Part shown: piece after piece, positions 1 through 24,974 of the stretch
Layout of the letters: the number at the start of each line of letters is the position of its first letter
Position numbering within the stretch: the first letter of the stretch is position 1
Virus record (IMG/VR): IMGVR_UViG_3300030451_003542
Location: 1 to 24,974 of that record
Length of the DNA stretch: 24,974 bases
Source: a virus
Reading direction: 5' to 3' (one strand)
Notes under the pieces: model-generated
Told to the model about the DNA's origin: nothing
What the model saw: only the letters and a program-made list of their open reading frames with translations
Databases searched by the model: none
Program-made: the position numbers and the translations under genes

Positions 1-356
1 CCTACAACATTCGTAAACACGAAGATGATGAAACTTATTCTATTGAACTAGCGGTTGCTGGTTTCAAGGAGCAAGACATCAACGTTGTTTTGGAAGACTC
101 GAAACTTACAGTTCAAGGAGAAATTAAAGAAACGGATGGAGGAAACCTTCTTCACAAAGGAATTGCTCTACGAGCATTCACAAGACAATTCACGCTTTCC
201 GACACTATCAAGGTGGAAGGAGCAGAACTCAAAGACGGATTACTCGTCATCCAACTCAAAGAAATCATCCCAGATCATAAAAAGCCTCGCCAAATCCCGG
301 TTACGTCCGGAGGTAAAATACCTGAGGCGAAAAAGGAACTCCTAACTGAAGAGTAA
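1..356 (+). CDS. hsp20: Hsp20/alpha-crystallin family small heat shock protein (5' partial)
   Basis: The gene enters from the left edge; the reading frame is open from base 3 and stops with TAA at 354-356. About 117 C-terminal residues are visible. They contain an alpha-crystallin core (YSIELAVAGFKEQDI, then a beta-strand KLTVQGEI), the usual GIALRAF-type loop, and a DGLLVIQLKEIIP strand, in the order seen in IbpA-like proteins. Small heat shock proteins hold unfolded proteins in a refoldable state. Hsp20 is a common gene of marine T4-like phages, where it is presumed to help fold or assemble phage proteins, but its phage role is not established. The next gene is the DNA polymerase, 40 bases downstream behind its own promoter-like sequence. 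The start codon lies outside the window. An in-frame ATG at 90 is internal to the domain and is not the start. Confidence 0.9.
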   Translation, partial: YNIRKHEDDETYSIELAVAGFKEQDINVVLEDSKLTVQGEIKETDGGNLLHKGIALRAFTRQFTLSDTIKVEGAELKDGLLVIQLKEIIPDHKKPRQIPVTSGGKIPEAKKELLTEE

Positions 357-361
357 AATTG

Positions 362-390
362 TTGACTTTTGAAATGTTAAGTGATATAAG
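362..390 (+). promoter_or_regulatory. sigma70-type promoter upstream of DNA polymerase
   Basis: TTGACT at 362-367 and TATAAG at 385-390 are separated by 17 bases, close to the bacterial sigma70 consensus. The predicted transcription start falls about 7 bases after the -10 box, on or next to the polymerase ATG at 397. The mRNA would then be leaderless or nearly so. No good Shine-Dalgarno sequence precedes the ATG. Confidence 0.55.
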
Positions 391-396
391 TAAAGT

Positions 397-2892
397 ATGA
401 CAACATTCTACACATCAGTTGAGAGGACGTCCAACGACATTCTGTACGTTGGATATCACGAAGGGCGAAGAGTGGTCGAAAAGATTAGGTTCAAACCGAC
501 CCTCTTCGTTCCTACCCGTAATAAAACAAAATTTAGTACACTAGACGGGATCAACGTCGACACGATTGAACCTGGCACCATGATGGACTGCCGAGACTTC
601 ATTCGAGAAACAGAAGCCGATAACTTCCGAGTGTACGGCAACAGAGACTATGTAGCTCAATTTACAGCACAAAAGTTTCCGAACGGCTGCGTGCCCGATA
701 CATCTGTGATGAACATCACATTCATTGATATTGAGGTGCAGTCCGATCAGGGGTTTCCAGAACCAAATCTTGCACAGCAGCCCGTTACTGCTATCACAAT
801 TAAAAACAATGTAGACGATACCTTTTATACTTGGGGTATCGGCGGGTTTGAGGTTGGTAACTCAATAGTTGAGGACAAGCGGATCGAGTACATACGCTGT
901 CAAGACGAGCACACTTTGCTCAAAAGTTTTCTTACACACTGGAACAAAAATATTCCCGATATTATCAGCGGTTGGAACTCAGAAGAGTTCGATATGCCAT
1001 ATTTAATTAACCGCATTGCTCGAGTTCTTGGTGAGGATCAACTTCGTAAGTTCTCACTTTTCAATATCAAACCAGAGTCTCGTGATACCACATATAATAT
1101 CCTTGGCACCACTCAGCTTGACTTCATGGTTTTATTCAAAAAATTTGGTTATACATATGGTAACCAGGAGTCATATAAACTCGACAATATTGCCAATGTT
1201 GTTCTCGGTGAAAAGAAACTTGATTACTCCGAGTACTCATCTCTTGCTGCTCTGTATCGAGAAAACCATCAGAAGTTTATTGACTATAACATTCGTGACA
1301 CTCAGCTTGTAGAGCGCATGAATGACAAAACCGGTTTAATTGATCTTGCACTGACTCTTGCTCACAAAGCGAATGCAGTCTATGTCACGGCATTCGGATC
1401 CGTGAAGATCTGGGATACATACATATATAATGTACTCAAGAAAGGTGACATTGTACTCAGTCCACAAGATGAAGTTGACAGCGATCGGCGCATCGAGGGT
1501 GCATATGTAAAAGATCCACAGAAAGGTATGCACGAATGGGTTTGCTCTTTTGACCTGAACTCTCTGTACCCGCATCTCATCATGCAGTACAACATGTCAC
1601 CCGAAACTATTATGGACGGTGTTTTACCTGGTGTGGATGTGGAAACTCTTTTACAACGAGTAAACATTAAAATACCAAAGAATGCATGTGTGTCATCTAC
1701 TGGTCAATTATTCAGCACTAAAACACACGGTGTATTTCCACAAATCGTTGACAACCTTTACAACGAGCGCACAGTGGTCAAGAAAAAAGCGCTCGATGCT
1801 AAACAGAAACTTGAAAACACACCCAAAGATAAAGTCTACGATAGAAATCAGATTGAAAAAGATATTGCCAGGTTCGATAATGAGCAGATGGCAGTTAAAA
1901 TTATGATGAACTCACTCTATGGTGCCATGTCTAATAAGTGGTTTCGATACTATGACATCCGCATGGCAGAAGCAATCACCATCTCTGGTCAGCTTACAAT
2001 CCGTTGGGCCGAAAATACTATCAACAAATATCTCAACGATGTGTTGAAAACAAATAAAGTTGACTACGTGATTGCTATTGATACTGATAGTTTATATGTT
2101 CGTATGGGTGATCTTGTAAAACGAGTTATGCCTAACGAGACGGATCAAGATAAAATATGCAAATTTATCGACAAGGTGGCCGAACAGAAAATCGAACCTC
2201 TTCTTGAAAAAACTTATGATTCTCTCAAGGATTATGTGAATGCATACGAACAGCGCATGCACATGAAACGAGAAGTCATTGCATCAAAGGTTATCTTTAC
2301 TGGTAAAAAGCGGTACATCGCAAACGTACTCAATAATGAGGGTGTCCAGTATGCAAAGCCAAAAATCAAGATTACCGGCATTGAGTCCGTTCGATCTTCG
2401 ACTCCACAGATATGTCGTAAACTCATCGAAAAGACTTTATCTATTATTATGAACGAGGATGAATTTGCCGTACAAAAATTTATCACAACTGCTAGAGTTG
2501 AATTTAAAAAATTAAATCCAGAGGATGTTGCTTTTCCTCGTGGTGTGTCTAACCTATGGAAAAAACAAAAAGAGGGTGTTGGTGTACCCATTCATGTTCG
2601 TGCTTCTCGCCGGTACAATCAACTCATAAAAGAATTAAATATAAATAATAAATATGAAGAAATTAAAAATGGCGATAAGATTAAATTTACATATCTTAAA
2701 ATGCCTAATCCGGCAAAGCAAAATGTAATTGCTTTTCCTATTATATTACCACCTGAATTTGATTTGAATAGATTCATTGATTATGATCTGCAGTTTGATA
2801 AATCTTATGTAGATCCAATTCGACATATTCTTGATGCTATCGGGTGGTCAGTGGAAAAACAAAACACGCTAGAGGACTTTTTTAATGGCTGA
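397..2892 (+). CDS. 43: DNA polymerase, family B (T4 gp43-like)
   Basis: This is the replicative DNA polymerase with 3'-5' proofreading. The 831-residue protein is a little shorter than T4 gp43 (898). Exonuclease motifs are Exo I FIDIEV (D111, E113), Exo II WNSEEFD (N194, D199) and Exo III YNIRD (Y297, D301). Polymerase motif A is DLNSLYP (D386), motif B is KIMMNSLYGAMSN (501-513) and motif C is DTDS (D562, D564). All catalytic acids are present, so the enzyme should be active. The C-terminal end, TLEDFFNG, resembles the sliding-clamp-binding tail SLDFLFG of T4 gp43. The start at 397 (MTTFYTSVE) aligns with the N-terminus of T4 gp43 (MKEFYISIE). The 3' end overlaps the next gene by 8 bases. 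The final third is clearly richer in AT than the first two thirds. Confidence 0.97.
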   Translation: MTTFYTSVERTSNDILYVGYHEGRRVVEKIRFKPTLFVPTRNKTKFSTLDGINVDTIEPGTMMDCRDFIRETEADNFRVYGNRDYVAQFTAQKFPNGCVPDTSVMNITFIDIEVQSDQGFPEPNLAQQPVTAITIKNNVDDTFYTWGIGGFEVGNSIVEDKRIEYIRCQDEHTLLKSFLTHWNKNIPDIISGWNSEEFDMPYLINRIARVLGEDQLRKFSLFNIKPESRDTTYNILGTTQLDFMVLFKKFGYTYGNQESYKLDNIANVVLGEKKLDYSEYSSLAALYRENHQKFIDYNIRDTQLVERMNDKTGLIDLALTLAHKANAVYVTAFGSVKIWDTYIYNVLKKGDIVLSPQDEVDSDRRIEGAYVKDPQKGMHEWVCSFDLNSLYPHLIMQYNMSPETIMDGVLPGVDVETLLQRVNIKIPKNACVSSTGQLFSTKTHGVFPQIVDNLYNERTVVKKKALDAKQKLENTPKDKVYDRNQIEKDIARFDNEQMAVKIMMNSLYGAMSNKWFRYYDIRMAEAITISGQLTIRWAENTINKYLNDVLKTNKVDYVIAIDTDSLYVRMGDLVKRVMPNETDQDKICKFIDKVAEQKIEPLLEKTYDSLKDYVNAYEQRMHMKREVIASKVIFTGKKRYIANVLNNEGVQYAKPKIKITGIESVRSSTPQICRKLIEKTLSIIMNEDEFAVQKFITTARVEFKKLNPEDVAFPRGVSNLWKKQKEGVGVPIHVRASRRYNQLIKELNINNKYEEIKNGDKIKFTYLKMPNPAKQNVIAFPIILPPEFDLNRFIDYDLQFDKSYVDPIRHILDAIGWSVEKQNTLEDFFNG

Positions 2893-3283
2893 CATTCCGG
2901 CAGAATATCAAAATTTGGATTTTGGTTTCAGCGCCATTGATGAAGCTACATATGTAGCAAATCAAGAGAGCGCTACTGAAACTCCACCGTCGATTGACGA
3001 AAACGATTTAACACGAGTTGTACTCAATGCACTTTCTCCATTAGAAGACAAACTTGACACACTTCTGACTAGACGAAATATCGAAGAATCAGATGATGTA
3101 CAGGTAGCGATAGCGCAAGCTCAAGAAGAAGTGAAAGGCAAAGTAACAGAGTTGGAAAAACTCATTATGCCTTTACTTGTTAATCTTCTTAAAACGGCTG
3201 AGAAAGAATATATTCATTGGCCAAATCGAGAAGCTCAAGTACAAAGTACCATAAATAAAGTATTGGCTATCACCAGAGGCTAA
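2885..3283 (+). CDS. conserved hypothetical protein, acidic, helical
   Basis: A 132-residue protein of unknown function. The N-terminal half is acidic and probably disordered. The second half is predicted helical and coiled-coil-like (residues about 50-110) and contains the sequence KEYIHWPNRE near the C-terminus, which I recall from unannotated proteins of other marine myoviruses. No enzymatic motif is visible. The start overlaps the end of gp43 by 8 bases and the stop lies 1 base before the next ATG, so translational coupling with gp43 and the following membrane protein is likely. A replication-associated role is possible from context only. Confidence 0.75.
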   Translation: MADIPAEYQNLDFGFSAIDEATYVANQESATETPPSIDENDLTRVVLNALSPLEDKLDTLLTRRNIEESDDVQVAIAQAQEEVKGKVTELEKLIMPLLVNLLKTAEKEYIHWPNREAQVQSTINKVLAITRG

Positions 3284-3284
3284 T

Positions 3285-4316
3285 ATGGGTTGGCTAACTC
3301 TAATAGTTGCATTTGCAATATCAGGTGTTGCTGCCTGGTATAGTATTGTTGGTCTGATGGCCATCTTTGCGGCTGCAGCAATACCGATAGCAGTTATGGG
3401 TGGTGTTCTAGAAGTAGGTAAGCTACTGACGGCATCCTGGCTCTATCAAAACTGGAAGACATGTCCGAAGTTACTGAAGACATATCTGACAGGATCAGTC
3501 ATAGTACTGATGTTCATTACATCGATGGGCATCTTTGGTTTTCTATCCAAAGCTCATATCGATCAGACGTTGGTTGGGGGAGATAATTCACTAGAAATTA
3601 GAGCCATCGATCAGCAGATCGAAAGAGAGCAAAGGAGAATTAAAGATGCCGAAATGGTCATCACTCAGCTCGACCAGGCAGTCGAGACACTTATTGAATA
3701 TGACAGGATCCGAGGTCCAGAAGGAGCCATCGCCGTGCGTGAAAGCCAGCGTGTGGAAAGAGGCTCACTCGCCGGAATCATTTCTGAAGCGAGCGATGAA
3801 ATTAAACGACTACGGGATGACGTTAGACCCCTACAGAAGCAGCAACTTCAACTCGAGGCGGAAGTAGGTCCTATCAAGTATATTGCTGCTCTCTTCTATG
3901 AAGACACAAATAAATCAGTACTTGAAGAGGCAGTGCGATGGGTGATCATAACGATCATATTTGTTTTTGATCCACTCGCAGTTCTTTTGATTATCTGTGC
4001 TAATATGACTCTTTCTAAACCGAAGAAAATAAAAACAGCGGTGAATGTCGCAGACGACTGGAATGACATAGAAGTTGAAACAGATGAAGAAGAGATAATT
4101 ATACCAGTTGATGATCCTGTAAATACTGTTGATATTGTGGAGATGGATCTCAAAAGTGAAGTCGACTTCGAGAGCGAGACAACTCTTGATAAGTTTATAG
4201 ATGAAGAAACAGATGATAATAAATTATGGATACGTGAGCAAAGGCTGAAACAGAATGAACAAGCAATTCGCCAGCAGGGAACATTCGGCCGAAATAATAA
4301 ATCGGAAACTGATTGA
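3285..4316 (+). CDS. membrane protein with long central coiled coil
   Basis: A 343-residue protein of unknown function. Hydrophobic segments are at about 4-22, 26-45 and 65-88. A long charged region at about 100-200, rich in E, R, Q and I, is typical of a coiled coil and contains repeated IDQQIEREQRRI-like heptads. A fourth hydrophobic segment (VIITIIFVFDPLAVLLIICAN) follows at about 219-239, and a very acidic tail completes the protein. The layout suggests an inner-membrane protein with an extended soluble coil between TM3 and TM4. Similar proteins occur in other marine T4-like phages as unannotated genes, from memory. Position between polymerase and uvsX suggests early expression. A role in tethering replication or remodelling the host membrane is speculation. 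The start has AGAGG about 5 bases upstream. Confidence 0.8.
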   Translation: MGWLTLIVAFAISGVAAWYSIVGLMAIFAAAAIPIAVMGGVLEVGKLLTASWLYQNWKTCPKLLKTYLTGSVIVLMFITSMGIFGFLSKAHIDQTLVGGDNSLEIRAIDQQIEREQRRIKDAEMVITQLDQAVETLIEYDRIRGPEGAIAVRESQRVERGSLAGIISEASDEIKRLRDDVRPLQKQQLQLEAEVGPIKYIAALFYEDTNKSVLEEAVRWVIITIIFVFDPLAVLLIICANMTLSKPKKIKTAVNVADDWNDIEVETDEEEIIIPVDDPVNTVDIVEMDLKSEVDFESETTLDKFIDEETDDNKLWIREQRLKQNEQAIRQQGTFGRNNKSETD

Positions 4317-4341
4317 CTTTTTTAGAATTATAAATTATAAT
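4313..4341 (+). promoter_or_regulatory. strong sigma70-type promoter upstream of uvsX
   Basis: TTGACT at 4313-4318 and a perfect TATAAT at 4336-4341 are 17 bases apart. The -35 box overlaps the stop codon of the preceding gene. The predicted transcription start is near 4348, leaving a 25-base leader with an excellent Shine-Dalgarno GGAGGT (4361-4366) placed 7 bases before the uvsX ATG. This is the best host-type promoter in the window. Confidence 0.75.
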
Positions 4342-4373
4342 TCTCCATATATGTTTTATAGGAGGTTACCTGA

Positions 4374-5444
4374 ATGACTGATTTCTTTAGGAATATTGTC
4401 AAAGAATTAAACGACGAGAATACACATGTTGCAGCTGATGGACTGGGCTCTAGTGAGTTTAGCGATACTATTGATACCGGCTCTTATATTTTTAACGCCG
4501 CTCTATCTGGCTCCATTTTTGGCGGTGCGCCCAATAATAAAGTTCTTGCACTCGCAGGTGAAAGCGCTACAGGAAAAACCTTCTTTGCTTTGGGTATGGT
4601 TCGGCGTTTCCTCAGTGATAATCCCGATGGCGCTGTTTTCTATTTTGATACTGAAGCTGCTGTTACAAAGTCCATGATGGAAGAGCGAGGTATTGACTCA
4701 GAAAGAGTCATTGTCTCCGAACCAGATACAATCCAAAAGTTTCGGCATACAGCTATCCAAATCTTGGATAACTATGCAAAGGCTGATGACTCAGAACGAC
4801 CGCCAATGCTAATGGTTCTTGACTCTCTCGGTCAGTTGTCAACCACAAAAGAAGTTGAAGATACAACTGAGGGTAAAGAGACTAGAGACATGACCAAAGC
4901 GCAGTTAATCAAAGCCACGTTTAGGGTGCTCAATTTAAAACTTGCAAAAGTCAATGTTCCGATGATTATCACCAATCACGTCTATGATGTTATCGGTTCA
5001 TATGTGCCGATGAAAGAGATGGGTGGTGGTTCTGGTCTCAAATATACAGCATCACAGATCGTATTCCTCTCGAAGAAGAAAGATCGAGACGGCAAAGACG
5101 TTGTTGGTAATATTATTCGCTGCCGTATGATCAAGTCAAGATTTACAAAAGAGAACAAAGATGTAGAAGTCAAACTGCATTACAGCACCGGACTTGACAG
5201 ATACTATGGATTGCTTGATCTTGCCGAGAAATATGATATCATTAAAAAGGTGAGTACTCGTTATGAATTACCAGACGGCCGCAAGGTGTTTGGAAAAGCT
5301 ATAAATGAAAGGCCTCAAGAATATTTTACAGAAGACATTTTACATCAACTTGAAATTGCTGCTGGTGTTGAATTTAAATATGGCCAACCCGATAGTGATG
5401 TAGAAGAACAAGAAGAGAATGATGATGTCGCAGTTGCAGTATGA
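4374..5444 (+). CDS. uvsX: UvsX RecA-like recombinase
   Basis: A strand-exchange ATPase that forms filaments on single-stranded DNA and drives recombination-dependent replication and repair in T4-like phages. The 356-residue protein is somewhat shorter than T4 UvsX (391). Walker A is GESATGKT (residues 62-69) and Walker B is MLMVLDS, with D150. The region [13 protein letters not shown] and the glycine-rich [12 protein letters not shown] match the RecA-fold core. The C-terminal tail is acidic, as in UvsX and RecA, where it modulates DNA binding. GGAGGT lies 7 bases before the ATG, and a near-consensus promoter precedes it. It is followed by a small gene and the gp41 helicase, so recombination and helicase functions are probably co-transcribed. 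Confidence 0.96.
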
Positions 5445-5745
5445 TGTTTTATTCGACGAAAATGTAGATGAAAAAATTGCAAGGATCAAATTGACTGATG
5501 ATAAATTTGGTGGTATAATTTACCGATATGATGTGGTTTCATTTAAGGAAGACCGAAACGATGAGGCCACATTAAAATTTGATTATGAAATAATAGAGTC
5601 GCCGGAAAATGTTGATGTAGATGCATTAACGGAAGAAGACCACTCTGAGTTTGAAACGACTATAGGCAACATTTTAGTTGAAATTATCACGGAGGCTACA
5701 TCTAGTGAGAATAGAGCAGACGATACTGGCAAATCTGATCTTTGA
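5425..5745 (+). CDS. small conserved acidic protein between uvsX and gp41
   Basis: A 106-residue acidic protein of unknown function. It starts [19 protein letters not shown] after the initiator region, contains [13 protein letters not shown] and [12 protein letters not shown], and ends in a disordered polar tail. Three in-frame ATGs lie at 5419, 5422 and 5425. The last is chosen because AGAAGAG (5411-5417) is then 7 bases upstream. It overlaps uvsX by 20 bases and gp41 by 41 bases, so it is translationally embedded between two replication genes. I recall similar small genes at this position in other marine T4-like phages. T4 gene 40 sits at the same place but I see no real similarity to it. 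A helicase- or recombinase-accessory role is inferred from position only. Confidence 0.75.
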
Positions 5746-7120
5746 TGAAGACTATGCAAGGAGAGTCTTACCATTTATTGAAATTGAATACTTTCAAGAT
5801 CATACTGAGCAGATCCTGTTTCAGGAGATCGATAAATTTGTAACAAAATACAATGGGTTACCCACCAAAGAAACTCTACTCATTGAAATTAATAAAAAAG
5901 AATCTGTGCCAGAACAGACATTCAAAAGCCTGAATGAATACATAAATCAGCTCTCATTCGAGAAAAAAGACCCCATATGGCTTACTGATAGCACGGAGAA
6001 GTTCTGTCAAGAAAGAGCTGTATATAATGCAATCATGGAATCTATCAACATCCTTGATGGTAACTCTAAAACATATAATAAGGAAGCGATCCCATCCATT
6101 CTCGCCGATTCGCTGAGTGTGTCTTTTGATAATCATATCGGCCACGACTTCATTGAAAATGCAGATGATCGATATGAATTCTATAATCGAGTTGAGGATA
6201 GAATACCATTCGACATTGATTACATGAACAAGATAACCAAGGGTGGTCTGCCGAATAAAACTCTAAATGTGCTACTTGCTGGTACTGGTGTCGGCAAGAC
6301 TCTGGCCATGTGTCACTTTGCCGCATCAAATTTACTAGACGGTAAAAATGTCTTGTATATCACTCTTGAAATGGCCGAGGAAAGAATTGCTGAGAGGATT
6401 GACTCAAATCTACTCAACATCCCACTTGATGAACTACAGGGGTTTCCGAAAAAGATTTATGACGACAAGATCAATCGCCTCAAGAAAAAAACTACTGGCA
6501 AACTCATTATCAAAGAATTCCCAACGGCAACAGTTGGTTCTGGGCATTTTCGTCACTTGTTAAATGAGCTCAGTCTCAAAAAGAACTTCAGACCAGATAT
6601 TGTTTACATCGACTACATCAACCTCTGCACCTCTGCTAGATTAAAATATGGATCCAATGTCAACAGTTATACCTATATTAAATCTATTGCTGAAGAGCTT
6701 CGTGGTCTGGCTGTTGAAAAGAGTCTGCCAATTATCAGCGCCACGCAGCTGAACAGATCAGGTTTTACCAACAGTGATCCTGGACTCGAAGACACTTCAG
6801 AATCGTTTGCCTTGCCTGCGACTGTTGACTTTATGTGCGCCCTGATCTCGACTGAAGAGATGGAACAACTTGGTCAGATCATGGTGAAGCAACTTAAAAA
6901 TCGTTACAATGATCCATCTCTTCACAAACGATTTGTTATCGGTGTGGATCGAGCGAAAATGAGGCTGTTCAATACAGAGCAGTCTGCTCAAAGTGACATT
7001 GTAGATGATCGACCAGTCATGGACAAATCTAACTTCGGAGAACGATTCGACGAAGAAGAGAACATGAAGTGGATGACCAAGAAGGCTGGTCGTAAAGACT
7101 TCAGTAAGTTGTTTAACTAG
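5705..7120 (+). CDS. 41: replicative DNA helicase (T4 gp41-like, DnaB family)
   Basis: A hexameric 5'-3' helicase that unwinds the replication fork and pairs with primase gp61 to form the primosome. A GTG start at 5705 is preferred: GGAGG at 5691-5695 lies 9 bases upstream, and the protein then begins [17 protein letters not shown], aligning with the N-terminus of T4 gp41 (MVEIILSHLIFDQAY). From this start it has 471 residues, against 475 in T4. Walker A is GTGVGKT (193-199). NVLYITLEMAEERIAERID, DIVYIDYINLC (Walker B) and LPIISATQLNRSG (the sensor-like H4 region) follow in DnaB/gp41 order. The KQLKNRYNDP segment carries the arginine-finger region. It overlaps the preceding small gene by 41 bases. 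Confidence 0.95.
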   Translation: MRIEQTILANLIFDEDYARRVLPFIEIEYFQDHTEQILFQEIDKFVTKYNGLPTKETLLIEINKKESVPEQTFKSLNEYINQLSFEKKDPIWLTDSTEKFCQERAVYNAIMESINILDGNSKTYNKEAIPSILADSLSVSFDNHIGHDFIENADDRYEFYNRVEDRIPFDIDYMNKITKGGLPNKTLNVLLAGTGVGKTLAMCHFAASNLLDGKNVLYITLEMAEERIAERIDSNLLNIPLDELQGFPKKIYDDKINRLKKKTTGKLIIKEFPTATVGSGHFRHLLNELSLKKNFRPDIVYIDYINLCTSARLKYGSNVNSYTYIKSIAEELRGLAVEKSLPIISATQLNRSGFTNSDPGLEDTSESFALPATVDFMCALISTEEMEQLGQIMVKQLKNRYNDPSLHKRFVIGVDRAKMRLFNTEQSAQSDIVDDRPVMDKSNFGERFDEEENMKWMTKKAGRKDFSKLFN

Positions 7121-7128
7121 GAGGTACC

Positions 7129-7332
7129 ATGTTTGAAATTCGTAGAGCAGGTGATGTTTATCGGATATATGATCGGATCAACAGTATGTATGTCTGTCAC
7201 ACAAGAGATAAAGATAAGGCCAATCTCTATGCAATGGATAAACTGAAATACAAATCATTCGAGGGCAATATCCCTCGATTTTTGGTCCAAGATCTGGAAT
7301 TCGGTATAAATTTGGATAGAAAAAAATGCTAA
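7129..7332 (+). CDS. small hypothetical protein
   Basis: A basic 67-residue protein with no recognised domain. The sequence FEIRRAGDVYRIYDR and the CHTRDKDKANLYAMDKL segment suggest a small alpha/beta fold, but no function can be assigned. GGAGGT (7120-7125) overlaps the gp41 stop codon and is only 3 bases from the ATG, which is tight but compatible with translational coupling to gp41. It is probably the last gene of the uvsX-gp41 unit, because a promoter and an inverted repeat follow. Confidence 0.65.
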   Translation: MFEIRRAGDVYRIYDRINSMYVCHTRDKDKANLYAMDKLKYKSFEGNIPRFLVQDLEFGINLDRKKC

Positions 7333-7340
7333 GTGTTTGA

Positions 7341-7378
7341 TATGTAACAAAACTTTTTTTAAAAAATTTGTTTACATA
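7341..7378 (+). repeat. imperfect AT-rich inverted repeat overlapping a promoter -35 box
   Basis: TATGTAACAAA at 7341-7351 pairs with TTTGTTTACATA at 7367-7378, with one bulged T. An inner T7/A6 stretch at 7354-7366 extends the symmetry. The right arm contains the -35 box TTTACA (7371-7376). With no GC stem and no following T-run it is not a classical terminator. An operator, or a weak terminator for the upstream unit, are the options. Confidence 0.5.
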
Positions 7379-7399
7379 CCTTGAAGTACCTGTTAGTAT
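7371..7399 (+). promoter_or_regulatory. extended -10 sigma70-type promoter before the small-gene block
   Basis: TTTACA at 7371-7376 and TAGTAT at 7394-7399 are separated by 17 bases. TG at 7391-7392 gives an extended -10 (TGTTAGTAT). The predicted start is near 7406, leaving a leader of about 24 bases with AAGGAG at 7418-7423. A perfect palindrome TATGTACATA (7397-7406) overlaps the start site. Confidence 0.6.
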
Positions 7400-7406
7400 G
7401 TACATA
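7397..7406 (+). promoter_or_regulatory. palindrome TATGTACATA at the transcription start (possible operator)
   Basis: A perfect 10-base palindrome spans the end of the -10 box and the predicted transcription start. Its half-site TATGTA/TACATA recurs at 7341-7346 and 7373-7378, flanking and overlapping the -35 region. Repeated half-sites around one promoter suggest a dimeric DNA-binding protein. In such AT-rich sequence chance is also possible. Confidence 0.35.
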
Positions 7407-7429
7407 TGATGATTGATAAGGAGACTTCA

Positions 7430-7648
7430 ATGGATTACACCTACACCACGATGATTGACGTCATCAAGCGGATTGCAGAGGACGACAGCCCTCGCCACAT
7501 TCGCCGTCAGCTCAACCGTCTGACTACTGACGAACGTCGTAAGGTCCGTCAGCTCATGGACTATGTCGAGATGGAAATCACCGACATCGAGGACATCGAG
7601 CGATACGGGAGCGGCCGCTACACCGAACTTTTAGGGGAGGCATCGTAA
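7430..7648 (+). CDS. small hypothetical protein (helical, charged)
   Basis: A 72-residue helical protein rich in R, D and E, of unknown function. The ATG at 7430 is chosen over in-frame ATGs at 7406 and 7409 because AAGGAG (7418-7423) is 6 bases before it; 7406 would coincide with the predicted transcription start. The segment PRHIRRQLNRLTTDERRKV looks like a helix-turn-helix-sized unit, but I cannot call a DNA-binding domain. The stop overlaps the next start (TAATG). Base composition is unusual: bases 7441-7560 are about 56% G+C by count, against about 28% in 9601-9660, which suggests recent acquisition or a distinct origin. Confidence 0.7.
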   Translation: MDYTYTTMIDVIKRIAEDDSPRHIRRQLNRLTTDERRKVRQLMDYVEMEITDIEDIERYGSGRYTELLGEAS

Positions 7649-7953
7649 TGGATATCAAGCTGATCGATACCGAAGTACCTGTCGGCGGTACCTCGCTGCA
7701 GGGCTACGTCAAGACCACCTATGATGAGATCGTGGATGTTTTCGGTGAGCCTCGTTATACAAGCAGTGGCGATGATAAGGTTACCGCTGAGTGGAATCTC
7801 GAGTTCGATGTCGAGGACGAATGTGTCATCGCTACGATCTACGATTGGAAGGTCGGTGAAACACCTCTCGGTAAATACAGGTGGCACATTGGCGGTCACT
7901 TCGCTTTTGCCGCTGAAGTTGTCAATCAATACATGAAGGATGCGAGCAAATGA
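7648..7953 (+). CDS. conserved phage hypothetical protein
   Basis: A 101-residue protein. It contains VKTTYDEIVDVFGEP, then DDKVTAEWNLEF, an ATIYDWKVGETPLGKY stretch and WHIGGH. I recognise this as a family of short proteins found in many phages and some bacteria without known function, recalled from memory and not searched. The pattern of a small helix followed by beta strands with a conserved YDWK and WHIGG suggests a compact alpha/beta fold. GGGGAGG lies just before the start, and the gene overlaps its neighbours by 1 and 4 bases, so it belongs to one operon. G+C is high relative to the rest of the window. Confidence 0.75.
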   Translation: MDIKLIDTEVPVGGTSLQGYVKTTYDEIVDVFGEPRYTSSGDDKVTAEWNLEFDVEDECVIATIYDWKVGETPLGKYRWHIGGHFAFAAEVVNQYMKDASK

Positions 7954-8036
7954 TTCCTGATTTCTTTGCTGGAGTGTGCGTGGGAGTCTTTATGACTCTC
8001 TTCGCATACTTTGTTGTAATCAGTCAGGTGTGGTAG
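7950..8036 (+). CDS. 28-residue single-pass membrane miniprotein
   Basis: A short reading frame, ATG at 7950 and TAG at 8034-8036, encoding 28 residues that are almost entirely hydrophobic (MIPDFFAGVCVGV, then FMTLFAYFVVISQVW). It overlaps the previous stop by ATGA and ends exactly where the next ATG (8037) begins. Such tight packing and an uninterrupted TM-like sequence argue that it is real. Function is unknown; small membrane proteins of phages can inhibit host membrane enzymes or affect lysis. No strong Shine-Dalgarno is visible beyond GATGCGAG, so translational coupling is likely. Confidence 0.55.
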   Translation: MIPDFFAGVCVGVFMTLFAYFVVISQVW

Positions 8037-8498
8037 ATGATTATTGTGGATGTTGTGGGTGGTCTTAAAAAGGACCGTGAGCTTGCAAGTGAGATTATTT
8101 GGTGGTGCATGGATATGTTAATGCCTCGACACCGCTCTCTGGAGATCACGTTGGATTTCACTAAAACTTTCGAGGATGGTGCTCAGGGTTTTTGTTACCG
8201 TGGTGATGATGACCGTGACTATCATATTGATATCGACCATCGTTTGAGCCGGACTGTTTCAAAGAAAGAGTTCATCGAGTGTATCATGCACGAAATGGTA
8301 CATGTTTGGCAGGGTGCTACTGGTCGGATGAAAGATAAGTTCCGCGGTGGATACAAACAGATGTGGAAATGTAAGGATGGTAAATATCGGAACTACCTTA
8401 ATACCGAGTATGCAAAAAGGCCTTGGGAAACTGAGGCCTACAGGCTGCAGGGCCCGCTGACTGAAACATTTATGAAAGAGTATGGCTATGAACTATGA
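8037..8498 (+). CDS. HExxH zinc metallopeptidase, SprT-like
   Basis: A 153-residue protein with the zinc-peptidase motif HEMVHVWQ (H85, E86, H89). A plausible third ligand lies downstream in RPWETEAYRLQ. The region before the motif, ECIMHEMVHVWQ, and the small size fit SprT-like (SPRTN-type) proteins, which in eukaryotes cleave DNA-protein crosslinks. Phage homologues are common and mostly uncharacterised. A role in replication-fork or virion-protein processing is conceivable. The start directly abuts the preceding stop, and the 3' end overlaps the next gene by 11 bases. All residues expected for catalysis are present, so activity is likely, but the substrate is unknown. Confidence 0.75.
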   Translation: MIIVDVVGGLKKDRELASEIIWWCMDMLMPRHRSLEITLDFTKTFEDGAQGFCYRGDDDRDYHIDIDHRLSRTVSKKEFIECIMHEMVHVWQGATGRMKDKFRGGYKQMWKCKDGKYRNYLNTEYAKRPWETEAYRLQGPLTETFMKEYGYEL

Positions 8499-8700
8499 TA
8501 ATGCTGTAGATTTCCAAAATTCCGTTTCTCGTGAGATTGCAAAATTTCATTTAAAGCGTGTAGGAAAAACCTCCACGGACAATGAAATTGAAGAATGGTT
8601 ACACACAGCAAATATGTGTCTTTCAAGAGACGTGTTGGAAACCATGGTCAATGAGTACTGGGAATGGTATATGGGTGGAAAGGATTATAAATATATGTAA
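8488..8700 (+). CDS. small hypothetical protein
   Basis: A 70-residue protein, mostly helical, with no recognised domain. ATGs at 8482 and 8488 are both in frame. The second is preferred because GAAAGAG (8474-8480) is then 7 bases upstream. It overlaps the metallopeptidase gene by 11 bases and its C-terminal codons contain a late-promoter-like TATAAATA (8686-8693). It is the last gene of the early-type block. Confidence 0.6.
   Translation: MNYDNAVDFQNSVSREIAKFHLKRVGKTSTDNEIEEWLHTANMCLSRDVLETMVNEYWEWYMGGKDYKYM
8686..8693 (+). promoter_or_regulatory. T4-type late promoter box
   Basis: A perfect TATAAATA, the late -10 element recognised in T4 by gp55 with the gp45 clamp. It lies 28 bases before the ATG at 8722, at the boundary where the gene content changes from replication to late-type proteins. 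The predicted start is near 8700. Confidence 0.55.
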
Positions 8701-8709
8701 ATATATGTA
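8690..8709 (+). repeat. tandem 10-base duplication AATATATGTA
   Basis: Two exact copies of AATATATGTA (8690-8699 and 8700-8709). They span the stop codon of the previous gene and the predicted late transcript start. Replication slippage is a sufficient explanation. Confidence 0.6.
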
Positions 8710-8721
8710 AAAGGAAAAAAG

Positions 8722-9519
8722 ATGGTTGCAAAAACTGTAAATGAATTAATCGAAGATTCATATAATTCAGCAACAAAATCATTTTCCAAAAAATATCTCA
8801 TTGAGTCAGGAAGAACATCTGAAAGACAGGAAAATGGGTTTGTTGCTGCCATTACAGATGCAGTAATGATGAATGGCGATAAACCAATCACACTAAAAAC
8901 AAAAGATGCGACTATAAACGGCGTCATTAAGGCTGAAAAATATACAGGTAGACAAGCTTCCGGATCTGAGCCATATACTGATGTCCAGATATTTACCAGT
9001 CGAGGTATACTAAACATATCGATGAAAGGACCTACAGCACCATCGCTTGCAGGTGGTGGTCTCCGTGGCATAGAGGAAATTATACCTGGACTCGGAGCAA
9101 GGTTTTTTCGAGCTGCTTACGACAATCACATTAAAAAGAACAAACTAAAACCTGGTGAAAAAGTTCCAGATACCTTTGCGAAATTAAACGATAAAGATAA
9201 AAAATTATTGGTGATCGGTAATAAGGCCATGGGAGGCCCAATAGACTATATGTACATTGGACCCATGGAAGTTTCAGCAGATTATAAACAATCTACGTTA
9301 ACCGTAAACGGTAAGTTGATTGATTCAAAAACGTATTCAGATTCAAAGGATCTTTTTTTCCGTCTTCGAGCAAGAAGGGTAGACCAAACATTTGATCCAG
9401 AAGCATTAGATAGAAAAGGTATCCCAAAAATATATAGTAAATCACCATCAAGAGGTGACAGTGCTGGGCGATTGGTTGTGACAGATAAACCTGTTCGCGG
9501 CAAAGTTATTACTTTCTAG
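8722..9519 (+). CDS. putative PD-(D/E)xK-like protein, late-type block
   Basis: A 265-residue protein of unknown function. AAAAGGA lies 7 bases before the ATG and a late promoter box lies upstream. Residues E37 (in ERQENGFVAAITDAV), D87 (in PYTDVQIF) and S100-M101-K102 (NISMKG) are spaced like the E...D...(E/S)xK core of the restriction-endonuclease fold. A conserved-looking APSLAGGGLRGIEE loop follows. The neighbour at 9530 has the same arrangement (E101, D236, SLK 252-254), so the two may be distant relatives. The C-terminal half is beta-rich and unassigned. I recall related unannotated proteins in marine phages but no function. If the fold reading is right this is a DNA- or RNA-processing protein; a purely structural role remains possible. 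Confidence 0.7.
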   Translation: MVAKTVNELIEDSYNSATKSFSKKYLIESGRTSERQENGFVAAITDAVMMNGDKPITLKTKDATINGVIKAEKYTGRQASGSEPYTDVQIFTSRGILNISMKGPTAPSLAGGGLRGIEEIIPGLGARFFRAAYDNHIKKNKLKPGEKVPDTFAKLNDKDKKLLVIGNKAMGGPIDYMYIGPMEVSADYKQSTLTVNGKLIDSKTYSDSKDLFFRLRARRVDQTFDPEALDRKGIPKIYSKSPSRGDSAGRLVVTDKPVRGKVITF

Positions 9520-9529
9520 GATAAAAAAA

Positions 9530-10813
9530 ATGAAAACATTTAAAACATATTTAGAAGAAGCAGCAGAAGATGTTGAAAACACTCTGTCTTCTTTAAAAAA
9601 GTTAAAGTATGATGCCGCAGTAAAAAAAGGAAATAATATAACTGTAAAAACTTCTGATGATCGCGTAGAAGTACTTCAAAAAATTGCAAAGCAACTGAAA
9701 GGTGAATACCAAGATGCAAGTCAGAAGGGTGTAACTTCCTCTGCTGGTCGTACTGTTTTACCAAATGGTGTAAAAATTGAAGCGAAGGATAGTGGTGAAA
9801 ATAAATTGAGAAATAAAGGTGACATTGCAGAAGGTTTACTTGGTCTTGCATTATACACAAAGTTCCAAAACAGAGTTGGTGATGACATCAAAGATATATC
9901 AGCTGCTGATTTTACAGCATCACTCAATAATCTTCGAAAGGAAAAAACTCAGGCAGTTAAAAAGGGAGCAGTGTTATATCAAAAAGTAAATATTAAAGAT
10001 TTACGAAAGAATCAAGATACAGTAAATCTGACAATTATGTTACCACAACCATCGTATGAAGATCTATTAGATAAGTCCAAAGATAAGTTGATTATGAAAT
10101 TAGCTAGATCTGCAATCAACTATGCTAATTCCAGAAATGTAACAAGATATGCAAAATTCTTATATGTAAATAATTCTAAAAATGTTATCGATGTAAAATC
10201 AGAAGGAACACTTGATCAAAGCGGAACAAAAGTCGATCTAAAAGTCGTCGTAGACGGTCGTCTCTTGAAGAACTTGAACATATCATTGAAGTCAGGAACG
10301 AGTACAAAACAGTTTGGTCAGGTATTTGGTTACACAGGAAAACATCATACTGCTCTGTGGAAAAACTTAGGTCTTAATTATAGCAGAAAACAAAAAGAAC
10401 ATGATAATATGCTTTTAGATGATGATGGTATTGTTAAGGCTTTTCATTATTCGTACAAATGGGCTGCCAATGAGATCAATAAAAGACTAAAGAATGATAA
10501 ACAAGAATTTGCAATGCTAAAAACCATTGCAAAGATGGTTAACTTTTATGCTACTCGAAATGAAAAAAATGTAAAACTGGTTCACTTTAAAGACTCTGGC
10601 GATTATAGTGTTTTATCATTCGATAAGCTTGAAGATAAGTTAAAGAAAATAAAATTAGAAGCAGTATATCGAGATCTTACTCTACCAACTATAGATATTC
10701 AAGATTCAAAAACAAAAAAGAAACTCATTTCAATTAAAGGCAAAAGAGAACTTCGAGCTTATCGTAATTTGATTCAAAAAGAAAAACTACTCGAAGAGCT
10801 TTTGGAAGTCTGA
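9530..10813 (+). CDS. putative PD-(D/E)xK nuclease with T4-like capsid-targeting N-terminus
   Basis: A 427-residue lysine-rich protein. Its first residues, MKTFKTYLEEA, align position for position with the T4 internal-protein capsid-targeting peptide (MKTYQEFIAEA), which the prohead protease gp21 removes after E10. Here L8-E9-E10|A11 satisfies the LxE|A rule. The body shows E101 in GDIAEGLLGLALYTKF, D236 in KVDLKVVVDG and S252-L253-K254 in LNISLKSG, consistent with a PD-(D/E)xK nuclease core, followed by TKQFGQVFGY. I infer a nuclease packaged inside the capsid and possibly injected with the DNA. The gene is strongly AT-rich, follows the 8722 gene by 10 bases, and overlaps the next gene by TGATG. 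Confidence 0.75.
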   Translation: MKTFKTYLEEAAEDVENTLSSLKKLKYDAAVKKGNNITVKTSDDRVEVLQKIAKQLKGEYQDASQKGVTSSAGRTVLPNGVKIEAKDSGENKLRNKGDIAEGLLGLALYTKFQNRVGDDIKDISAADFTASLNNLRKEKTQAVKKGAVLYQKVNIKDLRKNQDTVNLTIMLPQPSYEDLLDKSKDKLIMKLARSAINYANSRNVTRYAKFLYVNNSKNVIDVKSEGTLDQSGTKVDLKVVVDGRLLKNLNISLKSGTSTKQFGQVFGYTGKHHTALWKNLGLNYSRKQKEHDNMLLDDDGIVKAFHYSYKWAANEINKRLKNDKQEFAMLKTIAKMVNFYATRNEKNVKLVHFKDSGDYSVLSFDKLEDKLKKIKLEAVYRDLTLPTIDIQDSKTKKKLISIKGKRELRAYRNLIQKEKLLEELLEV

Positions 10814-12042
10814 TGATCAAATTCAAAACATTCATCGTCGAAGAAAAGAACACTCATATGACTCACATCGAGGAGCTGATGTTCCTTGGAGGTGTCGATG
10901 GTACTCGTCAAGCAATTAACTTCCTTCGAGATCTACGTGATATGCTGAAGGGTAACGCATCGTCTGCTGTCGACATCACTGTGAAGTGGGATGGAGCACC
11001 TGCTGTATTTGCCGGAGTCGATCCTGAAGATAAAAAGTTCTTCGTTGCAAAGAAGGGTCTATTCGCTAAAACTCCTAAGATGTATAAGTCGAATGCTGAT
11101 ATCGACAAAGAACTCAAAGGTGACCTCGCCAAGAAATTCAAAGTAGCACTTGCTGAATTTTCTAAGCTTGGAATTAAATCTGGTGTATACCAGGGCGATA
11201 TGATGTTTACCAAGGGTGATGTAAAAACAGAAACCATAGACGGTCAGAAATACTACACGTTTCAGCCAAACACAATCGTGTATGCGGTACCTGTAAACAC
11301 ACCACTCGGAAAGAAAATTGCAAGGGCGAAGATAGGTGTTGTATGGCACACAACATATACTGGCAGTACGATTCAAAATATGAGTGCATCATTCGGTAAA
11401 CAGATTGCCAGCAAGTTTAGAGCACCCTCTACTATCTGGATGGACGATGCCACGTATCGAGATGTGTCAGGAAAGGCACTATTCAGTAAAAAAGAGTCTG
11501 CTGCATTTGATAAACTCTTGAGCAAAGCAGGCAAGTTATTTCGTACAGTCGACGGTGATGCGTTTAGAATGATTGTGAGTGACGATGAGCTGCGTCAGAA
11601 GACGATGACTTTTGTCAATACATACATCCGCAGAGGATCGGACTTTCCTGCATCTGGTACGATGGCTACGGGACTTGTCCAGTACCTTAATGATTGGTAT
11701 CAGAAAGAGATTGACAAAAAGAAAACCGAGAAGGCAAAAGAGCAATGGAAGCAGCGCCGTGATAATCTCGTTCAAAAAGTAGTTATGAATAAGAGTCAAC
11801 TCATTGCTATGTTTGATCTCATGAAGGTTTTGGTAGATGCAAAGGGTATGGTCATAGCACAGTTTGATAAGACACAAGAGCTTGATACTGTATTGAGAAC
11901 AGCAAAGGGCTTTCAAGTAACACGCCAAGAGGGTTTTGTGGCGATTGACAAATTGAAGGGTGGTGCTGTTAAATTAGTAGACCGTTTAGAGTTTAGTAAG
12001 GCTAATTTCTCTCCGGAGATCATCAAGGGTTGGCAAAAATAA
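10813..12042 (+). CDS. ligase-like nucleotidyltransferase family protein (KxDG motif)
   Basis: A 409-residue protein. VKWDGAPAVFAG places K58 in a K-x-D-G motif, the adenylated-lysine motif I of ATP-dependent DNA and RNA ligases and capping enzymes. KSGVYQGDMMF (124-132) resembles motif III (F/YxGE, here GD). KKFFVAKKGLFAK lies between them. I do not see convincing motifs IV and V, so activity is uncertain. I think the family is catalogued as DUF6267, from memory. The N-terminus MIKFKTFIVEEK resembles the capsid-targeting peptide of T4 internal proteins, with F4, F7, I8 and E10 aligned, though the residue after E10 is E rather than A, G or S. The gene is coupled to the preceding nuclease-like gene through TGATG. 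A packaged nucleic-acid or cofactor-modifying enzyme is my inference. Confidence 0.75.
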   Translation: MIKFKTFIVEEKNTHMTHIEELMFLGGVDGTRQAINFLRDLRDMLKGNASSAVDITVKWDGAPAVFAGVDPEDKKFFVAKKGLFAKTPKMYKSNADIDKELKGDLAKKFKVALAEFSKLGIKSGVYQGDMMFTKGDVKTETIDGQKYYTFQPNTIVYAVPVNTPLGKKIARAKIGVVWHTTYTGSTIQNMSASFGKQIASKFRAPSTIWMDDATYRDVSGKALFSKKESAAFDKLLSKAGKLFRTVDGDAFRMIVSDDELRQKTMTFVNTYIRRGSDFPASGTMATGLVQYLNDWYQKEIDKKKTEKAKEQWKQRRDNLVQKVVMNKSQLIAMFDLMKVLVDAKGMVIAQFDKTQELDTVLRTAKGFQVTRQEGFVAIDKLKGGAVKLVDRLEFSKANFSPEIIKGWQK

Positions 12043-12048
12043 ATTTTA

Positions 12049-12056
12049 TATAAATA
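12049..12056 (+). promoter_or_regulatory. T4-type late promoter box before the giant multidomain gene
   Basis: A perfect TATAAATA in the 64-base gap between genes, 50 bases before the ATG at 12107. The sequence continues as TAAAAAC, so the longer core ATAAATAATAAAA is shared with the boxes at 15754 and 20606. The predicted start is close to 12063, where a perfect hairpin begins. Confidence 0.7.
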
Positions 12057-12062
12057 ATAAAA

Positions 12063-12082
12063 ACTAACTGCTCCCAGTTAGT
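12063..12082 (+). promoter_or_regulatory. perfect 8-bp hairpin at the predicted 5' end of the late transcript
   Basis: ACTAACTG (12063-12070) and CAGTTAGT (12075-12082) form a perfect stem with a 4-base loop, CTCC. No T-run follows, so it is unlikely to be a terminator. It sits immediately downstream of a late box and 24 bases before the ATG, whose Shine-Dalgarno GAGGAG is left unpaired. A 5' hairpin that protects the mRNA from decay fits best. Confidence 0.6.
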
Positions 12083-12106
12083 CCACGGAAAACCTGAGGA
12101 GATAAA

Positions 12107-15100
12107 ATGTCAAAGATAGTCTTTACGTGGGGACGCATGAATCCCCCCACGGTCGGTCACCAAAAATTAGTAGACAAGGTCAAGTCCGAAGCTAAAAAAC
12201 TCGGTGCGATGGCTCATGTCTACATCTCGCACTCACAGGATAGTAAAAAGAATCCTCTCTCGTATGCGGACAAATTTGCTATTGCCCGAAAAGCTTTTGG
12301 TCCGATTGTCAAAAAATCAGAATCGAAGACCATAATTCAAGTCATGAAAGAGCTTGAAAAGATGGGACACACCGATGTGGTGCTTGTCGTCGGATCAGAT
12401 CGTGTAAGAGAATTTAAAACATTCCTGCCAAAATATAATGGTAAAGACTACAACTTCAAATCAATTAAGGTAGTGTCTGCTGGAGCAAGAGACCCTGATG
12501 CCGACGGTGTATCTGGTATGTCTGCATCTAAGATGCGCGCAGCTGCGCAGGCTGGCGATTATGCTTCATTTAAAAAAGGAACTCCAAAATCCATGTCGGA
12601 AAAAGAGAAAAAAGATATGTATGATAAAATTCGTTCAGTCATGGAAAAAGAAACAAACGAGTCCATCGAATGGGATGACAGTGACTTCGAGTTTACTGAT
12701 GATGAACTTGATGCATTTATTGAAATGACTGACTTGGAAGCTCTCGAGGAAGTAGTAGAGATTGACGAGGAGTATGGTGAATATCTCGAATTGCTTGGAG
12801 AAGAACGCAAACCTCTTACAGTACAGCAGAGAATGGCAATCGGCCGACGTATGAAGAGACTTGCTCCCCGTATCTCTCGCATGCGTAAAATACGAATGAA
12901 GAGAATGGCTGATAGACCGAGACTAGAGAAAAGAGCTCGTAAAGCTGCAATTAAGTTATTAAGAAAAAGATTTGCTGGTAAACAAGGTGAAAATTATGCA
13001 TCGTTGACACCTGCCGCAAAGATGCAAGTGGACAGGGTTATCCAGAAAAAAATGGCGGCGGTCGGCAGGATCTCCAAACGTCTTTTACCAAAAGTACGGA
13101 AGGCAGAGATGGAACGATTGAAGAATTTAAGAAAAGGTAAGTCTGAACCCACCAAAAAAGCGGTTCGTGAAGAATTCATCTGGGAAGAGGAAGACGAAAA
13201 AACAAACCAAAAGCTGATTACAATTTTAAGACAAGCCTTTACTGATCCTAAAGAAAGAAATCTTGTCATTCGAGCTTTAAAGGGTGGCGAAAGGTCACTA
13301 AAAAATCCAAAACTTCGGCCATTTGTGCTGAAACTATTAACACGACTGCTTGATGCCACACAAGATGATCCCAGCATGCTAGCGAAGATGAGAGACAAGC
13401 TACGAAGAATGAGTCAGGCTGACAATTTAAAGGAAAGAGAAGATCCTGATATCGGTCACCGTAAGGGTAGCCAACCAGCGCAGTATCATACCGGATTGAG
13501 TAAGTCTACTAAAAAAAGGCGTGATGCTCATTTTAGAAAATATGCTGAGAAACCTGGTGATAAAAATAAGAAAGACTCAGATGCGAACTACAAACCTGCT
13601 CCAGGCGATGCCAGGGCAAAAACAAAGCCGTCAATTCACACAAAGAAATACAAGCAAATGTATGGCGAAGATGATCCATGTTGGGATACTCACAAACAAG
13701 TGGGTATGAAAAAGAAAGGAAATCGTATGGTCCCGAATTGTGTACCAAAAGAAGATTTAAATGCATCATTCGAGAAATTTCTCGAAGAAGAATATATTGA
13801 AGAAAAGATTGCGGGTCTTGTCAAAAAATCAGAGAAGTCAGGCATCCCATACGGCATCCTCAAACAGGTGTATAACCGAGGCATGGCTGCGTGGAAGTCG
13901 GGCCACAGACCGGGTGCAACACCACAGCAGTGGGCGTTTGCTCGAGTTAACTCTTTCATCACCAAAGGATCTGGTACATGGGGTAAGGCCGATAAGGATC
14001 TTGCCGCAAAGGTACGCGGATCGAAAGCTCGTAAGGAATCACTTGACAAAGAGGATGAGCCAAAGGTTAAAGAAATCATCAAGAAGTTGAAGGGTGCAAG
14101 TAAGGCTCATGCTGGTCAAGCGAAAGACTTAGAAAAGGCCGTAAAAGAAGATGCGGTTAAAGATGCAAAAGATGACATTAAACGAGAAAAAGAAATTGAT
14201 AAGCGTAAGCATGATGCGATGCTTGATAGAGCTCGGTTACAGAAAGCGAAGATGAAAAACCGAATGACGGAAGCGGAGCATAGCGACGAAATCGAAGTTG
14301 ACGGTTATCAGACAAAGAACTTTCATATGTGTGGCTCGGCTCAAAAGGTCATGAAGAAACTTGCAGGCAAGGAGGGAGCCAAGGAACTCACTCAGATGCA
14401 AGACAAGTTTTACGGTCTTGAAAAGCAGATTATGAACAATGGATCCGCAGATAAAAAACAAAAAGCAACGGCACGTATGATGCATGACCGAATCATGGCA
14501 AAGGCAAAGCAGGTCGGACTCGACGATGAGATTGGCGGATACATGAAGATGCACATTGATTCTATCGAGAAGGGCAAACCGAAGTTAGGGTTTGGTCGTA
14601 CAGATATTAAGGAATCGATTGACGAAAAGTTTGAATCGCTTTTTCTTGAAGAGCCAAGAGTGCCAAGAAAGCCGGGGCAGCCGGCTGGCTCTGATAAACA
14701 CTCCGATCTTTACACAGACGAAAATCCAAAAGATACAATTCACGGACTGAAATTTGCTACTGTGAAGGATGCGGAAGCAAGTGTAAAAAAGATAAAATCG
14801 TCAGGACGTAAACACGCACACAAAATTCAAGCAGCGATTGCTATGGAACAGAGAGCAAGAGTTGCCGGTAAGAAAAGTGCGGCTGCTGTCTATCGTGCAT
14901 ACATAAATGCAATGAAAAAGAAAACGAAACAGATGCGGAAAGAAGAGTATGGTGCCGGCGAGGAGGGCACAGATAAACTTGTGAAGAAATACAAAAAAGA
15001 TACTCCCAATGAAGATTGCACATGCTTCGATCATGTTATCTCCGAGGCTGAGTATAAAGGGCGTAAGGTCACTCTCAACGATCCGATACGGTCAAACGAC

Positions 15101-15313
15101 GGTAAGAAAAAATTCTATGTATATGTGAAAAATGAAAAGGGTAATATTGTAAAGGTCGGATTCGGAGATCCAAATATGGAGATCAAACGAGACGATCCAG
15201 GCCGCCGTAAAAACTTTAGGGCACGTCACAACTGTGATAATCCAGGACCAAAATGGAAAGCAAGGTACTGGAGTTGTTATCAGTGGCGAGCCGGTGCGAA
15301 GGTTGATAACTGA
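12107..15313 (+). CDS. giant multidomain protein with N-terminal nucleotidylyltransferase; possible polyprotein
   Basis: A 1068-residue protein. Residues 1-170 form a cytidylyltransferase-like Rossmann domain: GRMNPPTVGH (T15-x-G17-H18, the HxGH-type motif), VVLVVGSDRV, and GMSASKMR (S139-R144), equivalent to the ISxxxxR motif. Acidic linkers then alternate with very basic modules: a K/R-rich module (about 235-350), a STKKRRDAHFRKYAEKPGD module (about 455-520), a CWDTHKQVGMKKKGNRMVPN zinc-finger-sized piece (about 527-545), a GIPYGILKQVYNRGM...GHRPGATPQQW module (579-640), a CGSAQKVMKKLAG helical module (about 740-830), a KPGQPAGSDKHSDLYTDENP module (about 855-950) and a C-terminal RARHNCDNPGPKWKARYW module. 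Linkers carry CTS-like or LxE-like sites: FEKFLEEE (555-562), FESLFLEEP (842-850), ISEA (978-981), MTEA (720-723). Several modules recur in other marine phage proteins, from memory. GAGGAG precedes the ATG. Confidence 0.85.
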   Translation: MSKIVFTWGRMNPPTVGHQKLVDKVKSEAKKLGAMAHVYISHSQDSKKNPLSYADKFAIARKAFGPIVKKSESKTIIQVMKELEKMGHTDVVLVVGSDRVREFKTFLPKYNGKDYNFKSIKVVSAGARDPDADGVSGMSASKMRAAAQAGDYASFKKGTPKSMSEKEKKDMYDKIRSVMEKETNESIEWDDSDFEFTDDELDAFIEMTDLEALEEVVEIDEEYGEYLELLGEERKPLTVQQRMAIGRRMKRLAPRISRMRKIRMKRMADRPRLEKRARKAAIKLLRKRFAGKQGENYASLTPAAKMQVDRVIQKKMAAVGRISKRLLPKVRKAEMERLKNLRKGKSEPTKKAVREEFIWEEEDEKTNQKLITILRQAFTDPKERNLVIRALKGGERSLKNPKLRPFVLKLLTRLLDATQDDPSMLAKMRDKLRRMSQADNLKEREDPDIGHRKGSQPAQYHTGLSKSTKKRRDAHFRKYAEKPGDKNKKDSDANYKPAPGDARAKTKPSIHTKKYKQMYGEDDPCWDTHKQVGMKKKGNRMVPNCVPKEDLNASFEKFLEEEYIEEKIAGLVKKSEKSGIPYGILKQVYNRGMAAWKSGHRPGATPQQWAFARVNSFITKGSGTWGKADKDLAAKVRGSKARKESLDKEDEPKVKEIIKKLKGASKAHAGQAKDLEKAVKEDAVKDAKDDIKREKEIDKRKHDAMLDRARLQKAKMKNRMTEAEHSDEIEVDGYQTKNFHMCGSAQKVMKKLAGKEGAKELTQMQDKFYGLEKQIMNNGSADKKQKATARMMHDRIMAKAKQVGLDDEIGGYMKMHIDSIEKGKPKLGFGRTDIKESIDEKFESLFLEEPRVPRKPGQPAGSDKHSDLYTDENPKDTIHGLKFATVKDAEASVKKIKSSGRKHAHKIQAAIAMEQRARVAGKKSAAAVYRAYINAMKKKTKQMRKEEYGAGEEGTDKLVKKYKKDTPNEDCTCFDHVISEAEYKGRKVTLNDPIRSNDGKKKFYVYVKNEKGNIVKVGFGDPNMEIKRDDPGRRKNFRARHNCDNPGPKWKARYWSCYQWRAGAKVDN

Positions 15314-15762
15314 TGTTTGAGTATAAGTGTACCATACTTAGAGTTGTGGATGGCGATACAGTCGATGTTGATATCGATTTGGGGTTTGGTGTATGGATGC
15401 GTAAACAGCGCATTCGTCTCTATGGTATTGATACACCAGAGTCACGTACACGTGATAAAGAGGAAAAGAAGTTTGGGCTACTTGCGAAGCAATATGTTGA
15501 AGGATTTCTTAAAAAAGGATCTACCGCCACTTTGGTCACCGAAAAAGACGGTAAAGGAAAGTTTGGCAGGATTCTTGGCAAGTTTCAGGTCTTTGATGCA
15601 AAGACAGACAGAGCAACTTTCCTACATGAATTAATGATTCGAGATCACATGGCTGTCGAGTACATGGGTCAGTCAAAGGAAGATATCGCCGAAGAACATC
15701 TAATGAACAGGCGTCGGATAAAAGAGAGTGGATGTTATAACGAAATGTTAAATTATAAATAA
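15313..15762 (+). CDS. staphylococcal-nuclease homologue (thermonuclease)
   Basis: A calcium-dependent endonuclease of DNA and RNA of the SNase family, 149 residues, about the size of one SNase domain with no signal peptide. VVDGDTVDVDIDLGFG is the Ca-binding first strand region. R35 and E43 in RIRLYGIDTPES match the catalytic R35 and E43 of S. aureus nuclease. R86 in GKFGRILGKF matches R87. The C-terminal half is the usual helical cap. All catalytic residues are present, so activity is likely. Its start overlaps the stop of the giant gene by one base, so it is co-translated with a late-type gene rather than with the early genes. With no secretion signal it should act in the cytoplasm or in the virion. 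Degradation of host nucleic acid or processing of phage DNA are both possible. Confidence 0.9.
   Translation: MFEYKCTILRVVDGDTVDVDIDLGFGVWMRKQRIRLYGIDTPESRTRDKEEKKFGLLAKQYVEGFLKKGSTATLVTEKDGKGKFGRILGKFQVFDAKTDRATFLHELMIRDHMAVEYMGQSKEDIAEEHLMNRRRIKESGCYNEMLNYK
15754..15761 (+). promoter_or_regulatory. T4-type late promoter box before the EF-hand modular gene
   Basis: A perfect TATAAATA overlapping the stop codon of the SNase gene, 31 bases before the ATG at 15793. The downstream bases ATAAAAAAC repeat the extended core seen at 12049. The predicted start is near 15768, and a GAGGACAAG ribosome-binding region follows. Confidence 0.7.
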
Positions 15763-15792
15763 TAAAAAACAAACTCAAACGAGGACAAGAAC

Positions 15793-16401
15793 ATGGATAA
15801 AATTAATCCCTTCCGGAACCCTGAAAATGATAGCTTGGTCGATACAATTCGTGCCGTTCTTTCAGGTAAACCTATCGAGGAAAAAAAGCATAAAATGGAT
15901 CCTGTAGATCCTGAAGCTGCAAAGAAAAAGTTTAAGGACCGTAAGGATAAAGACATTGACAACGATGGTGATGTCGATAGCTCAGACGAATATCTTCATA
16001 AACGGCGTAAAGCTATTGCTACAAAAGAGGCTGTAGAGGACAATCCCGCAAACTATCAGCACCTCTGCGCTAAGAATGTTGTACATGAAAAATGGGGTAC
16101 AGGTAATTGTATTCCTACAATGCATGCTGATCCCGATGCGGAAGGAAACGTTGCTTGGTACGATGTAATGTTCGAGCACGGTATTGAGGCAAAAGTTTCA
16201 ATAGATGAACTGAAAGTTACCAAGGCCGAAGAGCATATGCATGCTTCAGTCGACAAAAAGAAAAAGATGAAAAAAGAAATGGCTCATGGTGACAAGAAAA
16301 AGATGAAAAAAGAAATGGCTCATGGTGACAAGAAGAAGATGAAAAAAGATGAAATTGATCTAAAACCATCGACAAATAATGATCGTAGCACAGCAGAGTA
16401 A
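15793..16401 (+). CDS. modular late protein with EF-hand-like calcium loop and lysine-rich repeats
   Basis: A 202-residue charged protein. The N-terminus (NPFRNPENDSLVDTIRAVL) is a helical lead often seen in marine phage virion-associated proteins. A calcium-loop motif DIDNDGDVDSSD (54-65) has D at positions 1, 3, 5, 9 and 12 and G at 6, as in dockerin or EF-hand loops. Residues about 85-140 form a compact module with CAKNVVHEKWGTGN, WYDVMFEHGIEAKVSIDELKV, recurring in other phage proteins from memory. The tail carries three tandem copies of a DKKKMKKEMAHG unit, which is basic and probably binds nucleic acid or membrane surfaces. The gene has its own late box. The same kind of modules occurs in the giant 12107 protein, suggesting domain shuffling among late proteins. 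Function unknown. Confidence 0.8.
   Translation: MDKINPFRNPENDSLVDTIRAVLSGKPIEEKKHKMDPVDPEAAKKKFKDRKDKDIDNDGDVDSSDEYLHKRRKAIATKEAVEDNPANYQHLCAKNVVHEKWGTGNCIPTMHADPDAEGNVAWYDVMFEHGIEAKVSIDELKVTKAEEHMHASVDKKKKMKKEMAHGDKKKMKKEMAHGDKKKMKKDEIDLKPSTNNDRSTAE
16252..16347 (+). repeat. in-frame tandem repeat encoding a lysine-rich 12-residue unit
   Basis: Three consecutive copies of a 36-39-base unit encode DKKKMKKEMAHG. The first copy has one extra lysine codon, the second is complete, and the third is truncated after KK. Near-identity at the DNA level indicates recent slippage-type expansion, so the copy number may vary between related phages. Confidence 0.8.
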
Positions 16402-16409
16402 AAAGTTCA

Positions 16410-16586
16410 ATGATGTCCTTTAAAGAATATATGCTTGAAGAAGCAATGTCAGATGCTCAAATGAAAAAGCGTGAGGAGATAGTTAAGTCCCTGAAAAAGA
16501 AAATGGGTGACTTTAAAAAAAGATATGGTGATCGAGCAAAAGATGTGATGTATGCAACTGCTACTAAAATGGCGATGAAAACATGA
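16410..16586 (+). CDS. small modular protein with capsid-targeting-like N-terminus
   Basis: A 58-residue protein (57 if the second ATG at 16413 is used). The N-terminus SFKEYMLEEAMSD resembles the T4 internal-protein capsid-targeting peptide and ends in L-E-E|A, a gp21-type cleavage site. After cleavage about 46 residues would remain, composed of a basic helical module with KKREEIVKSLKKKMGDFKKR and YGDRAKDVMYATATKMAMK. I recall that this YGD...VMYATATK module occurs in many marine phage proteins, usually fused to others; here it is almost free-standing. The stop overlaps the next ATG (ATGA). Clean spacing and the recognisable module make it a convincing gene despite its size. It may be a small internal capsid protein. 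Confidence 0.75.
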   Translation: MMSFKEYMLEEAMSDAQMKKREEIVKSLKKKMGDFKKRYGDRAKDVMYATATKMAMKT

Positions 16587-16828
16587 GTTATGCAAGAGTT
16601 ATAAAAACACTACACCGAATTGAAGAAGGTGGTCATACCGATGTAGCCTCTATGAAAAATAAAGTAGAGATGGCGAGTAAGGCTATAGCGATTATGAAAA
16701 CCGAGCTAGACAAGCTAGGAGATGATGATTCATTACCTAGTTGGTGGACAAATAAAGTGGCTGTTGCCGTCAGTAATCTAGATAGCATGGCTGATTACCT
16801 AGACGTCAAAGTCGAGGATAATAAATAA
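16583..16828 (+). CDS. small modular protein, candidate internal virion protein
   Basis: An 81-residue protein coupled to the previous gene by ATGA. The N-terminus (MSYARVIKTLHRIEEGGHTD) is helical and ends in I-E-E|G, which fits the gp21-type rule (L/I)xE|(A/G/S). The rest is a helical module GGHTDVASMKNKVEMAS...LPSWWTNKVAVAVSNLDSM that I recall as a recurring piece of marine phage proteins; the SWWTNK motif is its hallmark. Function is unknown. Position next to the 16410 gene, with the same architecture of short leader plus one module, suggests that both are processed during head maturation. Confidence 0.75.
   Translation: MSYARVIKTLHRIEEGGHTDVASMKNKVEMASKAIAIMKTELDKLGDDDSLPSWWTNKVAVAVSNLDSMADYLDVKVEDNK
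16820..16827 (+). promoter_or_regulatory. late promoter box (AATAAATA) before the structural genes
   Basis: AATAAATA fits the NATAAATA form reported for late promoters of marine T4-like phages. It overlaps the stop of the preceding gene and lies 59 bases before the ATG at 16887. It lacks the first T of the T4 consensus, so confidence is moderate. Confidence 0.45.
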
Positions 16829-16886
16829 GTATCGAAAGTTTATATTATGCCGAGTAGTAACCAACGAAAAGCGAAGGAGATAACAA

Positions 16887-17582
16887 ATGCCTAGTTGGGG
16901 TTTTGACCACGAAAAGACACAGGTCGTCAAGGGTGCGAATACTGTGGCTGGTCTCAAGGCTGGTTACCAGCCATACGAGAACGCTAATGTTCTCAGTTCA
17001 AAGCGTAACGTAATCGCAACCAATAAAGGTTGGATGCGCCGCACAATTAAAAACAATCGCCAGGGTGGCGGGACTCGTATTATTGACGAGCCATTAGTTC
17101 CTGCAAACCCAGGTATCGCAGACGGATACGCCAATACAGCGCACCTCGGGTTTGCTGATGTTTCGCAAATCTATATGGATAGCACATCGGTCAGTCCTGG
17201 AGCAACAAATATATATGTTGTTTTCAACGAGCCAGTTAAATACGAAGGTGGAAAGGGTGGTCAATTACGCTTGACTCTCGCCAACACGGCGAGCGGCAAC
17301 AATAAAAAGATTGCTCTTGCTGTCCGTAACAACTCAAATACCGGCATCATTAATGCAAACAACACGCTCAAGTTTGCCGTGACCTTCGTCGCTGGTGATG
17401 CGGGTAGTTATAAGATCCAAGCTGCTTCAAATACGATTGTGAACGCAACTGCAACTGCATATGGTTCGACAACAACTGGACCAGCAAACCTTGTTTCTCA
17501 TAACACCTTCACATCTGCCAATCTTGTTGTAACAGGCGCAGTATCTAATACTCTCGGCACTATTACTGTTTCTGCCAGTTAA
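16887..17582 (+). CDS. virion structural protein, beta-rich
   Basis: A 231-residue protein, low in lysine in its second half and rich in N, T, A, G and V, which is typical of phage surface or tail beta-sandwich proteins. The N-terminus MPSWGFDHEKTQ and the segment NVIATNKGWMRRT resemble virion proteins of other marine T4-like phages, from memory. Residues about 90-180 look like an immunoglobulin-like or BACON-like beta domain (NIYVVFNEPVKYEGGKGGQ, then LRLTLANTAS). AAGGAG lies about 8 bases before the ATG. It is followed by another beta-rich protein, supporting a structural operon. Which virion part it belongs to cannot be decided from the sequence. Confidence 0.75.
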   Translation: MPSWGFDHEKTQVVKGANTVAGLKAGYQPYENANVLSSKRNVIATNKGWMRRTIKNNRQGGGTRIIDEPLVPANPGIADGYANTAHLGFADVSQIYMDSTSVSPGATNIYVVFNEPVKYEGGKGGQLRLTLANTASGNNKKIALAVRNNSNTGIINANNTLKFAVTFVAGDAGSYKIQAASNTIVNATATAYGSTTTGPANLVSHNTFTSANLVVTGAVSNTLGTITVSAS

Positions 17583-17604
17583 TAGTTAAAGGAGGTATTG
17601 GATT

Positions 17605-18033
17605 ATGGCTGATAAAAAAGTATCACAGCTTACAAGTCTGACGACTACAAATTCAGCAGACTTGATGCTAGTCATTGATGACCCTAACGGGACCCCTGTC
17701 AGCAAGTCTGCAACCGTGAAAAACTTCTTTGGTGCGGTTCCTGCTAATACATCTTTGAATAGTGGGAGCACTCTTACAGTAACAGGTAACACGACGTTCA
17801 GCGGTAGCAATACGGTTGTTTCCGCTAACGTCAACCTGACATCTGCAAGGTCAACGAGAATTACATCTGGCAAAATTACTTTGGCTGCAAAAACTACTGT
17901 ATCGTCAAACAATGCCACGACTCTTCTCGGAGGCGGACATCAGGGTTCTATATTCTGGGATGAAAACTTCTTGTATGTCGCGACATCGAACACAGTTATT
18001 AAGAGGGTAGCACTAAGCGTATTTGCTTCATAA
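17605..18033 (+). CDS. virion structural protein, tail-fibre-like
   Basis: A 142-residue protein. The N-terminal part, KKVSQLTSLTTTNSADLMLV followed by IDDPNGTPVSKSATVKNFF, is a module often found at the start of tail fibre and other receptor-binding proteins of marine phages. The middle is a Thr/Ser/Asn-rich beta-repeat region (STLTVTGNTTFSGSNTVVS). The C-terminus, GSIFWDENFLYVATSNT, is a common closing motif of such proteins. AAAGGAGG lies well placed before the ATG. The short length suggests a small fibre or decoration protein rather than a complete long tail fibre. Recognition is by recalled family resemblance. Confidence 0.75.
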   Translation: MADKKVSQLTSLTTTNSADLMLVIDDPNGTPVSKSATVKNFFGAVPANTSLNSGSTLTVTGNTTFSGSNTVVSANVNLTSARSTRITSGKITLAAKTTVSSNNATTLLGGGHQGSIFWDENFLYVATSNTVIKRVALSVFAS

Positions 18034-18051
18034 TAAAAAAGAATATAATGA

Positions 18052-18441
18052 ATGTTTGAAACTCTTGATGATTCAAATTTTATGCTGTATGCGGCAAAAT
18101 ATTATGACAATCCTGCTGCAGATGTTATTGAATTTGAAGATGATCTGAAACGAATTAAATATATAAAAAGGTTGTTACACAAATACAGAGCCGGAGGCGA
18201 GCTAAGAGAAAGATTGATATTAAATCATCTTATCGTCTTGTATAATGTATTCTATCATGAATCGTGTACAAGAATGCTTTGCTTTCGGCTCTATGATTAT
18301 TTGGATTTGTTGAAACCATTTTTGGTCTATTTAAACTACTGGCCAGATAGAATAGATCCAATCGGAATTGACGCAATAAATATTACAGGAACTGATATTG
18401 AAATGAATACTGAAATTATTGAAAAGCTAAGGAAAGTATAA
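18052..18441 (+). CDS. conserved T4-like phage protein, unknown function
   Basis: A 129-residue helical protein with FMLYAAKYYDNPAADVIEF, DLKRIKYIKRLLHKY and RERLILNHLIVLYNVF, followed by a segment rich in aromatic residues (PFLVYLNYWP). The same pattern occurs in many marine T4-like myoviruses as a short conserved gene near structural or neck/tail genes, recalled from memory. No catalytic motif is visible. The stop overlaps the next ATG (TAATG), so it is coupled to the 18441 gene. Confidence 0.75.
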   Translation: MFETLDDSNFMLYAAKYYDNPAADVIEFEDDLKRIKYIKRLLHKYRAGGELRERLILNHLIVLYNVFYHESCTRMLCFRLYDYLDLLKPFLVYLNYWPDRIDPIGIDAINITGTDIEMNTEIIEKLRKV

Positions 18442-19055
18442 TGCCTATCGGTAGCGGCTCAAAAGTAATTGATATCTATGTTCTTTATAAAATTATAAAG
18501 GATTTAGCCACTCCCTTTGAAGACACTGAAGCATACAAGCTCGGTATGATAGATAAGAAGGGACAAAGACTTCGTGATAGTCAGGGTAAAAAGAAATTAC
18601 CTAAGACTAAAGAAGAGAAAGCCGCCGATGGGTACTATCATCGATTTATTCGTAATCTGAAGAAACTTATGACGAGGGTGGGTTTGGGCAGTAAAGTTGC
18701 CACGTTTGCTGCAGCACTTTTACTCATCAAAGAATCAACTAAATCAAAGCATGAAATTACTGAAAGTTCTTTTGTGGATGAAAATGCTGTACTAGAGGAT
18801 CTCGTTAGAAACATGAAGTATCTACAAAAGAACTCTCAAAAAAATTATAGACAATTACAAGAAGAAATTGCGAATGCCACTGGGAGCGCAGTTGCAGGAA
18901 CAGGCGACGATCCTGTTCATTGGAAGAAAACTCCATACCGAGTTGGGAGTGTTGGTGATCGCAAGAAAAAAGGTCGATATATAAACGGTGTAGCTTATCT
19001 TAAAGCAGTTGCTAAAGCAAAGAAGGAGCGTGAAAGTGGACTTAGTAAAACTTAG
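18441..19055 (+). CDS. conserved T4-like phage protein, unknown function
   Basis: A 204-residue basic protein. Conserved-looking parts are YVLYKIIKDLATPFEDTEAY, KLGMIDKKGQRL, YYHRFIRNLKKLM and KVATFAAALLLIKE (a possible amphipathic or membrane-contacting helix at about 95-108). A proline- and glycine-containing tail follows (PVHWKKTPYRVG). Homologues with the same order of pieces accompany the 18052-type gene in other marine T4-like phages, from memory. The T4 counterpart is unknown to me. Late structural or assembly role is likely from context. The 3' end overlaps the lysozyme gene by 20 bases and contains its ribosome-binding site. Confidence 0.75.
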   Translation: MPIGSGSKVIDIYVLYKIIKDLATPFEDTEAYKLGMIDKKGQRLRDSQGKKKLPKTKEEKAADGYYHRFIRNLKKLMTRVGLGSKVATFAAALLLIKESTKSKHEITESSFVDENAVLEDLVRNMKYLQKNSQKNYRQLQEEIANATGSAVAGTGDDPVHWKKTPYRVGSVGDRKKKGRYINGVAYLKAVAKAKKERESGLSKT

Positions 19056-19479
19056 AGAGCAGTTGAAGATTGATGAAGGATGTGTGTACGAAATTTACAA
19101 CGATCATCTTGGTTATCCTACTTTTGGGATCGGTCATTTGGTTCGGGAATCTGACCCTGAGAATGGTAGCCCTATCGGCACAGCAGTTAGCGAAGAGAGA
19201 GTCATCGAAGCTTTCGACAATGATGTCGCATCAGTTCTGCGAGACTGTGCCATCCTTTATTCTGACTTTCACAACCTGCCCGAAGAGGTTCAACAGATCA
19301 TAGCGAACATGATGTTCAACTTAGGACGACCGCGTTTGTCGAAATTTGCTGGTATGAAACGTGGTGTTGATTCACAGGATTGGGAGGCTGCAGCTGATGA
19401 AATGGTCGATAGTCGGTGGTATCGTCAGGTTGGCGCAAGGGCTGAAAGGCTTGTCGATAGAATGAGAAACGTCGGGTAA
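19036..19479 (+). CDS. e: endolysin, T4-type lysozyme (GH24)
   Basis: A muramidase that hydrolyses peptidoglycan at the end of infection. The catalytic triad of T4 lysozyme (E11, D20, T26) is conserved as E14 in IDEGC, D23 in IYNDHLGYPT and T29, with the following FGIGHLV strand. The C-terminal lobe has NMMFNLG and SRWYRQVGARAERLV, matching the NMVFQMG and SRWYNQTPNRAKRV of T4. A GTG start at 19036 is chosen: AAGGAG (19023-19028) is 7 bases upstream. A GTG at 19030 is too close to that site and a TTG at 19009 has no such site. This gives 147 residues against 164 in T4. There is no signal peptide, so a holin is needed for release. Confidence 0.93.
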   Translation: MDLVKLREQLKIDEGCVYEIYNDHLGYPTFGIGHLVRESDPENGSPIGTAVSEERVIEAFDNDVASVLRDCAILYSDFHNLPEEVQQIIANMMFNLGRPRLSKFAGMKRGVDSQDWEAAADEMVDSRWYRQVGARAERLVDRMRNVG

Positions 19480-19483
19480 AAAA

Positions 19484-19975
19484 ATGTTTATGTTTATTAA
19501 AATTGCTATGGTGGTGGCAGTAGTTGGAGGTTTGGGCGGTGGAGTTGCATATGTTTATAAAATCAAGGCCGATCTTGCTACGAGTGAAGCAAACAATGCA
19601 AAGCTTGAAAATTCAGTAGAAGAGCAAAAATTAGTGATTGCTCAACAGGCTCTCGATATGGATAACATTCGTGCTGCTATGAAGGAACAAGCCGAGTTGT
19701 CAAAGAGACTGAATGCTTCTATAAAAGACCTCAGGGATAAATTTACCAAAGTGAATGCATCGGGTGAAAAGAGAGATATTGGAAACCTCGCTGAAAAGAA
19801 ACCAAAACTGATGCAGCGAGCAATAAATAAGGGTACGAAGAACGCACTTCGTTGTATGGAAATCGCAATGGGTTCGCCTTTGACCGAGAAAGAAAAGAAT
19901 GCTATTAAGAAATCGCAGATCAATCCAGAGTGTCCTGATATTGCTAACCCTAGTTATGTCCCTTACGGTAACTAG
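19484..19975 (+). CDS. inner-membrane spanin candidate (Rz-like)
   Basis: A 163-residue protein with one N-terminal TM segment (residues about 4-25, IAMVVAVVGGLGGGVAYVY) and a long periplasmic coiled-coil region (about 30-90). A C-terminal region with two cysteines (ALRCMEIAM and NPECPD) follows. This is the topology of i-spanins, which connect the inner membrane to an outer-membrane lipoprotein and drive the last step of lysis in Gram-negative hosts. It lies 4 bases after the endolysin, and a lipoprotein gene overlaps its 3' end in another frame, the classical Rz/Rz1 layout. Identification rests on topology and context rather than sequence identity. Alternative: a coiled-coil membrane protein unrelated to lysis. 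Confidence 0.75.
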   Translation: MFMFIKIAMVVAVVGGLGGGVAYVYKIKADLATSEANNAKLENSVEEQKLVIAQQALDMDNIRAAMKEQAELSKRLNASIKDLRDKFTKVNASGEKRDIGNLAEKKPKLMQRAINKGTKNALRCMEIAMGSPLTEKEKNAIKKSQINPECPDIANPSYVPYGN

Positions 19976-20306
19976 CGGCTGCAGTAGTATTAAGGAACTA
20001 GAAATATTTAAGAAGGAAGTTAAGAGAATGCCTCTTAACTTGGATGAACCTTCTCCGTTGCCGATGGGTAAAGTTGATTGGGTAATCATCACGAAAGATA
20101 ATTATGAACAGGTGTTTGAGAAATTGAAGAAGGGCGGCGACGATGTCGTCCTGTTCGGATTAACCGATGGCGGCTACGAACAACTCGCTATCAACCTTGC
20201 ACAGATCAGAAAATACATCATGTTGAATCGTAATGTTATTTTGCAATATAAGAAGTATTACGAAGGAGACAATGATGGCTCAGAAGAAACTACAAGCAGG
20301 AAGTGA
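19899..20306 (+). CDS. outer-membrane lipoprotein, candidate o-spanin
   Basis: A 135-residue protein with a signal peptide (basic RNRRS, then a hydrophobic SVLILLTLVMSLTV) and a lipobox TSGC with the lipidated Cys at 28. The mature part has a proline-containing stretch LNLDEPSPLPMG followed by an alpha/beta segment (VVLFGLTDGGYEQLAINLAQ) and a helix. It overlaps the i-spanin candidate by 77 bases in another frame and the next gene by 32 bases. The mature protein (about 108 residues) is longer than typical Rz1-type o-spanins, so a lipoprotein with an added function is possible. A shorter start at 19956 would remove most of the signal peptide and is unlikely. Confidence 0.7.
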   Translation: MLLRNRRSIQSVLILLTLVMSLTVTSGCSSIKELEIFKKEVKRMPLNLDEPSPLPMGKVDWVIITKDNYEQVFEKLKKGGDDVVLFGLTDGGYEQLAINLAQIRKYIMLNRNVILQYKKYYEGDNDGSEETTSRK

Positions 20307-20607
20307 GTACGAAAAATACGATCTTGACGGCGATGGGATTGTTACTGACGAGGAGTTAGCGATGGAAGAACGCATGATGCGTTTAGAAAATGAAGATCAG
20401 AAACAAGATGCTCAAAGGTATATGGCTTGGTTTGCTTTGTGGGGCATGCTTTTATATCCGTCTATGGTCGTAATATCAATTCTGTTTGGTTTAGAACAAG
20501 CAGCCAAAATACTCGGGGATATGGCAGCGGTTTATTTTGTATCTGTTGCCGGTATCGTCGCAGCTTTCTTTGGTGCACAAGCTATTGTTAAAAAGGCATC
20601 TAAATAA
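20275..20607 (+). CDS. holin candidate with N-terminal EF-hand
   Basis: A 110-residue protein. AAGGAG (20263-20268) is 6 bases before this ATG, so it is preferred over an ATG at 20272 and a far upstream one. A canonical EF-hand calcium loop, DLDGDGIVTDEE (D16, D18, D20, G21, V23, E27), is followed by a charged helix and two hydrophobic segments: about 51-72 (AWFALWGMLLYPSMVVISIL) and 83-105 (MAAVYFVSVAGIVAAFFGAQ). Size, two TMs and location in the lysis cluster fit a class II-like holin. The EF-hand in front of the TMs is unusual and could make it respond to calcium. Similar proteins occur in other marine T4-like phages, from memory, without known function. Function as a holin is inference. 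Confidence 0.75.
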   Translation: MAQKKLQAGSEYEKYDLDGDGIVTDEELAMEERMMRLENEDQKQDAQRYMAWFALWGMLLYPSMVVISILFGLEQAAKILGDMAAVYFVSVAGIVAAFFGAQAIVKKASK

Positions 20608-20613
20608 TAAATA
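20606..20613 (+). promoter_or_regulatory. late promoter box (AATAAATA) before the DUF1353 gene
   Basis: AATAAATA overlaps the stop of the holin candidate and continues as ATAAAAG, giving the extended core ATAAATAATAAAA shared with 12049 and 15754. The predicted start is near 20620, only about 11 bases before the ATG at 20631, so the leader would be short. Confidence 0.45.
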
Positions 20614-20630
20614 ATAAAAGAGAGGGCGCC

Positions 20631-21089
20631 ATGGGCAAATTTAATAATAAAATTAGCGCTGAATTTAATCCACCAAGGCAGTGGATACTCGAAAGAGCTC
20701 TATCATATCAGAATGAAGATATCGATGTTGATGCATTACAAGATGTAGGTGTACAATGTCCTGCACATAGGGTTCAATGCAAAAAAGGATTTAAAACTGA
20801 TTTAGCATCTGTACCAAGACTGCTTTGGAACCTGATTGCACCTTGGGATGTAGCTCGTGCTGCTATCATTCATGATCTCTTATATAAAAGGATTCGGCAG
20901 TACCGTAAAGCAGAGGGTGTTAATGAGGATCGTGCGGTAATTAAAAAAGCGAAACGTGCATCCGATCGTGTATTTCTCATGGGAATGTTAGATGCATCCC
21001 CATCAGTTCCAAAATGGAAGATCTACTCTGCCTATTATGCGGTTGTTCTATTCGGCCGTTGGTCTATTATTCCAAGAGAAGAGGATTAA
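20631..21089 (+). CDS. DUF1353 family protein
   Basis: A 152-residue protein. The family signature is clear: GFKTDLASVPRLLWNLIAPW followed by ARAAIIHDLLYKR, with the conserved D, S, P, R and the HD of IHDLLY. DUF1353 proteins are frequent in phages, often near lysis or tail genes, and their activity is unknown. The conserved His-Asp pair and the TDxASVPR motif suggest a metal-binding or hydrolytic site, but this is not shown. The gene follows the holin candidate, has a GAGGG ribosome-binding site, and overlaps the next start by one base. Confidence 0.85.
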   Translation: MGKFNNKISAEFNPPRQWILERALSYQNEDIDVDALQDVGVQCPAHRVQCKKGFKTDLASVPRLLWNLIAPWDVARAAIIHDLLYKRIRQYRKAEGVNEDRAVIKKAKRASDRVFLMGMLDASPSVPKWKIYSAYYAVVLFGRWSIIPREED

Positions 21090-21286
21090 TGATAAGCCAA
21101 GTAAGATATTGCGCAGATTGCGGTCACAGATGCCATTGTTATGCACCAATGTGCTGTGTAGAAGTTGGTGTTGGTATGAGTGATAAAACACAACCTTGTG
21201 GTTGTGAAAAATGCAACTGTGGCGCTAGACAAACTAAAAAAACCTATAGCGTATATGAACTCGACAAAATATACGATTGGGGATAA
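21089..21286 (+). CDS. cysteine-rich small protein (zinc-ribbon-like)
   Basis: A 65-residue protein with ten cysteines in two clusters: CADCGHRCHCYAPMCC near the N-terminus and CGCEKCNCG in the middle. CxxC pairs indicate one or two zinc-binding knuckles. The tail (YSVYELDKIYDWG) is short and polar. AGAAGAGG precedes the ATG, which overlaps the DUF1353 stop by one base. No family is recognised. A small regulator or adaptor is possible. An in-frame ATG at 21176 would give a 36-residue form with the second cluster only. Confidence 0.6.
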   Translation: MISQVRYCADCGHRCHCYAPMCCVEVGVGMSDKTQPCGCEKCNCGARQTKKTYSVYELDKIYDWG

Positions 21287-21288
21287 GA

Positions 21289-21675
21289 ATGCCAGAGAAT
21301 GGCCAAGTCAAGACGGATGTAGAACTACTCAAGCGTGACATGGAACTTGTATCGGCTCTTGCCGAGAAGTTTGATATCGCAATAGATAGACTCACCGAGG
21401 TAAGTACATCGGTTGATAAGATGCTTGCTGTGCATGAAACACGGCTTGAAAATCAGGAACAGCAACGTGAGATTCTACACGAACGCATCAGCGCCATGAA
21501 AAGAGACATCACGGCCGAGTTTCGTTTGCTGAGAGATGAAAACAGGAAGCAGCACGTAGAGGTTAATGACAGACTATCCAAACTTGAAAAATGGAGATGG
21601 TTTGTTGTAGGCATTGCGACTGTTATTGGTTTTATTGTGGCTAAAATAATAGATTTTTCCAAACTATTATCGTAG
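21289..21675 (+). CDS. coiled-coil protein with C-terminal TM helix
   Basis: A 128-residue protein starting MPENGQVKTDVELL; the ATG at 21289 is chosen over an in-frame TTG at 21277. Residues about 10-100 are a continuous heptad-like helix (LAEKFDIAIDRLTEVSTSVD, then VHETRLENQEQQREILHERI). One TM segment lies at about 106-122 (WFVVGIATVIGFIVAKI). A soluble coil followed by a tail anchor is reminiscent of XhlA-type holin-associated proteins, which sit in lysis cassettes. Position at the end of the lysis region agrees with this. Alternatives are an antiholin-like regulator or a minor virion protein. Confidence 0.7.
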   Translation: MPENGQVKTDVELLKRDMELVSALAEKFDIAIDRLTEVSTSVDKMLAVHETRLENQEQQREILHERISAMKRDITAEFRLLRDENRKQHVEVNDRLSKLEKWRWFVVGIATVIGFIVAKIIDFSKLLS

Positions 21676-21681
21676 AACTTA

Positions 21682-21709
21682 TTTACATTTGAGCTAACCT
21701 TGTTATAAT
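21682..21709 (+). promoter_or_regulatory. extended -10 sigma70-type promoter before primase
   Basis: TTTACA at 21682-21687 and a perfect TATAAT at 21704-21709 are 16 bases apart, with TG at 21701-21702 (extended -10 TGTTATAAT). The predicted start is near 21716. It has the same architecture as the promoter at 7371 and probably drives gp61, thyX and the genes after them. Confidence 0.7.
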
Positions 21710-21741
21710 AGGCCTTGAGCCGATTTTATAAGGTATTGGTA

Positions 21742-22773
21742 ATGAATATGTGGATTGACATCAAATATGCAAATCTTCTATCCGTACAGCTTGAAAATTA
21801 TACAGTAAAGAGTAATAACCCCTATCTTGCTAACTTCAGATGTCCATTCTGTGGTGACTCTCAAAAGTCCAAAAAGAAAACACGTGGTTATCTGTATACC
21901 AAGACCACCTCTTTGTTTTATAAGTGCCACAACTGTGGTGTTGGAACAACTCTTGGTAATGTCATCAAGTACGTGAATCCATCTCTGTATAATGAATACA
22001 AGCTCGAAAGATATAAAGAGGGTATGGATATTGGTAATGCTGCAAAACCTCATGCAAAAATAGAGTTTACAAATTTTTCACCACAATTTGAAGAAAGATC
22101 ACCACTTGAAAGATTGTTTGATTCCGTAAGTACTCTACCGAAGCACAATATAGGTGTGAAGTATCTTGAATCCAGAATGATACCCAGAGACAAGTGGTCA
22201 GATATTTACTTTGCGTACGAGACAAAAAAACTCGTTGAGCTCTGTCCGGACTATGATGAGATTGTACAGTATGAAGAGCCGAGAATCATACTGCCTTTTA
22301 TAAGTAGAAGTAATGATTTAGTCGGTGTGAGTGCTCGAGCTGTTGAGAAAAATAATTTAAGATATCTCACGCTTCGAATTGACAAAAGTACTCCCTTAAT
22401 ATATAATGTTAATAATGTCGATTTAACAAAACAAATATATTGTGTTGAGGGACCGTTAGACAGTTTATTTTTAAACAATGCAGTTGCGGTTGGCTCTGCC
22501 GACTTGGCAAGAGTAAGTAGTATTTTACCAAAGGGTAACACGACTCTCGTATTTGATAATCAACCTAGGAACCCAGAAGTGGTTCGTATTATGAAAAAAG
22601 CTATGGAAGATGGGTGGAAAATTACTGTGTGGCCAGATACAATAGAGCAAAAAGATATTAATGATATGGTTCTGTCTGGAAGAAAACCCGACGAAATTCA
22701 AGAGGTGATAAATATGAATAGCCACTCTGGTCTTTCCTTACGCCTCAAACTCAACGAATGGAGCAAGTGCTGA
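21742..22773 (+). CDS. 61: DNA primase (T4 gp61-like)
   Basis: Synthesises RNA primers at the replication fork together with helicase gp41. The start at 21742 (MNMWIDIKYANLL) has AAGG about 8 bases upstream and yields 343 residues, against 342 in T4. An upstream in-frame extension to 21715 would lie on the predicted transcription start and is rejected. The N-terminal zinc-binding domain has C34-P-F-C37 and C62-H-N-C65 in FRCPFCGDS...KCHNCG. The TOPRIM-like catalytic part has VEGPLDSLFL (E236, D240) and VFDNQPRNP (D272), as VLEGPIDSLF and VLDNEPRHP in T4. KDINDMVLSG matches KDVNDMI. All key residues are present. The stop TGA overlaps the thyX ATG. Confidence 0.95.
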   Translation: MNMWIDIKYANLLSVQLENYTVKSNNPYLANFRCPFCGDSQKSKKKTRGYLYTKTTSLFYKCHNCGVGTTLGNVIKYVNPSLYNEYKLERYKEGMDIGNAAKPHAKIEFTNFSPQFEERSPLERLFDSVSTLPKHNIGVKYLESRMIPRDKWSDIYFAYETKKLVELCPDYDEIVQYEEPRIILPFISRSNDLVGVSARAVEKNNLRYLTLRIDKSTPLIYNVNNVDLTKQIYCVEGPLDSLFLNNAVAVGSADLARVSSILPKGNTTLVFDNQPRNPEVVRIMKKAMEDGWKITVWPDTIEQKDINDMVLSGRKPDEIQEVINMNSHSGLSLRLKLNEWSKC

Positions 22774-23462
22774 TGCCGGTCAAACTTATATCATATTCCA
22801 GACCGCCATCAACCAATGTGGGCGAAATTTCTAGCATCCCGCCTGGCGCTGGAGAATTCTCCAACCTGGTAGCATACTGCGCACGTGTATCAAACCCAAA
22901 TAATCAAAATAACTCAGAAACTTCTGCAAAGCTAATCAAGTATCTCATAAAACATAAACACTGGTCTCCACTCGAAATGGTGTCAGCTTGTTTGGAAATA
23001 GAAACAACTCGTGATATCGCCCGTCAGATACTGCGCCATCGTTCCTTTTCTTTTCAAGAGTTTAGTCAGAGATATGCTGATCCCACGAAGGATCTCAAAT
23101 TTACGACTCGAGAAGCACGTTTACAGGATAAAAAGAACCGACAGAATAGTATAGAGGTGAGCGATCAAAAGCTACAGGATGAATGGAATACCCTGCAGGA
23201 TATGTTGATCGAAGATGCTAGACAGGCATATCAGTGGGCTATTGCAAAGGGTATTGCAAAAGAACAAGCAAGGGCTGTGTTGCCTGAGGGTCTGACAATG
23301 TCTCGCATGTATATGCACGGAACTCTACGAAGCTGGGTTCACTATATAGATCTAAGAACGACTAACGGAACTCAAAAGGAACACATGATAATCGCAGAGG
23401 AATGTGCGGTAGCGATCGCAAAAATTTTTCCACTATTGAAAGAAAGATCTTGGAATGTTTGA
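22773..23462 (+). CDS. thyX: flavin-dependent thymidylate synthase ThyX
   Basis: Converts dUMP to dTMP with methylenetetrahydrofolate, FAD and NADPH, feeding phage DNA synthesis. The ThyX signature is RHRSFSFQEFSQR (R88-R100), fitting RHRx7S. HWSPLEMVSACLEIETTRDI precedes it, as in the family, and RAVLPEGLTMSRMY and RSWVHYIDLR (the C-terminal substrate-binding region) follow. ATG at 22773, overlapping the primase stop, is chosen with GGAG 9 bases upstream; an in-frame ATG at 22758 lacks a ribosome-binding site. It has 229 residues, normal for the family. T4 itself uses the unrelated ThyA (gene td), while many marine phages carry ThyX. The 3' end overlaps the next gene by 8 bases. Confidence 0.96.
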   Translation: MPVKLISYSRPPSTNVGEISSIPPGAGEFSNLVAYCARVSNPNNQNNSETSAKLIKYLIKHKHWSPLEMVSACLEIETTRDIARQILRHRSFSFQEFSQRYADPTKDLKFTTREARLQDKKNRQNSIEVSDQKLQDEWNTLQDMLIEDARQAYQWAIAKGIAKEQARAVLPEGLTMSRMYMHGTLRSWVHYIDLRTTNGTQKEHMIIAEECAVAIAKIFPLLKERSWNV

Positions 23463-23868
23463 GGAAGAACTAAAATTTTTGAAGGATGCGGGTTGTGGCT
23501 ATCTTCCTCACACGGGTAGAACTTTGTACGATCATCTGCTAGGAACTGCAAATATACTTTTAGAATATGAAAGACCGGATGCTGAGGTTAAAGCGGGATT
23601 ATTTCATTCAATATATGGCACGGATATTTACCCATTCTCAAAAAGAATTTCGATAACGAGAGAATCTGTTTCTGAAATGATAGGAGAAGAGGCAGAAGAA
23701 ATTGTTCATATTTTTTGTTCCCTGGAACCGAGGACTGAAAAGATTATAAATGGTGATGTGGACAAAAAATATATTGACAGTTTGAGGTGGATAGAGTATG
23801 CTAGTATTAAAGAGCAGAATACTCATAGTAGAAACTTAGTACCGCTTCGCATTTTACTTGGACTTTAA
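23455..23868 (+). CDS. HD-like small protein (DUF6817-type)
   Basis: A 137-residue protein with LPHTGRTLYDHLLGTANILL (H19, R22, D26, H27) and AGLFHSIYGTDI (H51). These resemble the first two histidine sites of HD-domain phosphohydrolases, but the HD pair is F-H-S here, so the metal site may be incomplete or of a variant type. I recall the family as DUF6817 in bacteria, without a known reaction. It overlaps thyX by 8 bases and lies 3 bases before a 2OG oxygenase gene, in a nucleotide-metabolism block. A nucleotide or phosphate-ester hydrolase is therefore a reasonable guess, not more. Confidence 0.7.
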   Translation: MFEEELKFLKDAGCGYLPHTGRTLYDHLLGTANILLEYERPDAEVKAGLFHSIYGTDIYPFSKRISITRESVSEMIGEEAEEIVHIFCSLEPRTEKIINGDVDKKYIDSLRWIEYASIKEQNTHSRNLVPLRILLGL

Positions 23869-23871
23869 ATT

Positions 23872-24561
23872 ATGGTAGATATTAATTTTAGGGCATTGTT
23901 CCCTACACCGTTTGGTTTCGTTAATTTTGGTGAACAAGCTAGAGATCTGAATGCTATGCTCGTCAAAAATATAGACGAGGAGTTACTAAGGTATCAACCA
24001 GACACCGCACCAAGAACCTTTTCTAATAATGGATGCGGCTGGCAATCAGAGACTGGTATGGAGACTCTCTATGACAGTTTCGCTAAACTTGGGGATGTCA
24101 TTAGTAGCTGCACTGGTCCAATTTTAACCCAGAGTGGTTATGAACAGGAATATGCTGAGTCATTATATGTTGAACAGCTGTGGGCTAATGTGATATTATC
24201 GGCTGGTGGTTTCTCTTCGCCCCATAATCACGGTAGCGGTGATACTTTGTGGAGCGGTGTATACTACCCAAAAAGCGATCATGAAAATTTAGATGATTTT
24301 GATCAACATAAATTTATTATTGGTGGCACACAAGCGGGTTCGGGAAACTTAATATTGAGAGATCCTGCTGTTAATATAAAGGCACAGGTGAAAGTATCTC
24401 GTGAAAAAATGAAAAATAAAGCATACTTTGGTAGCAGTATAACAGTTAAACCGAGAGAATCTTTACTGGTTGTCTTTCCAGCTTGGCTAGAGCATTACGT
24501 TCAGCCTGTAACCGATAACACTAGAAGATATAGTATCTCATTCGCAATCAATAAAAAATAA
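23872..24561 (+). CDS. 2OG-Fe(II) oxygenase
   Basis: A 229-residue 2-oxoglutarate- and iron-dependent oxygenase of the type common in marine T4-like phages (2OG-FeII_Oxy_5-like). WANVILSAGGFSSPHNHGSG contains H118 and H120, of which at least one should bind iron. SGVYYPKS follows. The distal iron-binding H208 lies in FPAWLEHYVQP, and an arginine in TRRYSISF should bind the 2-oxoglutarate carboxylate. The residue that replaces the usual D/E of HxD is not obvious: the motif reads HNHGSGD. Substrate unknown; protein hydroxylation and DNA-base modification have both been suggested for phage members. It lies between the HD-like gene and nrdA. Confidence 0.85.
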   Translation: MVDINFRALFPTPFGFVNFGEQARDLNAMLVKNIDEELLRYQPDTAPRTFSNNGCGWQSETGMETLYDSFAKLGDVISSCTGPILTQSGYEQEYAESLYVEQLWANVILSAGGFSSPHNHGSGDTLWSGVYYPKSDHENLDDFDQHKFIIGGTQAGSGNLILRDPAVNIKAQVKVSREKMKNKAYFGSSITVKPRESLLVVFPAWLEHYVQPVTDNTRRYSISFAINKK

Positions 24562-24571
24562 AGGGGGAGTT

Positions 24572-24974
24572 ATGGAGTTTCACGGGATTACGGTCGATCC
24601 GAATAGAGATACTTTGTTCGATGAACTTGGTACAATGCGACTGAAAGAGTCATACATGATGGATGATGAGATCAGTCCGCAAGAAAGGTTTGCATATGTC
24701 TCAAAAACTTTCTCTTCTGATCCAGATCATGCTCAGCGGTTGTATAATTATGTTAGCAAGCACTGGCTTAGTTATAGTACTCCTATCTTATCCTATGGTC
24801 GTAGCAAGCGTGGGCTTCCTATTAGTTGTTATCTTAATTTCATTGATGATACAGCGGAGGGTCTGGTTGATAATCTATCGGAGACGAACTGGCTCTCGAT
24901 GTTAGGGGGAGGAGTAGGCATTGGTTTTGGAATTCGCAGCGCTGATGACAAGTCTACTGGTGTCATGCCTCATC
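24572..24974 (+). CDS. nrdA: ribonucleotide reductase large subunit (3' partial)
   Basis: Reduces ribonucleotides to deoxyribonucleotides. ATG at 24572 has a strong GGGGGAG (24563-24569) just upstream. About 134 residues are visible before the window ends. They include the N-terminal region and STPILSYGRSKRGLPISCYL, where the cysteine corresponds to the first redox cysteine of the active site, followed by LSMLGGGVGIGFGIRSADDK of the substrate-binding loop. The arrangement fits class I (NrdA) enzymes, but the missing C-terminal part would be needed to exclude class II. The visible part has no N-terminal ATP-cone domain; the catalytic domain begins almost at once. With ThyX it shows that the phage supplies its own dNTPs. 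Confidence 0.9.
   Translation, partial: MEFHGITVDPNRDTLFDELGTMRLKESYMMDDEISPQERFAYVSKTFSSDPDHAQRLYNYVSKHWLSYSTPILSYGRSKRGLPISCYLNFIDDTAEGLVDNLSETNWLSMLGGGVGIGFGIRSADDKSTGVMPH

Follow-up and report, generated by a model that had tools for sequence, protein, structure and literature searches.

Between the gp41 and gp61 genes of a viral stretch of 24,974 nucleotides (IMG/VR record IMGVR_UViG_3300030451_003542, positions 1 to 24,974; hereafter the window), several proteins encoded from 8722 to 16828 begin alike. The question is whether these short beginnings are capsid-targeting leaders of the kind known from T4 internal proteins and, if so, what they load into the head. The region is best read as the cargo island of a marine phage related to T4 (Kyanoviridae-like), and we assign a probability of about 0.78 to T4-type capsid targeting of enzyme cargo by a detachable leader in such phages. 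Proteins are named by their start positions, and all features lie on the plus strand.

Three island proteins begin with a T4-type leader

Translation bore out the leader that the initial annotation had described on 9530, 10813 and 16410, which begin MKTFKTYLEEA, MIKFKTFIVEE and MMSFKEYMLEEA, respectively. Each leader has F at position 4, F or Y at 7, I, L or M at 8 and E at 10, and these four positions are functional sites of the T4 IPIII leader according to the accessible part of PMC9026906. Both ipII and ipIII start with MKTYQEFIAEA in the T4 record; the 9530 leader therefore lines up with it without gaps, in the residue-for-residue alignment that had been proposed. The leader MKTFKTYLEE of 9530 (9530..9559), with a predicted cut at E10/A11, also occurs in L002 and L081. 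The leader of 10813 is MIKFKTFIVE (10813..10842), and MMSFKEYMLEEA of 16410 (16410..16442) has a predicted cut after E10 or E11. As expected of a cut site, A, G or S follows the leader glutamate in 9530 and 16410; in 10813 the junction reads E-K.

We built a leader profile from 41 unique N-terminal 10-mers of DUF6267, the family of 10813, with 4 of 80 loci (L002, L080, L082 and L096) omitted from training. Position 4 of these 10-mers is F, L or Y in all 41, position 7 is F or Y in 35, and I, L or V at position 8 and E at position 10 each occur in 40. Among 33 proteins picked from the open reading frame (ORF) list of the window, 10813 scored 26.3, 9530 scored 18.2 and 16410 scored 10.8, with all remaining proteins at or below 0.6; the value for 10813 is circular because the training set includes the window's own 10-mer, contributed by an identical contig (L019). 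Scores of at least 9 were reached at 2 of 7110 internal positions. The leaders on 9530, 10813 and 16410 exceed chance.

A leader ending in IEE/G had also been suggested for 16583, an 81-aa island protein (16583..16828). It was rejected on its profile score of -11.3, and the homologue in L024 starts MSYARVIRSLKEDGHDD, without IEE/G. The 265-aa protein at the other end of the island (8722..9519) has an N-terminal extension of about 28 residues that is missing from five homologues and, with a score of 0.6, falls short of a strict leader.

The leader recurs on unrelated bodies

Transferred to T4, the DUF6267 profile ranked ipIII 1st, ipII 2nd and ipI 8th among 334 ORFs. Its top 5 of 322 ORFs in C48C1 all lay at 57.3-68.4 kb, surrounding the DUF6267 gene of that genome. 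The leader pattern was found in 41 IMG/VR stretches compared with 0 for a permuted control pattern, and 39 sufficiently long leader ORFs fell into nine body groups with no BLAST match between the bodies of different groups. The leader is shared by otherwise unrelated bodies and is mobile between them; conservation independent of the body was a check that the initial annotation had proposed for related genomes. In L024, L027, L029 and L083 the match to 9530 is limited to residues 1-86 (42.5%), the remainder having no match, and T4-like MKTYQEFI[ST]EA or MKSYQEFISEA heads the unrelated CWPGYK family in 17 of 37 stretches, which are environmental contigs.

Conservation among homologues, on which the earlier proposal had also staked itself, is mixed. 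Nearly all DUF6267 proteins of viral contigs retain the leader and those of S-SZBM1 and S-SM1 lack it, while in two other families it has been gained or lost (homologues without it: L031, L032 and L140 in the 9530 family, five loci in the 8722 family).

Leader proteins are listed in virions of related phages

In S-CREM2, the four best-scoring N-termini of 219 (gp154, 13, 14 and 6) were all among the 52 listed virion proteins. Proteins matching a strict leader expression were detected in four cases and undetected in one, compared with 48 detected and 166 undetected others (p=0.012); a loose expression gave five detected and four undetected, compared with 47 and 163 (p=0.037). Ranking by profile separated all 52 detected proteins from the rest with p=0.036, and a smaller value, p=3.2e-4, covers only 18 of the 52, chosen as non-tail after inspection of the list. 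All four non-structural, non-endolysin proteins of the S-CREM2 virion bear the motif: a SAM hydrolase, a kinase and Cas9 (from residue 19) beside an NMNAT; polymerase, reductase and other enzymes are absent from the list.

The NMNAT/cytidylyltransferase of the syntenic island occurs in virions of four phages and carries the leader in 4 of 4: MKNFSSFLTEA in S-CREM2, MRFRQFIIEA in S-SZBM1, MKSFLQFLKEA in S-SCSM1 and MKKFSAFLNEA in S-SM1. The correspondence is incomplete in both directions. Neither the two best S-SZBM1 leader proteins (SSZBM1_192 and SSZBM1_191) nor the top-scoring one in S-SCSM1 (SSCSM1_30) appear in the respective virion lists, and SSCSM1_89, 90, 92, 93, 95 and 97 are flagged as present in the virion but lack a strict leader at the N-terminus. 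In the accessible parts of the other reports, cytidylyltransferase is given as undetected in the S-PM2 virion (PMC3037559), and NMNAT is unnamed among the 14 virion proteins of S-CREM1, though its genome map has one.

Head proteases are annotated in C48C1, S-CREM2, S-SZBM1 and S-SCSM1; no gp21 was found in the record fragment of the present phage. By eye, the major head proteins of the four read FLTE/T, LLTE/A, ILTE/A and FLAE/A, respectively, where T4 gp23 has FLTE/A. Together, sequence statistics, the ranking of T4 genes by the transferred profile and the published virion lists of relatives strongly support the proposal of a T4-type capsid-targeting leader.

The island encodes ligase-like and other enzyme-like proteins

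The 409-aa DUF6267 protein (10813..12042) appears to be the ligase-like enzyme of the initial annotation. It has KWDGAP at residues 58-63, and K58, W59, D60, G61, E373, G374, V376, A377, K387 and V389 are invariant across 32 aligned sequences; we take these blocks to be the KxDG nucleotidyl-lysine motif and motifs IV and V. Fold comparison with VIA-align was less firm: RNA or DNA ligase entries held ranks 1-46 of the best 50 listed, with the top match, 2hvr_B, at a Z of 6.9 (under 8), an rmsd of 4.2 and 170 aligned residues. Foldseek gave no match at E<=0.001, a sequence and profile search of the PDB returned nothing relevant, and an NCBIfam scan gave no match above its cut-offs. We found no mention of DUF6267 in the literature searched. 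The ligase-superfamily reading of 10813 is based on the motifs and the VIA-align result.

The counterpart claim of a nuclease-like cargo enzyme fared less well. The 427-aa product of 9530..10813, a cargo candidate of family phrog_3560, is perhaps a nuclease; its structure model is too poor for use (pLDDT 36.9), and the idea of a PD-(D/E)XK pattern therefore stands on the sequence, judged by eye. A protein of the SNase family is encoded at 15313..15762, its start overlapping the stop of 12107, and lacks a leader. So does the 202-aa protein of 15793..16401, which has a DxDxDGD module. The leader-bearing product of 16410..16586 is 58 aa long, and its module also occurs within the L072 fusion.

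The island had been called a late-promoter block, a description that fits the sequence, on weak evidence. Three copies of TATAAATA lie upstream of genes as possible late promoters: 8686..8693, ending 28 bases before the 8722 start; 12049..12056, ending 50 bases before 12107; and 15754..15761, ending 31 bases before 15793. Two of these fall within the end of the preceding ORF, a fourth copy is inside gp43, and the four copies in the window compare with 1.75 expected, a count of four being reached in 9 of 100 shuffles.

A fusion protein contains internal leader-like copies

The 1068-aa product of 12107..15313 is a fusion of cargo modules, and a candidate polyprotein, whose own N-terminus has no leader. 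Its first domain (residues 3-190; 12113..12676) is NMNAT/cytidyltransferase-like, matching PF01467 at 26.2 bits compared with a Pfam cut-off of 21. A loose leader-like YLELLGE (residues 226-232; 12782..12802) precedes a basic module (residues 237-344; 12815..13138) that stands alone with a leader in C48C1 CDS0088 and L119. FEKFLEE (residues 555-561; 13769..13789) is a strict internal leader; a DUF5824 module, identified by Pfam scan, occupies residues 574-631 (13826..13999). In C48C1 the DUF5824 gene stands alone (CDS0090), and its N-terminal tag is in register with the tag at residue 555. FESLFLE (residues 842-848; 14630..14650) matches the loose motif only. The C-terminal module (residues 957-1060; 14975..15286) is a leader-bearing stand-alone protein in C48C1 CDS0096, and no internal leader was found at this junction of 12107. 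The protein therefore holds one strict and two loose copies, with several junctions having none, and joins modules that occur in other loci as tagged genes of their own. Neither this fusion nor its leader-like copies appeared in the initial annotation.

Twenty-four fusions, 22,280 aa in total, contained 24 strict internal leaders, whereas 245 other long proteins with a total of 99,057 aa contained 20; the associated p=8e-8 is too small because thinning of the fusions leaves homologous sites, and the count was reached in 0 of 1000 shuffles. Of these 24 fusions, which had been de-duplicated, 10 lack the strict motif, and some internal motifs (YFEFFRE, YFEFFNE) possibly fall within a domain. A first, weak comparison of stand-alone proteins with fusions found, among 44 matches listed, three with a fusion motif at most 30 residues from the point where the leader should end (exactly there in L098 and L134, 18 residues away in L063). 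In an aimed test of six hand-chosen proteins against eight fusions, internal and N-terminal leaders were in exact register for three module types, judged by BLAST alignment start points; there was no register at the CDS0096 junction nor in some fusions. The L022 and L036 fusions additionally contain a Zeta_toxin-family kinase. No embedded peptidase was found in 12107 by Pfam scan at E up to 0.1, a search that a diverged domain could escape.

Discussion

For this phage we infer a working leader and, with it, cutting, injection, polyprotein processing and an effector role. The proteins 9530, 10813 and 16410 would start with a detachable propeptide of the IPII/IPIII type (F/Y/L at 4, F/Y at 7, I/L/M at 8, E at 10) that would bind the prohead core at assembly and be removed after E10 (or E11) by a gp21-type prohead protease. 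With the propeptide cut off, the bodies would thus remain in the head, from which they could pass into the host together with the DNA. Enzymes would make up this cargo: the ligase-superfamily 10813, the NMNAT/cytidyltransferase domain that opens 12107, and perhaps a nuclease in 9530. The 12107 product may enter the core through the leader copies retained at some of its junctions, and the same prohead protease may cut it into modules.

A reading in which chance or a skewed composition of N-termini accounts for the leaders, and contamination from lysate for the enzymes listed in virions, draws on the S-CREM2 regex p-values, which are just 0.012 and 0.037, and on the carry-over that two cyanophage proteome papers allow for in their accessible text. 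Chance or start-codon bias as the origin of the leader was rejected on the permuted-pattern control (0 compared with 41) and the S-CREM2 regex test; the T4 ip genes were found blind, and the non-structural, non-endolysin proteins of the S-CREM2 virion are precisely the motif bearers, with polymerase and reductase unlisted. We regard this explanation as largely refuted and very improbable. Somewhat less remote, though still improbable, is that the leader tags a tail part, the portal or a late-transcription complex and that its bearers reached the virion samples otherwise. Virion lists do not give the location of proteins in the particle, but a profile trained on DUF6267 only finds ipIII and ipII, whose packaging by leader is experimental (PMC9026906, accessible part), and near-identical leader letters occur on environmental genes. 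Prohead core or scaffold proteins like T4 gp22, gp67 and gp68, which assist in head assembly and are then mostly degraded or kept as structural filler, and are not effectors, are the more serious alternative, albeit an unlikely one. Several leader modules, such as C48C1 CDS0088 and 16410 in the window, are short and charged, with many lysines; six S-SCSM1 island proteins reach the virion without a strict leader; and the core proteins of T4 have multiple L/I-x-E cleavage sites (same source), which would suit internal copies too. However, the bodies include enzyme families (ligase-like 10813, NMNAT-like domains, and the SAM hydrolase, kinase and Cas9 of S-CREM2), and body content varies between phages. 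Targeting of enzyme cargo by a detachable leader remains the preferred reading.

The internal copies in 12107 have an even chance of being fusion relics or helical linkers, the product being packaged, if at all, whole and unprocessed. The fusions without a strict motif, the CDS0096 junction without a copy, the loose matches that make up two of the three window copies and the N-terminal position of the T4 leaders known so far all fit this. On the other side, copies are about five times as frequent as in other long proteins from these loci, with the E and the spacing of hydrophobic residues retained, and T4 Alt is processed also at its C-terminus (PMC9026906, accessible part). Our own proposal of capsid-cargo polyproteins is tentative and somewhat less probable than an even bet: leader-spaced modules would be drawn into the core and cut by the protease into pre-loaded effectors delivered at the start of infection, for example restoring NAD+ and sealing breaks that host defence has made in nucleic acids. 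If the maturation protease does cut a cargo polyprotein, head maturation would double as polyprotein processing. The enzyme set under this proposal comprises the NMNAT-like domain, the separately tagged ligase-like protein and, in relatives, a zeta-type kinase.

Among the virion proteins in cyanophage proteome papers are enzymes such as NMNAT, a SAM hydrolase, a kinase and Cas9, and none of these papers says in its accessible text how they are loaded. A leader that predicts such enzymes would make a rule by which the capsid cargo of marine T4-like phages is readable from sequence, and its four key positions and natural range of bodies are a starting set for packaging experiments. Should the internal copies work, the maturation protease of phages would also process a cargo polyprotein, an arrangement of which we found no description in the literature searched.

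Comparison with known systems

Like T4 IPI, IPII and IPIII, the three leader-bearing island proteins have an N-terminal leader of about 10 residues with the same four key positions on unrelated bodies. In contrast to T4, enzyme-like proteins and DUF modules are part of the candidate cargo, a fused protein has leader copies in its interior, and the phages are Kyanoviridae-like and not Tevenvirinae. The ejection proteins among the head proteins of the giant phages SPN3US and phiKZ similarly have N-terminal propeptides cut after a short xxE, some at multiple sites, but the five SPN3US propeptides named in the accessible part of PMC5694885 exceed 100 residues, whereas the window leaders are T4-sized at about 10. 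Polyvalent proteins of phages and conjugative elements are likewise multidomain chains, with presumed delivery alongside DNA and division into units (PMC5512222, accessible part). Several domains also share one chain here (NMNAT-like and DUF5824 in the window, plus the kinase in L022 and L036), but 12107 has no peptidase domain in the Pfam scan, and under our proposal the prohead protease would do the cutting, at the leader copies. ATP-dependent RNA and DNA ligases such as T4 RNA ligase 2 share with 10813 the KWDG, EG.VA and K.V motifs and the ligase rows of the fold comparison, although the predicted ligase-like protein has no PDB sequence match and a Z under 8. A further counterpart is the NMNAT/cytidylyltransferase of cyanophage virions (T4-GC190), a homologous domain from the island that there, too, lies between gp41 and gp61. 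In S-SM1, S-SCSM1, S-SZBM1 and S-CREM2 this protein starts with the leader, whereas in the window the domain lacks one and continues into fused modules with internal leaders.

Gene order around the island

The left side of the window (24,974 bases, from an IMG/VR record of a T4-like marine phage) encoded gp43, a RecA-like UvsX and gp41, and the right side encoded the gp61 primase and ThyX, as named from recognised homology and matches to annotated relatives. The order gp41 (and MazG), island, gp61 was common to the window, S-SZBM1, S-SM1 and S-SCSM1. Phage C48C1 (Kyanoviridae) was the closest isolate found, with a DUF6267 protein 48% identical to the product starting at 10813, and its island lay at another site (~57–68 kb), remote from gp41 and gp61. 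UvsX was 74–93% identical to that of the window at six related loci (L020, L021, L022, L029, L033, L070), and its position in L025, L030, L031 and L084 held a recombinase of only 31–32% identity. Against the phage collection, the window gave near matches in just two patches, 13673–13755 (83 bases) and 15910–15978 (69 bases), which showed 85–87% DNA identity with Synechococcus and Methylophilales phages and encoded a CWxxxK module and a DxDxDGD module.

A T4-type leader on island proteins

The initial annotation had placed a capsid-targeting leader on the proteins starting at 9530, 10813, 16410 and 16583; translation and profile scoring found the motif in the first three, and the claim for 16583 was dropped as the motif was absent. 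In T4, ipII and ipIII both start MKTYQEFIAEA, and the accessible text of a T4 head-assembly review (PMC9026906) assigns importance within the IPIII leader to residues 4 and 7 for targeting and to residues 8 and 10 for processing, and places gp21 cleavage after L/I-x-E. No description of the leader in cyanophages was found in the literature searched.

We built a profile from the 41 unique N-terminal 10-mers of DUF6267 homologues on viral contigs, which were placed via their match to the window protein, independently of the motif. Position 4 was F, L or Y in 41/41, position 7 F or Y in 35/41, position 8 I, L or V in 40/41 and position 10 E in 40/41. Conservation among homologues, a check set in the initial annotation, held for nearly all DUF6267 proteins of viral contigs but not throughout the 9530 family: the homologues of L031, L032 and L140 had no leader. 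Over 334 T4 ORFs, the profile ranked ipIII first, ipII second and ipI eighth; over 322 ORFs of C48C1, the best five (CDS0096, 0081, 0088, 0087 and 0090) were all close to its DUF6267 gene. The DUF6267 protein of L088 (4007–5275) had apparently two consecutive leader-like stretches (MLNFNTFIKEIDQGVILAEGK).

A search for the leader apart from its body, suggested in the initial annotation, indicated that it recurs on unrelated bodies. With a degenerate form of MK[ST]FKx[YF]LEEA, 41 IMG/VR stretches were retrieved (0 with a permuted control pattern), and the 39 ORFs long enough for clustering fell into 9 groups without a between-group BLAST match at 1e-3, including DUF6321, the 9530 family and a GNAT-like match below cut-off. 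The near-T4 pattern MK[ST]YQEFIxEA gave 37 stretches, of which 17 were one family with a CWPGYKKKG module, whose contigs bore metagenome-type names; the remaining 20 formed six groups, two of them single sequences similar by eye to T4 ipII and ipIII. At four loci (L024, L027, L029, L083), residues 1–86 of the 9530 protein were matched at 42.5% and the rest was without match. L109 (10980–11580, minus strand) carried tandem leader genes, a 183-aa ORF with MKTFKEFLEEA followed directly by an ORF starting MKTFKEFINEA.

Leader-bearing proteins in virions of related phages

Among 219 annotated N-termini of S-CREM2, the best four by profile (gp154, gp13, gp14, gp6) were all within the 52-protein virion list (PMC10665884, accessible part, Table 3). 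A regular expression fixed on the T4 leader positions, scored against the same source, found 9 loose leaders (5 detected and 4 undetected in the virion; other proteins 47/163; p = 0.037) and 5 strict leaders (4 and 1; other proteins 48/166; p = 0.012), compared to 0.75 and 0.17 expected from the internal rate. The accessible text names six non-structural virion proteins, including two endolysins; the motif was on all four others, a SAM hydrolase, Cas9, a kinase and a cytidylyltransferase. In the Cas9-like gp12 (L015 7704–10313) the motif, FASFMAE, began only at residue 19, pointing to a misassigned start codon or to a leader that can act internally.

The island NMNAT/cytidylyltransferase is reported in virions of S-SM1 (as T4-GC190; PMC3037559), S-SCSM1 (PMC9602691) and S-CREM2 (PMC10665884), in the accessible part of each source, and of S-SZBM1 (PMC9146016, Table 1), and starts with the leader in 4/4. 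It was undetected in S-PM2 virions according to the accessible part of PMC3037559, and that of PMC9964418 names no NMNAT among 14 virion proteins of S-CREM1, though one is present in the map legend. The best two of 459 by profile in S-SZBM1 (SSZBM1_192, _191) were absent from its 30-protein virion list (PMC9146016, Table 1), as was gp141 (DUF6267), which lacked the leader; the adjoining gp140 had the leader and was listed. The best of 459 in S-SCSM1 (SSCSM1_30) had no virion-protein flag, and the second (NMNAT, SSCSM1_91) was flagged. Since 7/10 of S-SCSM1 genes 89–98 were flagged, with a strict N-terminal leader on gene 91 only, virion proteins abound in the island even apart from those with the leader. 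Taken together, these data demonstrate the leader itself and its link to the virions of related phages.

Two further features were seen in virion proteins. The flagged SSCSM1_93 (L173 46627–46836) had a leader-like TFKEFLE at its C-terminus, not its N-terminus. S-CREM2 gp160 (L014 28343–29236) and SSCSM1_97 (L173 48122–48307) each contained a near copy of a segment of their own major head protein, the part after its likely processing site (GFTG...EGP.AGYDPL), and may mimic the capsid N-arm.

Enzymes and the 12107 fusion

In DUF6267, KWDGAP, QGD, EG.VA and K.V.R were invariant among 32 sequences. The 10813 structure model (pLDDT 78.7; first ten residues 27) gave no significant Foldseek match; in fold comparison, RNA/DNA ligase entries took ranks 1–46 among the best 50, led by T4 RNA ligase 2 (Z 6.9), and we read the protein as a putative ligase-superfamily member. 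The start of the 1068-aa 12107 product had a CTP_transf_like domain above cut-off and was related to virion proteins annotated NMNAT or cytidyltransferase.

Parts of this single product are separate genes in C48C1, each with its own leader: CDS0088 (basic module, MLSFKQFVSEV), CDS0090 (DUF5824, MITFKKYLEEK) and the CDS0096 module (MKKFKQYIDEG). The 33 fusion relatives (31,529 residues) held 33 strict internal motifs and 0 reversed motifs. With close relatives removed, 24 motifs remained in 22,280 residues, in 14/24 fusions, a number reached in 0/1000 shuffles; 245 other long proteins from the same loci had 20 in 99,057 residues. When six chosen stand-alone proteins were aligned to eight fusions, F4 of CDS0088 fell on an internal F in L021, L022, L024 and L033, F4 of CDS0090 on F555 of the 12107 product, and Y4 of L098 (MKTYQEFISEA) on an internal F in L022, L030 and L036; the CDS0096 junction had no internal leader. 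A Zeta_toxin/AAA_33 P-loop kinase followed a further internal leader in two cytidyltransferase fusions (L022 12799–16596, L036 5834–9748). That the internal leaders of the fusion are used and cut is possible, though we lean slightly against it.

Proposed role and precedent

Most likely, the leader would bind the prohead core, a gp21-type protease would then take it off, and the body would remain in the head and be ejected. On entry, such enzymes might replenish NAD+ or seal breaks in nucleic acids. A precedent is T4 Ip1–3, which, according to the accessible text of PMC12373910, have only the leader in common and block different GmrSD restriction enzymes. That the leader may serve various proteins in T4-like phages is already stated, in general terms, in the accessible part of PMC9026906, and its use here is thus a variant of a known theme.

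Follow-up and report, generated by a model that had tools for sequence, protein, structure and literature searches.

We found that a phage protein of 1068 amino acids is, as comparison with its relatives strongly supports, a chain of leader-plus-module units. We consider it likely that this chain is a multi-leader head-cargo polyprotein, loaded and then cut in a variation on T4 internal-protein processing. The window, a virus record of 24,974 bases, holds the reading frame at 12107..15313 (plus strand, as are the other mapped features below), which is open throughout. An earlier note on this DNA had proposed such a polyprotein from five linker strings, and both the frame and the strings proved real, each string lying at the residues quoted for it. 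A frame error or assembly artefact behind the long frame was ruled out because full-length orthologues occur in other contigs; orthologues were found in L002-L008. The window reads like a T4-like marine myovirus. By eye, a cluster of unknown genes is flanked by DNA polymerase, RecA/UvsX-like, helicase, primase and ThyX-like genes, and the best annotated matches were to Methylophilales phage Melnitz, Pelagibacter phage HTVC008M, phage C48C1 and cyanophages (assigned to Kyanoviridae in the records that state it).

Comparison with relatives divided the protein into modules A (nucleotidylyltransferase, NTase), B, C, D, E, F (DUF5824), G, H, I and K. Pfam recognized a cytidylyltransferase-like domain and DUF5824, and PHROGs families cover most of the other parts. 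Module A (residues 1-182, 12107..12652) matched CTP_transf_like (PF01467) with 26.2 bits against a cut-off of 21, and NadD/PPAT structures headed its fold matches (Foldseek 8aii, E 1.4e-4). In contrast to many relatives, module A here has no N-terminal leader. Directly after the NTase in many relatives, such as L047 (EFRNHLELETVSE), a conserved F-x-N-H-[IL]-x-L..VSE precedes the next domain, and this element may be a variant leader whose cut site is displaced.

Module B (233-343, 12803..13135) is basic and helical, and module C (364-440, 13196..13426), helical in the model, was found in 5 loci. Profile mapping placed the basic module D (441-522, 13427..13672) and the short PCWDTHKQVG..PNCVP motif of module E (523-549, 13673..13753). 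The C-terminal end of module D reads KFKQM(F/Y)GE in many relatives; this string has leader spacing, and the following module often begins immediately after it. It may mark a cut site or belong to the domain, and at low thresholds it swamped a leader weight matrix. Module F (566-640, 13802..14026) matched DUF5824 (PF19141) over residues 574-631 with 60.4 bits against a cut-off of 25 (E 2.6e-16). It is followed by a segment, G (641-716, 14027..14254), modeled as charged and helical, by module H (725-832, 14279..14602; profile mapping and orthologue alignment), and by module I (851-948, 14657..14950), which in P-TIM68 has its own gene adjoining the major capsid gene. Module K (982-1068, 15050..15310) was modeled as a compact fold with a pLDDT of 90. 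The AlphaFold2 model of the whole chain was weak (15 sequences, mean pLDDT 59), and the linker and leader sites lie in or beside its segments below pLDDT 50 (184-238, 342-355, 499-566, 709-749, 824-883 and 946-987). Despite its pLDDT, module K found no match in fold and sequence searches of the PDB, and no DNA-binding fold was identified among the modules. Several of the predicted pieces are basic (pI 9.6-11.8), as the earlier note had it. However, its description of the cargo as small pieces does not extend to a relative in which an entire kinase forms one unit. Because module K has no PDB match and what remains is charge, nucleic-acid binding by the small pieces is only a guess.

The leader pattern [FYW]xx[FYWLMH][ILVMF]xE, our own regular expression with some latitude per position, matched the window protein three times (226-232, 555-561 and 842-848), always between modules, against 0.20 in composition-preserving shuffles (P=0.0008). 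The match between A and B, YLELLGE|E (226-233, 12782..12805), was missing from the list of linker sites drawn up earlier. In the orthologue alignment DEEYGEYLELLGEE aligns with DEEFEEYIEE and DEEFADYLEE, and DEEFEEYLEE is also found among orthologues. The two other full leaders, NASFEKFLEEE (552-562, 13760..13792) and EKFESLFLEEP (840-850, 14624..14656), were on that list and are recovered by pattern and by orthologue alignment; the proline at P1' of the latter, at the H/I site, is unusual. Three further listed sites have only the cleavage part of the leader, hydrophobic-x-E. They are EEFIWEEE (355-362, 13169..13192), which is kept in L005 and altered in L002, L003 and L006; residues 719-724 in KNRMTEAE (717-724, 14255..14278), with hydrophobic-x-E|A; and residues 977-982, overlapping the site CTCFDHVISE|A (972-981, 15020..15049). 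The protein itself starts MSKIVFTWGRMNPP, without a T4 leader, and matches the pattern only internally (226, 555, 842); N-terminal leaders are present in its window neighbours and in NTases of relatives. Internal translation starts were rejected because the internal leaders of the window hold no Met.

T4 leader spacing (aromatic residues at 4 and 7, aliphatic at 8, E at 10) is found in three neighbours: a phrog_3560 protein starting MKTFKTYLEE (9530..10813), a Pfam DUF6267 protein starting MIKFKTFIVE (10813..12042) and a small protein starting MMSFKEYMLE (16410..16586). FEKFLEE and FESLFLEE, which the earlier note had likened to the leaders of these neighbours, both lie at matches to the leader pattern. 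The genes at 16410 and at 16583..16828, the second with IEE|GGHTDVASM, had been taken for single modules, and homologues of both are indeed fused into chains elsewhere, the second as LTE|NGHTDVASM and similar. The DUF6267 protein contains KWDG, within KWDGAPAVF, which recalls the KxDG motif of nucleic-acid ligases; a PDB sequence search with this protein found no relative. Directly downstream of the long frame, 15313-15762 encodes a small protein that by eye reads like a staphylococcal-nuclease homologue and has no leader.

Modules were mapped across 207 loci by iterative profile search. As ORFs of a single module, K was found 96 times, B 55 times and F 46 times, besides many fused forms, and about 70 module arrangements were counted, truncated ones included. 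In C48C1, B (MLSFKQFVSE), DUF5824 (MITFKKYLEE) and K (MKKFKQYIDE) are separate genes, and Melnitz has B alone, starting MKKFSELTSE. Melnitz (EXVC044M) and HTVC008M, both in culture, each encode an NTase fused into a chain. Thus B, F, K, I and other units stand alone in relatives, as the units of a polyprotein should be able to do. A zeta-toxin/AAA_33-like kinase is likewise a separate gene in L049 and L051 (MDKFKDFIDE|GVNDPGIFK), and in a relative's chain fragment (L145:3-2225) the complete kinase follows an internal leader, FESYLKE|GVNDPAIFK, with module F on one side and K on the other.

The borders between modules were uniform. Summed over eight module borders, hydrophobic-x-E stood at 132 of 145 fused borders (91%), where shuffles gave about 59 and 8-14% of random 8-mers contained it, and at 189 of 220 non-fused borders, compared with about 79. 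Before module K it was found in 25/25 fused and 64/65 separate forms, with P1' mostly A or S, and before fused K it was kept even where the aromatic leader is absent. Could the borders be ordinary acidic flexible linkers, in which hydrophobic-x-E follows from composition and the leader resemblance is chance? The linkers are rich in Glu, and [LIVMF]xE by itself shows no enrichment, with 23 sites in the window protein and 17.8 in its shuffles. Full leader spacing occurs in only three window linkers, and the rest carry hydrophobic-x-E, a motif that acidic linkers often contain; this counts against the polyprotein reading. We nevertheless regard chance as extremely improbable, since the shuffles preserve composition and fall far below the counts of both leaders and borders, and since the same linker recurs ahead of different modules.

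This recurrence was seen in the orthologue alignment, which shows one linker, SIDEKFES..E, conserved in front of modules that are exchanged. In the window and in L002-L004, SIDEKFESLFLEE precedes module I. In L006, SIDEKFESMLSE occupies the position of the 840-850 leader and is followed by a different module; there SIDEKFESMLSES is followed by an unrelated module, and the L005 counterpart is SVNEKFENMLSEQ. The homologue comparison that the earlier note had proposed as a check therefore shows module order varying while linker sites are kept. Together with the separate counterparts, the arrangements and the border counts, it upholds the note's chain of leaders and modules.

We also weighed whether internal leaders and LxE borders are functionless relics of recent fusion, the chain perhaps being an ordinary cytoplasmic protein. 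In some fusions the former start Met has indeed survived (L084 MKSFSEY, L086 MKTFKEY and L099 MKDFSSF). However, the ten residues of the K site up to Glu980/Ala981 have 5 and 6 codon changes relative to L002 and L004, all of them synonymous, whereas the 23-codon linker just upstream has 5/14 and 6/12 synonymous/nonsynonymous changes in the same comparisons. The same codon comparison of KNRMTEAE gave 4 synonymous and 0 nonsynonymous changes relative to both L003 and L004, and 3/2 relative to L002. NASFEKFLEEE aligns with AAFNNFMAEQ in orthologues (FNNFMAE in L005 and L006), so that the pattern is held though the letters have diverged. Given this and the retention of hydrophobic-x-E at fused borders, we consider relics very unlikely.

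The leader was also counted at the starts of all ORFs of at least 120 amino acids in the loci. The strict form was found in 180 of 1945, whereas shuffles gave 5.6, and it was present once among 444 minus-strand ORFs. These counts indicate that in these phages the leader is a genuine N-terminal signal and that it is widespread. DUF6267 and P-loop proteins, among others, carry it as well. Of the module ORFs in which the NTase does not come first, 191/263 had a leader-like start by a loose seed, and a lower share had the strict T4 pattern (F alone 24/47, K alone 17/96, B alone 4/55). NTase-first proteins contained an internal leader in 16/59 cases when they had no N-terminal leader and in 4/61 when they had one (p=0.003, inflated by related sequences), as expected if internal leaders replace the N-terminal one. 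Counts across relatives include related sequences, and the p-values are optimistic for that reason.

These leaders invite a third explanation, in which the chain is loaded through its internal leaders and stays uncut as one multidomain internal protein, the repeated leaders raising avidity for the core. According to passages of PMC9026906, T4 genetics separates targeting, which depends on leader residues 4 and 7, from processing, which residues 8 and 10 allow and D at 10 blocks. Loading without cutting is therefore conceivable, and it would suit a chain that has no N-terminal leader, as well as the leader-like SFKDYLKD, with Asp at position 10, at the C termini of chains in L049, L051 and L091. 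At N-terminal leaders position 10 was E 190 times and D 4 times. A loose family-wide search for leaders in linkers gave E and D at position 10 nearly equally often (35 and 30), which counts against the polyprotein reading; the comparison became informative only once matches inside two folded domains had been removed by eye. In the leader counts, TNYLSFVAE matches were set aside as part of another small domain between A and D. Against an uncut chain, the processing residues are kept, hydrophobic-x-E precedes fused K without exception with A or S often next, and avidity would not require separate and fused forms to have the same kind of border. We therefore hold an uncut chain to be unlikely, though less so than relics. 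Loading and cutting remains the best explanation because the processing residues are conserved beyond the targeting ones.

The polyprotein reading would run as follows. The chain would have arisen by fusion of once-separate leader-plus-module genes. Internal leaders of the T4 capsid-targeting type would bring it into the prohead core, where the phage's T4 gp21-type (S77) prohead protease would cut after Glu in hydrophobic-x-Glu at the linkers. Up to seven pieces of 10-26 kDa (NTase, B, C-D-E, F-G, H, I and K) would be freed, would stay with the DNA and would probably be ejected into the host. The pieces predicted for the window chain are 1-232 (26.1 kDa), 233-361 (15.3), 362-561 (23.1), 562-722 (18.1), 723-849 (14.4), 850-980 (14.6) and 981-1068 (10.4). 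Since relatives shuffle modules and keep the tags, the chain probably enters the head in one piece and is then divided into several proteins; loading, cleavage, ejection and the functions of the pieces are what we infer from these patterns. The T4-type prohead protease (PF03420) was found in 10 distinct records of relatives: in 8/13 of a first set, including every record above 140 kb, and in 3/17 of a second set that overlapped the first, one of these three being the 39-kb contig of orthologue L005. The S77 (gp21-type) protease expected for T4-type cargo was thus found in relatives only, and the 24,974-base fragment contained no prohead protease gene. In the L005 contig LLGE|A is found in the capsid protein and FITE|A in the protease, each where processing occurs in T4 relatives, and by eye we take these to be probable processing sites.

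The internal proteins IPI-III and Alt of T4, with their capsid-targeting sequence and gp21, share with this system the leader spacing, the type of cleavage site, the basic cargo and the S77 protease (here in relatives). However, each T4 internal protein has one N-terminal leader and one mature product, whereas the window chain has repeated internal leaders and several modules. We file the window protein outside the strict T4 internal-protein class, because it has no N-terminal leader of its own, as one that probably works like such a protein. In SPN3US (gp53 and gp54) and in 201phi2-1, passages of PMC10052503 and PMC9026906 describe several cuts after Glu per head protein, as predicted for the window. 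There the extra cuts break up the propeptide of one mature protein, the SPN3US motif is AxE, and those passages describe no chain of modules with separate-gene counterparts, whereas the window protein is such a chain.

Animal RNA viruses also make several units from one translation product with a virus protease. The window chain would differ in being DNA phage head cargo, in having its protease in trans and in having units that also occur as separate genes. We found no description of an ejected-head-cargo polyprotein of a tailed phage in the open-access library searched, and this one, if confirmed, would be the first known to us. With somewhat less assurance than for the window chain itself, we lean towards the view that internal leaders act as both address and cut site and that marine T4-like phages use them to build modular head-cargo polyproteins, one product giving several ejected proteins in equal numbers. 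Modules, enzymes included, could then be gained, lost and moved between genes and chains. If this is right, the leaders, which are found on NTases, kinases, DUF6267 proteins and numerous small proteins of unknown kind, also offer a sequence rule for the possible head contents of marine T4-like phages. Which proteins such phages inject in the ocean, and what those proteins do, could then be tested directly. Internal tags may also be suggested for multi-protein delivery by phage heads.

Virion proteomes bear on the NTase. The virion cytidylyltransferases of S-CREM2 and S-SZBM1 (PMC10665884, PMC9146016) are orthologous NTases with a T4-type leader, which we read as MKNFSSFLTE and MRFRQFIIE, and both were detected in purified virions. 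They are separate proteins of 286 and 362 amino acids, whereas the window NTase heads a module chain, and this counts against the polyprotein reading. In S-CREM2, strict-leader proteins were detected in virions in 4/5 cases, compared with 48/213 of the others (p=0.012). Leaders were seen on several virion-detected proteins of this phage (OR473000, L221; gp6, gp12, gp13 and gp14), including a SAM hydrolase (MKDFDSFLEE), a kinase (MKRFDAFLTE), a small protein (MKDLHSFLTE) and Cas9. In Cas9, RFASFMAE lies at about residue 18-25, so the gene may really start farther downstream than annotated, or the leader may be internal.
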